Below, piece by piece: positions 1 through 45,172 of a DNA stretch of 45,172 nucleotides; position 1 is the first letter of the stretch; each line of letters starts with the position of its first letter. The notes under the pieces were generated by a model. That model saw only the letters and a program-made list of their open reading frames with translations, ran no database searches and was not told the origin of the DNA. The stretch is from the IMG/VR virus record IMGVR_UViG_3300028800_000149, positions 1 through 45,172 of that record; one strand, written 5' to 3'. A program made the translations under genes and the position numbers. Origin of the DNA: a virus.

Positions 1-189
1 CGGTTATCTGCCGCTGCTTCATTTCGTAAAGACCGGATTGGAGCAACAAACGCCATTCATAGAGCAATTAAAATACTTTCTGATTGTGGAGATATTCGGG
101 AAATACCTATGAATCAGATTGCTAAAGAATATGGCTTTACAGGCAAGTGTTATGCTGTTGTGAATTTGTCTAAATTTAAGTTGATATAA
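1..189 (+). CDS. primase-polymerase/DUF3987 protein, C-terminal end (partial)
   Basis: This is the last 62 codons and TAA stop of the large gene that begins at 42817 and runs off the right edge. It is open in frame from base 1, and its first 148 bases repeat the window's final 148 bases in the same frame, so joining the ends gives one protein of about 798 residues. The tail looks like a small winged-helix-type segment (RKDRIGATNAIHRAIKIL followed by a short strand region), which is inference only. Two differences from the right-hand copy change residues (Ser/Ala at codon 3, Gly/Cys at codon 45). It ends just before a hairpin terminator shared with the convergent small gene. Confidence 0.85.
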   Translation, partial: RLSAAASFRKDRIGATNAIHRAIKILSDCGDIREIPMNQIAKEYGFTGKCYAVVNLSKFKLI

Positions 190-190
190 G

Positions 191-219
191 TAAAGGCTCT
201 TAAACAACAAGAGCCTTTA
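191..219. terminator. bidirectional terminator between convergent genes
   Basis: An 11-bp perfect inverted repeat (TAAAGGCTCTT / AAGAGCCTTTA) with a 7-base loop lies two bases after the primase-polymerase stop and 10 bases past the stop of the leftward gene at 230-418. The stem ends in A/T tracts on both strands, which suits an intrinsic terminator read from either side. Confidence 0.7.
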
Positions 220-229
220 ACCGTCAACC

Positions 230-418
230 TTATTTCTTTTCAAAAAGATAACCTATAAAAGTTCCATCTGAATCATAACAACCTGTGTAAATATAGTTTT
301 CTTCTTTCTTTTTATCCTTTGACAATTCACCTAACAATGAAGGTACTAACGAAAACGTTAAGCTGCTGACAATTTGTTCTTCGCTGATGAACACATGTTT
401 GCTTTTGTTTTCTGGCAT
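230..418 (-). CDS. small hypothetical phage protein (62 aa)
   Basis: I do not recognise the family. The 62-residue product starts MPENKSKHVF, has a charged KDKKKEEN stretch near the middle and a short C-terminal strand-like segment (YIYTGCYDSDG, then FIGYLFEKK). The start is supported by AGGGGG six bases upstream. It is the last gene of a short leftward early cluster and appears to have its own promoter (456-483). It converges on the primase-polymerase gene, with a shared terminator between them. It is soluble by eye, with no signal peptide or membrane segment. A role in host takeover is typical of such genes but cannot be read from the sequence. Confidence 0.7.
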   Translation of the reverse strand: MPENKSKHVFISEEQIVSSLTFSLVPSLLGELSKDKKKEENYIYTGCYDSDGTFIGYLFEKK

Positions 419-455
419 AACAAACCCCCTAAAGTTAAGGTTAACGATAAGGGGA

Positions 456-483
456 AGTTTAGCAAGCGGTTTTAGGTTGTCAA
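456..483 (-). promoter_or_regulatory. promoter for the 230-418 gene
   Basis: On the minus strand there is TTGACA, a 16-base spacer and TAAACT, the latter preceded by an extended -10 TGC. It lies about 40 bases upstream of the leftward start at 418. The -10 match is imperfect (4 of 6). Confidence 0.5.
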
Positions 484-487
484 GCGG

Positions 488-634
488 TTAATCAAGTTCT
501 CTGATAAATTTTGTTTCGTCAACCATTTCGATTGGTATTTCTTCTCCCATGTCTATATCATAAGCAAAATCATCATTTTCATCTTCCACTTCAGCAGCAT
601 TGCCGTAAATCGTTTCATAAACTCCAGCTTTCAT
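488..634 (-). CDS. small acidic hypothetical protein (48 aa)
   Basis: A short leftward gene with a very strong ribosome site (AGGAGG, 7 bases before ATG). The 48-residue product starts MKAGVYETIYGN and is strongly acidic in the middle (EVEDENDDFAYDIDMGEE), ending in FIRELD. Low mass and high negative charge resemble early phage proteins that bind host enzymes or mimic DNA, but that is only analogy. It follows the 695-913 gene in the same direction, separated by a hairpin terminator, so it probably depends on partial read-through. Family unknown. Confidence 0.7.
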   Translation of the reverse strand: MKAGVYETIYGNAAEVEDENDDFAYDIDMGEEIPIEMVDETKFIRELD

Positions 635-654
635 GTTGTTACCTCCTTTTGTTT

Positions 655-678
655 AAAAGCCGGTTATACGATACCGGC
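655..678 (-). terminator. intrinsic terminator (leftward)
   Basis: Inverted repeat GCCGGT / ACCGGC with an 8-base loop. On the minus strand the stem is followed by TTTT. It sits between the leftward genes 695-913 and 488-634, so it would reduce expression of the latter. Confidence 0.6.
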
Positions 679-694
679 AAACGGTTGTTTGATT

Positions 695-913
695 TTAAGG
701 TCTGTCTTTGCAAACCCATTCGCCGTTAATGTAATTGTAGTCGCCAAAAATCAAACCTGGAATATAATAGCTTGCGGTTTTTGCTCCATTTTCTTTAACT
801 TCTTGCTCCATTTTGTATTTAGCAGCAGCGAGTTCATTGACTTCATTTTTATTGTTATCGCAAGAAATGGTTGCAAACCGCTTGTCGTCTACCGTGCAAA
901 TAATGTTTTTCAT
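695..913 (-). CDS. small hypothetical protein (72 aa)
   Basis: A leftward early gene with AGGAG upstream of ATG (sequence AAAGGAGATTACAAA before the start). The 72-residue product starts MKNIICTVDDKRFATISCDNN, has a helical charged middle (NEVNELAAAKYKMEQEVKENG) and ends in a short strand-rich segment containing YNYINGEWVCKDRP. It may be a small mixed alpha/beta protein; no family is recognised. It is the first gene after a good leftward promoter (963-991) in a divergent intergenic region and is followed by a terminator hairpin. Confidence 0.75.
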   Translation of the reverse strand: MKNIICTVDDKRFATISCDNNKNEVNELAAAKYKMEQEVKENGAKTASYYIPGLIFGDYNYINGEWVCKDRP

Positions 914-962
914 TTTGTAATCTCCTTTAGTTGTTTGTTGTAGTTACTTGCTATGTGAAACA

Positions 963-991
963 ACTATATCAAAACAGTCAGTCACAGTCAA
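963..991 (-). promoter_or_regulatory. strong sigma70-type promoter, leftward
   Basis: Minus strand TTGACT, 17-base spacer, TATAGT. It lies about 50 bases upstream of the start of the 695-913 gene, inside the divergent region with the rightward gene at 1022. The same -35/17/-10 layout recurs at 2331, 2534, 3620, 4850, 6356 and 10453. Confidence 0.75.
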
Positions 992-1021
992 CAATTTATT
1001 TTAGCAAAAAGGAGATTTTTT

Positions 1022-1204
1022 ATGCAAGCACCAATCACCCTGTATATCTACTGTCGCAAAGATTGTCCTTTCTCTGTTACAAATCATTGCGGTAAATATC
1101 TGGTTTGTAATCATCCGTCAAGAGTTGTTGTAAAGCCTTATGCAAACGATAGGCAAGTTGAACCCCACATTATAGACTGCAATTGTCCTATAAAAGGAAA
1201 TTAA
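1022..1204 (+). CDS. small cysteine/histidine-rich protein (60 aa)
   Basis: Starts 8 bases after AAGGAG. The product has seven cysteines in paired spacing (CRKDC, then C-G-K-Y-L-V-C-N-H, then CNC), the pattern of a small zinc-binding or disulfide-rich fold. No family is recognised. It is the first gene of the rightward early block, with a following small gene only 3 bases downstream, so the two are probably co-transcribed. Many small proteins in this genome share this Cys-pair style, which may reflect metal-binding regulators or host-interaction proteins; that is inference. Confidence 0.7.
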   Translation: MQAPITLYIYCRKDCPFSVTNHCGKYLVCNHPSRVVVKPYANDRQVEPHIIDCNCPIKGN

Positions 1205-1207
1205 ATT

Positions 1208-1456
1208 ATGAAAAAAGGTAAGTTTGAATGGATTATTGTTAACCGTTGGGGCAATTATTGGGATGGTAAAAGCTTTGTTATGGGTAGCGATTTTGCTAAA
1301 AAATATAAATGTCACGGTAAAGCTTTGTTAGCATTACATGTTGCAAAAGCAACTATAAAGGACAAAGTTGACAAACTTTTAGTGGAACTAAAACCAATAG
1401 CTATAACCAAATTGCCAAATACTTTTGCAGATTGGCTTGCTGAACAGGACTTTTAG
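1208..1456 (+). CDS. small hypothetical protein (82 aa)
   Basis: Begins 3 bases after the previous stop with AAGGA upstream. The product is basic and lysine-rich (MKKGKFEWIIVNRWGNYWDGKSF at the N terminus), followed by a helical segment ALLALHVAKATIKDKVDKLLVELK and a tail ending in FADWLAEQDF. It ends with TAG, one of several genes here that do. I see no catalytic motif. After it the coding density drops for about 415 bases. Confidence 0.6.
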   Translation: MKKGKFEWIIVNRWGNYWDGKSFVMGSDFAKKYKCHGKALLALHVAKATIKDKVDKLLVELKPIAITKLPNTFADWLAEQDF

Positions 1457-1871
1457 ATTAAATATAACTAAGTATAACAAATATAATGGTAAATAGAAGG
1501 GTTAAGTATGCAATATCATTGGAGTATAATAAAAATGTCAAAATATAATGGGGAGGGACGCCTACCCCCCTCTTTACCCCCTCCCAACCCCCTCTCCCCT
1601 ATACGTGTGTATATTATATACTACTATTATATTTATTATATTTATTATATTCTATAGATTTCAATCACTTAGACCTTCTATTTTTATTATAAAATCAATC
1701 ACGGTATAATGGCGAATTTCGGCCATTTTTAGCTAATTTAGGTTGCTATTTCATATAGTTATTCTTATGTGCTAATGGTGAAAAGCTATGACTTATGACA
1801 TAATTTTAGTTGACATTGCGGCTCATATTGTGGGATTAACACTTATCAGATTTATTTGCAGGAGATAAAAA
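1457..1871 (+). other. 415-base low-coding region, candidate replication origin
   Basis: No convincing gene fills this stretch. It holds three copies of TATAATGG in AT-rich DNA, then a C-rich block (1565-1599) with five C tracts of 3-6 bases, then a long run of TTATTATA-type sequence (about 1606-1655). The complementary strand of the C block meets the pattern for a G-quadruplex. GGGAGGG (1550-1556) can also pair with CCCTCCC (1579-1585). Iterated short repeats, an unwinding-prone AT tract and a strand-asymmetric G/C tract together fit a replication origin; that role is inferred. A weak 26-codon ORF occupies the end (1788-1868). Confidence 0.4.
1788..1868 (+). CDS. possible 26-aa hydrophobic peptide
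   Basis: ATG with a weak GGTGA ribosome site encodes MTYDIILVDIAAHIVGLTLI followed by RFICRR: one hydrophobic helix with a basic C-terminal end. Its stop (AGATAA) overlaps the ribosome binding site of the next gene, as a leader or translationally coupled peptide would. It may be chance in an AT-rich stretch. Confidence 0.25.
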   Translation: MTYDIILVDIAAHIVGLTLIRFICRR

Positions 1872-2102
1872 ATGTTCCAGGAACTAAAAGCGATTTACAA
1901 GCGGCTTCAGGAACTGCTAGGAAAGAATCATCCTGACTGCATTTTGCTAGGAGCAACTTTGACTTGCCGCAACTGCAACTTATCCAGGGTTAAAGGTGAC
2001 GGTTATCATTGTTTGCAATGGCAAGCTGATATCCCTAAAGAAGCTGAAAAGGATGCTTGCGATTGCTGGAAAAATAATGTTGGTGTCGGCTACTCTAATT
2101 AA
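1872..2102 (+). CDS. small cysteine-rich protein (76 aa)
   Basis: The start has AGGAG 9 bases upstream. The N-terminal half is helical (MFQELKAIYKRLQELLGKNH); the C-terminal half carries paired cysteines (C-R-N-C, a single C before LQWQ, then C-D-C), suggesting a metal site. No family recognised. It precedes another cysteine-rich small gene (2122) by 19 bases in an early rightward cluster. A CxxC-type small regulator is possible, but nothing shows nucleic-acid binding. Confidence 0.65.
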   Translation: MFQELKAIYKRLQELLGKNHPDCILLGATLTCRNCNLSRVKGDGYHCLQWQADIPKEAEKDACDCWKNNVGVGYSN

Positions 2103-2121
2103 CAATGATTGTGGGGATGCT

Positions 2122-2307
2122 ATGCGAATTGATAACGGAGAAAAATTTTTACCCTGGTGTGATTGTAAAGGTTGCGGTGTTAAAAATATATGTCCGAATG
2201 CAAAAGAGCAATTGCAAATAAATTTTGCTGATTTAAAAGTTATTCCAAAACCTGAATATATAGCTGAAAGCTCCAAATTTGACTTGGAGCAGGTTCGATA
2301 TAACTGA
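2122..2307 (+). CDS. small cysteine-rich protein (61 aa)
   Basis: I place the start at ATG 2122 behind TGGGGA; the frame is open further upstream but would overlap the preceding gene heavily. The product reads MRIDNGEKFLPWCDCKGCG, then VKNICPNAKE, then a helix/strand tail. Four cysteines in C-x-C-x-x-C...C spacing suggest a zinc-binding knuckle. No family is recognised. It ends with TGA just before a promoter-like sequence (2331). Confidence 0.55.
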   Translation: MRIDNGEKFLPWCDCKGCGVKNICPNAKEQLQINFADLKVIPKPEYIAESSKFDLEQVRYN

Positions 2308-2330
2308 CAATAGCGGTGTATAGGTACTTG

Positions 2331-2359
2331 TTGATAATACTTTCAATTTCAATTAAAAT
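2331..2359 (+). promoter_or_regulatory. promoter
   Basis: TTGATA, 17-base spacer, TAAAAT, located about 45 bases upstream of the ribosome site that precedes the interrupted mini-gene at 2406. Confidence 0.55.
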
Positions 2360-2405
2360 TGTGGCATGAATTTAGCAATTAATTATAACAGGAGATTTAA
2401 CAATC

Positions 2406-2504
2406 ATGAGCGAATAAATGGAAAGTTATTGGGATGAATTTAATTATGCTGTTGCTTTTTGGGGTTTCGATGCCGATGAAGACCTCTTGGAAACCGCAAG
2501 CTAA
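2406..2504 (+). pseudogene. mini-gene interrupted by an early in-frame TAA
   Basis: A good AGGAG site precedes ATG 2406, but the frame reads only M-S-E before TAA (2415-2417). The next codon is ATG (2418), and the frame stays open for 28 residues: MESYWDEFNYAVAFWGFDAD then EDLLETAS. Either a single C-to-T change (CAA to TAA) has broken a 32-codon gene, or the second ATG is used by re-initiation. The product is acidic and aromatic. Ribosomes terminating at the stop would sit directly on the second ATG, so expression of the 28-residue form remains plausible. Confidence 0.45.
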
Positions 2505-2533
2505 AAATAATTTTGCAAATGTTATTTTTATGG

Positions 2534-2562
2534 TTGACTTACTAAAACTATTTTGCTAAAGT
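2534..2562 (+). promoter_or_regulatory. promoter
   Basis: TTGACT, 17-base spacer, TAAAGT, about 25 bases upstream of the GGGGGG ribosome site of the 2596 gene. Confidence 0.55.
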
Positions 2563-2595
2563 TAATCATCTTGAAAATTTAAGGGGGGTTTCAAA

Positions 2596-2811
2596 ATGGC
2601 AACCAATCTTAACATTGATGATGTGACTTATGAATTGTGGAAAGATACCGTTACCGATGAAGCAATTAAAACCAACAAGAAATATTACATTCGCGCAAGC
2701 AAGCCGCTTTGCTATCTTACTGACAACATGACCAAGAGGGAAGCTAACAAGGTTGCAAAATCTATGCGTCAACTTGGTTTTACGGTTATTGATATGGTTA
2801 AGAAAAAGTAA
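2596..2811 (+). CDS. small hypothetical protein (71 aa)
   Basis: A purine-rich AAGGGGGG site precedes ATG. The product has a beta-like N-terminal half (MATNLNIDDVTYELWKDTV) and a basic helical C-terminal half (NMTKREANKVAKSMRQLGF then TVIDMVKKK). The pattern 'TKREANKVAKSMRQLGF' resembles a small helix that packs on a sheet, as in short phage nucleic-acid-binding or inhibitor proteins, but no family is recognised. Its own promoter lies just upstream, and a hairpin follows it directly before the next gene. Confidence 0.7.
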   Translation: MATNLNIDDVTYELWKDTVTDEAIKTNKKYYIRASKPLCYLTDNMTKREANKVAKSMRQLGFTVIDMVKKK

Positions 2812-2827
2812 ACCCTTCAACCAGCTA

Positions 2828-2852
2828 ACCCCTGGTGCAGCTTGCCAGGGGT
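2828..2852 (+). promoter_or_regulatory. hairpin immediately upstream of a ribosome binding site
   Basis: A perfect 8-bp stem (ACCCCTGG / CCAGGGGT) with a 9-base loop ends one base before the AAAGGAG of the gene at 2868. There is no T run, so it is not an intrinsic terminator. It could stabilise the mRNA 5' end after cleavage or control access to the ribosome site. Confidence 0.45.
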
Positions 2853-2867
2853 AAAGGAGATAAAGAA

Positions 2868-3134
2868 ATGAGTAACGTCATTAAGGCTCAAAATATAATG
2901 ATAGAAGCGCAACGTTACGGCAAATCTTCTGATGGTAAAGTTGAATGCAAACAAGCCAAACCTTGCAAAGCTACTTCTCCAGGGAATAAAGGCAATTGGA
3001 AAGTTTCAACAATTTGGTATTATGAGGGTAAGCGGATTAGTTATAAAGCACTTTATGAATTGCTTAAAGGTGGTGAATGTTATATGTTTAAGGAAATTCC
3101 TGAAGGTTGCCAGCAGTACAAGAAGAAGGACTAA
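2868..3134 (+). CDS. small hypothetical basic protein (88 aa)
   Basis: The start at 2868 is fixed by AAGGAG eight bases upstream; an earlier in-frame start would lie inside the hairpin. The protein begins MSNVIKAQNIMIEAQRYGK, is lysine-rich, and has the C-terminal segment TIWYYEGKRISYKALYELLK, a WxYxGxxISxxxLYxLL pattern seen in small phage DNA-associated proteins that carry an HTH-like strand/helix; this is tentative. Its end is close to the VRR-NUC gene (start 3140), so the two are probably translated from one message. Confidence 0.6.
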   Translation: MSNVIKAQNIMIEAQRYGKSSDGKVECKQAKPCKATSPGNKGNWKVSTIWYYEGKRISYKALYELLKGGECYMFKEIPEGCQQYKKKD

Positions 3135-3139
3135 GAGCA

Positions 3140-3610
3140 ATGACACCTAACCAGATAGCTAAAACTTCTGAACACTCACAACAAGCAGCTTTGTTTTGTT
3201 ATTGTGCTTGTGCAATGTATCACGGTTTTGAAGAAGCTGATAAATGGAATGAAACAGGTAAACCGGTGCAAAACTCCTGTTGGTGTATGTATGAAGAAAT
3301 GGCTATAAGAGAATTGAAATGGTTTCATGCCATTCCTAACGGTGGCGACAGGGATCAAATCACAGCCGGTAAGATGAAAGCTGAAGGGGTTAAAAGCGGA
3401 GTGCTTGATTGCTTCTTGCCAGTTGCCAGAAAAGGCTTTCATGGTTTGTATATCGAAATGAAAAAGCCAGGGATGCAAAAAGCTAAAAACGGTGGTTTGT
3501 CAGAGAATCAAGTTGAATTTGGTAATTTTGCTGTTGCAAACGGATATAAATGTGTAGTATGTTACACATGGATTGAAGCGGTAAACGTTTTAAAGGAGTA
3601 TTTGAGTTAA
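3140..3610 (+). CDS. VRR-NUC domain nuclease (156 aa)
   Basis: VRR-NUC proteins are PD-(D/E)XK-type nucleases that are often phage-encoded and act on branched or flapped DNA. Family landmarks visible here: W-F-H-A-I-P-N-G-G near residue 60, the helix TAGKMKAEGVKSGVLDCFLP carrying the catalytic Asp, then the strand LYIEMKKPG with the E-x-K pair, and a C-terminal CVVCYTWIEAVNVLKEYL typical of the fold. The usual 'GVPD' appears as GVLD. ATG 3140 lies 9 bases after AAGGA; the frame extends upstream only to a non-ATG codon. It probably resolves or processes replication intermediates together with the leftward recombination genes. Confidence 0.85.
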   Translation: MTPNQIAKTSEHSQQAALFCYCACAMYHGFEEADKWNETGKPVQNSCWCMYEEMAIRELKWFHAIPNGGDRDQITAGKMKAEGVKSGVLDCFLPVARKGFHGLYIEMKKPGMQKAKNGGLSENQVEFGNFAVANGYKCVVCYTWIEAVNVLKEYLS

Positions 3611-3619
3611 AAATAAATG

Positions 3620-3648
3620 TTGACTTGCAATAGCAGTTTTGTTATAAA
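3620..3648 (+). promoter_or_regulatory. strong promoter for the alanine-repeat gene
   Basis: TTGACT, 17-base spacer, TATAAA, about 25 bases before the AAGGAG of the gene at 3687. Confidence 0.75.
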
Positions 3649-3686
3649 ATATCATATTTTAATTTCTAACAAAAGGAGTGTTTGAA

Positions 3687-4283
3687 ATGTGCAAACTTAC
3701 AACAACGTTTAATGAACTTAGAAAACACGGTGCTTGTGTTCCTGGTTACAAAAAGCTTGCTGAGTTTTTAGGTGGTGTTTCTGCTTACGGTGAAGATAAA
3801 CCTATTTCTCTGTTAACAATTCTGGAAAGTAACGGAACTGCTGATTGCATTTGGAGTTTAAGAGCAGCTTTAGAAGCTGAAAAAGATTATCTTGCAAGAA
3901 TGATTTCCGCTGATTGTGCGGAAAGCGTTTTGCATTTGTATACGGCCAAATATCCCGATAACGATAAACCGGCTAAAGCAATTGAAGCAGCAAGAAAATT
4001 TGCAAAAGGTGAAATTACAAGAGAAGAATTAATAGAAGCAAAGGATGCTGCTGCTTATGCTGCTGCTAATGCTGCTGATGCTGCTAATGCTGCTGCTGCT
4101 GCTGCTGATGCTGCTTATGCTGCTGCTAATGCTGCTGATGCTGCTTATGCTGCTGCTGCTGATGCTGCTAATGCTGCTGCTGCTGCTGCTTATGCTGCTG
4201 CTGATGCTGCTTATGCTGCTGCTGCTAGGTTGAAAGAAAGAGATAAACAAGCCGATATTATTAAAGCTTGGCTTACAAAATAA
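3687..4283 (+). CDS. Imm5-like protein with long alanine repeat (198 aa)
   Basis: Start chosen at ATG 3687, 9 bases after AAGGAG; a GTG nine bases earlier overlaps that site. The N-terminal 120 residues carry the signature of the family often annotated 'putative immunity protein' (Imm5-like): DCIWSLRAALE, then ADCAESVLHLYTAKYPDNDK and the helix AIEAARKFAKGEITREEL. Residues of about 125-185 are alanine repeats punctuated by single Asp, Asn or Tyr, which probably form a long helix or helical solenoid. A short basic tail (ARLKERDKQADIIKAWLTK) closes it. Such proteins recur in phages and mobile elements; the substrate is unknown. It has its own promoter. Confidence 0.75.
   Translation: MCKLTTTFNELRKHGACVPGYKKLAEFLGGVSAYGEDKPISLLTILESNGTADCIWSLRAALEAEKDYLARMISADCAESVLHLYTAKYPDNDKPAKAIEAARKFAKGEITREELIEAKDAAAYAAANAADAANAAAAAADAAYAAANAADAAYAAAADAANAAAAAAYAAADAAYAAAARLKERDKQADIIKAWLTK
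4046..4228 (+). repeat. GCT/NAT triplet repeat inside the Imm5-like gene
   Basis: About 60 consecutive codons are almost only GCT (Ala) interrupted by GAT, AAT or TAT. The interrupting codons differ from each other in the first base only. Sub-blocks such as GCTGATGCTGCT and GCTTATGCTGCT recur at several offsets, as expected from replication slippage or unequal exchange. The repeat should vary in length between relatives. Confidence 0.85.
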
Positions 4284-4301
4284 TTTAGGAGGTTGGTTTG
4301 C

Positions 4302-4430
4302 ATGTGTAAACGCTTTCCTGGTGCTATAAAGATTGACTGTGATGAATGTGCTTTTGCTGCTTGTTGTAATCCTGATATAAATGCTTTATTGCAAAGTATG
4401 ATTGAAGGAGGTGGAAACAATGAACACTGA
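4302..4430 (+). CDS. small cysteine-rich protein (42 aa)
   Basis: AGGAGG lies 10 bases before ATG. The product starts MCKRFPGAIKIDCDECAFA and continues ACCNPDINALLQ, then SMIEGGGNNEH; five cysteines (C-D-E-C, C-C) suggest a metal-binding knuckle. Its 3' end carries the ribosome site (GGAGGTGG) and overlaps the start of the next gene by 11 bases, so the pair is translationally coupled. No family recognised. Confidence 0.65.
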   Translation: MCKRFPGAIKIDCDECAFAACCNPDINALLQSMIEGGGNNEH

Positions 4431-4578
4431 AGAAGTTAACGAAAGTTGTCAGGAAAAGAATTACATTGAATTGACCTTTTCAGCAGCTTCAGGAATTGCA
4501 AAGTTGTACCTGGATCAAGGTTATGATATTGTTTCAGAAGATGATATGTTTGTTACCGTAAGGAGAAAGTTTAGATGA
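4420..4578 (+). CDS. small acidic hypothetical protein (52 aa)
   Basis: Starts inside the end of the previous gene behind GGAGGTGG. The product begins MNTEEVNESCQEKNYIELTF and runs through a helix (SAASGIAKLYLDQGYDI) to a charged end (DDMFVTVRRKFR). The layout, a strand, a helix and then strands, suggests a compact alpha/beta fold. Its stop overlaps a possible 16-codon ORF by ATGA. Function unknown. Confidence 0.6.
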   Translation: MNTEEVNESCQEKNYIELTFSAASGIAKLYLDQGYDIVSEDDMFVTVRRKFR

Positions 4579-4625
4579 TAAACAAATTCATACTTCGGCT
4601 GTTTGGCGATTTTGGACATTTTTAA
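4575..4625 (+). CDS. possible 16-aa microprotein
   Basis: ATG overlaps the previous stop as ATGA and has AAGGAGA eight bases upstream, encoding MINKFILRLFGDFGHF. The strong site and coupling argue for translation; the tiny size argues against. It could simply couple translation to the membrane protein gene 17 bases downstream. Confidence 0.25.
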   Translation: MINKFILRLFGDFGHF

Positions 4626-4641
4626 AAAAGGAGTGGCGAAA

Positions 4642-4875
4642 ATGAAAGTTAATCTTTATAAATGTCCTGTTTGCGGTGACAGCTATGGAATGCTGGAAAC
4701 GGCCAAAGGTGCAAAACACCCTGTAACTTGTCTATGTGATAAAGTTCACACAAAAGCGGTTAAGTTCTTATTCGGTATTGTGGGCATTGCGTTTACTTTC
4801 CTGGTTATGATCCAGGTAGAAAAAAATGTTCACATGCTGAAAAAAGTTGTTGACACTCTAAAAAGCATTTGGTAA
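4642..4875 (+). CDS. zinc-ribbon membrane protein (77 aa)
   Basis: ATG 4642 follows AAGGAG by eight bases. Residues 8-11 are C-P-V-C and a C-L-C-D-K-V-H follows at about 43-49: two metal-binding knuckles. A single hydrophobic helix (FLFGIVGIAFTFLVMI) occupies roughly residues 55-70, followed by a lysine-rich amphipathic tail (HMLKKVVDTLKSIW). By charge the zinc domain and the C-terminal helix could lie on either side of the inner membrane. The function is unknown; a membrane-anchored regulator or host-exclusion factor is possible. A promoter for the next gene overlaps its 3' end. Confidence 0.65.
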   Translation: MKVNLYKCPVCGDSYGMLETAKGAKHPVTCLCDKVHTKAVKFLFGIVGIAFTFLVMIQVEKNVHMLKKVVDTLKSIW

Positions 4876-4878
4876 AAC
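4850..4878 (+). promoter_or_regulatory. promoter for the 4931 gene and probably the ncRNA
   Basis: TTGACA, 17-base spacer, TAAAAC, overlapping the end of the upstream gene. No terminator is seen between the 4931 gene and the structured region, so a transcript from here could run to the terminator at 6345. Confidence 0.55.
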
Positions 4879-4930
4879 GTCAATCACCAATTTGAAACAC
4901 TAACCCAAACCAACAAAAGGAGTTACGAAA

Positions 4931-5656
4931 ATGGCAACCAAAGCAGAAAAAGCAGCAGCACAAGCTCTTAGCATGGCAATGAAAGAACTTCCGGCAATCG
5001 TTGCGGCAACCGTTGCAGGTAGCTTTGTGTTTACTTCCAAAGCTGTGCATCTTCCCCTCATTGCTGCCGGTCTGGTCCTGGTGAATGAAACCGATGTTCC
5101 GGTAAATGAAGCCGGTGAAAGCGCAACTAAGGCAACTGAAGCAGGGATTGCTAAAGCTGCTGAACTTGCTGCCGCTGCCGGTACTGTTACCGCTGAAGCT
5201 GCTGCACCTGCTAAACTGGTTATCGTTCTGGAAGATGATGTTGCAATGCCGGAAGTTGTTGCAACCAAAGGTGGCGGTGTTGGTCGTGAAAGCATCTACC
5301 CCTTCAAAACGATGAACGTCAACCAATCCTTCTTTGTTCCGGCAACTGACAAGATGCCGAAACCTTGGGAAAGCCTTGCAAGTGCAATTGCAAACGCTGA
5401 AAAGAAGTTTGCAGTTGTTAAAACCATTCCGCTCACCAATGAAGACGGTTCTGCAAAGCTTGATGCTGAAGGTAAGCAGGAATACAAAACCGTGATGAAA
5501 ACGACCAAAAGCCGCGAAAAGGGCAAAGAAGGCCAGGAAAAACAGGTTCCGGTAACGACTAAAACCCGCACCTTCAAGGCTCTGAAAAGCTCTGAAGAAT
5601 ACCCTAAAGGCTCCGGCATTACCGTTGACGGTGCTAGGATTTGGAGAACTGCATAA
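4931..5656 (+). CDS. phage protein of unknown function, probably abundant (241 aa)
   Basis: ATG follows AAGGAG. The N-terminal half is alanine/valine-rich (AAQALSMAMKELPAIVAATVAG, here split as helix and strand) and the middle is low-complexity Ala/Glu/Lys. The C-terminal half begins YPFKTMNVNQSFFVPATDKM and ends in GITVDGARIWRTA, a 'YPF...SFFVP...GxRIWR' layout shared by many phage proteins of unknown role, often near replication genes. Codon choice is richer in GCC, CTG, CCG and AAC than its neighbours, resembling the capsid genes, which suggests high expression. It lies directly upstream of the structured RNA region with no terminator between. A DNA-binding or scaffold-like role is possible but unproven. 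Confidence 0.75.
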   Translation: MATKAEKAAAQALSMAMKELPAIVAATVAGSFVFTSKAVHLPLIAAGLVLVNETDVPVNEAGESATKATEAGIAKAAELAAAAGTVTAEAAAPAKLVIVLEDDVAMPEVVATKGGGVGRESIYPFKTMNVNQSFFVPATDKMPKPWESLASAIANAEKKFAVVKTIPLTNEDGSAKLDAEGKQEYKTVMKTTKSREKGKEGQEKQVPVTTKTRTFKALKSSEEYPKGSGITVDGARIWRTA

Positions 5657-5728
5657 CAATTAGGGGTTGCAAGTTAGGTTGAATAGTTACTATTCGGCAA
5701 ACCTTGCAGCTACTAAGTTTAACCTTGT

Positions 5729-5790
5729 TGCTTTGCTCTAGCTAAAACAATATCGGCATAGACCGTAAACCAATATGCTAGAGCAAAGCA
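5729..5790 (+). repeat. 14-bp perfect inverted repeat (RNA stem)
   Basis: TGCTTTGCTCTAGC at 5729-5742 is exactly complementary to GCTAGAGCAAAGCA at 5777-5790. The 34-base interior holds a small CGG-CCG hairpin. The stem can extend outward by two more pairs (one G-U), in competition with the adjacent 20-bp stem. Confidence 0.85.
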
Positions 5791-5905
5791 GCTTAACACA
5801 TTGCTTTAACTAAGTGATTACCTGCTAGCTGACACCGCTAGAAATATAGCATTGCCGGATGAAATGGTGAAAGGGGTGCTAATCGGTTAAAGCAATGTGT
5901 TAAGC
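5791..5905 (+). repeat. 20-bp perfect inverted repeat (RNA stem)
   Basis: GCTTAACACATTGCTTTAAC at 5791-5810 is exactly complementary to 5886-5905. The 75-base interior has its own potential pairings (GATTA 5816-5820 with TAATC 5880-5884; GCTA 5837-5840 with TAGC 5847-5850). It abuts the 14-bp stem without a gap, which would allow coaxial stacking. Confidence 0.85.
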
Positions 5906-6010
5906 TTCAAACTATCGGTTAGGCGATTGTCAACTAATAGTTGTTTTGGTTCAGCGAATTGATTAAATGAGCAACAGAGAATTGCTAGCCAGGATAGAAG
6001 CTAAATTTAT

Positions 6011-6086
6011 TGGAGTGTAGCCAAGTTGGTAAGGCAACAGATTTTGATTCTGTCATTCCCTGGTTCAAATCCAGGCACTCTAGCCA
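6011..6086 (+). tRNA. tRNA-Gln (anticodon UUG)
   Basis: A full cloverleaf: acceptor TGGAGTG / CACTCTA (one G-U), D arm AGCC...GGC, anticodon stem ACAGA/TCTGT with loop TTTTGAT giving anticodon TTG, T arm CCTGG-TTCAAAT-CCAGG, discriminator G and an encoded CCA. U1-A72 is the usual glutamine identity pair. It reads CAA and CAG; CAA is very common in this genome's genes. It sits within the structured region, so it would have to be cut out of a longer transcript by RNase P and 3' nucleases. Confidence 0.95.
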
Positions 6087-6306
6087 TTTTGCTAAAGTTG
6101 TTGCTGTTTGGAGTCGATAGCGGTTGCAACTTTGGTAAACTCTCCTAGTGCTGAGACACTAGGAGCTACAGGAGCCGTCTTAGTCTTGGCTTCATCCATA
6201 CCGGACTATGGGCCGCTCTAAAAAGTCCCGCCACAAGGCAATCCTGGGAGCCGTTAGGCGGGAAAGGTGGTTAGCTGAATCCACCTTACATATCAAAATC
6301 GGTATG

Positions 6307-6345
6307 AAAAGCCTCTGAACTTAAAATGTTTAGGGGCTTTTTGTA
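6307..6345 (+). terminator. strong intrinsic terminator ending the ncRNA region
   Basis: A 14-bp stem with two G-U pairs (6307-6320 with 6328-6341), 7-base loop TTAAAAT, closing in a T run. It separates the structured RNA from the late promoter at 6356. Confidence 0.85.
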
Positions 6346-6355
6346 TTTTATGCTG

Positions 6356-6385
6356 TTGACAACTCATTAAGAAATGCCTTATCAT
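6356..6385 (+). promoter_or_regulatory. late operon promoter
   Basis: TTGACA, 18-base spacer, TATCAT, directly after the terminator and about 40 bases before the first gene of the packaging/structural operon. Confidence 0.7.
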
Positions 6386-6426
6386 GCAACCGCCTTTCTT
6401 TTAGTTGTATCCAAGAGGTAAAGCGA

Positions 6427-6621
6427 ATGAACTATCAAGAAGAAAATGAGTTATTGTTAGGGCAAGTTGCTTTACCAAATCTTTATGATTACTTCCATGC
6501 AATTCCTTCTGATGTAACAATAAGCATTTACTGCAATCAATGTTGTAAAAATTGTTTGCTGTATGTGAAAATAATTAAACCGATTGTTAATTTAGAAGAA
6601 GATTATGAAAACACCTTTTAA
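6427..6621 (+). CDS. small cysteine-containing protein (64 aa)
   Basis: AGAGG lies upstream of ATG. The product is acidic at both ends (MNYQEENELLLGQVALPNLY at the N terminus, LEEDYENTF at the end) with a central CNQCCKNCLLYVK, a Cys cluster suggesting metal binding. It is the first gene of the late operon and overlaps the terminase small subunit gene by 17 bases, so it may be coupled to it. I do not recognise a family; a packaging accessory role is suggested only by position. Confidence 0.65.
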   Translation: MNYQEENELLLGQVALPNLYDYFHAIPSDVTISIYCNQCCKNCLLYVKIIKPIVNLEEDYENTF

Positions 6622-7057
6622 TCAAAGTATTGCTAATATGATTTGCGAAATGATAGCTAGTAACAATTCGCTTATTACTATCTGCAATCTTGATTATATG
6701 CCTGATCTTGGCAGTATAACGGAATGGTTACATAATGAATCGCCGGAATGTGTTGCATTTGCTAAAGCTTATAGGTTTGCACAAGAAGTTAGAGCAGATT
6801 ACCTTTTTGAAGAAGTAATTGAAATAGCCGATGATGCTAGTGAAGATGAAATAGAAGTTGAGAGAAGGGATGGAAGCAGTTATGTAAAAGAAAACAGAGA
6901 ATTTGTAAATAGGTCTAAGCTGAGAGTTCAAACAAGACTTGATGTTATAGCTAAGATGAATGCTAAGAAGTATGGCAAAAAAGCTGAAGAAATTGTTTCT
7001 GACAAAGATAAACTGAAAGATTTGATTGCTGTTATGTCTAAAGGACCGGCTAAATAA
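6605..7057 (+). CDS. terS: terminase small subunit (150 aa)
   Basis: TerS oligomers recognise phage DNA and guide the large subunit to start packaging. The N-terminal half is a helix-turn-helix-like DNA-binding segment (SIANMICEMIASNNSLITIC, then LGSITEWLHNESPECVAFA), followed by a helical oligomerisation region (YRFAQEVRADYLFEEVIEIA) and a basic segment TRLDVIAKMNAKKYGKKAEE common in small terminase subunits of this type. The gene is placed immediately upstream of TerL (2-base gap), the usual order. The length is normal for the family. Confidence 0.85.
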   Translation: MKTPFNQSIANMICEMIASNNSLITICNLDYMPDLGSITEWLHNESPECVAFAKAYRFAQEVRADYLFEEVIEIADDASEDEIEVERRDGSSYVKENREFVNRSKLRVQTRLDVIAKMNAKKYGKKAEEIVSDKDKLKDLIAVMSKGPAK

Positions 7058-7059
7058 AG

Positions 7060-8328
7060 ATGGAAATTTGCCAGTTTGGACAAAAAGCTTATGACTTTAT
7101 TGTTAATCCTATTGAATTAGATGCTAGGATTAACATTTTAGAAGGTTCTGTTAGAAGCGGTAAAACCATTGCAATGATCCTTAAAACCCTGATGTTAGTT
7201 GACTCAGGACCAAAAGGATTAGGTGTATTTACCGGCGTTTCTAAAGATACTATCTTTGATAACGTCTTGCGTGATTTGTTTGATACTATTGGACGTAACA
7301 ACTATAATTACAATAGGGCTAATGGAGAGTTAAATCTATTTGGTGACGAATGGAAAGTAATTGGCGCAAAAGATGAAGGCTCTGAAAAGTTCTTAAGGGG
7401 TAAAACAATTGCAAAGGCTAATTGTGATGAATTGTCACTTATGCCTGAAAGGTTCTTTAAACAGCTTCTAAATCGAATGTCGGTTGCAGGAGCTAGGCTT
7501 TATGGAACAACTAACCCTGATAACCCTAATCATTATCTTTACAGAGAGTATATAACCGATGTAAATAAAACAACCGGCGTCAACCCTATGGTTAAGGTTG
7601 TTCATTTTGAATTAGATGATAATCCTAACCTTTCTGAAGAATATAAGATGTTTATTCGTGCTGCTTATAGTGGCGTTTTCTATCAGCGATTCATTCTCGG
7701 ATTGTGGGTAATAGCTGAAGGTGCAATTTATAAAGACGCTTATAACGCTGCTTTATTGTTTGATGAATATGGTTCAGGTGGTGTTGCTGAATGCCCACAA
7801 GGTTTGTTTGGTCCTGGTGGACATATTGAAAGAATAATCGGAATTGACTATGGAACAACTAACCCTTGCGTGTTCTTAGACGTTTATGATGATGGTGATA
7901 CACTTTGGCAAAGAAAAGAATATTATTGGGATAGTAAGAAAGAAGAACGGCAAAAAACAGATGAAGAATATGTTGATGATTTAATAGGGTTTATTGGCGA
8001 AAACACAAATGTTTCTGTTTTAGTTGACCCTTCAGCAGCTTCTTTTATAGCTGCTTTAAGGGCAAGAGGTATTATATCATGGGATGTAGACACAGCAGAT
8101 AATGCTGTACTAGACGGAATAAGAATGTTTGGTTCTATGATGAAAAGAGGGAAATACAGGATTCATAGAAGTTGCACAAATACAATAAGGGAAGTAACAA
8201 GCTATTGTTGGAATGAGAAAAAATCTTTAGTTGGAATTGAAGAACCGATTAAAGCAAACGATCATACTTGTGACGCTGGAAGATATATAGTCAAAACTAA
8301 AATAAGTGAATGGAGATTGACACAATGA
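7060..8328 (+). CDS. terL: terminase large subunit, PBSX-type (422 aa)
   Basis: The packaging motor: ATPase plus nuclease. Walker A GSVRSGKT is at residues 29-36, Walker B with DE at 123-124 (ANCDEL), and the coupling motif YGTTNPDNP at about 148-156. The C-terminal RNase H-like nuclease shows acidic positions D263 (GIDYGTTNP), D323 (LVDPSA) and D405 (CDAGRY). It lies between TerS and the portal gene, overlapping the latter by ATGA. The circularly permuted contig suggests headful cutting rather than cohesive ends. All catalytic residues look intact. Confidence 0.96.
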   Translation: MEICQFGQKAYDFIVNPIELDARINILEGSVRSGKTIAMILKTLMLVDSGPKGLGVFTGVSKDTIFDNVLRDLFDTIGRNNYNYNRANGELNLFGDEWKVIGAKDEGSEKFLRGKTIAKANCDELSLMPERFFKQLLNRMSVAGARLYGTTNPDNPNHYLYREYITDVNKTTGVNPMVKVVHFELDDNPNLSEEYKMFIRAAYSGVFYQRFILGLWVIAEGAIYKDAYNAALLFDEYGSGGVAECPQGLFGPGGHIERIIGIDYGTTNPCVFLDVYDDGDTLWQRKEYYWDSKKEERQKTDEEYVDDLIGFIGENTNVSVLVDPSAASFIAALRARGIISWDVDTADNAVLDGIRMFGSMMKRGKYRIHRSCTNTIREVTSYCWNEKKSLVGIEEPIKANDHTCDAGRYIVKTKISEWRLTQ

Positions 8329-9761
8329 GCAAAAACAGAAAAGTGTTAAAACCTGCTGTTAAATCCAATGATGAACAAATGACAATGGATCAAAAAGCAC
8401 TTGATGCTTTTCAAAACTTAGCAGCAAGGTTAGGTTTTGGCTCAAATAACTTGAATGAAGGTGTTGATTATCCGCTCACTAGGTTAACTAGAAATTATCA
8501 ATTACTTACTTCGCTTTATCGTTCCCATTGGATTATCAGAAAGATTATTGATACTATCCCTGAAGATATGATGAAAAATTGGATTACTTTGACTTGTCAA
8601 CTTGATCCTAAAGGTATTGACAGTTTTAACAAAGTAATTAGAAAAACCAGACTTAAAGAAAAGCTGTTAGAGGGTTTACAATGGGGTAGGCTTTACGGCG
8701 GTGCTGCTGCAATCATGCTTATTAAAGGACATGAAAATTATTTAGATCAACCGCTAAACCTGGATACTGTTTTACCGGATAGTTATAAAGGCTTGCTTGT
8801 GCTTGATAGGTGGTCCGGTATTGCTCCTAAAGGTGATTTGATAACCGATATAAATGACCCTGATTTCGGTTTACCTGCAACTTATCAAATTACTGTTGAC
8901 GGTGGTCAAACTTTTGTTGTTCATTCTTCCAGGGTTATCAGGTTTACCGGTAGAAAATTACCTTATTGGGAAAAGGTTGCTGAAAACAATTGGAGTATTT
9001 CGGAAATTGAAGTTATTTTTGACGAATTGAAAAAAAGGGATAATACTAGCTGGAACATTGCAAGTTTGATCTTTCTTGCAAATATCAGAGTTTTAAAAAT
9101 GGGTACAATGGGCAAAATGTTGGGTTTAGGTAACGCTCAACAGCAACAGCAGTTGTATAATACTCTTTCCGCTCAAAATAGCTTAATGTCTAATCAAGGT
9201 ATGATGATACTTGATAAAGATGATGATTTTGATACTAAAACCTATAGCTTTAGCGGTATCAATGATATTTATGAAAGCTTTATGCTTGATCTTGCAGGAG
9301 CTTCAGAGATTCCAGTTACAAAGCTATTTGGGCGTGCTCCTTCTGGAATGAATGCTACCGGTGAAAGCGATTCACAGAATTATGACGGCAACATTGAAAC
9401 TAAACAAGAAGCAACGCTTAGACCGGCGTTAGATAAGCTGTTTCCGGTTATAGCGGTTAGTTTGTGGGGATTTGTCCCTGATGATTTCGATTTTAAATTC
9501 AATCCTGTTAGAAGCATATCAACTGAAAAGCTTGCTGAAATATCTGCTAAATTAACTGATTCAGTTGATAAGGTTTTTAATTCTGGAATTATTGGAAGAA
9601 AAACTGCATTGAAGGAGTTAAGGCAAAACAGCGAAATAACCGGTTTGTTTAGCAACATAACTGATGAAGAAATAGAAGCTGCAACTGATGAAATTGAAAT
9701 GAATATTGATATGCCGATGTTTGGTGAAGAACCTGAAGATAAAGAAGAAAAGCCGGTTTAG
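8325..9761 (+). CDS. portal protein, DUF1073-type (478 aa)
   Basis: Portal dodecamers form the DNA gateway at one head vertex and dock with the terminase and neck. The segment LYRSHWIIRKIIDTIPEDMMKNWITL near residue 70, the LQWGRLYGGAAAIML segment and the late GASEIPVTKLFGRAPSGMNATGE are characteristic of DUF1073 portals of myophages. The same family name has been used for Acb1-like anti-CBASS proteins in some annotations; the length and gene order here indicate the portal. I chose ATG 8325 (GGAG 9 bases upstream; ATGA overlap with terL) over an in-frame ATG 15 bases earlier. The C-terminus is acidic. Confidence 0.92.
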   Translation: MSKNRKVLKPAVKSNDEQMTMDQKALDAFQNLAARLGFGSNNLNEGVDYPLTRLTRNYQLLTSLYRSHWIIRKIIDTIPEDMMKNWITLTCQLDPKGIDSFNKVIRKTRLKEKLLEGLQWGRLYGGAAAIMLIKGHENYLDQPLNLDTVLPDSYKGLLVLDRWSGIAPKGDLITDINDPDFGLPATYQITVDGGQTFVVHSSRVIRFTGRKLPYWEKVAENNWSISEIEVIFDELKKRDNTSWNIASLIFLANIRVLKMGTMGKMLGLGNAQQQQQLYNTLSAQNSLMSNQGMMILDKDDDFDTKTYSFSGINDIYESFMLDLAGASEIPVTKLFGRAPSGMNATGESDSQNYDGNIETKQEATLRPALDKLFPVIAVSLWGFVPDDFDFKFNPVRSISTEKLAEISAKLTDSVDKVFNSGIIGRKTALKELRQNSEITGLFSNITDEEIEAATDEIEMNIDMPMFGEEPEDKEEKPV

Positions 9762-9771
9762 TTACCGGCTT
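9750..9771. terminator. bidirectional terminator at convergent gene ends
   Basis: AAGCCGGT / ACCGGCTT with a 6-base loop overlaps the portal stop codon. It is followed by a T-rich tract rightward and by TTTTCTTC on the minus strand, so it can stop the leftward cassette and attenuate the late transcript. Confidence 0.65.
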
Positions 9772-9777
9772 CATCTT

Positions 9778-10017
9778 TCAGTATTCAATAACCTTTCCAC
9801 AATCGGTTATAGGTTGTCCAGTATTCCAGTTGATTGCAACCCTTTTACCGCAATGTTCTTGTGGTTCAAAGATACAAACAACAGGATCAACGTTTTTGTA
9901 AGTTCCAACAACGGTAAAAACACATTCCCCGTAACCGCTAATGTTACCTTTCCAAGTATTATTGCAACCATACTTGTAACGCTGGAAATGTTCAGGTTGT
10001 TTGATTTGCTTTTTCAT
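9778..10017 (-). CDS. small hypothetical protein (79 aa)
   Basis: The last gene of a three-gene leftward cassette embedded in the rightward late operon. ATG at 10017 has AAGGAG nine bases upstream, favouring this start over a longer reading. The product (MKKQIKQPEHFQRYKYGCNN at the N terminus) is beta-rich by eye, with four cysteines (YGC, GEC, VVC, HCG) and a C-terminal TDCGKVIEY. It contains repeated short aromatic/charged strands, possibly a small beta-barrel. No family recognised. The cassette's orientation suggests early expression, independent of the structural genes around it. Confidence 0.65.
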   Translation of the reverse strand: MKKQIKQPEHFQRYKYGCNNTWKGNISGYGECVFTVVGTYKNVDPVVCIFEPQEHCGKRVAINWNTGQPITDCGKVIEY

Positions 10018-10031
10018 TTTAGTTACTCCTT

Positions 10032-10262
10032 TTAGTTTAGCCACATAATGCAACCTTCACCTTCATTCTCACAGCATTCAAGACCGATGTTTTTATCTGA
10101 ATCAGTGTAAACATAAATGTCATTTGCTGCAATTGCTTCTTTAGTAAAACAGGTGTAACCGTCTTCTTGTAGTTCTTTTAAAAGCTGTTCAATTTTAGCA
10201 AGGTGACGTTTATCAGGGTTTGCAATTCTTCTAACGCCTTGGTGTTTATTTTCAGTTTTCAT
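10032..10262 (-). CDS. small hypothetical protein (76 aa)
   Basis: Starts at ATG 10262 behind AAGGGG, inside the end of the upstream gene (11-base overlap), so it is probably translationally coupled. The N-terminal half is basic and helical (KHQGVRRIANPDKRHLAKIE, then QLLKELQEDGY); the C-terminal half is acidic, ending in CCENEGEGCIMWLN. The basic helix could bind nucleic acid, but no motif is definite. Middle gene of the leftward cassette. Confidence 0.65.
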   Translation of the reverse strand: MKTENKHQGVRRIANPDKRHLAKIEQLLKELQEDGYTCFTKEAIAANDIYVYTDSDKNIGLECCENEGEGCIMWLN

Positions 10263-10419
10263 CGCATTCCCCTTTTTCAAGTTTTGCTTTTTCAACTTTT
10301 GCAATTTGTCTTGCATTCTCAATGCCATATATTTTAGTTGCTTTAAAATATCTTTTAAACTTGTCATAAATAACAACCGTATAATGTCCTGATCTGCTAA
10401 AGGTTATTGAAGTTTTCAT
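10252..10419 (-). CDS. small basic protein (55 aa)
   Basis: First gene of the leftward cassette, with AAGGAG nine bases before ATG and a good promoter (10453-10481). The product begins MKTSITFSRSGHYTVVIYDK and continues FKRYFKATKIYGIENARQIA, then lysine-rich helix. Two or three strands and an 'A(R/K)xIAKVEKAKLEK' helix resemble the AP2-like/integrase-type DNA-binding fold in outline (a beta-sheet followed by a helix); this is a weak inference. Below 60 residues, it would be missed by simple gene callers. Confidence 0.65.
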   Translation of the reverse strand: MKTSITFSRSGHYTVVIYDKFKRYFKATKIYGIENARQIAKVEKAKLEKGECDEN

Positions 10420-10452
10420 TTTGCAATCTCCTTTGCTGTTGAAGTTGAATAG

Positions 10453-10481
10453 ACTATAACAAACCTTTTAACAGCCGTCAA
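10453..10481 (-). promoter_or_regulatory. promoter for the leftward three-gene cassette
   Basis: Minus strand TTGACG, 17-base spacer, TATAGT, about 35 bases upstream of the start at 10419. Same layout as the promoter at 963-991. Confidence 0.75.
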
Positions 10482-10535
10482 TAGTTATTTTGCAAAATAA
10501 TTCATTTTAGCTAAATTATTTTGTTGGAGTTTTAA

Positions 10536-11354
10536 ATGGTTGATTTTTCGGTTAAAAAAAGAATTGAAGCACAATATAAAGCTAACCTTAAAGGTATGTT
10601 TAAGCACCTTTACGATTTTATTTTGAATGGTGATGTTGAAAAAGTAATTGCAAGCAAGGCTTTTAGTTCCTTTTGCAATTCAGTTGCAAGCCGTATGATA
10701 ACCGGTCTTGCTGTTGAAAATGCTAAAGATTGGCGGGATGCTGCTAGGCAAGGTCAACAGGGAAGAATGATCTATGAAGCCTTGAAGCAAGAAATGAAAG
10801 GTCCGGTTGGCTACAGAGTACAAAGCTTGATTGATGATAATGCAAAGCTGATTAAATCATTTTCTAGCACAATGTCTAACCATATTGTTAACCAAATAAA
10901 TGAAAATGCACAATCAGGAGTTAGAGCGAGTGCTTATGCTGAAAGGTTGAAAGAATGGAATGAAAAAAACAATATTGATGATGTAACAGAAGCCAGGATT
11001 AACTTAATTGCTAGAACTGAAACAAGCAAAGCAAGCACCGCTTTAACAAGAGCAAGAGCCGAAAACTTAGGATTGAATTGGTATATATGGAGAACTAGCG
11101 AAGATGCCAGGGTTAGGAGTTCTCATAAAATAATGGATGAAGTGTTAATTCATTGGAGCAATCCCCCTGCACCTGAACAACTTGATAATATAAAATCTAC
11201 TTTAGGCCATTATCATGCCGGCAATGCTCCTAACTGTCGTTGTTATCCTGAACCTGTTATTAGTTTAAATTCAATTAAATGGCCGTGTAAAGTTTATATT
11301 GGTGGAAAAATAGTTACAATGATAAGAGTGGAGTTTGAACGATTAGCCGCTTGA
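10536..11354 (+). CDS. phage head morphogenesis protein, SPP1 gp7/Mu F-like (272 aa)
   Basis: A minor head protein thought to act during procapsid assembly or DNA delivery, usually encoded just after the portal, as here. The diagnostic C-terminal module is present: INLIARTETSKASTALTRAR, then NWYIWRTSEDARVRSSHKIMD, and GHYHAGNAPNCRCYPEPV, with the conserved R-T-E, D-x-R-V-R-x-x-H and C-R-C features. The N-terminal 130 residues are helical. GGAG precedes ATG. The order is broken by the leftward cassette inserted between portal and this gene. Confidence 0.9.
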   Translation: MVDFSVKKRIEAQYKANLKGMFKHLYDFILNGDVEKVIASKAFSSFCNSVASRMITGLAVENAKDWRDAARQGQQGRMIYEALKQEMKGPVGYRVQSLIDDNAKLIKSFSSTMSNHIVNQINENAQSGVRASAYAERLKEWNEKNNIDDVTEARINLIARTETSKASTALTRARAENLGLNWYIWRTSEDARVRSSHKIMDEVLIHWSNPPAPEQLDNIKSTLGHYHAGNAPNCRCYPEPVISLNSIKWPCKVYIGGKIVTMIRVEFERLAA

Positions 11355-11380
11355 AATATTATTTTTCAGCGGCTTCACTT
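11346..11380 (+). terminator. probable terminator after the minor head gene
   Basis: GCCGC and TGAAA (one bulged T between) pair with TTTCA and GCGGC; the hairpin overlaps the stop codon and is followed by CTTTTTC. It would partly separate the packaging genes from the capsid genes. Confidence 0.5.
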
Positions 11381-11461
11381 TTTCATTGCTTCAAAGATTT
11401 TTTCACATTAGAATAGCAAACAGAAGTTTACCTTTCAAAGGTTATTAGGGTTTTCTCACAA

Positions 11462-12634
11462 ATGGCAAAATCGTATTTCGGAACAAGATTAAGTAATAAC
11501 ATTGCTAAAACTCCTGAAGGGTTTTTAGTTTGTTATAACGTTCCTATTGCCAGAACTGGCTATCAAGATTACGCTCCTGAAGAAGTAGGTATTGAAAATG
11601 CTAAAGTAGTAAACGGGATTGTTAAAGTGTTCCGTTCTCCTGAACAAGTTTTTGCAACTGCAACAATTGCAAGTGCTGAAGGAAAAGACGTAACTGATTT
11701 ACACCCTAGCGAATGGCTGAACACTATTAATCATTCTTCTTATAGTAAAGGTCATTGCCAGAATGTAAGAAAAGGTGAAGGTGAATTTGCAGATTTTTTA
11801 ATTGCAGATTTGTTTATTAAAGACGCTGTTTTGATTAACAAGATTGATAACGGTCAACGTGAAGTTTCTTGTGGTTACAATCATGATTATGCAGAAACTG
11901 AAAACGGAATTGAACAGATAAACATAATCATGAATCACGTTGCAATTGTTCCAAACGGCAGAGCCGGAAAAGAAGTATCTATTAGAGATGCTAAACCCAA
12001 TATTAAAAAGGAGCTAAACAAAATGAGTGGTAAAACCTGGAAAGAAAAAATTTTCGGAATGGGAATGAAAGAGTTTGCCAAAGATGCAACTCCTGAACAA
12101 GTTGCAGAAGCAATGAGTGAAAAAGAGCCTGAAGAAAGTTCTAAAGATGAAAATGCACATTCTGAAGCAATGGGGCAAATTCTGGAAAGTCTGAAAGCTA
12201 TTGAAGCTAGACTTTCTAAACTGGAAACTTCTGAAGCTGCTGAAGAAACTCCTGAAGAAGCAATTGATGCACTTGAAAAAGAGCTTGAAGGGAAAGAGAA
12301 AGAAAAGGATGATGCCGGACTTGTTGAGCCTGAAAAGCTTTCCGGTGTTGAAATTCCCACAAATCCTATTCCTGGTGCAGATGCTGCTCTTTCCATGCTT
12401 AGGACTATGAAACCGATTATTGCCGCTATTTCTGATCCTGCTGCGAAGAAACAAGCCTGTGATGCTCTTACGGCTTCTGTTAAGGGGTTGATGCCTACCC
12501 CGACACAAAAAGCCGATTACGGCAAGCTTTTGGAAGCACAAAGGGCAAAAGACGAAAGTGCTAAAGCTGCTCCTGAAGACCTGGGGAAAAGCATTAAAGA
12601 AAAATATCACCGTCAACCTGTAAAAGTTAGATAA
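11462..12634 (+). CDS. prohead protease-scaffold fusion, DUF2213-type (390 aa)
   Basis: The N-terminal ~185 residues match DUF2213 prohead proteases: a beta-rich domain starting with GFLVCYNVPIARTGYQDYAPEE, then LHPSEWLNTINHSSYSKGHCQNV with a conserved His, VSCGYNHDYAE and NHVAIVPNGRAG. The rest is a highly charged helical region (Glu/Lys/Ala-rich, with EARLSKLE coiled-coil heptads) typical of a scaffold. A strong internal ribosome site and ATG at 12023 start the scaffold half on its own. The ribosome site for the full-length start is weak (AGGG). Its product would mature the capsid and remove the scaffold. Confidence 0.88.
   Translation: MAKSYFGTRLSNNIAKTPEGFLVCYNVPIARTGYQDYAPEEVGIENAKVVNGIVKVFRSPEQVFATATIASAEGKDVTDLHPSEWLNTINHSSYSKGHCQNVRKGEGEFADFLIADLFIKDAVLINKIDNGQREVSCGYNHDYAETENGIEQINIIMNHVAIVPNGRAGKEVSIRDAKPNIKKELNKMSGKTWKEKIFGMGMKEFAKDATPEQVAEAMSEKEPEESSKDENAHSEAMGQILESLKAIEARLSKLETSEAAEETPEEAIDALEKELEGKEKEKDDAGLVEPEKLSGVEIPTNPIPGADAALSMLRTMKPIIAAISDPAAKKQACDALTASVKGLMPTPTQKADYGKLLEAQRAKDESAKAAPEDLGKSIKEKYHRQPVKVR
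12023..12634 (+). CDS. nested in-frame scaffold protein (203 aa)
   Basis: AAGGAG at 12008-12013 lies nine bases before an in-frame ATG, just where the protease domain ends. The product begins MSGKTWKEKIFGMGMKEFAK and consists of the charged helical scaffold with no protease part. This copies the lambda C/Nu3 arrangement, where the scaffold is made in excess from an internal start. The site is far better than the one of the full-length gene. Confidence 0.6.
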   Translation: MSGKTWKEKIFGMGMKEFAKDATPEQVAEAMSEKEPEESSKDENAHSEAMGQILESLKAIEARLSKLETSEAAEETPEEAIDALEKELEGKEKEKDDAGLVEPEKLSGVEIPTNPIPGADAALSMLRTMKPIIAAISDPAAKKQACDALTASVKGLMPTPTQKADYGKLLEAQRAKDESAKAAPEDLGKSIKEKYHRQPVKVR

Positions 12635-12663
12635 TAAAAACAAGCAAAAAAGGAGAAATACTT

Positions 12664-13203
12664 ATGTGTCCTGGTGGCGTAATTGGAATTTCAATGATGA
12701 ATGGTTTTCCTGGTTCTTTCAGTAGAAACGGAAGCTGCATTATAGCTAACCGTCTTGTTAAACCTACTGATGCAAACGGGCCTAACTTTGGCAATCCGGT
12801 AGTACTCAATGCCGACAATACTTATACCGATGTAGCAACGTTTATTGCTGCTGCCGGTGTAATGACTGCTGCAAAGCTTGCCGGTATTGCTGTAAGGGAA
12901 GTTAAACAAGCAACTGCATATGCTGCCGCTGCTGTTGGCAACTATGCTCCTGGTCAACCGTGCGATGTTCTTCAGCAGGGAAGCATTGTTGTTACCTGTA
13001 ATGTGGGCAACCCTGCTGCCGGTGGTGCTGTTTATCTTCGCATTGCTGCTAACGGTGCAATTCCTGCCGGTGTTGTTGGTGGTTTTGAAGCTGCTGCTGA
13101 TGGTGCTAACACTGTTGCACTTACTAATGTGCAATGGAGTACCGGTGTTAAAGATGCAAACGGCGTTGCTGAAATTACTATTTTGCAGCGGCTTGCTGCA
13201 TAA
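12664..13203 (+). CDS. capsid decoration/cement protein (179 aa)
   Basis: Placed between the scaffold and the major capsid gene with a strong AAGGAG site. The product is small, Gly/Ala/Val-rich and beta-rich. It begins MCPGGVIGISMMNGFPGSFS, has GPNFGNPVVL near residue 38 and VYLRIAANGAIPAGVVGGFEA near 125. The layout matches structural cement (Gp24-like/DUF2190-like) proteins that bind the outside of the capsid lattice. Codon use is richer in GCC/GGC, as in the major capsid gene, suggesting high copy. The exact family is uncertain; the position and composition are the main evidence. Confidence 0.75.
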   Translation: MCPGGVIGISMMNGFPGSFSRNGSCIIANRLVKPTDANGPNFGNPVVLNADNTYTDVATFIAAAGVMTAAKLAGIAVREVKQATAYAAAAVGNYAPGQPCDVLQQGSIVVTCNVGNPAAGGAVYLRIAANGAIPAGVVGGFEAAADGANTVALTNVQWSTGVKDANGVAEITILQRLAA

Positions 13204-13217
13204 GGGGGTATTGAATT

Positions 13218-14234
13218 ATGCGAGTTGTTGATAAGGTTGCTAAAGCAACTATGGATGCAATGCTTAGACAAGGTGCTAACGGTTTTGGCGCAATGGATGC
13301 TGCAACTGCCGGTGGTATGGCCTTTCTGCAAGGTGAACTTGAAAAACGTGATCCTAAAGTAAGAGAACCGCTTACTTCTGTTACCTGGATGCGTGATATT
13401 GTTTGCAAAACCGGCGGTGGTTTTGTTGACTTCACTTCTGCTTTCAATGTTAACTATGGCACTTCCGGTGCCAATATGCTTGGTTTGATGGGTGGCGAAA
13501 CAACTGCTATTCCGCTTATGCAAGCTGATCTTTCTAAAGACCTTTGGCCGGTATTTGGGTGGTCTAACATCCTTAAAGTACCGTTCATGGATCAACAGAA
13601 GATGCAACAGGTGGGAAGAAGTCTTGATGATTTGCTTGATAAAGGTATCAGGTTGAATTGGTCCAAAGCTAATGACCTGATTGTTTATCAGGGTTTTGGT
13701 GGTTCCCCTGGTATCGTTAATAACAGCAACATTACCGCTGTCGCTGTTGCTAACAATGCTGCCGGTACTTCTAAACTCTGGAAAAACAAAACCCCTGATG
13801 AAATTCTTGCTGACTTCAATCAGGTGCTTGTAAATACTTGGGCCGCTTCTGAATATGATATTACCGGCATGGCTAATCATATTCTTATTCCTCCTGCACA
13901 ATATGCTGATATTTGCAACAGGAAAGTTAGTGACGCTGGTAATTGCAGCATTCTTACTTACCTGATGGAGAACAACATTGGCGTTAAACAAGGCGTTGAT
14001 GTTCAAATTTTCCCTTCCAGGTGGTGCAAAGCTGCCGGTGCTGCCGGTGTTGATAGGATGGTAGGTTATGTAAATGATGAAGACCGCCTTTACTTTGACC
14101 AAACTGTTCCTATTAATAGGGCAATGACTGCACCGGACGTTAAAGAAGCTGCTTACTTGACGCTTTATGTAGGTCAAATCGGTGTACCTAAGTTTCTTTA
14201 CCTGCAACCTACCGGCTACTTTGACGGTATCTAA
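13218..14234 (+). CDS. major capsid protein, DUF2184-type (338 aa)
   Basis: HK97-fold shell protein. GGGGG precedes ATG 13218. Recognisable segments: GMAFLQGELEKRDPKVREPL near residue 35, VDFTSAFNVNYGTSG, the basic/acidic helix QQKMQQVGRSLDDLLDKGIR, ADFNQVLVNTWAASEYD, HILIPPAQYADIC, and DEDRLYFDQTVPI near the end, as in DUF2184 capsids of contractile-tailed phages. It lies after scaffold and cement genes and before a terminator hairpin. Codon bias indicates strong expression. Confidence 0.92.
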   Translation: MRVVDKVAKATMDAMLRQGANGFGAMDAATAGGMAFLQGELEKRDPKVREPLTSVTWMRDIVCKTGGGFVDFTSAFNVNYGTSGANMLGLMGGETTAIPLMQADLSKDLWPVFGWSNILKVPFMDQQKMQQVGRSLDDLLDKGIRLNWSKANDLIVYQGFGGSPGIVNNSNITAVAVANNAAGTSKLWKNKTPDEILADFNQVLVNTWAASEYDITGMANHILIPPAQYADICNRKVSDAGNCSILTYLMENNIGVKQGVDVQIFPSRWCKAAGAAGVDRMVGYVNDEDRLYFDQTVPINRAMTAPDVKEAAYLTLYVGQIGVPKFLYLQPTGYFDGI

Positions 14235-14253
14235 GATAATTTGAATTGCATTT

Positions 14254-14287
14254 AAAACTTCCCTGGTGTAAAAGCTAGGGAAGTTTT
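14254..14287 (+). terminator. hairpin terminator after the capsid gene
   Basis: Perfect 11-bp stem AAAACTTCCCT / AGGGAAGTTTT with a 12-base loop, the second arm ending in TTTT. It lies 20 bases after the major capsid stop and may lower expression of the neck and tail genes relative to the capsid. Confidence 0.6.
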
Positions 14288-14327
14288 GCAAGCTGTTCAA
14301 ATCACAACAAAAGGAGAGTTGAATTAA

Positions 14328-14615
14328 ATGAGAATTTACACTAAAAAAGCTTTTGGTTTTGTCAATCCTGATCCTTCTAAACAGGTCAACGGCGCAAGGG
14401 AAGTTGTTAAAACCTCCCCTCTTGGTTTCCATGATGTACCTGAATGGGTTGCTGAAGATGATATGTTTAAATGGGGTAAGCAAGACGGTGATATCGAAGA
14501 AATTAAGGTTGAAGTTGCTGTTGCAGGTAAAGATAAGGCTTCTGCTCCTTCTACCGATGATAAAAAGCCTGAAGGTTGGACCGCTCCTTCTACCGATGCG
14601 GCAAAAGGGAAATAA
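14328..14615 (+). CDS. small protein at the head-neck junction (95 aa)
   Basis: Begins behind AAGGAGAG. The N-terminal part is a compact beta-like segment (MRIYTKKAFGFVNPDPSKQV, later PLGFHDVPEWVAEDDMFKW); the C-terminal 35 residues are charged, flexible and contain a short repeat of A-P-S-T-D. Genes at this position often encode small head-tail joining or head fibre-base proteins. The 'W...DxMFKWxKxDGDI' pattern is seen in small phage proteins next to DUF4054, but I cannot name the family. Confidence 0.65.
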   Translation: MRIYTKKAFGFVNPDPSKQVNGAREVVKTSPLGFHDVPEWVAEDDMFKWGKQDGDIEEIKVEVAVAGKDKASAPSTDDKKPEGWTAPSTDAAKGK

Positions 14616-14617
14616 CA

Positions 14618-15151
14618 ATGAGTCAACCTAATCTCAATAATTGGCTTGACGCTGCTTATGGGATTAGCGATTATTCCGCTAGCGGGGTTGTTGCTAATGC
14701 GTCTAACATTCGCTTTGGTGACAATCCCGCTTACGGAATTTCAGATTTTGTTGCTATTTATCCGCAATTCGGAACTGTTGCAGAAGATGGAAGTTTTACA
14801 GGTGTTGTGCCGCAAGCGATTTTGCAAATGTTCATAAATCTAGCTTCTAGTTGTATTCAACAAGCAAGATGGTTTGATTTGTGGCATTTTGCAATGGCGC
14901 TTTTTGTTGCTCATTATGCAACACTTTATTTGCAATCTTCTACTCCTACCGGTGCAAATGCTAAAACTGTTGGTCAAGCAGGAATGGCTAAAGCTATTCA
15001 AGTTTCCAAAGCTGTTGACGGTGTATCGGCTTCTTATCAAACAATCTCTAACGGATGGGAAGCATGGGGAAGCTGGAATTTAACCTCTTTCGGGCAACAA
15101 CTCATTTCACAAGCAAGTATTGTGGGAATGGGTGGAATGTATATTTGTTGA
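14618..15151 (+). CDS. head-tail connector, DUF4054-type (177 aa)
   Basis: DUF4054 proteins sit between capsid and tail in contractile-tailed phages, probably as head-completion/adaptor. Signals: DFVAIYPQFG, then VPQAILQMFINLASSCIQQA and the helix WHFAMALFVAHYATLYLQ with the ALFVAHY core typical of the family. I used ATG 14618 behind AAAGGGA. Its TGA overlaps the next start by one base (TGATG). Confidence 0.85.
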   Translation: MSQPNLNNWLDAAYGISDYSASGVVANASNIRFGDNPAYGISDFVAIYPQFGTVAEDGSFTGVVPQAILQMFINLASSCIQQARWFDLWHFAMALFVAHYATLYLQSSTPTGANAKTVGQAGMAKAIQVSKAVDGVSASYQTISNGWEAWGSWNLTSFGQQLISQASIVGMGGMYIC

Positions 15152-15768
15152 TGTTAAATGTAACCACTATTGACAAAACTAAAGAATTAATTAGACTTCT
15201 TGATGAAGTTAAAAGTTTAGAAGTTTATGTTGGTATTCCTGAAGAAAAAAGCAGTAGAAAAGGTGAACAAATAACAAATGCTGAATTATGCTACATTCAC
15301 ACAAACGGTTCTCCTTTAAATCACATTCCCGAACGGGCAATCATAGAACCTGCAATAGAACTAAAAGAAAACAAAGATAGAATTGTTGAAGAATTGAAAC
15401 TTGCTGCTGAATCAATATTCAACAAGAATCCCGATGCTTGCCAAAAGCATTTAGCAAAAGCCGGTTTAATCGGGCAAAATGCAACAAGAGCATGGTTTAC
15501 TGATCCTAGAAACAATTGGCCGCCAAACTCAATAGCAACAGCTAAAGCTAAACTTTCCAAGATGAATGCAAAAGACTTAGGAAAGTTAATAGGATTAAAA
15601 AAGGCTACACTTTCAGAAGTAGCTGAACAAATAGATATAACCGATAAAAACATTTCAAGACCTTTAATAGATACCGCTGAATTACGCAAAAGTATAATTT
15701 ATGTGGTTGCAATACGTAAATCAATTGTTCCTGTTAAAACCATTCTTTGGAGTGATATAATAAAATGA
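15151..15768 (+). CDS. tail completion / HK97 gp10-like neck protein (205 aa)
   Basis: The segment VYVGIPEEKSSRKGEQITNA followed by ELCYIHTNGSPLNHIPERAI, then IEPAIELKENKDRIVEEL, is the typical 'VGIP...ITNAELxYIHxxGSPxxxIPxRPFL' core of phage tail-completion proteins. The C-terminal half adds basic helices and ends in a strand (YVVAIRKSIVPV). It stands between DUF4054 and two further neck genes, each overlapping by ATGA-type junctions. ATG 15151 is preferred over a longer reading that overlaps the upstream gene by about 100 bases. Confidence 0.82.
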   Translation: MLNVTTIDKTKELIRLLDEVKSLEVYVGIPEEKSSRKGEQITNAELCYIHTNGSPLNHIPERAIIEPAIELKENKDRIVEELKLAAESIFNKNPDACQKHLAKAGLIGQNATRAWFTDPRNNWPPNSIATAKAKLSKMNAKDLGKLIGLKKATLSEVAEQIDITDKNISRPLIDTAELRKSIIYVVAIRKSIVPVKTILWSDIIK

Positions 15769-16127
15769 TTGATGTTGCAGATATTATAAATGATCCTGAT
15801 TACGCCAAAGATTATACAATATTGCGTTCTAATGGCTTTTTTGATGAAGGTGGTTTTACTGAAACAATAACCGAAATTCCTGATTATTCCGCTGTTCTCC
15901 CCACAAATACAAAAGATTTAGAGCAAGTACCAGAAGCCGATAGAATTAGCGGTTCTATGACCTTTTATAGTTCAATTCCTTTATTTGTAACTAGAAACAA
16001 TGATACAGATAGAGGTAATTCAGATAAGCTTAGATTCAAAAACGAATTGTATAAAATAGTAAAGCTTTTAGATTATTCTGATTTTGGATTATACAAAGCT
16101 ATTGCAACTAGAATATCTGGTAACTAA
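15765..16127 (+). CDS. neck/head-tail joining protein (120 aa)
   Basis: Starts by ATGA overlap with the previous gene. The product is acidic and beta-rich: YTILRSNGFFDEGGFTETIT near residue 20, IPDYSAVLPTNTKDLEQVPE and a C-terminal LRFKNELYKIVKLLDYSDFG. The latter resembles the 'W.V...........YxxLVxLxDWSDYG' end found in small neck proteins of myophages. The role is assigned by shape and position, between gp10-like and terminator-like genes. Confidence 0.75.
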   Translation: MIDVADIINDPDYAKDYTILRSNGFFDEGGFTETITEIPDYSAVLPTNTKDLEQVPEADRISGSMTFYSSIPLFVTRNNDTDRGNSDKLRFKNELYKIVKLLDYSDFGLYKAIATRISGN

Positions 16128-16757
16128 ATGCCTGAAAACTTTTTATTAACTGACAATGATTTAAATAAAATATTTCAGAATTTAGTCATTTCTATTTTAG
16201 GATTTGATGAACAAGCTGCAACCTGGAAAGCTTGGAAAAATGGCGATAGACAAGAAGCACAGCCTTTTAACCCTTATTATTTTGTTAGGTTGTCTTGGCC
16301 GGAAGTAGGTGCGCCAGCTTGGAAAATAAGCGAAGATGTTTGTTTTTTGAAATGCACTGAATCTGATGATGAAATAAACAAGCAAAGAGATAAAACAAGA
16401 TTAAATGTTGATGATATTACGTCAAGTGAGAAAGTGGATTACACAAGAGTTATAACAGTAAACTTTTTGCTATACGGTCCCAATTCTTACAAAAATTCAC
16501 AACTTATCAAAAATGAATTGTTCAAGCTTTCAAACAGATATATTTTAACTCAAAATCAATTGTTTATGGTGCCTGATGATAAAGCACCGGTTAGAATAAA
16601 AGAACTGTTTCAAGGTCAATGGTGGCATAGAACAGAATTTAACATTACCTACAATAATCATGTTACAATTTATGATGAAGTTAACAATATTACTTCTGCC
16701 AAAATAGTTGTTAAATCGGAAACAAGTGAAACAACCGTTAATGTTGTACAAAATTAA
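16128..16757 (+). CDS. neck/tail terminator protein, gp12-like (209 aa)
   Basis: Immediately follows the previous gene. The core FNPYYFVRLSWPEVGAPAWK (after a W-K-A-W-K helix), then ISEDVCFLKCTESDDEINKQ and VITVNFLLYGPNSYKNSQLI, matches the LIC12616/phage neck-terminator family that caps the tail tube in DUF3383-type myophages. The protein ends in a strand-rich region with a short C-terminal tail. The next gene is the sheath, as expected. Confidence 0.82.
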   Translation: MPENFLLTDNDLNKIFQNLVISILGFDEQAATWKAWKNGDRQEAQPFNPYYFVRLSWPEVGAPAWKISEDVCFLKCTESDDEINKQRDKTRLNVDDITSSEKVDYTRVITVNFLLYGPNSYKNSQLIKNELFKLSNRYILTQNQLFMVPDDKAPVRIKELFQGQWWHRTEFNITYNNHVTIYDEVNNITSAKIVVKSETSETTVNVVQN

Positions 16758-16773
16758 AAGGAGATTTTAAAAC

Positions 16774-18273
16774 ATGGAAACCCAAGACTTAAGTAATATT
16801 GTTGATGTAGTTGTAAATGTTTCTCCTGCTGCTGCTCCTAGAAGTTCTTTTAGTTCCATGCTTATTCTTGGGACTTCTCATGTAATTAGTGCAGTTGAAA
16901 GAGCAAGACTTTATACCAACATTGCTCAAATGATTACCGATGGTTTTACTACCGACAGCGAAGAATACGTTGCCGCTAGTAAGTTTGTGGAAAACTTTTA
17001 TAACTACTTTGGCAACGGTGCAGCTTACAGACTATTCATCGGTGAAAAAACCGCTGCTGAAACTTTCTTAGCAGCATTTACTGATTGCAGGAATAAAAAT
17101 AAGGAATGGTACGTAGGTTGCGCCCCTGGTGCCGTTAAAGCGGATCACCTTGAAATTTCTGCTTTTGTAGAAACTTGTCAACCTACTACTGTTTATGTGA
17201 TTAGCACTGATGATGATGAAATTTATAATCCTGTTGGAACCGGCGTGATTGCAACCGGTTCTATTACCTTCAGCGGCATTACTGCTGAAGCAGGAGAAAT
17301 GATAAAAACAACTTTAATTGTGAATGGTATTACAATTAGCCAAATTATTCCGTTTTCTGCTTTAACTGAAGGTCAAGAAATTGAGCAATTTACTACCTAT
17401 TTTAACAATCTTTTAGCCGGTTACAGTTTACCTTTTACTTCTGAAATTGACGCCGTTGCAGTAGGTAAGATTAATTTTACTGCAAATGAATCTGGGACTT
17501 CAGGTAACACTATTGTAATTACTACCGAAAATGTTTTAAACATTACTGCAACTGTCGTTGCTATGAATGGCGGTGTTAACTCTGTCGCTACTATCTTAGC
17601 AGAAGGTAACTTAGCAACTGCTCTTAAAATTCTTGGTTACAAAAAAACGTTGATTCAGTTTTCAACTGATTTTGCCTCTGTTGCTTCTGCAATGGGTTTT
17701 GCAATGGGGCAAAACAACCTGATTAAAAATGGTGTTGCAAAAAGTTCTTACACCTTGAAAAACAAAAGGCTCACAGGTTCTGTTGTTGAGAATCTGACTC
17801 CTGGTGCGATTACTTCTCTTGAAAACGAAAATGTTAATGTTTACCTGAATTACGGAGATTTTTATAACATCTTCGAACAAGGGGTAATGGTTAACGGTAC
17901 TTTCTTTGATGAAGTTATACAACTTGATATTCTAGCTAACCAGATTCAATTAGGTGTAATGGATTTGCTTTACGGTGCTTTGAAGATTTCCCAAACTGAA
18001 GATGGAGTTGCACAAATTATTAATGCAATAAATAGCATTTGCAATCAGTTTGTTATTGTGGGCTTCATCGCCCCTGGTGTTTGGAAAGGTTTACCGGTGC
18101 TTAACTTGAATACCGGTGACGCTTTGCCTCTTGGTTATGCAATTCAAGCTCCTGCAATTGCTTCGCAGCTTCAAGCCGATAGGGAAGCCAGGAAAGCACC
18201 GCCGATTTATGTTGCAATTAAACTTGCAGGTGCAATTCATTCCGTTCTCATTCAAGTTAACGTTAACCGCTAA
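16774..18273 (+). CDS. tail sheath protein, DUF3383-type (499 aa)
   Basis: The contractile sheath surrounds the tube and drives DNA injection. The N-terminal motif IVDVVVNVSPAAAPRSSFSS, followed by MLILGTSHVI and the FFxxxP-like segment YNYFGNGAAYRLFIG, matches DUF3383. A beta-rich insertion (about residues 150-265, with GSITFSGITAEAGEMIKTTL) resembles a protruding domain. The C-terminal part (LDILANQIQLGVMDLLYGAL, then APPIYVAIKLAGAIHSVLIQ) is the conserved assembly domain. AAGGAG lies upstream of ATG. Its presence marks the phage as a myophage. Confidence 0.93.
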   Translation: METQDLSNIVDVVVNVSPAAAPRSSFSSMLILGTSHVISAVERARLYTNIAQMITDGFTTDSEEYVAASKFVENFYNYFGNGAAYRLFIGEKTAAETFLAAFTDCRNKNKEWYVGCAPGAVKADHLEISAFVETCQPTTVYVISTDDDEIYNPVGTGVIATGSITFSGITAEAGEMIKTTLIVNGITISQIIPFSALTEGQEIEQFTTYFNNLLAGYSLPFTSEIDAVAVGKINFTANESGTSGNTIVITTENVLNITATVVAMNGGVNSVATILAEGNLATALKILGYKKTLIQFSTDFASVASAMGFAMGQNNLIKNGVAKSSYTLKNKRLTGSVVENLTPGAITSLENENVNVYLNYGDFYNIFEQGVMVNGTFFDEVIQLDILANQIQLGVMDLLYGALKISQTEDGVAQIINAINSICNQFVIVGFIAPGVWKGLPVLNLNTGDALPLGYAIQAPAIASQLQADREARKAPPIYVAIKLAGAIHSVLIQVNVNR

Positions 18274-18295
18274 TTGTTAAAGGAGATAGTTAAAA

Positions 18296-18733
18296 ATGAT
18301 CACTTCCACTTATAGTTTTCTTGATTTAGCCGGTGCAATTGCACATCCTGCTTTAGGTGCTTATGTGTTTACCGGTGAAGGTGTTGGAGAAATTAACATT
18401 GCTATGGCCGGTGATAAAACCGCTCATGATACCGCTAGCGATGGTTCTGTGATGGTTAGCAAGATTGCCGGTAACAACGGATCAATTACCATTCAATGTC
18501 AGCAAACTAGCAATGTTCATAAATATCTTTTATCTGCTTATAACTACCTGCTGAATGCACCTACTAAAGAATGGGCACAAATGGCCGCTACTTTGCGAAA
18601 TACAAGTGACGGTTCTTCGCATGTTGTTCAAGGTATCAGTTTTCAGAAAAAAGCCGATAAAGCTTATCAAGCGCAAGGTCAACGTGTTTCTTGGGTTTTA
18701 ATGGCCGCCGATATTCAATCTCTTACCCTTTAA
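18296..18733 (+). CDS. tail tube protein, DUF3277-type (145 aa)
   Basis: The tube protein stacks as hexamers inside the sheath. The order sheath then tube and the sequence TYSFLDLAGAIAHPALGAYV, the DxxxHDTASDGSVMVSKIAG segment and a final RVSWVLMAADIQSL are typical of DUF3277. The length is normal. AAGGAG precedes ATG. Codon bias suggests high expression, as for a major tail protein. Confidence 0.92.
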   Translation: MITSTYSFLDLAGAIAHPALGAYVFTGEGVGEINIAMAGDKTAHDTASDGSVMVSKIAGNNGSITIQCQQTSNVHKYLLSAYNYLLNAPTKEWAQMAATLRNTSDGSSHVVQGISFQKKADKAYQAQGQRVSWVLMAADIQSLTL

Positions 18734-18750
18734 GAAAGGATTAAAACAAA

Positions 18751-19197
18751 ATGGCTAAACGTGAAACTTTCAAAGATGTAACGATAGGAGAAAAAAAGTT
18801 TAGGATTGGCAAGTTTGATGCACAAACCGGAAGTTACATTGTGTATCAACTGTTGAGTAATTTCTTACCGATGATTGCTAAAAACGGTTTACCTAACCTG
18901 GATGAAAAAGCTGATACTGTTTTAGAGAAAATTACAAGCAGTTTGCCTTTAATGCCAAGAGAACAGTTTTTCCAATTGCAGAAAGATTGCTTGTATGTCT
19001 GTAATGAGATTGCTTTGGCTGGTAACGTTGAAACTCCTATTCCTGTTGTTTTATCAGATGGTAGTTTCTGCGATAAAGAAATGGAATGCGACGTTGTTAT
19101 TACAATGGCGCTTATGATTCATGCTTTGGTGTTTAATGTAAGTGGTTTTTTCGGCGCAAGCGGTTTGAAGGGGATAAAGGAAAGCTTCAGCCTTTAA
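18751..19197 (+). CDS. tail assembly chaperone, zero-frame product (148 aa)
   Basis: The short form (G-like) of the tail chaperone that guides tape measure and tube assembly. It begins MAKRETFKDVTIGEKKFRIG and has the KFRIGKFDAQTGSYIVYQLL segment common to these proteins. A slippery T-TTT-TTC lies at 19146-19152, 45 bases before its TAA; slipping back one base extends the protein to 214 residues (stop at 19394). It lies between tube and tape measure genes, the universal position for frameshifting chaperones. Confidence 0.85.
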   Translation: MAKRETFKDVTIGEKKFRIGKFDAQTGSYIVYQLLSNFLPMIAKNGLPNLDEKADTVLEKITSSLPLMPREQFFQLQKDCLYVCNEIALAGNVETPIPVVLSDGSFCDKEMECDVVITMALMIHALVFNVSGFFGASGLKGIKESFSL

Positions 19198-19394
19198 CAT
19201 TTGAACCGCTTAAATCTCTAAATCTTGACGATTTTGCTTTTGCTCCTGTAATTGTTGGCGATTGGAAGCAACACCAATTGTGGGATGGAACTTATACTTT
19301 TGACGATTTGTTAGATTGGCATGAATTGTCATTTGTTAAAGCTGAAAATCAAAAACGCTATACAGAATGGCAAAAGCTGAATCAAGGTGATTAA
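19152..19394 (+). CDS. tail assembly chaperone, -1 frameshift extension (80 codons)
   Basis: After the slippery site the -1 frame is open for 80 codons and ends one base before the tape measure ATG. The extension includes LNLDDFAFAPVIVGDWKQHQ and a tail ending in ENQKRYTEWQKLNQGD, where the 'L.DGTYTFDDLLDWHEL' pattern resembles T domains of other phages. The frame has no early start codon or ribosome site, so it must be reached by frameshift. Joined product: 134 zero-frame residues plus 80. Confidence 0.8.
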   Translation, partial: RRKRFEGDKGKLQPLTFEPLKSLNLDDFAFAPVIVGDWKQHQLWDGTYTFDDLLDWHELSFVKAENQKRYTEWQKLNQGD

Positions 19395-21251
19395 ATGGCC
19401 GCTGATACTATCAAAGATTATTTAGTAGGTTTGGGTTTTAGTGTTGATGAAAAAACATATAACGCCTTTACCAAAAAACTAAATGAATCAGCAAAAGAAG
19501 TTGAAAAAGCGGTTGGAAAAACTACGCTAACGTATTTAAAAGCCGGTAGCGTAGTTATTTCCATGTTAGCCGGTATTGTTAGTGCAACTGCTGCTGTTAT
19601 TGATAAAACTGCGCAAGCCGATTTGCAGTATAAAAAATTAGGCTTGCGTATGTTTATGAACAATGAACTTGCTAAACAGTTTAAAATTTCAACCGATGCT
19701 TTAGGTGAAAGTTTAGATGATATAGCATGGATGCCTGAATTAAGAGAAAGATATTTTGCATTAATGAAACAATCGGGGGAAATGAAAACCCCACATGACG
19801 CCGATGAACAGTTAAAGCATATCAGAGATATTCGTTTTGAATTTACAAGAATGAAGATTGAAGCTAATTATGCAATGCAATGGATTAGCTATTATCTTAT
19901 TAAGAACCTGAGAGAACCGCTAAACCTGCTGCAAAATTCGCTTAAAAACTTCAATTCCTGGATCACCTCTAACATGCCAAATTGGACCGGCAAGCTATCA
20001 GCCTTTTTGACAATCGTTTTCAAATTGGCAATAAGTGCCGCAAGAGCCGTATTTGACCTAGGAAGGGCAATTAGGGAATTATGGGACCGGTTACACCCTG
20101 CCGGACAAGCTGCAAGCCTAGCAGCAGGATTTTTCGCGCTAGGGGCTGTTCCTGTTATCGGTCCTTTCCTTCAAGCTTGTATCGTTGCCGGTGGCGTAAT
20201 CAGCAGCGTTCTTTTACTGATTGATGATTTTTACGGTTATCTTGAAGGGAAAAAATCATCTAAAACAATGGCTCCTGTATGGAAGATGTTGTTAGGGTTG
20301 TTTAAAGATATATCTTCTATTATAAGAGAAATAAACAAGCTGTTTAACTTTGACAATAACTTTTTCAAAACTTCCGATAGGTTTGAAAGATTTGTAAATA
20401 ATATAAAACTCGCTGCCAACATTTTAACTGGCACCGGAAGTGTTTTAACAATTGTTTTTAAACTGTTGATTGGTTTGGTTGATACTTTGGCTTACTTACT
20501 TGAAGGTAAATTAGGCAAAGCAAAAGATAGATTCAAAGAAGTGATACAAGATGCTAAAGACGGTTGGAAAGATTTGAAAGAAACTGCTAAAGACGGTGCC
20601 GGTGTTAACACTTTCTTTAATAAAGTAAAAGAGCATGAATCAGGGGGAAATTACAGAATCATTAACCGCGATTCCGGTGCAATGGGTGCTTATCAAATCA
20701 TGCCTAGCAATTGGCGTAATTGGTCCAAAGAAGCCGGTTTAGGCCCTAATGCTCCTACTACTGCTGAGAATCAAGATATTGTTGCAAGATTCAAATTGCA
20801 GCAATACATAAACAAATACGGTGACGAAAGATTAGCTGCCGTTGCATGGTACAAAGGAGAAGGAACAGCAGATAGTATAAGAAAAGGTAAACCGTCTTAT
20901 GGTGGAAAACCTTTAGACCTTAATAAAAAGTTTGGTAAATACGATTCAATTAATGATTACGTCTATGCTGTTACCGGTCAAACATTTGGTACAAACGGTT
21001 TAGATTATCTAGCTAACGGTTTATATAGCTATAAATCAATGTATGACCAATCTTTAGCCAATCAGGTTACAGCTACAAATAATAACGGAATGACAATTAA
21101 AACTGAAATTGGAGATATTACAGTTTATGTAGCTAAAACAAATGCTTCAACTGGTGACATTTATGAAGCTGTTGTTAGCGGTGTAAATGACGCTACAACT
21201 AACGGCAAAGTAGTTAGACAACTTAGGGATGCAACAGGAATGTTTAAATGA
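19395..21251 (+). CDS. tape measure protein with lysozyme-like domain (618 aa)
   Basis: The length ruler of the tail, ejected ahead of DNA. The N-terminal part is helical (FTKKLNESAKEVEKAVGKT), followed by membrane-active-looking hydrophobic helices (VVISMLAGIVSATAAV at about 53-68, and AASLAAGFFALGAVPVIG at about 240). Around residue 410 lies a lytic transglycosylase-like domain: VKEHESGGNYRIINRDSGAM then GAYQIMPSNWRNW, with the E of HESGGNY as likely catalytic acid. This would open peptidoglycan during injection. At 618 residues it implies a rather short tail. ATGA overlap with the next gene. Confidence 0.92.
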   Translation: MAADTIKDYLVGLGFSVDEKTYNAFTKKLNESAKEVEKAVGKTTLTYLKAGSVVISMLAGIVSATAAVIDKTAQADLQYKKLGLRMFMNNELAKQFKISTDALGESLDDIAWMPELRERYFALMKQSGEMKTPHDADEQLKHIRDIRFEFTRMKIEANYAMQWISYYLIKNLREPLNLLQNSLKNFNSWITSNMPNWTGKLSAFLTIVFKLAISAARAVFDLGRAIRELWDRLHPAGQAASLAAGFFALGAVPVIGPFLQACIVAGGVISSVLLLIDDFYGYLEGKKSSKTMAPVWKMLLGLFKDISSIIREINKLFNFDNNFFKTSDRFERFVNNIKLAANILTGTGSVLTIVFKLLIGLVDTLAYLLEGKLGKAKDRFKEVIQDAKDGWKDLKETAKDGAGVNTFFNKVKEHESGGNYRIINRDSGAMGAYQIMPSNWRNWSKEAGLGPNAPTTAENQDIVARFKLQQYINKYGDERLAAVAWYKGEGTADSIRKGKPSYGGKPLDLNKKFGKYDSINDYVYAVTGQTFGTNGLDYLANGLYSYKSMYDQSLANQVTATNNNGMTIKTEIGDITVYVAKTNASTGDIYEAVVSGVNDATTNGKVVRQLRDATGMFK

Positions 21252-21985
21252 GCAATTTAAACGAAATTTCAGCTTTATATGCAGCTTCACAAACTGCTTT
21301 GTTGCTGTACAACAAAATAAGCAATTCTTTTAAGTTGCAATTGAAACAAGAAACTTTAAACAATGCAAGTTTCTATAGTCAAAATTTGCCTTTTCAACAA
21401 ACAATATCGCCTAATAACGCTCCTGGTTTTCGTCCTAAAGAATGGGATAATCCTGATTTAGTTTATGCTAGAACTAGTGTAAATGGTTATTTCTTTGACG
21501 CTGTAATAAAAGCGGATCATACAACAACCGTTAAAAAAACACAACATCCGGTGCAAGATAGAGGTTCTATATCGGATCACGCGTACAAAATGCCAGATAG
21601 ATTAGTTTTAGAAATAGGTATGAGTGATGCAATGGATAGTTTCATACCTGGACAATTTGAAACTAGCTTTTCTAAATCAATTTCAGCATATGCAATTTTA
21701 AAAGATTTACAGAAAAACTTTGTACTTTTAGATATAACAACCAGATTGCAAAACTATAGTAACATGCTTATAGAATCAATTCACGTTTCCGATGATTTCA
21801 AAACAAGGGACAGTTTAAGAGCAACGATAACCTTTGAAGAATTGTTTGTTCAAGAGGTTAACCAAGTAACAGTTAGTGCAAGAAAACAAGTAACCTCTAA
21901 ACCTGTAGCAACTTCTAAAAACCCGATTCCGGCTAATACAACAGTTTTAAGAACTTTAGAAGATACTCTTTCAGGTGACAAATAA
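21248..21985 (+). CDS. Dit-like baseplate protein (245 aa)
   Basis: Follows the tape measure with ATGA overlap. The central part (FFDAVIKADHTTTVKKTQHP, then VQDRGSISDHAYKMPDRLVL, then LEIGMSDAM) has the H-P-V-x-D-G-x-x-I-x-D-H-A pattern of the Dit-like N-terminal domain found in baseplate proteins that link tube and hub. The C-terminal tail is Ser/Thr-rich and flexible. Position and motif agree. Confidence 0.85.
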   Translation: MSNLNEISALYAASQTALLLYNKISNSFKLQLKQETLNNASFYSQNLPFQQTISPNNAPGFRPKEWDNPDLVYARTSVNGYFFDAVIKADHTTTVKKTQHPVQDRGSISDHAYKMPDRLVLEIGMSDAMDSFIPGQFETSFSKSISAYAILKDLQKNFVLLDITTRLQNYSNMLIESIHVSDDFKTRDSLRATITFEELFVQEVNQVTVSARKQVTSKPVATSKNPIPANTTVLRTLEDTLSGDK

Positions 21986-22320
21986 TGCAAATTGTTCCGC
22001 TTACCTCTGATCCTAATCAGACTATCAATGTTACCTTAAACGTCAATTCTAAAAATATTCCTTTACAGTTAAATGTTTCTTTCAATGAATCCGCTAACTA
22101 TTGGGTTATGCAAATTGTTGATCCTGCAACAAGCAAAATCTTAATTGACAATGTGCCGCTAATAACCGGTTACGGCAATTCTGCTAATATTTTAGATCAA
22201 TACTCATACATGGAAATTGGAAATGCTTACATTTTAAATGTCGGCAATTCGCCTTTAGATTATCCCGATGCTGAAACGATAGGAACGGATTTCATTTTAT
22301 TGTGGGATGATAATAAATGA
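21985..22320 (+). CDS. baseplate plug protein, Pam3 gp18-like (111 aa)
   Basis: Starts by TAATG overlap. The product begins MQIVPLTSDPNQTINVTLNV, continues with a N-E-x-x-x-Y-W-V-M-Q-I-V-D segment and ends in ETIGTDFILLWDD: a small beta-sandwich whose 'IPL...PNQ...L.G..' start and 'LG(T)xxxLLW' end match the cyanophage Pam3 plug family. It is thought to seal the tube end at the baseplate. ATGA overlap with the hub gene. Confidence 0.83.
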   Translation: MQIVPLTSDPNQTINVTLNVNSKNIPLQLNVSFNESANYWVMQIVDPATSKILIDNVPLITGYGNSANILDQYSYMEIGNAYILNVGNSPLDYPDAETIGTDFILLWDDNK

Positions 22321-23249
22321 ACAACGATAATCTAAGATTTGTAAGAAAATACAGAATCACAATAATAGATCAAAACAACATTGCTTTAGATGTTTCTGAT
22401 TTAAGATGTACTTTTCGTGTTGAATATTTAGGCTATCAATATCAAAACTTTGCTGAGATAAGCATTTACAACTTATCTTCAAAAACACAAGTTGATATTA
22501 TAAAGTCTGGTTTAAGGCTTGTACTTGAAGCCGGATATAAAAACGGGCAATTCGGCAAAATATTTGACGGTAACATTTATCAACCGATTTGGGACAGAGA
22601 AAACATAGTTGATTACAAGTTAACACTTCTTTGCTTTGATGGAGATTCACAGTTAAATCTTAACTTTGTAAATATGGCTGTACAGGTAAATCATGATTCA
22701 AGAAACGATTTGCTAGCTATTATGAAAAACGCTCGTTATCCTTTTGAGAATGGCGGGATAACAGAAAACATAGATACAACTGAAATGCCTAGAGGTAAAG
22801 TTTATTTCGGGATGCCTAAGAAATACTTCAGAGAAATTGCAAACGCTAATAATGCACAATGGAGCTACACAAACGGAAAACTAATTGTTTCAAATTTAAC
22901 CAATATCCCACAAACTGAAGCTTTGGTTATATCTCCCGATAACGGCTTGATTGGAACACCGCAACAAACACAAGACGGTGTTGAGCTTAAAACCTTACTC
23001 AATCCTGCTTTAAGAGTGCAATATCCACCAATGCAAATAAAGCTGGATAATTCGATTGTAAGACAAGCTAAATTACAATTTGGTCAACTGCAAACAAGAT
23101 TAGATCAAGACGGTTTTTATTATGTTGCTTCTGTTGTTCATTACGGTGACACAAGAGGGGATGAATGGTACACCGATATTGTGGGCTTTAATTCAACCGG
23201 TTCAGGTTTAGTATCCCTTTACAATAACAATAGACAATTCTTAAACTAA
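22317..23249 (+). CDS. baseplate hub protein (310 aa)
   Basis: Large hub protein of the gp27/gpD class, which connects tube to spike. It begins MNNDNLRFVRKYRITIIDQN, has CTFRVEYLGYQYQNFAEISI and YNLSSKTQVDIIKSGLRLVL near residues 30-75, the typical 'F.V......pn.a.I.IyNLs......I..G..v.l.AGY' motif, and later a GLIGTPQQTQDGVELKTLLN segment that is characteristic of these hubs. Length is normal; neighbours are plug and spike. Confidence 0.88.
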   Translation: MNNDNLRFVRKYRITIIDQNNIALDVSDLRCTFRVEYLGYQYQNFAEISIYNLSSKTQVDIIKSGLRLVLEAGYKNGQFGKIFDGNIYQPIWDRENIVDYKLTLLCFDGDSQLNLNFVNMAVQVNHDSRNDLLAIMKNARYPFENGGITENIDTTEMPRGKVYFGMPKKYFREIANANNAQWSYTNGKLIVSNLTNIPQTEALVISPDNGLIGTPQQTQDGVELKTLLNPALRVQYPPMQIKLDNSIVRQAKLQFGQLQTRLDQDGFYYVASVVHYGDTRGDEWYTDIVGFNSTGSGLVSLYNNNRQFLN

Positions 23250-23251
23250 CT

Positions 23252-23896
23252 ATGAGTCAGAGAATAGCCGAAAAACTAGGAATAGAAACAGAAATATTTA
23301 AACGTTTGATTGATAATGCAAACGCTGAATTACATGTTAGTTGTCCTGGAATTGTGCAATCTTTTAATGCTGAAAAGCAAACTGTAACGGTTATGCTTGC
23401 AATAAAAGAAAAAGTTATCGAAATGGATAGCACTTTAGCAGATATACCTTTTCCTATTTTGCTAGATGTTCCTATTTGCATTCCTTCTGCCGGTGGTTTT
23501 AGTTTAACTCTACCTGTGCAAGCCGGTGATGAATGTTTAGTTGTGTTTTCTGATTTAGGCTTTGATTGGTGGTATCAAAACGGCGGAGTACAGAACAAAA
23601 CACAGGATTTAAGACGACATGATTTAAGTGACGGATTTGCAATATTAGGTGTTAAAAGTCAACCTAATGTAATTCCTAATTATAGTCCTGATTCAGCACA
23701 GTTAAGAAATAATGAAGGAACCTGTTATATTAATTTAAGTGCAGATGGTAAGTTAAAGTTTAAAGGCGAAGCTAGTTTTGAAGATGCTGTTACTTTCAAT
23801 GATGCTATTATAGATCAAAATGGAATAGATCATACTACACACAAACATCCTTATACTGACAACGAAACAGCTTTAATTACAGGTATTCCGGAATGA
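23252..23896 (+). CDS. baseplate spike protein, gp138/Mu gp45-like (214 aa)
   Basis: The central spike punctures the outer membrane. The N-terminal OB-like domain matches Gp138_N: GIVQSFNAEKQTVTVMLAIK, then LLDVPICIPSAGGFSLTLPV and AGDECLVVFSDLGFDWWYQN, then RRHDLSDGFAILGVKSQPN. The C-terminus is a short beta-helix strand region ending with HTTHKHPY, where clustered histidines may bind an iron ion at the spike tip, as known in related spikes. The C-terminal part is short, so the spike is simple. Confidence 0.88.
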   Translation: MSQRIAEKLGIETEIFKRLIDNANAELHVSCPGIVQSFNAEKQTVTVMLAIKEKVIEMDSTLADIPFPILLDVPICIPSAGGFSLTLPVQAGDECLVVFSDLGFDWWYQNGGVQNKTQDLRRHDLSDGFAILGVKSQPNVIPNYSPDSAQLRNNEGTCYINLSADGKLKFKGEASFEDAVTFNDAIIDQNGIDHTTHKHPYTDNETALITGIPE

Positions 23897-24339
23897 AAAA
23901 TAGACCTTTAGATTCAACCGGTGATTATAAACTAGGAATTAGTTTGAACAACTTTTTGCTTGATGCAACGGCTTTAGCACAAGCTATAAAAACAAAACTG
24001 TTGTTGTTTCAGGGTGAATGGTGGGAAGATTTAATTGAAGGTTTGCCGATGTTTCAAAGCATTTTAGGTGCTTCAGGATCAAGCAAAGCCAATGTTGATT
24101 TGCTGTTTCAAAGCAGAATTTTAAGTTTTTCTAACATTAAAAAAATCGAATTTTTTAATTCTTCGCTTGAAAATAGGATTTATTCATTTTATTGTGTTGT
24201 AAATACAGATTTTGGGCTTTTGAATATTGTAAGTATACCTCCTGCTTCAAATCATGTTAGTGAAGTTTTCATTACTACAGCAGATGGAACTTTGCTAACT
24301 ACTTCTGATGGTTCATTCTTGATAGCTGGAAATACTTGA
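23893..24339 (+). CDS. baseplate wedge protein, gp25/gp46-like (148 aa)
   Basis: ATGA overlap with the spike gene. It begins MKNRPLDSTGDYKLGISLNN and has the helix ATALAQAIKTKLLLFQGEWW followed by EDLIEGLPMFQSILG, the usual 'qai..rL..f.GEWf.D...G.p.....lG' signature of gp25-like wedge proteins. The last 20 residues (TADGTLLTTSDGSFLIAGNT) are a short repeat-like beta tail not typical of gp25. Followed directly by baseplate J. Confidence 0.85.
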   Translation: MKNRPLDSTGDYKLGISLNNFLLDATALAQAIKTKLLLFQGEWWEDLIEGLPMFQSILGASGSSKANVDLLFQSRILSFSNIKKIEFFNSSLENRIYSFYCVVNTDFGLLNIVSIPPASNHVSEVFITTADGTLLTTSDGSFLIAGNT

Positions 24340-24350
24340 AAGGTGAAATA

Positions 24351-25532
24351 ATGGCATACTTTGCGCCTTATATTGATGAAAACGGTTTACATTTACCTAC
24401 CTATCAAGATATTTTAAATTACTTCATTTCCAATGCAAAATCAATTTTCGGTGATGATATTTATTTAGATACCGATTCTGCCGATTATCAATTAATTTCT
24501 ATTCAAGCTCTTGCTTATAGTGATGCAATGCAATCGTTACAGCTTGAATACAACAATAGAGCACCTTCAACCGCAATTGGGGTTGCTTTAGATTCCTTGG
24601 TTAAGATCAACGGAATAAAGCGTAAAATTTCCTCTTATTCCTCTGTAATTCTCTCCTTAACCGGCAAACCTAATACAACAATAGAAAACTGTGCTGCTGC
24701 CGATACAAGCGGCAACAAGTGGAATTTGCCCACAAGTGTAACCTTTGACGATTCCGGCAATGCAACTGCACAGGCTGTTTGCCAAGTTAAAGGTGCTATT
24801 GTTGCTCCTGCAAACACCGTTAACATTATCTCAACTCCTGCTTTTGGATGGTTTAGCGTTAACAATGAATCAATTTCAAGTGTCGGATTGCCTGTTGAAA
24901 CTGATTCGAAGTTAAGGTTTAGACAAACTTTTAGTACAGAATTAGCAAGCGATACTTTGCTTGACGGTACAAAAGCCGCTGTTGCTGCTGTTGAAAATGT
25001 TAGCAGAAGTGAAGTTTATGAAAATGACAATGATGAAGTTGATGCTAACGGGATTCCAGGTCATTCGATTTGTGCTGTTGTTGAAGGTGGTTCTGATTCC
25101 GATATAGCTAAAGCTATTTTTGAAAATAAAAATCCTGGTTGTAATACTTACGGCTCAACAACTGTAAGTGTTCTGGATACTTCAAATTATCATTCTTACG
25201 ATATTAGTTTTGATAGAGTTAACTATGTCAATGTATTCGCTACATTCGGTATAACTACTTTAACAGATTGGAATGACGGTTATTTACCTTTAATAAAAGC
25301 CGCTGTTGTTGATTACCTTAACAATTTAAATATAGGCCAAAAGTCAACCAGACTTACAGGTTTAGTAAGCGCGGCTTTATCGGTTATCCCTGACATGAAA
25401 AAACCGCCTTTTGCAATTCAATCTGTTGTTCAAGGTATTTTAGTTGGAGCACAAACGGCAAACGATATAACTATTCCTTTCAATTCCGTTGCAACTTCCG
25501 ATATTTCAAAAATTACTGTAAACAAAATATGA
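24351..25532 (+). CDS. baseplate protein J-like (393 aa)
   Basis: Forms the wedge ring together with the gp25-like protein. It has the N-terminal YQDILNYFISNAKSIFGDDI, then LDTDSADYQLISIQALAYSD and the conserved turn GVALDSLVKINGIKRK, then VETDSKLRFRQTFSTELASD in mid-protein, all landmarks of Mu gp47/J-like proteins. I chose ATG 24351 behind AAAGGTG. The next gene overlaps by ATGA. Confidence 0.92.
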   Translation: MAYFAPYIDENGLHLPTYQDILNYFISNAKSIFGDDIYLDTDSADYQLISIQALAYSDAMQSLQLEYNNRAPSTAIGVALDSLVKINGIKRKISSYSSVILSLTGKPNTTIENCAAADTSGNKWNLPTSVTFDDSGNATAQAVCQVKGAIVAPANTVNIISTPAFGWFSVNNESISSVGLPVETDSKLRFRQTFSTELASDTLLDGTKAAVAAVENVSRSEVYENDNDEVDANGIPGHSICAVVEGGSDSDIAKAIFENKNPGCNTYGSTTVSVLDTSNYHSYDISFDRVNYVNVFATFGITTLTDWNDGYLPLIKAAVVDYLNNLNIGQKSTRLTGLVSAALSVIPDMKKPPFAIQSVVQGILVGAQTANDITIPFNSVATSDISKITVNKI

Positions 25533-26089
25533 ATAATATAGAGTATTACAATAATTTATTAATTTCGCAATACAGAACTAAAGCGAAATTTAAAGAATGG
25601 TTGAATGTTTTAATTCAACCTTTTATTGATATTGGCAATTGTGCCGATAACATGTGTTTGGCTTTTGATTTGGATTTTGCAGAAGGAAAGCAATTAGACG
25701 TTTTAGGGGAAATTGTAAATCAAAAAAGAATTTTGCCTTTTCTACCTTCAACCGGTTCAAATGTTTTAAGCGATGATGATTACAGATTGGTTTTAAGAGT
25801 TAAGATAATTAAAAATCAATGGGATGGTAAGTTAGTTACTTTTGAAAAACTTTGGAATGATGTTTTTACCGACAATCCTTTAAACTATATTGATAATCAA
25901 GACATGTCAATAACTGTTTCCGTTGGTGGAGAATTTAGTATTCCAATTCAAGAAATGATTGCAATAGGTTTGTTGATACCTAAACCGCAAGGTGTAAAGA
26001 GCAATCTTAGCTTAGGTGTTGCTTATTTCGGTTATGATGAAGAAACAACTGAAATTTCCGGTTATGATGTTGGATTCTGGAGGAAATAA
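25529..26089 (+). CDS. baseplate protein, DUF2612-type (186 aa)
   Basis: Small tail protein after J, matching DUF2612: MNNIEYYNNLLISQYRTKAK, then FDLDFAEGKQLDVLGEIVNQ and LSDDDYRLVLRVKIIKNQWD, then a FEKLWNDVFTDN segment; the 'G.qLDvlG.ivg..R' and 'DD.YR.lLrar' patterns are clear. It probably anchors the fibres to the baseplate. ATGA overlap with J; the tail fibre gene follows 2 bases later. Confidence 0.88.
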   Translation: MNNIEYYNNLLISQYRTKAKFKEWLNVLIQPFIDIGNCADNMCLAFDLDFAEGKQLDVLGEIVNQKRILPFLPSTGSNVLSDDDYRLVLRVKIIKNQWDGKLVTFEKLWNDVFTDNPLNYIDNQDMSITVSVGGEFSIPIQEMIAIGLLIPKPQGVKSNLSLGVAYFGYDEETTEISGYDVGFWRK

Positions 26090-26091
26090 AA

Positions 26092-26850
26092 ATGGCAGGT
26101 TCTAATAATTTCAAACAATTTGATTCATCTAAAGCAAACATGCTTAACGATGCTGATTATAATGCAAATCCTGCAATTACTAATGGTGTTTCTTCAGGTC
26201 AAGCTTCATCCTTGCTTCATAACAAATTGTTTTATCAACTGTCAACTTTCATTGCTGCTTTAGGTAATTCTTTAGCCGGTAAAGGTTATGTTGTTTCTGA
26301 CAACGATTTAGACGCTTTAAAAGCCATTTTTGATAACATTTGGACTAAAGCAGATACAATCACAAAAGCTAATTTTGCAGATGCTGCTGGTACTGCTGGT
26401 ACTGCCAATAGTGCAAACAATGCCAACAAGTTAAACGGAAAGGTGGACACTGATTTTGCAACTGCTGCACAAGGCGGTAAAGCAGATGCTGCTTTACCTG
26501 CAACCGGTCAAGCTGCAGACTCTGCTAAATTAGGCGGTAATTTAGCCAATCTTTTTGTTAAAACTACCGATTTTATAAACAGTCTTGATACAAACGGCTA
26601 TGAAAAATTTCCTAACGGTTTAGTTATGCAATGGGGTACAAGCGCACAATTAAACGGACATACAACTTTAGATATTAATTTTCCTATAGCTTTTCCAAAC
26701 AACTGTTTTAATATACAGATTACCGCAACCGCTGCTGATGCAACACCGCAAGTTCATGATTATGTAACTAATGTAACTGTAAATGGTTTTATTTTGCATA
26801 ACACGTCTGCATTTCCTTCTACTTATTACTGGTTTGCTATTGGCAAATAA
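26092..26850 (+). CDS. tail fibre protein (252 aa)
   Basis: The N-terminal segment (NNFKQFDSSKANMLNDADYN then ANPAITNGVSSGQASS) is the usual baseplate-attachment domain of fibres in this class. The middle has short AGTA/NSANNANKLNGK repeats, as in trimeric fibre shafts. The C-terminal ~80 residues, beginning NGYEKFPNGLVMQWGT, match the gp53-like receptor-binding head. A strong GGAGG site precedes ATG. Probably one of two host-recognition proteins, the other being the large tailspike downstream. Confidence 0.87.
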   Translation: MAGSNNFKQFDSSKANMLNDADYNANPAITNGVSSGQASSLLHNKLFYQLSTFIAALGNSLAGKGYVVSDNDLDALKAIFDNIWTKADTITKANFADAAGTAGTANSANNANKLNGKVDTDFATAAQGGKADAALPATGQAADSAKLGGNLANLFVKTTDFINSLDTNGYEKFPNGLVMQWGTSAQLNGHTTLDINFPIAFPNNCFNIQITATAADATPQVHDYVTNVTVNGFILHNTSAFPSTYYWFAIGK

Positions 26851-26874
26851 TTTATTTTTAGGAGTTAACATTTT

Positions 26875-27132
26875 ATGCCTGCAAATCTGCAAAATTTTAT
26901 TTGGCTTTTAGGACTTGGAATTATTGGACTGCTTATTACAATTGTGGGCATTTTGATAAAAGACAAACTCGCCACAATTATTATAAAAATGGAAGAATTG
27001 CATTCTGATGTTGTTGAATTGTTTAAAGAAGATAAAGCAAAAGTTAAAGCAATTGAAGAAGTAAAAGGTGATATTAAAGCTATAAATGAAAGATGTAAAT
27101 ATAATAAATTTAAATGTTCTGAGGGGGAATAA
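26875..27132 (+). CDS. small membrane protein, holin-like or XhlA-like (85 aa)
   Basis: Residues about 7-28 form one hydrophobic helix (FIWLLGLGIIGLLITIVGIL) near the N terminus. It is followed by an amphipathic, charged coiled coil (IIIKMEELHSDVVELFKEDK, then AKVKAIEEVKGDIKAI). One N-terminal membrane anchor plus a cytosolic or periplasmic coiled coil resembles XhlA-type lysis proteins. Its position between two fibre genes is odd for a holin, so a fibre-associated membrane role cannot be excluded. TAATG overlap with the tailspike gene. Confidence 0.6.
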   Translation: MPANLQNFIWLLGLGIIGLLITIVGILIKDKLATIIIKMEELHSDVVELFKEDKAKVKAIEEVKGDIKAINERCKYNKFKCSEGE

Positions 27133-30100
27133 TGAAAAAACTAATTGTTATTTCAATTTTGCTCTTATCTAACCTTTGTTATGCTGCAACTAGCACAACT
27201 ACTTTAGAAAGTTATGTTGGCAATTCTGCAAAAGCAAATGAATCACAATCCGATAAATTACATCTTATTGGATTGCAAAACGGCGCTTTTGTTCAAAAAG
27301 CCTATAGCTCTATCCATGTAAGCGGCTCTGCTGATGTCGCAGCGTCTATTTCAAGTGCTTCAAGTGCAACTCCTGGTGATACTGATAATTTTGGTTTTGT
27401 ATCAGGAGTTTTAAAAAAAGTTACTTGGTCAAATATACGACTAACTTTAAAAACTTTTTTTGATAATATTTATCACGGATTAACTGTTACTTGGTCTGAA
27501 ATAACCGGTAAACCTTCAACATTATCAGGTTATGGTATAACTGATGCTGAATCAAAAACTGCTTTTAATTCTTATTCTGCAAACAGACAATCTCAGTTTA
27601 ATACAAAGTTAGATAAAACTAAATTTAGCTCATACTCTGCTAACAGGCAAATTCAAGCTAATAACAAAGTTGATGTTGTTAGATTTACAACTTATTCAGC
27701 TAATCATTCTGCTGTTACTGGTACCGGTGGTGGAACTGTAACTAGCGTTTCTGTATCTGCTCCTTTAACCGGTGGTCCTATAACTTCAAGCGGAACAATT
27801 GGGATAGGACAAGCAACTACAAGCACAAATGGTTATTTAAGTTCAACTGATTGGAATACTTTTAACGGCAAACTTGCAACAAATGGCAACGGTTCAGCTT
27901 TAACTAGAATTACTGCAAATCAAACAATTAATAGTTATAATCCTACTGATCCGCAATGGGGGGGAGTTTGTAATGGTGATGTTTCAAATAAAACTGTTGA
28001 TACATTAGCACTTTACAATATAGCTCAAACTATCAAAACTGCCGGAACTGGTTACTTTTTTATACCTCCTGGGAAAAATTGTATATTAGGTCAAAAATCA
28101 GATGCTGTTATACCAACGGCACCAATGGCTATAGTAGGGGTTCCTTCTGTTTTATCTGCTCCTATTGCTCCTATTGCGAATACTCCCGTTTCAGGAGGTA
28201 ATATAACACCTGGAACACATAGTTATAAAATTGTTTACATTACAACTTTTGGAGATTTAACTACAACAACAGGTGCAGCTTCAAACCAAATAAACGCTGT
28301 TACAGGCACCGGCCAAACTGTTACTGTTTCTAATATTCCAATTGGACCGCAAAATATTGTTACAGCTAGGCAAATTTACAGAACTAAAACAGGCGATAGC
28401 GGAAATTATTACTTGCTTGCAACTATTAAAGATAACATAAACACAACTTACGTTGATACAATAGATGATTCTCAACTAACAATAGTTGCTCCTGCTGTCA
28501 ATAATACAACCGTTCCTAGCATAAATCATGTAGGTCTTTACGGCGGTGGACAAATAACGTTAGATGATAATTATGGTTTTTTTTGTACTTATTGCAATGA
28601 TGTTAAAGTACAGGATGTTACTTTTGATTATTTAAATGATTGGACTCCTGAACCTGTAAGTTCTCCATATGGTCAATTTGGAATGACTACAGGTAGAAAT
28701 ATAGGGTTTCCTGTTTCTGTTCAATGGTCAACAAATGTTCTTTATGATAATATAGTTACAAAAAGAGTTTCTGCATTTGGTCTTTTTACTTACATGGTCA
28801 ATTATTTAGATGTTAGAAACAATAGAGTATTAGGTTCTAAAAGAGATGGTATTCACATAGATTGTTCTGATAATTGGACTGTAACAAATAATTATGTTTC
28901 AGATACACAAGATGATGCTTATGGTTTAATTGCAGGTAATAAATATGTTATGACAACACCTCCTGTTGGTTCTGAAACTGGAATTTACACTTTAAATAGG
29001 TATCTTGAGCCAGGGTATTTATCAGGTGTTACTATGAACGGACAAGTTATGAATACCTATAACGCTAGGGTAATAAACAATGTTGCTAAAAATGTAAACT
29101 ATGTTGCAGGAATAGGTTTAAGAGGTTTAAACAAAGTAATTGCAACTGGAAACATAATAGATAATATAGCTGGTTCTGGAATATTATTAGAACAATGGAG
29201 AAATACAAATGTTGCTAATTTATTTCCCACAACTGAGTCTATTATAGCAGATAATATTTTAACAAATGTTGCTAGAAGTAACGGGGCTAGTTCGGATTCA
29301 GACAATATTCATGGAATAACCATAGGCAATCTTAGTAAAAAAGTAATTGTTAGCAATAATTATATTAACGGTTCTGGTTTTACAGGAGGATATGCTACAA
29401 ATCCCACAAACGGTAAGGCAACCGGTTCTGGTGCAATTTATGCTTTTGCTAACGTATCTGGGATTCAAATTAAAAACAATCATGCTTACAATGTAATAAA
29501 TAATTACGGTTCAACTTATCCTTTATCAAACGCAGGTGTTTCAGTTTTAGACAATAACGAAAATGGTTTAAATGTAACTCCTGTTATAGCAGGTTCTTCT
29601 TTAGGTATGATTAAAAATGGAGGAACTGGTTATACTATTTTATCAGATGGAACAATGAATATAAGTAGCGGTGGTTCTGCTGGAACTACAACAAATAGTA
29701 TCAATTTTAATAATAGCGGTACTGGTGATAGTTCTGGAACAAGTTTTAATGGAAGCACTAGCAAAACTATTTCATATAACACTATTGGAGCACAAGCAAA
29801 TTTAGGCTATACCGCTGAAAATATAGCAAATAAAAATGCTAATAACGGTTATCCTGGTTTAAATTCATCTGGTCATTTAGGCATAGGCACAACTTCACCT
29901 CTTGCACCTTTACATATTGTTGAAAGTACAAATGAATCTCCTTTATTTATTGATTATTCTAATGATTCAGGTGGCCCTTCAATAACACAAAGAGCAAGTA
30001 ACGGTTCTCCTGGTGCCGAAACTGGTAGAAAATTTGGTCAGACTTTAATGGTATATGGTGCAAGACCTTGGATAGCTACAGGTGGTCCTGGTGTTGGAGC

Positions 30101-30968
30101 TTATACAACATCTGGTGTAGGAACTATTAGTTTAATTGTTCAAGAGCCTGATGTTGCAGGAGCAAGCGGTTTAACTACTACAGCAAAAGGCACCGCTTTA
30201 ACTTTTCAAACAACACAAGTAGGAACATCTACTAACGCTGAAAGATTGCGTATTCAAAATACCGGTGATATATCTATAGGTTCAACTGTAGATAACGGAT
30301 ATAAATTAGAGGTTACAGGAACGGCTAAAGTAACGGCAGATTTAACTGTGGGTGGTCATACTACATTTGAAAGTGTAACTTCAACAGGTGCAACAGGAAC
30401 AGGAAAACTTGTTTATGATAATTCGCCTACTCTTGTAACTCCTAATATTGGTGCTGCTACAGGAACAAGTTTAAATGTAAGCGGTAATTTAACATCATCC
30501 GGTAATGCAAGTATAACTGGTACCGTTGCAGGTTCTCAGTTAATAAGTTCTGTTGCTACAGGAACACCGCCTTTAATTGTTTCTAGTACAACTGTTGTGC
30601 CTAATTTACATGCTGCAACAGCAGATTCTTTATCTGGTTTGGGAAATGTTGCAGGAATTAACGGTACTTTTAGCGGTCAAGTTACTATGACCGGAACAGC
30701 ACCGACAGGAAAATTCGGCTCCTCTACTGCAACAATTTTAGGTGGAAGCACAGATAATAAAGGTAATATGTCCTGGACTGGTACAAGTGGCGGTACTGCA
30801 ACTGTTACTTTTTCTGCAACTTGGCCGAATAATCCGGTTTGTGTCTGTAACGCTTATACTAGCGGTTCGCCTATTTTATGCGCAGTAACTGCAACAACAA
30901 CAACAACAGCTACTATAAACATTCCGGCAAGCACCGTTAACCCTGCTGTTACTTGGCTTTGTTTATAA
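27132..30968 (+). CDS. large tailspike/fibre with signal peptide and beta-helix (1278 aa)
   Basis: Residues 1-18 (MKKLIVISILLLSNLCYA) look like a Sec signal peptide, which is unexpected for a virion protein. Repeats of FxxYSANR follow around residues 140-195, then TNGYLSSTDWNTFNGKLA at about 233, a segment common in metagenomic phage fibres. Residues about 490-740 have the N-N-x-V... rungs of a right-handed parallel beta-helix of pectate-lyase type (for example NNRVLGSKRDGIHIDCSDNW). Then come low-complexity Ser/Gly/Thr stretches, a GIGTTSPLAPLHI motif and a C-terminal beta domain. It probably binds or degrades surface glycans. Confidence 0.82.
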   Translation: MKKLIVISILLLSNLCYAATSTTTLESYVGNSAKANESQSDKLHLIGLQNGAFVQKAYSSIHVSGSADVAASISSASSATPGDTDNFGFVSGVLKKVTWSNIRLTLKTFFDNIYHGLTVTWSEITGKPSTLSGYGITDAESKTAFNSYSANRQSQFNTKLDKTKFSSYSANRQIQANNKVDVVRFTTYSANHSAVTGTGGGTVTSVSVSAPLTGGPITSSGTIGIGQATTSTNGYLSSTDWNTFNGKLATNGNGSALTRITANQTINSYNPTDPQWGGVCNGDVSNKTVDTLALYNIAQTIKTAGTGYFFIPPGKNCILGQKSDAVIPTAPMAIVGVPSVLSAPIAPIANTPVSGGNITPGTHSYKIVYITTFGDLTTTTGAASNQINAVTGTGQTVTVSNIPIGPQNIVTARQIYRTKTGDSGNYYLLATIKDNINTTYVDTIDDSQLTIVAPAVNNTTVPSINHVGLYGGGQITLDDNYGFFCTYCNDVKVQDVTFDYLNDWTPEPVSSPYGQFGMTTGRNIGFPVSVQWSTNVLYDNIVTKRVSAFGLFTYMVNYLDVRNNRVLGSKRDGIHIDCSDNWTVTNNYVSDTQDDAYGLIAGNKYVMTTPPVGSETGIYTLNRYLEPGYLSGVTMNGQVMNTYNARVINNVAKNVNYVAGIGLRGLNKVIATGNIIDNIAGSGILLEQWRNTNVANLFPTTESIIADNILTNVARSNGASSDSDNIHGITIGNLSKKVIVSNNYINGSGFTGGYATNPTNGKATGSGAIYAFANVSGIQIKNNHAYNVINNYGSTYPLSNAGVSVLDNNENGLNVTPVIAGSSLGMIKNGGTGYTILSDGTMNISSGGSAGTTTNSINFNNSGTGDSSGTSFNGSTSKTISYNTIGAQANLGYTAENIANKNANNGYPGLNSSGHLGIGTTSPLAPLHIVESTNESPLFIDYSNDSGGPSITQRASNGSPGAETGRKFGQTLMVYGARPWIATGGPGVGAYTTSGVGTISLIVQEPDVAGASGLTTTAKGTALTFQTTQVGTSTNAERLRIQNTGDISIGSTVDNGYKLEVTGTAKVTADLTVGGHTTFESVTSTGATGTGKLVYDNSPTLVTPNIGAATGTSLNVSGNLTSSGNASITGTVAGSQLISSVATGTPPLIVSSTTVVPNLHAATADSLSGLGNVAGINGTFSGQVTMTGTAPTGKFGSSTATILGGSTDNKGNMSWTGTSGGTATVTFSATWPNNPVCVCNAYTSGSPILCAVTATTTTTATINIPASTVNPAVTWLCL

Positions 30969-30985
30969 AAAGGAGTAATTTAAAA

Positions 30986-31732
30986 ATGAAAAAGTATATT
31001 TTTGCAATTCTTATTTTAATTCCCACAATTACACAAGCTGCTGATATTAAACTTTCTCTACCTGTTATTTTTGGTAGAGAAGGGGGTTTGCAATGTGATA
31101 AAAATGATTTAGGCAATTACTGGAAAGATAAAAACGGCGTTAAGCATTTCGGATGTACTAAATATGGTTTAGCTCCTGCTACAACTAAAAAGGACAATCG
31201 AAACGCAACCATTGAAGAAGCTTCTATTTATTACAACAACAACTTTTGGAAACCTTTAAATCTGGATTTGCTTAAAAGCCAGGGTTTAGCAACAGAGATT
31301 TTTGATACAGCGGTTAATTGTGGGGATGGAACTAGCGCCAAAATGCCAAATCAGGCTGTTGAAGATGTTCAAAAAATCGTCATAGGTTTAAACGAATATC
31401 ATCCTAAAAAACCTGTAACAAGTCTATCAAAAGAAACAATTGAATGGATCAATGATTTTACTGAAACTGATTATTATACTTCTGAAACAGAAACAACCAT
31501 TTCAGAATCACAGTATGAAAAATGCTTGAAAGATGGAAAGATTACTGTTTTTACTGTAGAGAACGAAGAAGTAAAAGGAAATGAAGAAGCTTGTATTAAA
31601 GATAAGTCTAACAGGGTTATGTTTTGGCTTATGTTGAACAGGCTTCAATCTAAACGTTATGTCGAGATAGTTCAAAAAAATCCTAAAATGCAACGTTATA
31701 TGTTATCCTGGGAAAAAAGGACAATTGACTAA
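30986..31732 (+). CDS. endolysin, GH108-type muramidase with signal peptide (248 aa)
   Basis: The lysis enzyme that cuts the glycan backbone of peptidoglycan. After a Sec-type signal (residues 1-18, MKKYIFAILILIPTITQA, with A-x-A-like cleavage), the GH108 motif VIFGREGGLQCDKNDLGN appears with E32 of EGG as likely catalytic residue, then HFGCTKYGLAP as the usual 'GxTkyGIs'. ATG 30986 has AAGGAG upstream. The C-terminal part (SNRVMFWLMLNRLQSKRYVE) looks like the PG_binding_3 region. A signal peptide allows Sec export without a large-hole holin. A roughly 45-residue acidic insertion (about 150-200) is unusual. Confidence 0.85.
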   Translation: MKKYIFAILILIPTITQAADIKLSLPVIFGREGGLQCDKNDLGNYWKDKNGVKHFGCTKYGLAPATTKKDNRNATIEEASIYYNNNFWKPLNLDLLKSQGLATEIFDTAVNCGDGTSAKMPNQAVEDVQKIVIGLNEYHPKKPVTSLSKETIEWINDFTETDYYTSETETTISESQYEKCLKDGKITVFTVENEEVKGNEEACIKDKSNRVMFWLMLNRLQSKRYVEIVQKNPKMQRYMLSWEKRTID

Positions 31733-31863
31733 TGAGCAAAGCATGTAAATTTTGTGTATTGCTAAATTCTTACGTTTGTGATAATCAGGATTGCATTGAT
31801 TGCGGTCAATGTAAACAAACCCAAGAAAAAGGAGAAAAGGAAAATGGCGCAAGTAACTGTTAA
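31732..31863 (+). CDS. small cysteine-rich protein (43 aa)
   Basis: Starts by TAATG overlap with the endolysin stop; AAGGAC lies nine bases upstream. It begins MSKACKFCVLLNSYVCDNQD and continues CIDCGQCKQTQEK, with eight cysteines in 43 residues, including C-x-x-C pairs, suggesting one or two zinc sites. The last 20 bases overlap the holin-like gene. No family recognised; its location in the lysis cassette does not by itself imply a lysis role. Confidence 0.55.
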   Translation: MSKACKFCVLLNSYVCDNQDCIDCGQCKQTQEKGEKENGASNC

Positions 31864-32173
31864 CCTACCGTCTATCAGTAATTGGAAAACTACGCTTTTT
31901 GGCATTGTAACTGCTGTTGGCGCTGCTGTAATGCAGCAACTGCAAACCGGACATTTGAGCTTACCTGTTGGTATCGGTTGTGCTCTTTGGGCGGTTTTTT
32001 GCTATCTTGTTCCTGATGCAAAAAATAACAATCAAGGTCAAGCAGAATTGCAAGCATTAATTGATGCAGCTTTTGCTAAACAAGCCGCTGCTGCTCCTGA
32101 CAAACTTGCACCTGAAGTTGCTGCTAGAACCGCTGCACCGGAAACAAATACTTCCGGTCAACCGTTACTCTAA
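31844..32173 (+). CDS. probable holin (109 aa)
   Basis: The start at 31844 is fixed by a GGAG-rich purine tract upstream. Two hydrophobic helices, TTLFGIVTAVGAAVMQQL (about 17-34) and LPVGIGCALWAVFCYLV (about 41-57), are separated by a short polar turn, and a long alanine-rich charged tail follows. Two membrane segments, small size and a place directly after the endolysin and before the spanins fit a class II-type holin or pinholin. With a Sec-exported endolysin it may act by depolarising the membrane; that is inference. Confidence 0.75.
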   Translation: MAQVTVNLPSISNWKTTLFGIVTAVGAAVMQQLQTGHLSLPVGIGCALWAVFCYLVPDAKNNNQGQAELQALIDAAFAKQAAAAPDKLAPEVAARTAAPETNTSGQPLL

Positions 32174-32409
32174 TGGAATGGCTAACCCTTATTTGCTCAA
32201 TCATCGGAATTTTGTTTAAGGTTTGGCAAGATGTACAACCTGCAATACAAGAGGTTAAAGCAAATGAAAAAAGGGAAGATATTGCTGATAGCAATGTTGA
32301 CGCTGTTTCCGCTAGGATTGACAGCTTGTGCAAGCAAGCAGGTGATTCTTCAGGACTCCAAAGTGATGAAGATACACAAAGGAGAATTGCCAGGATCACC
32401 GGAAGCTGA
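32173..32409 (+). CDS. i-spanin (Rz-like) candidate (78 aa)
   Basis: TAATG overlap with the holin. A single N-terminal membrane helix (WLTLICSIIGILFKVW) is followed by a charged periplasmic region rich in Glu/Lys/Asp that could form a coiled coil (AIQEVKANEKREDIADSNVD). Its 3' part overlaps, in another frame, a lipoprotein gene, the classical Rz/Rz1 layout. At 78 residues it is short for an i-spanin (usually above 100). It would bridge to the o-spanin and fuse inner and outer membranes at the last lysis step. Confidence 0.65.
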   Translation: MEWLTLICSIIGILFKVWQDVQPAIQEVKANEKREDIADSNVDAVSARIDSLCKQAGDSSGLQSDEDTQRRIARITGS

Positions 32410-32482
32410 AGGATGGTTATTATCGGATCAAGCTTTAGCAAAATTGCTCGAATCAGCAGAAAAATGTCAAGGGAAGCAATGA
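32264..32482 (+). CDS. o-spanin lipoprotein (Rz1-like, 72 aa)
   Basis: Encoded in a different frame, overlapping the i-spanin gene by 146 bases. ATG 32264 is preceded by GAGG. MKKGKILLIAMLTLFPLGLT is followed by the lipobox L-T-A-C with Cys22 as the lipidated residue. The mature protein has about 50 residues. Lipoprotein signal plus overlap with a single-helix membrane protein is the hallmark of a two-component spanin and implies a Gram-negative host. Confidence 0.8.
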   Translation: MKKGKILLIAMLTLFPLGLTACASKQVILQDSKVMKIHKGELPGSPEAEGWLLSDQALAKLLESAEKCQGKQ

Positions 32483-32491
32483 CCGGCTTCC

Positions 32492-32535
32492 AAGGCATAG
32501 GCTAGGAGTCGTCTTTTTGTCCTAACCTATACCTT
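32492..32535. repeat. long hairpin with two symmetric mismatches
   Basis: Two 16-base arms (32492-32507 and 32520-32535) pair except at two positions. These are C-A in a plus-strand transcript but G-U in a minus-strand transcript, so the fold is fully paired only as leftward RNA. The 12-base loop contains TTTTT on the plus strand. It lies just after the o-spanin stop and just before the orphan gene fragment. Confidence 0.6.
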
Positions 32536-32777
32536 ACTGTACCTCAGGTTCAATTATAAAATATGATCCGAATGTTGCAATAGGTGCTGGTATTTTATTG
32601 CCTAGCGATTATATAGGTGGTGGTGCTGGTTTGGGTGCTAGTTCTAAATCAGGTGGAAGCGAACAACCTGAAAACGAATGGGTGTTAAAACCTAATACTG
32701 ATTATGTAATACAAATTACAAACAACGGAACAGCACAAACAGGAGTAAATATAAATTTATTTTGGTACGAGCATTAA
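32526..32777 (+). pseudogene. orphan C-terminal fragment of a phage structural protein
   Basis: An 84-codon open stretch after an in-frame TAA has no ATG, GTG or early TTG start. It nevertheless encodes a protein-like end: GSIIKYDPNVAIGAGILLPS then DYIGGGAGLG, later EWVLKPNTDYVIQITNNGTA and a final NINLFWYEH. The 'EW(I/V)LKPNTxYxIxITNNxxxA...WYEH' ending is the C-terminus of a widespread phage virion (head-decoration/fibre-type) protein whose complete form is a few hundred residues. The 5' part is missing here, and a strong terminator follows. I read it as a remnant, or as a 3' cassette for recombination. Confidence 0.7.
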
Positions 32778-32781
32778 TTAC

Positions 32782-32825
32782 AATAAACCCCCTAGAAAAC
32801 ATCTTGCTTAGGGGGTTTATTTTTT
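32782..32825 (+). terminator. strong terminator at the end of the late operon
   Basis: Perfect 13-bp stem AATAAACCCCCTA / TAGGGGGTTTATT with a 14-base loop, followed by a T run. It lies five bases after the stop of the orphan fragment and five bases from the convergent polymerase stop; it ends the rightward transcript. Confidence 0.9.
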
Positions 32826-32829
32826 AGTT

Positions 32830-34899
32830 TCACCAAAAAGCGATTTGCGCGGCTTTGTCCTTAGAAGCATAAACACCTATTTGAACAAGATATTTGTTTG
32901 CTTCTTCAATATACCATTTGTAATTTATATCATCGGGTAAAGTATCGGGCAAATCCATTAAAGGCTTTGCTCCATCGGTGCAAGGCACTTTGTTACCAGA
33001 AAGAATATAATTAATTTCTCCATCTGTTCCGGTTGCATAATACCACCTTACAACCTTTCCTAAATAAATTCCATCTTTTTGAGCACCGCCTTTAACATTT
33101 CTAGCTGTAACAAATCTTGTAATATCTTTGCAGTTCATAATCGTTTCTTCAACAGGAACGGCTTTTGTTAAAAACTGCATTACAGCATCTGAACAAACCA
33201 GATTTGTGGGATTCTTGGAAAGTCTACTGTTTAAAGCTGATCCCCTTTCAGAGTAACAACCTTTCACTTTGCAACCGTCTATTTCATCAAGCCAAACTTT
33301 ATTTTTATCATCCCATTTCAATTTAACTGCATAATAATTATTTACGTCCCTGCAATGAATACTTTTATATCTTGTTTCTTCCATTTGAAACCTTGCTAAG
33401 TTTTCCCATTCCTTGATAATTGCTGTTAAATCTTTGTATCTATCTTTAGGACATTTAATAACAATGCCGTCTGTGTTACCAGATATAACAGGTATTCCTG
33501 CTAACTCTATCATTTCAATCAACATAAGCAAGGATAATTGACCGGTCATAGTAACAGCAATCATCAAATCAGGAGAACAAAGGTTAGAGTATTTATTGTT
33601 GAGTTTACCAAAACCACCATTAACGGCAATTTTTAAACCGTTCATAAGCGTTTCAGTATTTTCCAACTCTTGCTTTAAAGCTTCAAGTTTATTTTCAGAT
33701 AATTGATCTTTTAAATGAGCAATCATCTTTTCTAATTCTTTTATAGTTGCTTTTATCTGCTTTGTTCTTTCCTTACCGGCTAATCTGGTTGTTACAAGTT
33801 TATCATAAGCTTTAAGAAAAGCTTTTCCTAAATGCTTAGGATACAAACCAAGATTTAGAATAATTCTAGGATAAAAACTAGCAACATCTGAATCTATCAA
33901 AATTACATTTTCGTTTGAATAATGACTTATGCTTTTTTCATTGCTATGTAAACCGCCTATTTTTAAAGCATATTCTGTTGAACCTATTTTGATATGCAAT
34001 CTTGCAATATCAACAGGTATTTCCATTTTGCCATTTGCAGGAATGGTGAACACGGCATTTCTTATAACTTCTAAAGCTTGCTGTAAAGGAAAAGTTTTGT
34101 AATTAATGTAATCTGGAATGTTATATTTAAAAGTTTCTCCTGCTTTATAAACAGGTCTTTTAGCTTTTGTGCCGTTAATGCTTTCAACTTCAGATACAAT
34201 GATAGCTTCTGCTATTTGTGCATCTGATTTGCTTCTAAGATCAAGATTGTATTCTTCCCCTAGCCGATACCTTAAAACAAGTTGCGGTGCAAGTTCCTGA
34301 ACCAATCCCCTGGTTAATTCCAGGTCATTTATATTATACTTTAATACCTTTTGTGCTTCTTCCTTAGTTAATCGTTTATGTGGATCAATCGGCAAATCTT
34401 GTAAACGTTTTCCATGCTGTCTAGCCGCATAGAGTTTAAGGGAACAATCTAAAGGAGCAACAGGCTTAATATCTATGTGATTTGTTTTAAATACCTTGAA
34501 GCCGTATTTGATTTCTAACTCTTTACCTCTTAACTCTGTTTCAATTATATCATGTGCTGCTTCATAAAGAGTTTGATTGCTTGCAGCAGTTAAAGCAAGC
34601 CAAGTAATAGGAATATCAAAATGTTGACTATTAAAGCCCACAATACAAAAGTTTAGCAAAATCCAGTAAAGCTTTTCTCTGTCTAATTCGCAATCAGGGG
34701 AGATTTCAAAGGAAATAACTTTTTCGGAAGTAAAAGACATGAAACTAACGCAAGCATAATTAGGGTATATTTCCCAATCGAAAAGTAAAGCATTGCCCTT
34801 TTCTGCTTGCAATTCTTCAAGGGTAAAATAATTAACAATCCTTTCTTCTCTTTCAAGAGGTATTGTTAACTCTTTACCTTTTTGTTTATAGAATAACAT
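32830..34899 (-). CDS. family B DNA polymerase (689 aa)
   Basis: Replicative polymerase with proofreading. Exonuclease motifs: D41/E43 in FDWEIYPN, D95 in GFNSQHFD and D192 in YNIND. Polymerase motif A is DSDVASFYPRII (336-347), motif B KIAVNGGFGKLNNKYS (423-438), and motif C reads GNTDGIVIK (474-482), with Asn in place of the first Asp of the common DTD. A coiled-coil insertion (about 375-418) sits between A and B. It begins directly after the clamp-like gene's stop (TAAATG), with a weak ribosome site, so translation is probably coupled. Last gene of the leftward replication operon. Confidence 0.92.
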   Translation of the reverse strand: MLFYKQKGKELTIPLEREERIVNYFTLEELQAEKGNALLFDWEIYPNYACVSFMSFTSEKVISFEISPDCELDREKLYWILLNFCIVGFNSQHFDIPITWLALTAASNQTLYEAAHDIIETELRGKELEIKYGFKVFKTNHIDIKPVAPLDCSLKLYAARQHGKRLQDLPIDPHKRLTKEEAQKVLKYNINDLELTRGLVQELAPQLVLRYRLGEEYNLDLRSKSDAQIAEAIIVSEVESINGTKAKRPVYKAGETFKYNIPDYINYKTFPLQQALEVIRNAVFTIPANGKMEIPVDIARLHIKIGSTEYALKIGGLHSNEKSISHYSNENVILIDSDVASFYPRIILNLGLYPKHLGKAFLKAYDKLVTTRLAGKERTKQIKATIKELEKMIAHLKDQLSENKLEALKQELENTETLMNGLKIAVNGGFGKLNNKYSNLCSPDLMIAVTMTGQLSLLMLIEMIELAGIPVISGNTDGIVIKCPKDRYKDLTAIIKEWENLARFQMEETRYKSIHCRDVNNYYAVKLKWDDKNKVWLDEIDGCKVKGCYSERGSALNSRLSKNPTNLVCSDAVMQFLTKAVPVEETIMNCKDITRFVTARNVKGGAQKDGIYLGKVVRWYYATGTDGEINYILSGNKVPCTDGAKPLMDLPDTLPDDINYKWYIEEANKYLVQIGVYASKDKAAQIAFW

Positions 34900-35904
34900 T
34901 TAAATTCTCATTCCCATTAAACAACCTCTTACATTTTCGCCATTGGTAAAGTAAACTTTGCTTTCATGACTGGTAAAGTCAACATTGGCTGTAAAAGGTT
35001 TTATCATTTTGAGAAATTTATAGTTGTACCTCATATTATCCGGCAAACCTTCAACCTTAAAAGAAGCCCCTTGTTTATCATCTTTGTGCGATTTTAGCAA
35101 GTCCTTTTTAAAATAAACGCTTTCAGTTTTGCCGGTGAAAGGTGCTACAGCTTCGATTGCATCATAGAAGCCAGGATAAAGGCTAATATAATTTGTGGGC
35201 ACATTTAATATTTTTGTTACATCCGGCCATTGCTCTTGAAACAATTGTGTTTTGATCCAAGATTCATCTTCAAACCAAAATGTTATGCTATTAATAATTC
35301 CATTTTCTTTTACGCCATAGCCAAACTTGGTAAGATTTTTAGTTGTTTCAGCTATCGCATAAACAAAATTTATCGGAATAACAAGATTGCAAGGTAAATT
35401 AATACCGTGATAGTATTCAAGTAACAAAAACTTGTTAGTTGAAAACATGGAATAAGCAGTTAAAAGCATGGTACCTGCAATTAATTCTTTAGCTTTTTCT
35501 TGTGCTAAAAACTCAATTGTATTGAAACCATCCCTAAGCTTATTGTTTATTTCTGCACAAGGGTAATCAGGATAACTTGAAGGTAAGGCTTCGGCAAGAC
35601 AAGGGATAAAAGCATTAAATTTGCCGGATGTTATTGAAATAGAATCTTCAAATTGTGCAATGGCAACTTCATTGCAATTTTCCAAAGCTTCTATTAGTTC
35701 CAGGGTTTTAGGCTTTGCAGTTAAATCTTCAAGTATTTTATGACCGGCTGTTATTATTCCATCGGTTGCAATGATACAATTATTAGCGATATTGCAATGT
35801 GTTTGCATTGCGTTACCGTTTTTCTTTTGAGCTAAATTAACAAATCGCAAAGCAGCTATTAAATTAGCAGAAGGAGAATTTGCATTTTGTTTAAGCTTTG
35901 CCAT
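34900..35904 (-). CDS. DNA polymerase clamp-like protein (334 aa)
   Basis: Sits immediately upstream of the polymerase. The sequence shows beta-clamp-like traits: CIIATDGIITAGHKI near residue 43, FNAFIPCLAEALPSSYPD near 97, NSITFWFEDESWIKTQLF with the following EQWPDV near 210, then SVYFKKDLLKSHKDDKQG and a terminal VRGCLMGMR. These resemble the phage beta-sliding-clamp-like family that follows the 'MG(M/I/V)R' C-terminal rule. Weak overall similarity to bacterial DnaN is typical. It would raise polymerase processivity. Confidence 0.7.
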   Translation of the reverse strand: MAKLKQNANSPSANLIAALRFVNLAQKKNGNAMQTHCNIANNCIIATDGIITAGHKILEDLTAKPKTLELIEALENCNEVAIAQFEDSISITSGKFNAFIPCLAEALPSSYPDYPCAEINNKLRDGFNTIEFLAQEKAKELIAGTMLLTAYSMFSTNKFLLLEYYHGINLPCNLVIPINFVYAIAETTKNLTKFGYGVKENGIINSITFWFEDESWIKTQLFQEQWPDVTKILNVPTNYISLYPGFYDAIEAVAPFTGKTESVYFKKDLLKSHKDDKQGASFKVEGLPDNMRYNYKFLKMIKPFTANVDFTSHESKVYFTNGENVRGCLMGMRI

Positions 35905-35918
35905 TTGTTAAACTCCTG

Positions 35919-36188
35919 CTAGAAAGGAATACAATCTTTATCTAAATAATCAGGACAACCGAAAGCTATAATTCTAGCCGGTGGTCTTGCATTCCATTTG
36001 TTACACTTTTCAGCTTGTTCATTGAAAAATTCACAGCTTAAACAGCTTTTAACAACTTCTTCAGATGCAGCATGAGCAAGAGCTAAAGCACATCTTATCA
36101 TATTTCCTAAAGTATGATTTGAATCTTCTCTAAAGCTCTTACTTATATTATTATCGTATTTCTCTAATCCAAAAGGAACTTGTAACAT
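35919..36188 (-). CDS. small Cys-motif protein of the replication operon (89 aa)
   Basis: Start at 36188 behind AAAGGAG. The C-terminal half holds C-L-S-C-E-F-F, then E-K-C-N-K-W-N-A-R-P-P-A-R-I-I-A and FGCPDYLDKDCIPF: four to five cysteines in a pattern ('CxxCxFFxxxxxxCxxWxxRPPxxIIxxGCPxYxDxxIPF') that recurs in many phage proteins beside helicase genes. It probably binds zinc or an Fe-S cluster. The reaction is unknown; the gene lies between helicase and clamp-like genes, suggesting a replisome accessory. Confidence 0.75.
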   Translation of the reverse strand: MLQVPFGLEKYDNNISKSFREDSNHTLGNMIRCALALAHAASEEVVKSCLSCEFFNEQAEKCNKWNARPPARIIAFGCPDYLDKDCIPF

Positions 36189-36201
36189 TAAATTAACTCC
36201 T

Positions 36202-37965
36202 TTAGGCAAACTGCCAAGATAACACTTGAGGGTAGGTCTTATTCACGTGAACTTTAACTTTAATCGGTGTTCTGATTCCATGTGTATGTATCAGCTTTAA
36301 AGCTTCATCGGTTGAAACCGGAACTTCAGGGAAAAGGTTAAATCTTTCTCTCCACCAATCCCTTGCATTTTTTGCCGCATGTCCGCCATGTTCTAAACAA
36401 ACAACCTCATTAAACATAAGCAAACCGCTAAAATACGACACTTTTATATAACATATTCCTTTGCTTTTTGATACCTCTTTTGTATATAAAACTCTATCAA
36501 CATCGTACCATTCAATTATAGGCGGTTCATATTGCTTGATAATTGGAACAGTCGAAGCTGTTGCAACTAACTTTTCTCTTATTTCAAATTGAAGCCCACA
36601 ATTGCAACAGGTTCTAGCTGATGCGTGATTATAAGCATTGCAACCTGGGCAAATCTTTATAGGTGCATCCCCTGAAGCTAATTCTGAACCACATTTGACA
36701 CAAATTTTAGCGGCTTTAAGATTCTTTTCACCGCAACAATCACAAACCTTTCTTTTATTCTTAGGCTTTAATGGATCATTTATAGGTCCTAAACGTCTTG
36801 TATTACCGGCAAAATCAAGTACCAGACAGTTTTGTTTAGGACCGTTGGCAATTGCGTTTAAACGTCCTTCAAGGGTGCTCAAAACGTGATAATGAGCCTT
36901 TAAACCGAATGCTGTAGATAAATCATAACCGGTAATGTAAACAGGTCTTGTGCCTCTACCTAACATCTGAACATGTAATCCTGGCGACATTGTTGGTCTT
37001 AAATAGACAATCAAATCAACTAACGGATTATCATAGCCTGTAGTAAGAACATTGTTATTTACTAAACAGGTAATCAAGCCTGATTTGTGGGCTTTGATTA
37101 AATCATCCCTGTTTTTAGTTTTGCTGTGAATTGCCGCTGATCTTATGCCCAACAAGTTAAGCATTTCTGCAACGTGTTCAGCATGTTTAATACCTGATGC
37201 AAATACAAGCCAACATTTTCTAGTGTAACCTTTTGCTAAAGTTTCTTCTAAAACTTTTTTTGTTATTTCTTTTACGTCAACAGCGGCTTGCAATTGGTTT
37301 TGTACAAAATCACCGTTATGTAAATCTAAATTACTAACATCGTATTCGGTTTCTGTTGGAAAAGCGATTAGCGGTGAAAGATAACCTTCATAGATAAACC
37401 GGTTAAAAGCATCCATTCCGGTAACGTCAAAGCAAATATCGGTGAACAATCCATCATCCGTCATCATGCCTTGACCTAATCTGTAAGGTGTAGCAGTCAA
37501 GCCAATAACTTTAAGATAAGGATTTATCCCTTTTAAACGTTGAATAACATTTTGATACATTGTATCATCTTTAGGTGAAAGCAAATGTGCTTCATCTATT
37601 AATAACAAATCTCTATGTCCAAAAGCTTCTGCAACATTTACAACACTTTGAACACCGCCAAATATAACAGGTTGTGCTATATCTTTTTGGTTTAAGCCTG
37701 AAGAATAAACCCCTATAGGAGCATTAGGCCAAACCATATTCATTGTTTTATAATTTTGTTCTATCAACTCTTTAACATGAGTCAACATCATTATTCTTTG
37801 ACTAGGCCATTGCGACATTACCCTATGAATTAAACCGCAACCTACAGGACTTTTACCGGTACCGGTAGGCATGGCTAAACAAGGATTACCTGCATTACCG
37901 TTATCAAAATAATCAAATACGCTTTGTATTGCTTCTAATTGATAATCTCTATATACAAAAGACAT
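36202..37965 (-). CDS. SF2 DEAD/DEAH helicase with zinc fingers (587 aa)
   Basis: ATP-dependent helicase/translocase. Motif I MPTGTGKS (32-39), motif II DEAH (124-127), motif III GLTATP (155-160) and motif VI QMLGRGTRP in the second RecA domain (about 334-342). Before that, VNNNVLTTGYDNP is the usual motif V. After the helicase core, two zinc knuckles follow (CDCCGEKNLKAAKICVKCG and CPGCNAYNHASARTCCNCG), then a C-terminal beta-rich domain (W-R-E-R-F helix and KVKVHVNKTYPQVLSWQF). This architecture is frequent in phages with PolB/DUF669 modules. Confidence 0.93.
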   Translation of the reverse strand: MSFVYRDYQLEAIQSVFDYFDNGNAGNPCLAMPTGTGKSPVGCGLIHRVMSQWPSQRIMMLTHVKELIEQNYKTMNMVWPNAPIGVYSSGLNQKDIAQPVIFGGVQSVVNVAEAFGHRDLLLIDEAHLLSPKDDTMYQNVIQRLKGINPYLKVIGLTATPYRLGQGMMTDDGLFTDICFDVTGMDAFNRFIYEGYLSPLIAFPTETEYDVSNLDLHNGDFVQNQLQAAVDVKEITKKVLEETLAKGYTRKCWLVFASGIKHAEHVAEMLNLLGIRSAAIHSKTKNRDDLIKAHKSGLITCLVNNNVLTTGYDNPLVDLIVYLRPTMSPGLHVQMLGRGTRPVYITGYDLSTAFGLKAHYHVLSTLEGRLNAIANGPKQNCLVLDFAGNTRRLGPINDPLKPKNKRKVCDCCGEKNLKAAKICVKCGSELASGDAPIKICPGCNAYNHASARTCCNCGLQFEIREKLVATASTVPIIKQYEPPIIEWYDVDRVLYTKEVSKSKGICYIKVSYFSGLLMFNEVVCLEHGGHAAKNARDWWRERFNLFPEVPVSTDEALKLIHTHGIRTPIKVKVHVNKTYPQVLSWQFA

Positions 37966-37982
37966 TTAATTACAATCCTGGT

Positions 37983-38846
37983 TTACGGTAGTATTGATTT
38001 CCATTCAGGACAAGCGTTTAAAATAGCTTCTTTACCTGGAATAATTCCATATTTATCACATTTCCATTGTTTATCTTCAACAGGTCTTGCAAAGAAACAG
38101 CTTCTACAATTTATATCAATAGGTTCATTTTTATGGCAAACCCCTTGATAATCGCACATTTTGCATTTAAAATATGACGGTTTTAAAGAAATTCCTTCAG
38201 GCGGAACATGAGAATAAATAATTGTTTCTGCTTTTGTTTCTAATTCATCGGCCAATATCCAATCAAGTTGAACAATTTCAACATGTATATCATCGTCATT
38301 TTTATTTACACACATGTATAAGGCATATCGCAAGTTATACTTTTTGCCGTATACACACATTTGTTTATAATGTTTAGGTTTTTCTGCTTTTACTCCATTT
38401 TTTATAAGGTTTTTAAATTCTGATCCGGTTTTGTTAGTTTTAAATTCTAGCAAAAACGGCTCATGTATAATATACCTTTTCGGGAAAGTGGTTATACCGT
38501 CTAATGATCCGCCGTAATGACCGCATTTTGACGCAATTCTAAACTGTCGTCCTGTTTTATCGTCTGTTTCGTAAATATCAAAACCAATACCTCTTAACCA
38601 TTCTATAAATCTTGCTTCTTCTTTATGACCTCGATTAAATAATCTGTATTTTCTCCCCTCATGTGTTACATGTTTTATCCATCTAAATGTATACCATAAT
38701 TTTCTGTTGCATTCATCCCCTATTAAAGAAGCTCCTAAATGTGTTCTAGGTCCATCGTCATATATATAAGCACAATAAGAATCAATTTCTTCTTTGATTT
38801 TATCGGCTAGTATTTTTCTGTTTGTAATGTCAGTAAGATCAAACAT
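37983..38846 (-). CDS. PD-(D/E)XK exonuclease, Cas4/RecB-like (287 aa)
   Basis: The RecB-like nuclease core is complete: GGSLDG with D116, then FLLEFKT with E134 and K136, then KHYKQMCVYGKKYNLRYALY as the downstream helix/strand (Q-x3-Y). Early residues GASLIGDECNRKLWY match the 'iGAS..g..C.R.....' start of phage exonucleases. C-terminal cysteines (CKMCDYQGVC, CRSCFF, KCDKYG) could bind an Fe-S cluster or zinc, as in Cas4. I used ATG 38846 (AAAAGG upstream). It probably resects DNA for the DUF669/Sak4 annealing pathway. Confidence 0.85.
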   Translation of the reverse strand: MFDLTDITNRKILADKIKEEIDSYCAYIYDDGPRTHLGASLIGDECNRKLWYTFRWIKHVTHEGRKYRLFNRGHKEEARFIEWLRGIGFDIYETDDKTGRQFRIASKCGHYGGSLDGITTFPKRYIIHEPFLLEFKTNKTGSEFKNLIKNGVKAEKPKHYKQMCVYGKKYNLRYALYMCVNKNDDDIHVEIVQLDWILADELETKAETIIYSHVPPEGISLKPSYFKCKMCDYQGVCHKNEPIDINCRSCFFARPVEDKQWKCDKYGIIPGKEAILNACPEWKSILP

Positions 38847-38865
38847 GGAAAAACCTTTTAGGAGA

Positions 38866-38896
38866 GAAAAATAAAGGGTGCTGTTAAACACCCTTT
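38866..38896 (-). terminator. intrinsic terminator (leftward)
   Basis: Perfect 8-bp stem AAAGGGTG / CACCCTTT with an 8-base loop, followed on the minus strand by ATTTTTC. It lies between the DUF669-like gene and the nuclease gene and should make the ssDNA-binding-like product more abundant than the downstream genes. Confidence 0.75.
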
Positions 38897-38921
38897 ATTG
38901 TTATAAATTGTCAAAAAGGAA

Positions 38922-39578
38922 TTACTTATTCTGTGCCCATGCAGGAGCGCCGGAAGCTGCTGGTTGTACAGGTTGCTGCCAACCGGTATTTTGCTGTTGC
39001 TGTGCCGGTTGATTCCATCCAGTTTGTGCCGGGTGCTGCTGTTGTACAGGTTGCTGTTGTACAGGTTGCTGCCAACCACCGGCTTGCGCTTGCTGCTGCA
39101 CCGGCTGTTGCTGAGTTTGAAAATTATTGGCCGCTTGCTGCTGTGCCGGTTGTCCCTGCTTACCTGGATCATTGCCGTGAATATCCTTAACACCTTTGAT
39201 TTCGGTGTAATCAGGATCATCGGCTTTGACTTTCTTCTGCAAGCCTACAACGGCCAAGAAAGGTATGTTCATGAGTACATCGGCGTTAAGAACCTGATAA
39301 ACGCCGGTAACATGACAAATCGCGGAAAGCTGTTTGTAAGCAATTTCAACAGCCTTTTCTGATTTGTTGTAAAGGTTCAGCCGGTAAGGTGCTTGCAATC
39401 CGGTAAATTCACCTTCAATAATCTGCAAGGTAAGTTCAAGCAAACCGCCTGTTTCATCTTTGGTTGCTTTAACTTCATTGCCCACAATAACTACTTTGTG
39501 AGTTCCAACAGGAAAAAATGGTGCAGTCCCTGCCGGATCAACCTGTGTTGCGTCAAACGGATTAAGAAGTTGTGCCAT
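38922..39578 (-). CDS. DUF669 ssDNA-binding-like protein (218 aa)
   Basis: Starts MAQLLNPFDATQVDPAGTAP behind a strong AAGGAG; the domain reads FFPVGTHKVVIVGNEVKATK, then LLELTLQIIEGEFTGLQAPY, RLNLYNKSEKAVEIAYKQLS, the usual 'a......t.dg.y.l.l...V..G...gr.i...lNl.n......ia...L..i' layout of DUF669. These act with Sak/Sak4 proteins. The last 75 residues are Gln/Pro/Trp-rich low complexity, like the flexible tail of single-strand binding proteins. The reading frame stays open 63 codons further upstream to ATG 39767, allowing a 281-residue form. Confidence 0.85.
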   Translation of the reverse strand: MAQLLNPFDATQVDPAGTAPFFPVGTHKVVIVGNEVKATKDETGGLLELTLQIIEGEFTGLQAPYRLNLYNKSEKAVEIAYKQLSAICHVTGVYQVLNADVLMNIPFLAVVGLQKKVKADDPDYTEIKGVKDIHGNDPGKQGQPAQQQAANNFQTQQQPVQQQAQAGGWQQPVQQQPVQQQHPAQTGWNQPAQQQQNTGWQQPVQPAASGAPAWAQNK

Positions 39579-39767
39579 TGTTTCATTCTCCTTTGTTGAT
39601 TGGTTAACGATAACTTCAGTTACAGTTTTTACTTCTTCAATTCTCCTTTCTGTTAATTCATAATATTCTTCTTCTCTTTGGCAAACATGAAACTTTTCAT
39701 TCAGGTATTCAAACATCTGTTTGAACAATTCGCTTCTTGAATCTGATTTTGAAACTTGAAATATCAT
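39579..39767 (-). other. in-frame N-terminal extension of the DUF669 gene
   Basis: ATG 39767 lies two bases after the stop of the preceding cysteine-rich reading frame and opens a frame that runs without a stop into the DUF669 start. It encodes a charged helical segment (MIFQVSKSDSRSELFKQMFE, then YYELTERRIEEVKTVTEVIV). The junction codons contain the AAGGAG of the shorter gene. Either a minor long isoform is made by coupled translation, or two adjacent genes have lost the stop between them. Confidence 0.4.
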
Positions 39768-39769
39768 TG

Positions 39770-39926
39770 TTACAGGTTAGGACCAAACATTTTGTTATCT
39801 TTTTGCAGAATGTGAGTACAGGAACAGCTTGAAGGACAGCCCGTTTTAGTATTACCTACTTTACAAGGAGGTTCTTCATTGAACGGCACAAGCTCTTGAA
39901 CAGGTTTTTTTCTTTTCTTCTTTCAT
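39770..39926 (-). pseudogene. cysteine-rich small gene with a frame break at an A7 run
   Basis: ATG 39926 overlaps the previous stop (ATGA) and encodes M-K-E-E-K-K-K, then hits a run of seven A residues (minus strand; 39905-39911). Skipping one base there opens a sensible frame: PVQELVPFNEEPPCKVGNTK then TGCPSSCSCTHILQKDNKMF, with stop at 39770-39772, directly before ATG 39767. Without the shift the frame stops after 16 codons. The same distal frame also continues the upstream 50-residue gene past its TGA. A homopolymer indel (true or assembly error) or a +1 frameshift explains it. Confidence 0.5.
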
Positions 39927-40075
39927 TGCTTCACTTCTCCTTTTTTGTCAGAGGGGCATTTAGGAAAACTCTTTTTGCATTTGTGTTTAGGACACAAAGA
40001 GCACTTCTTATCACATTCAAGGTGCTGATTTTCACATTTACCTTCAATGCAATTATAACAAATATCTGAATCCAT
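39923..40075 (-). CDS. small cysteine-rich protein (50 aa)
   Basis: AGGAGG lies seven bases before ATG. The product begins MDSDICYNCIEGKCENQHLE and continues CDKKCSLCPKHKCKKSFPKC: eight cysteines spaced in pairs with many lysines, like a small zinc-binding domain. It lies between tRNA-Leu and the DUF669 gene in the leftward operon. It ends with TGA in an ATGA overlap with the next small frame. No family recognised. Confidence 0.65.
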   Translation of the reverse strand: MDSDICYNCIEGKCENQHLECDKKCSLCPKHKCKKSFPKCPSDKKGEVKQ

Positions 40076-40095
40076 TTAACAACCTCCTTTTTAAT

Positions 40096-40182
40096 TGGTG
40101 CCTGTTACCGGGATCGAACCGGTATGATTTTGCAATCGACAGATTTTAAGTCTGTTGTGTCTACCAATTCCACCAAACAGGC
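40096..40182 (-). tRNA. tRNA-Leu (anticodon UAA)
   Basis: Minus strand, 87 bases including encoded CCA. Acceptor GCCTGTT / AACAGGC with discriminator A, D arm with GGTAGAC, anticodon stem ACAGA/TCTGT and loop CTTAAAA giving TAA, a class II variable arm GATT-GCAA-AATC, and T arm ACCGG-TTCGATC-CCGGT. It reads UUA, a codon favoured in this AT-rich genome. It lies between two protein genes of the leftward operon, so it must be processed from the operon message. Confidence 0.95.
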
Positions 40183-40187
40183 TAATT

Positions 40188-40898
40188 TCATCTCATAGCT
40201 TTATTGAACAAAGCAGTTAAATCTTGCGGTTCGTATTCATCTAACATCCCGCTTCTATCCCTAGCTAAGATTGTTTCTGTTTCTCTTGTTCTTATTGCTC
40301 TTACTTCACCAATTCTAGGAATAGTTGTTTTGCAAGCATAAAGTATTTCATCATACAAATGTGGAATTTTTGTGTTTAAATCTTGTCCTGGAAAATACGG
40401 TATTTTTTCAAAAACTTGAACTTGTTTAGGAATACCGTTTTCAACTGTAAAAACATTCTTTTCTCTGCTTGCTTCTTTTGCCAATAACACAATATGCTTT
40501 TGAGGCATATAAAATAAATCGTTTGCCCATTCCATTACTTGCTCTGAAAGAATGCCATAATGTTTTCTTCCATCCCTGGATTTGGTTTTTGCATCCATCA
40601 AAGCAACTTCAGCACCTTGACTAATCGAGTCAATGTAAATAGTGTCAAAGTTTTTTATTTCATTACTTTTTTTAATCCATTCGAAAAATTCCAGAATCTT
40701 AGGCATTGTGTAAGCTTCCCATGTGGGAATATTGCTATTACGAATGCTTTTAAGTCCTGGTTCAATAGCACATAAAACCGGTCTAGGAGCCGTTAAAACC
40801 ATAGGAGTCTTAGCTGATCCTGGTGGACCGTAAATAATGCTTTTGATTCCCATGTTAGCCGCTATTTGGCTAGCTGGTTTAAGGTCTTTTAGTTGCAT
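40188..40898 (-). CDS. Sak4-like AAA ATPase, ssDNA annealing (236 aa)
   Basis: A RecA-core ATPase thought to promote phage single-strand annealing together with an SSB-like partner. Walker A GPPGSAKT at 24-31; Walker B TIYIDS with D90; then KSRDGRKHYGILSEQVMEWA near 105, HIVLLAKEASRE near 134 and a C-terminal AIRTRETETILARDRSGMLD, matching the AAA_24/Sak4 pattern. The length is typical. The start overlaps the upstream gene's stop (TAATG) with GGAG nine bases before. Confidence 0.9.
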   Translation of the reverse strand: MQLKDLKPASQIAANMGIKSIIYGPPGSAKTPMVLTAPRPVLCAIEPGLKSIRNSNIPTWEAYTMPKILEFFEWIKKSNEIKNFDTIYIDSISQGAEVALMDAKTKSRDGRKHYGILSEQVMEWANDLFYMPQKHIVLLAKEASREKNVFTVENGIPKQVQVFEKIPYFPGQDLNTKIPHLYDEILYACKTTIPRIGEVRAIRTRETETILARDRSGMLDEYEPQDLTALFNKAMR

Positions 40899-41176
40899 TA
40901 ATCTTTACTCCACGGAATTGAGTTACTAGGAGTATTGCAATTAATGCAGATTTTTTCTTGTGCTTTAGGTCTATTGTCAAGCCGCTTAATTGCTGTAATA
41001 AGACAATATTTACAAATGTCTTTAGGTTCAGTTAATTTGTAATTGAACAAATCAACAACATCCTGAATTTTTATTTTAACCTCTCTATGATAACCGTTTT
41101 TGTTAGGAGTTATCGAAATAGTTTCGTTTTTATCACTTATTTCTTCACCGCAACAATCACAGTAATGTTTTATCAT
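40898..41176 (-). CDS. small zinc-finger protein (92 aa)
   Basis: AAGGAG precedes ATG. The product starts MIKHYCDCCGEEISDKNETI and has C-K-Y-C in the middle (DICKYCLITAIKRLDNR) and C-I-N-C at the end: three Cys pairs, probably one or two zinc-ribbon sites. It overlaps the next gene upstream by 20 bases and couples to the Sak4 gene downstream. Such proteins may recruit replication or recombination factors; the family is not recognised. Confidence 0.7.
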   Translation of the reverse strand: MIKHYCDCCGEEISDKNETISITPNKNGYHREVKIKIQDVVDLFNYKLTEPKDICKYCLITAIKRLDNRPKAQEKICINCNTPSNSIPWSKD

Positions 41177-41597
41177 TGCTTTTCTCCTTCGGTTGAATGA
41201 ATTTAACTTGCGGTGTTGAAGGTTGAATTGTTACAATTTCGTCAACAATTTCCCTATACTGTGCCGGCAACAGATTATAAATTTTAGGTACTATTTCAAG
41301 CTTACGTTTAAACAAGTTTTCGATAATCCATTCTCCATCGGACAATATACCTAATCTATCAAAAACTTGTTGAATTGCTTCTTCATCTTTTTCAAGCTTA
41401 TAGTTTAAGCCAAACTGACTTGTTATTTTGTAATCAGGGTTTGGCAATTCGTAAGTTTCAGAACCTTCTTCTTTATGATTAGGAAATAAAGCAGCGACTA
41501 ACAGTTTCCTAAGTCTATTTTCGTTTGCTTTAGTAACAGTTAGCTTTTCATCTGCTTCAATCCAATCTTGTATTAGTGTTAAAGTTTCCTGGTTCAT
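41157..41597 (-). CDS. phage protein of unknown function, DUF7173-like (146 aa)
   Basis: Starts by ATGA overlap with the MazG-like gene. It begins LTLIQDWIEADEKLTVTKAN, ENRLRKLLVAALFPNHKEEG, followed by a SETYELPNPDYKITSQFGLN strand pair and helices. The 'W......l...k..E...R..l....f.....GT......g....l.....' outline matches a phage family usually found beside Sak/DUF669 genes; its role is unknown, perhaps a recombination accessory. Assignment by resemblance and context only. Confidence 0.65.
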   Translation of the reverse strand: MNQETLTLIQDWIEADEKLTVTKANENRLRKLLVAALFPNHKEEGSETYELPNPDYKITSQFGLNYKLEKDEEAIQQVFDRLGILSDGEWIIENLFKRKLEIVPKIYNLLPAQYREIVDEIVTIQPSTPQVKFIQPKEKSNDKTLL

Positions 41598-42409
41598 ACA
41601 TTCATCTTTTCACAAGCCAAAGAAACATAATGCGCAGCTTTAAGCAAGTCAAGTTTTTCTTGTCCAGGTCTATTATTTTTTCCAAAACGATTCATATATT
41701 TCTTAGCTTGTTCAATGCAATGTTCAGCGGTCCAATCTGTAACCTGATCTTCCCCCATATCGCCATATTGCGGAACGGTATAATTATCAACATGTTTCAA
41801 TACATCTTCAGCAAACATAACCCAATTAAAACCCCTTTTGCTTTTGATAAATGTAGATAGATTTTCGGGTTTATGTTCAAGAATAGTTCTTTCTGCTTGC
41901 AAATCTCTGTTGTTGGCATCAAAAGCAGTAAATTTATCAGGGTAACGCTTGCGGAGTTTTGCAATATTGATTCTTTCGATGGTTTCAAAGTCAGTCTGAC
42001 ACATTACAGCCAGTAAAGCATGATACCAAAAAGAATCACCAGATTCTTCAATCAGGTTTACAATGTCAAAAGGAACATTAAACAGAATGGTTTTGTGTAA
42101 AGCTTCAAGAAGTTCTCCGGCTTCAGTTGCAATACCGATAATTGCGTGAATTATGTATTCTGCTTCCTTAGGATTTGTACAGATTTTTTCAGGTAGGTTT
42201 TTGATTGTTTCCGTTTCAGGATCATAGTTAAAAATAAAATCTCTACCATAAAAAAGGCTTTTCTTGATTCTATCAAGCTGCTTTAAATGTCCAATACTCA
42301 TAGACATAGAATCTAAAAAGTGTTCCCTGGATATTTTTTCACCATACCAATCATGAGACACAGTAACAGCAGCTTCTGCAAGGTAATCAAATTTAGATTC
42401 TTTGAACAT
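41594..42409 (-). CDS. MazG-like pyrophosphohydrolase with DUF3310-like C-terminus (271 aa)
   Basis: ATG 42409 has AGGAG upstream and opens the leftward operon. Residues about 90-150 match the all-alpha NTP pyrophosphatase fold: HAIIGIATEAGELLEALHKT, then NLIEESGDSFWYHALLAV, with the E-x-x-E-L...E-E-x-x-D metal-binding pattern. The C-terminal ~70 residues (HVDNYTVPQYGDMGEDQVTD, then EHCIEQAKKYMNRFGKNN and the LDLLKAAHYVSLACEKM helix) resemble DUF3310. MazG-like enzymes hydrolyse nucleoside triphosphates or ppGpp-like signals, which would help the phage control host nucleotide pools. Confidence 0.85.
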   Translation of the reverse strand: MFKESKFDYLAEAAVTVSHDWYGEKISREHFLDSMSMSIGHLKQLDRIKKSLFYGRDFIFNYDPETETIKNLPEKICTNPKEAEYIIHAIIGIATEAGELLEALHKTILFNVPFDIVNLIEESGDSFWYHALLAVMCQTDFETIERINIAKLRKRYPDKFTAFDANNRDLQAERTILEHKPENLSTFIKSKRGFNWVMFAEDVLKHVDNYTVPQYGDMGEDQVTDWTAEHCIEQAKKYMNRFGKNNRPGQEKLDLLKAAHYVSLACEKMNV

Positions 42410-42448
42410 TTTAATCTCCTGAAAGGGTTTGCTTGAAAGGTGAAAGGG

Positions 42449-42477
42449 AACATACATGAACATTTATTCCGATGCAA
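42449..42477 (-). promoter_or_regulatory. possible promoter of the leftward replication operon
   Basis: Minus strand TTGCAT, 17-base spacer, TATGTT, about 40 bases upstream of the start at 42409. Both hexamers are weak matches. Confidence 0.35.
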
Positions 42478-42501
42478 GAAAAAAATGAGTAATATTTTCT
42501 C

Positions 42502-42530
42502 TTGACCTAAAAATTTTTTAGAGTTACTTA
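42502..42530 (+). promoter_or_regulatory. promoter with palindromic operator for the HTH gene
   Basis: TTGACC is followed after 17 bases by TACTTA (weak -10). The spacer contains the 15-base palindrome CTAAAAATTTTTTAG (42507-42521), a likely binding site for a dimeric regulator. The small HTH gene it precedes is the natural candidate for autoregulation, and the site could also affect the divergent replication operon. Confidence 0.45.
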
Positions 42531-42572
42531 TATGCAACGCTTTAAAGAATTAAGTTAAAGGAGTTTAATTTT

Positions 42573-42779
42573 ATGTGCTGTCAGGAGCCGATTTTGTTGT
42601 CTATAACTTTAAAATTACTGAAAGAAAGAAAAACAAGTTTAAAAGTTATTGCTAATGCTATAGGTGAAAAAGAAGATTGGATTAGAAAACTTGCTACTAG
42701 TGATAGCATTGAACACCCTTCTGTAAATAGAATTGAAAAACTGTATTCTTTTCTTTCTGGCAAAGCATTAGTATTATAG
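42573..42779 (+). CDS. small helix-turn-helix regulator (68 aa)
   Basis: AAAGGAG lies upstream of ATG. The product (SITLKLLKERKTSLKVIANA, then IGEKEDWIRKLATSDSIEHP, then SVNRIEKLYSFLSGK) follows the phage HTH pattern 'TL.LLk.r..s...IA.atG....WL..fa.......pgv..iE.Ly.yL'. The recognition helix would be near residues 35-42. It stands alone between divergent promoters, with an AT-rich palindrome upstream, so it likely acts as an early transcription regulator. It is too small for a complete CI-type repressor. Confidence 0.8.
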   Translation: MCCQEPILLSITLKLLKERKTSLKVIANAIGEKEDWIRKLATSDSIEHPSVNRIEKLYSFLSGKALVL

Positions 42780-42816
42780 TTTGCAATATAATTTAAATAC
42801 CTAAAGAGGTATGTTA

Positions 42817-45172
42817 ATGTATAGTCGTATTCCTGATGAAATGAAAAATTTCAATAGCTGGATTTGTTGGAAATTAGAAGAAGCTGAAGAAGGAAAAGCA
42901 ACTAAAATACCATATTCGCCTTTAAGCGGTTCTCTTGCTTCTGTTAATGATCCTAACACATGGGTTAGTTATGAAGAAGCTTTATCAGTTGTGCATTATT
43001 ATTCCGGTTTGGGTTTTGTATTATCTGACAACGACCCTTTTACATTTATTGATCTTGATGAACCTAAAAACCATTTATCATCTGAAGAAAAAGCGGTGAT
43101 AATGGATAGACAAATAAAAATTTACAATGAATTTAATTCTTACTCTGAAATTTCCCCTAGCGGTCAAGGTTTGCATATTATAGTTAAAGGTAGAGTTAAA
43201 GCAGGTAGAAAAAGAAGCAGCGTTGAAGTGTATTCAAACTTGCGGTTTATGACAATGACCGGCAACGTTTATAAAGAAGCGCCGATTGAAAACCGCCAAG
43301 AGTTACTGAACATATTGTGGGAACAAATGGGGGGAGGGGGTGCAGCAGCTTTAATTTATTCAGGTGATGAACAAGAAAGATATTCTGATGAACAAGTTAT
43401 AAACATGGCATTAAATGCTAGAAACGGTGACTTATTTAATTTGTTGCGTGAAGGTAGATGGAGAGAAAAATACCAATCACAATCAGAAGCTGATTACGCT
43501 TATGTTGATATTCTTGCATTCTATACACAAAATCGGCAACAAATAACAAGACTGTTTAGAAATAGTGCATTGGGGCAACGTCCTAAAGCTTTACGTGTAG
43601 ATTACACCGATTACATGATAAACAAAAGCTTTGACAGAATGTTACCTCCTGTTGATGTTGACGGTTTAAAAAACGCTGTTGAGTTAGCACTAGCTGAAAA
43701 AGCTGCTGCAAAAGCCGCAAAAGAACAGAAAAAAGCCGAAAAGATTAGTAAACCCAAACAAACCCCGGATTGCACAAAAAATAGGCTTCCAAATTTCACC
43801 TGTGAAGGGACTTTAGAGCAAGACCTATACTTAGGTATAGCCCAAGAGAAGCAAGGGAACCCGTATCAAGCACCGCCTGGACTAGTGGGAGATATTGCCC
43901 GATTCATCTATGCAGCAGCACCGCGACCGGTGCCGGAAATTGCCCTTGCCGGTGCTTTGTCCCTTATGGCCGGTATTTGTGGCCGGTCCTATAACATTTC
44001 TAACACCGGATTAAACCAATACATCTTGCTATTAGCTAGAACCGGTAGAGGAAAAGAAGCAATTGCAAAAGGTATTAACAAGTTAATTTCTGCTGTTAAA
44101 AGAACTGTCCCTGCTGCCGGTGAATTTATCGGACCTGCTGAAATATCAAGCCCACAAGCATTAATAAAGTACATGTGCAAAACCTCCCCTTCATTTGTTT
44201 CAGTTATGGGGGAAGTAGGTTTGTTGTTTAAACAATTAACAGCACAGAATGCAAGTTCTAATCTTGTTGGCTTGCGTAGGAACTTTCTGGATATTTTTAA
44301 CAAATCCGGTGAAGGTGATGTTTTTCACCCAATTATTTATAGCGAGAGAGAAAAGAATACTGAACCGCTTTTAGCTCCTGCTTTTACCATGATTGGTGAA
44401 ACTACTCCTAAAAACTTCTTTGAAGCTCTTTCTGAAACTTCCATTGAAGATGGTTTGTTGCCCCGATTTACAATTATTCAATATGAAGGTATAAGAGTAC
44501 CTTTGAATGAAGAACATGCTAATGCTGTTCCTAGTTTTCAGTTAGTTGAACAACTTTCTGCTTTATGTGCTCATTCTCTTACACAAATTCATGCTAACAA
44601 AGTTATTAAGGTTGATACTTCGCCTGAAGCAAAAGAAGTGTTAAGCAGGTTTGATAAGTATTGTGATTTGCAAATCAATTCAAGTGAAGCAGGAGTTGTT
44701 GAAGAATTATGGAACAGAGCACATATTAAAGCCTTAAAAATAGCTGCTTTGGTTTGTGTTGGTGTAAATCCTTATCAACCTGTTGTTTGCAAAGATGCTG
44801 CAAATTGGGCGATAAATATTGTTGTTTCAGATATTAAGATGATGTTGAAAAAGTTTGAAACAGGGGAAGTTGGATTAGATCAAGAGGAAACAAAACAGAT
44901 TGATGAAGTTTGCAGAGTGTTCAAGCATTATCTGACAAGCGAATATAGCAAGATAGAAGGTTATAAAGCTTCAACTGAAAACCTGCATTCAGCCAGAATA
45001 GTAACTCTTACCTATGTGCATAGGCGGTTAGCTGCCGCTGCTTCATTTCGTAAAGACCGGATTGGAGCAACAAACGCCATTCATAGAGCAATTAAAATAC
45101 TTTCTGATTGTGGAGATATTCGGGAAATACCTATGAATCAGATTGCTAAAGAATATTGCTTTACAGGCAAGT
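42817..45172 (+). CDS. primase-polymerase with DUF3987 ATPase domain (N-terminal 785 residues, continues at base 1)
   Basis: The start is ATG 42817, seven bases after GAGG; an ATG six bases earlier overlaps that site. Residues 1-160 are a prim-pol domain of NrS-1 type: FTFIDLD with catalytic D79/D81, SPSGQGLHI (113-121) and EVYSNLRFMTMTGN (137-150). Residues 195-275 (NARNGDLFNLLREGRWREKY, then QSEADYAYVDILAFYT) are the helix-bundle domain of NrS-1-like polymerases. A lysine/alanine linker precedes a DUF3987 helicase-like module with degenerate Walker A ARTGRGKE (407-414). It runs off the window; the last 62 residues lie at 1-189. Confidence 0.9.
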   Translation, partial: MYSRIPDEMKNFNSWICWKLEEAEEGKATKIPYSPLSGSLASVNDPNTWVSYEEALSVVHYYSGLGFVLSDNDPFTFIDLDEPKNHLSSEEKAVIMDRQIKIYNEFNSYSEISPSGQGLHIIVKGRVKAGRKRSSVEVYSNLRFMTMTGNVYKEAPIENRQELLNILWEQMGGGGAAALIYSGDEQERYSDEQVINMALNARNGDLFNLLREGRWREKYQSQSEADYAYVDILAFYTQNRQQITRLFRNSALGQRPKALRVDYTDYMINKSFDRMLPPVDVDGLKNAVELALAEKAAAKAAKEQKKAEKISKPKQTPDCTKNRLPNFTCEGTLEQDLYLGIAQEKQGNPYQAPPGLVGDIARFIYAAAPRPVPEIALAGALSLMAGICGRSYNISNTGLNQYILLLARTGRGKEAIAKGINKLISAVKRTVPAAGEFIGPAEISSPQALIKYMCKTSPSFVSVMGEVGLLFKQLTAQNASSNLVGLRRNFLDIFNKSGEGDVFHPIIYSEREKNTEPLLAPAFTMIGETTPKNFFEALSETSIEDGLLPRFTIIQYEGIRVPLNEEHANAVPSFQLVEQLSALCAHSLTQIHANKVIKVDTSPEAKEVLSRFDKYCDLQINSSEAGVVEELWNRAHIKALKIAALVCVGVNPYQPVVCKDAANWAINIVVSDIKMMLKKFETGEVGLDQEETKQIDEVCRVFKHYLTSEYSKIEGYKASTENLHSARIVTLTYVHRRLAAAASFRKDRIGATNAIHRAIKILSDCGDIREIPMNQIAKEYCFTGK
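45025..45172 (+). repeat. 148-base terminal repeat of the contig
   Basis: Matches bases 1-148 except at two positions (45031 versus 7, G/T; 45157 versus 133, T/G). Both copies are in the same frame of one gene, so this is most simply the overlap of a circularly permuted genome with two variants between genome copies. Confidence 0.9.

Follow-up and report, generated by a model that had tools for sequence, protein, structure and literature searches.

The DNA analysed here (the window) is a 45,172-base IMG/VR phage contig, whose + strand carries at positions 5657-6345 a stretch that is most safely described as a long structured RNA that encloses a tRNA. The explanation that we prefer, to which we give an even chance, is a long structured noncoding phage RNA, which is co-transcribed with the DUF7303 gene and has two domains around a processable tRNA in a scaffold-like arrangement. 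The stretch sits between the DUF7303 gene, whose stop is at 5656, and an operon of a small ORF, TerS, and TerL, and its GC content is 43%, compared to 36% genome-wide.

The folding of the whole predicted RNA is far more stable than that of shuffled sequences. The + strand has an MFE of -253.1 kcal/mol, compared with -189.7 ± 8.0 kcal/mol for the shuffles (z -7.9), and the reverse strand has an MFE of -212.9 kcal/mol (z -6.1), the lower energy of the + strand suggesting that the fold favours a + transcript. The first-pass annotation had described about 690 bases lacking a plausible protein gene and containing at least ten stems, and both statements hold, since no ORF of more than 40 aa is present on either strand and 18 helices of at least three pairs, including three in the tRNA, show a mean pair probability of at least 0.65. 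Of the two perfect inverted repeats that it reported, the 14-bp repeat (5729-5742/5777-5790) is exact as given and the one called 20 bp is in fact a perfect 21-bp repeat (5790-5810/5886-5906). The longest perfect inverted repeat in 1000 dinucleotide shuffles was 14 bp, which was seen once. When the genome was scanned in 200-nt windows, the lowest + strand z-score was tied between those starting at 5601 and 14601; the latter (14601-14800, z -6.4) equals the start of the RNA in folding and overlaps ORFs in the head-gene region.

The 5' domain (5657-6008, +) gives a z of -6.6 when folded alone, and its well-defined part consists of the three elements P1, P2, and P3, with 5909-5996 being poorly defined. 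P1 (5660-5716) is predicted to be a hairpin with a UUAG/AAAC internal loop and a 9-bp inner stem, for which the mean pair probabilities are 0.92 and 0.99. P2 (5727-5792) could form a 16-bp helix, which includes the perfect 14-bp inverted repeat, with an 11/11 internal loop, and P3 (5790-5906) would be closed by the perfect 21-bp inverted repeat, which encloses a 75-nt inner region. The 3' domain (6087-6306, +) is made up of the predicted helices 6088-6139, 6142-6165, 6171-6219, 6226-6263, 6264-6287, and 6289-6306, and the sequence from 6087 to 6345 by itself has a z of -5.2. Of about 219 expected pairs, only about 3 join the 5' domain to the 3' domain, and the model thus predicts two separable domains flanking the tRNA. 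In the 3' domain, two hairpins have loops (6240-6249 and 6271-6280) with 8 self-complementary positions, as self-kissing loops do. The enrichment of such loops is at best marginal, with P values of 0.007 to 0.01 for their count and 0.125 for the fraction of loops in a test that was picked post hoc.

The tRNA in the middle is a tRNA-Gln(UUG) at 6011-6086 (+), which was found by ARAGORN with an encoded CCA and scores 63.7 bits with the Rfam tRNA model; it is preceded by 354 nt of the RNA and followed by 259 nt. Its sequence can be read as a full cloverleaf with the U1-A72 and G73 that glutamine tRNAs have, and was aligned to other phage tRNA-Gln sequences; the cloverleaf, the UUG anticodon, and the glutamine identity positions are all those of an apparently functional tRNA-Gln. 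The window holds a second tRNA, a tRNA-Leu(UAA) at 40096-40182 (-), amid reverse-strand genes, and TTA is the most frequent leucine codon across the ten genes counted. In a different viral contig, of 47.6 kb, a tmRNA gene (L111:8547-8895, -; 97.5 bits) adjoins tRNA-Phe, Trp, Gln, and Asn.

The transcription signals around the stretch are consistent with a single unit. A candidate promoter at 4850-4878 (+), TTGACA-17-TAAAAC, with a TGG before the second hexamer that resembles an extended -10 element, precedes the DUF7303 gene, and a comparable TTGACA element precedes the DUF7303 gene of another contig (L094). The DUF7303 / phrog_7597 gene itself (4931-5656, +; PF23978, E 8.6e-38; phrog_7597, E 1.9e-31) lies immediately upstream of the RNA. 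The N-terminus of its protein is weakly winged-helix-like, and its AlphaFold model (pLDDT 70.7, pTM 0.39) has no significant match in the PDB and no informative fold match. Further upstream, at 3678-4283 (+), a protein in this phage weakly matches the Imm5-like immunity families PF21805 and PF14423. At the other end, a putative intrinsic terminator (6307-6349, +) consists of a hairpin at 6307-6341 with a 14-bp stem and a 7-nt loop (-18.3 kcal/mol), followed by TTGTATTTT as a T-rich tail. The strict consensus scanner listed neither the candidate promoter nor this terminator. The tRNA-Gln and the terminator at the exact end are thus both found where the first-pass annotation had placed them. A sigma-70-like promoter (11/12) at 6356-6385 (+) would serve the next operon, in which a 64-aa ORF starting at 6427 leads into TerS and then TerL; both terminase genes were assigned via PHROGs, and the TerS is phrog_1482 of the Sf6 type. 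The likely promoter at 4850, the terminator near 6345, and the separate packaging promoter at 6356 suggest that the DUF7303 gene and the RNA are probably one transcription unit.

Nucleotide searches for homologues, which had been proposed as a route to covariation, returned an identical copy and no diverged relative. Covariation is what generally counts as proof that a structure is conserved. The sole copy found is on a 4.2-kb contig (L004), which is 100% identical to the RNA where aligned, and no covariation was counted because no diverged homologue was found. Relatives of the phage were checked by word-7 blastn, which recovers sequences at 40% simulated substitution, and the tRNA was masked in the later searches. 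Against INPHARED, blastn with the tRNA retrieved tRNA genes, and without it nothing credible. The relatives checked comprise 80 by TerL and six by DUF7303 from IMG/VR and 80 by TerL from GTDB bacterial genomes, and the best IMG/VR TerL relatives reach 68% identity across 223 residues and 65% across the full-length protein. No similar sequence was seen in the examined stretches of the TerL and DUF7303 relatives, of which some contigs end near TerL, and the phages with TerL 55-68% identical are without this RNA. In the relative with a 65% identical TerL, the inspected surroundings of TerS hold neither a tRNA nor a similar sequence. Five degenerate DNA patterns gave the L004 contig as the only real match in IMG/VR, and two single-sequence covariance models (R1 and R2) detected only the RNA itself over 2 Mb of loci. 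None was found in prokaryote genomes of two groups, which may not include the host, so that this empty result says little.

Several candidates from these searches were rejected. The word-7 blastn hits in L131, L126, L130, L125, L137, and L229 are taken as chance hits, those inspected falling in coding sequence. In L105, the sequence upstream of TerS shows neither similarity nor a tRNA, and the tRNA-Gln of L094 sits between genes without extra structure. A separate structured stretch (L014:1312-2109, -; z -5.6) is located about 3 kb before the TerL gene of a relative with a 55% identical TerL. It has repeated CTGCGAGA/TCTCGCAG motifs and perfect 14-bp and 12-bp inverted repeats, and it contains no ORFs of 50 aa and has no Rfam match.

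The main rival explanation, which is possible although we lean against it, is that the stretch is a structured tRNA precursor and 3'UTR of a DUF7303-tRNA transcript, in which the stems would be processing or stability signals. RNase III would cut the 21- and 16-bp duplexes, RNase P and 3' nucleases would free the tRNA, the terminator would end the message, and the flanking RNA would have no job afterwards. This is consistent with the RNA abutting the DUF7303 stop, since no + strand promoter-like site was found between them, and with the long perfect duplexes, which are typical RNase III substrates. The tRNA could also be useful alone, given the preference for CAA over CAG (111:30) in ten phage genes. 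Agathobaculum phage AB434P2 (L219; major capsid protein 55% identical), the closest named relative when capsid genes are compared, bears on this question as well. It carries tRNA-Ile, Leu(taa), Gln(ttg), Gly, and Pro directly upstream of TerL (L219:3341-3825), so that a tRNA-Gln(ttg) occupies the same slot, but as part of a tight, ordinary cluster without a large structured RNA, suggesting that this slot is a site for tRNAs, with the ornate part being optional. The cluster includes both tRNA kinds of the window (Gln and Leu). On the other hand, the same cluster shows that these tRNAs are encoded there with no such structure, and both P1 and the 3' domain, which packs several helices into 220 nt, far exceed what processing needs.

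An element acting at the DNA level, such as a cruciform, protein-binding repeats, or fresh inverted duplications, for example at a packaging or recombination site, is improbable. A perfect 21-bp repeat beside TerS/TerL could indeed be recent or selected as DNA. However, the + strand folds better than the - strand by 40 kcal/mol, so that pairing available to one strand only (G-U) adds to the fold, and the terminator and the tRNA share the + direction. Moreover, more than one repeat is involved, since the stretch has two that are unrelated to each other, along with several short helices.

Membership in known families was examined by cmscan of 5400-6500 against Rfam 15 (4227 families), with gathering scores and with E up to 10. 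No Rfam family other than tRNA matched in either setting, and introns, riboswitches, tmRNA, and OLE are rejected because none of them matched. The first-pass annotation had likened the layout to GOLLD and ROOL and pointed to an Infernal comparison with both Rfam models, and neither of them matches. For GOLLD (RF02032, gathering cut-off of 150 bits), there is no match up to E 10, even in a dedicated search with permissive filters. This negative is informative, since a true GOLLD in a Lactobacillaceae genome (L228), located near a tRNA-Asn, is picked up by that model with 173.4 bits (E 3.8e-49 / 4.3e-47). For ROOL (RF03087, 99.1 bits), there is likewise no match at gathering or up to E 10; this negative is weaker than that for GOLLD because no positive control gave a match. 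Membership in GOLLD is rejected, and membership in ROOL is rejected less firmly. Conversely, covariance models built from this RNA did not detect the GOLLD of L228, whose stretch has a z of only -1.1 in the nested energy model, indicating, against the -7.9 found here, a structure of a different kind. Unlike GOLLD, the RNA here appears from its predicted fold to be dominated by long near-perfect hairpins.

What the RNA appears to share with GOLLD is the layout, with two structured domains that are separable and a tRNA between them. This is the part of the earlier comparison that stands, and the likeness would be generic and not one of sequence. Both are phage-borne and many hundreds of bases long, and a tRNA sometimes lies in the GOLLD linker. 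GOLLD has its 5' and 3' regions in domains of their own, and the linker of GOLLD env-38 occupies 497-538 of 833 (PMC12286853). GOLLD is a homo-oligomeric cage whose expression increases in lysis. ROOL resembles the RNA in its origin from phage or prophage, its length of 500-700 bases, and its proximity to tRNA genes, but its 5' and 3' regions intertwine (PMC12286853), whereas the RNA here is predicted to keep the two apart. A GOLLD or ROOL so diverged that the Rfam models overlook it would fit the length, the phage origin, the position of the tRNA, and the separable domains, yet it is very improbable, because the GOLLD 3' region, described as universally conserved (PMC12286853), gives no score here up to E 10, and because of the 173-bit score of a true GOLLD, its non-detection by the models built here, and the different style of structure. 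A packaging RNA like phi29 pRNA, acting on the downstream terminase, is favoured by the position before TerS/TerL only and is hardly credible, since the terminator and the new promoter separate the RNA from the packaging operon, TerS belongs to the Sf6 type, which is not known to use an RNA, and close TerL relatives are without such an RNA.

Large RNAs outside the known families have been seen in other phages. Phage K has two large noncoding RNAs, lnc001 and lnc002, which adjoin tRNA genes (PMC9241854), and ICP1 has an abundant transcript of about 800 nt (PMC7567579), all of which are supported by RNA-seq. These examples indicate that such RNAs are real, expressed, and sometimes located beside tRNAs, whereas the RNA here is predicted from its sequence. 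The lnc002 region of Staphylococcus phage K (L138:17760-18583, -) has no Rfam family match and, with 8 shuffles, a z of -5.7 for its transcribed strand. The terminase genes are a few kb away from it, and the RNA here also precedes TerS/TerL. The phage K stretch has no sequence similarity to the RNA here; the phage K tRNAs are outside its RNAs and ICP1 has no tRNA, whereas here the tRNA is inside.

The preferred explanation, a co-transcribed scaffold-like noncoding RNA around a tRNA, is supported by the strand-specific folding, helices far beyond chance, the lack of an ORF above 40 aa, and the intact tRNA fold. It also draws on the putative terminator at the exact end with a promoter just after it, on domains predicted barely to pair across the tRNA, and, by analogy, on the phage K and ICP1 RNAs. 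Against it stand the lack of a diverged homologue, the relatives with 55-68% identical TerL that live without the RNA, the at best marginal enrichment of self-complementary loops, and the fact that GOLLD is not built from long perfect hairpins. As a possible mechanism, transcription would probably start near 4850, pass through the DUF7303 gene and the RNA, and end at the terminator near 6345, and the packaging operon would restart from its own promoter at 6356. The 5' (5660-6002) and 3' (6088-6306) domains are computed to fold independently around the complete tRNA-Gln, which RNase P and the tRNA 3'-end enzymes would probably recognise. The tRNA might then be kept as a built-in cargo or tether, or be excised, leaving two structured halves. 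By analogy with GOLLD and ROOL, and this is the weakest step, the body of the RNA could be a stable, abundant scaffold. It may self-associate through loop-loop contacts, and during infection it could store or protect the tRNA or engage the translation machinery.

Giant phage RNAs are known from only a handful of classes, whose purpose is still unsettled. Two of these classes build RNA cages, and in some GOLLDs tRNAs sit in the linker that faces the cavity. That the RNA here is a new large phage class unrelated to GOLLD and ROOL, with two autonomous domains around an embedded tRNA and perhaps acting as a homo-oligomer, is a tentative idea that we judge unlikely; its novelty is plausible but rests on one sequence, which is not a class. 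The stretch of about 690 nt is nevertheless a well-defined candidate for a large phage RNA. If the new class were true, it would represent an independent origin of a tRNA-holding RNA scaffold, and finding this layout in an unrelated RNA would suggest that the tRNA, and not the cage sequence, is the common theme.
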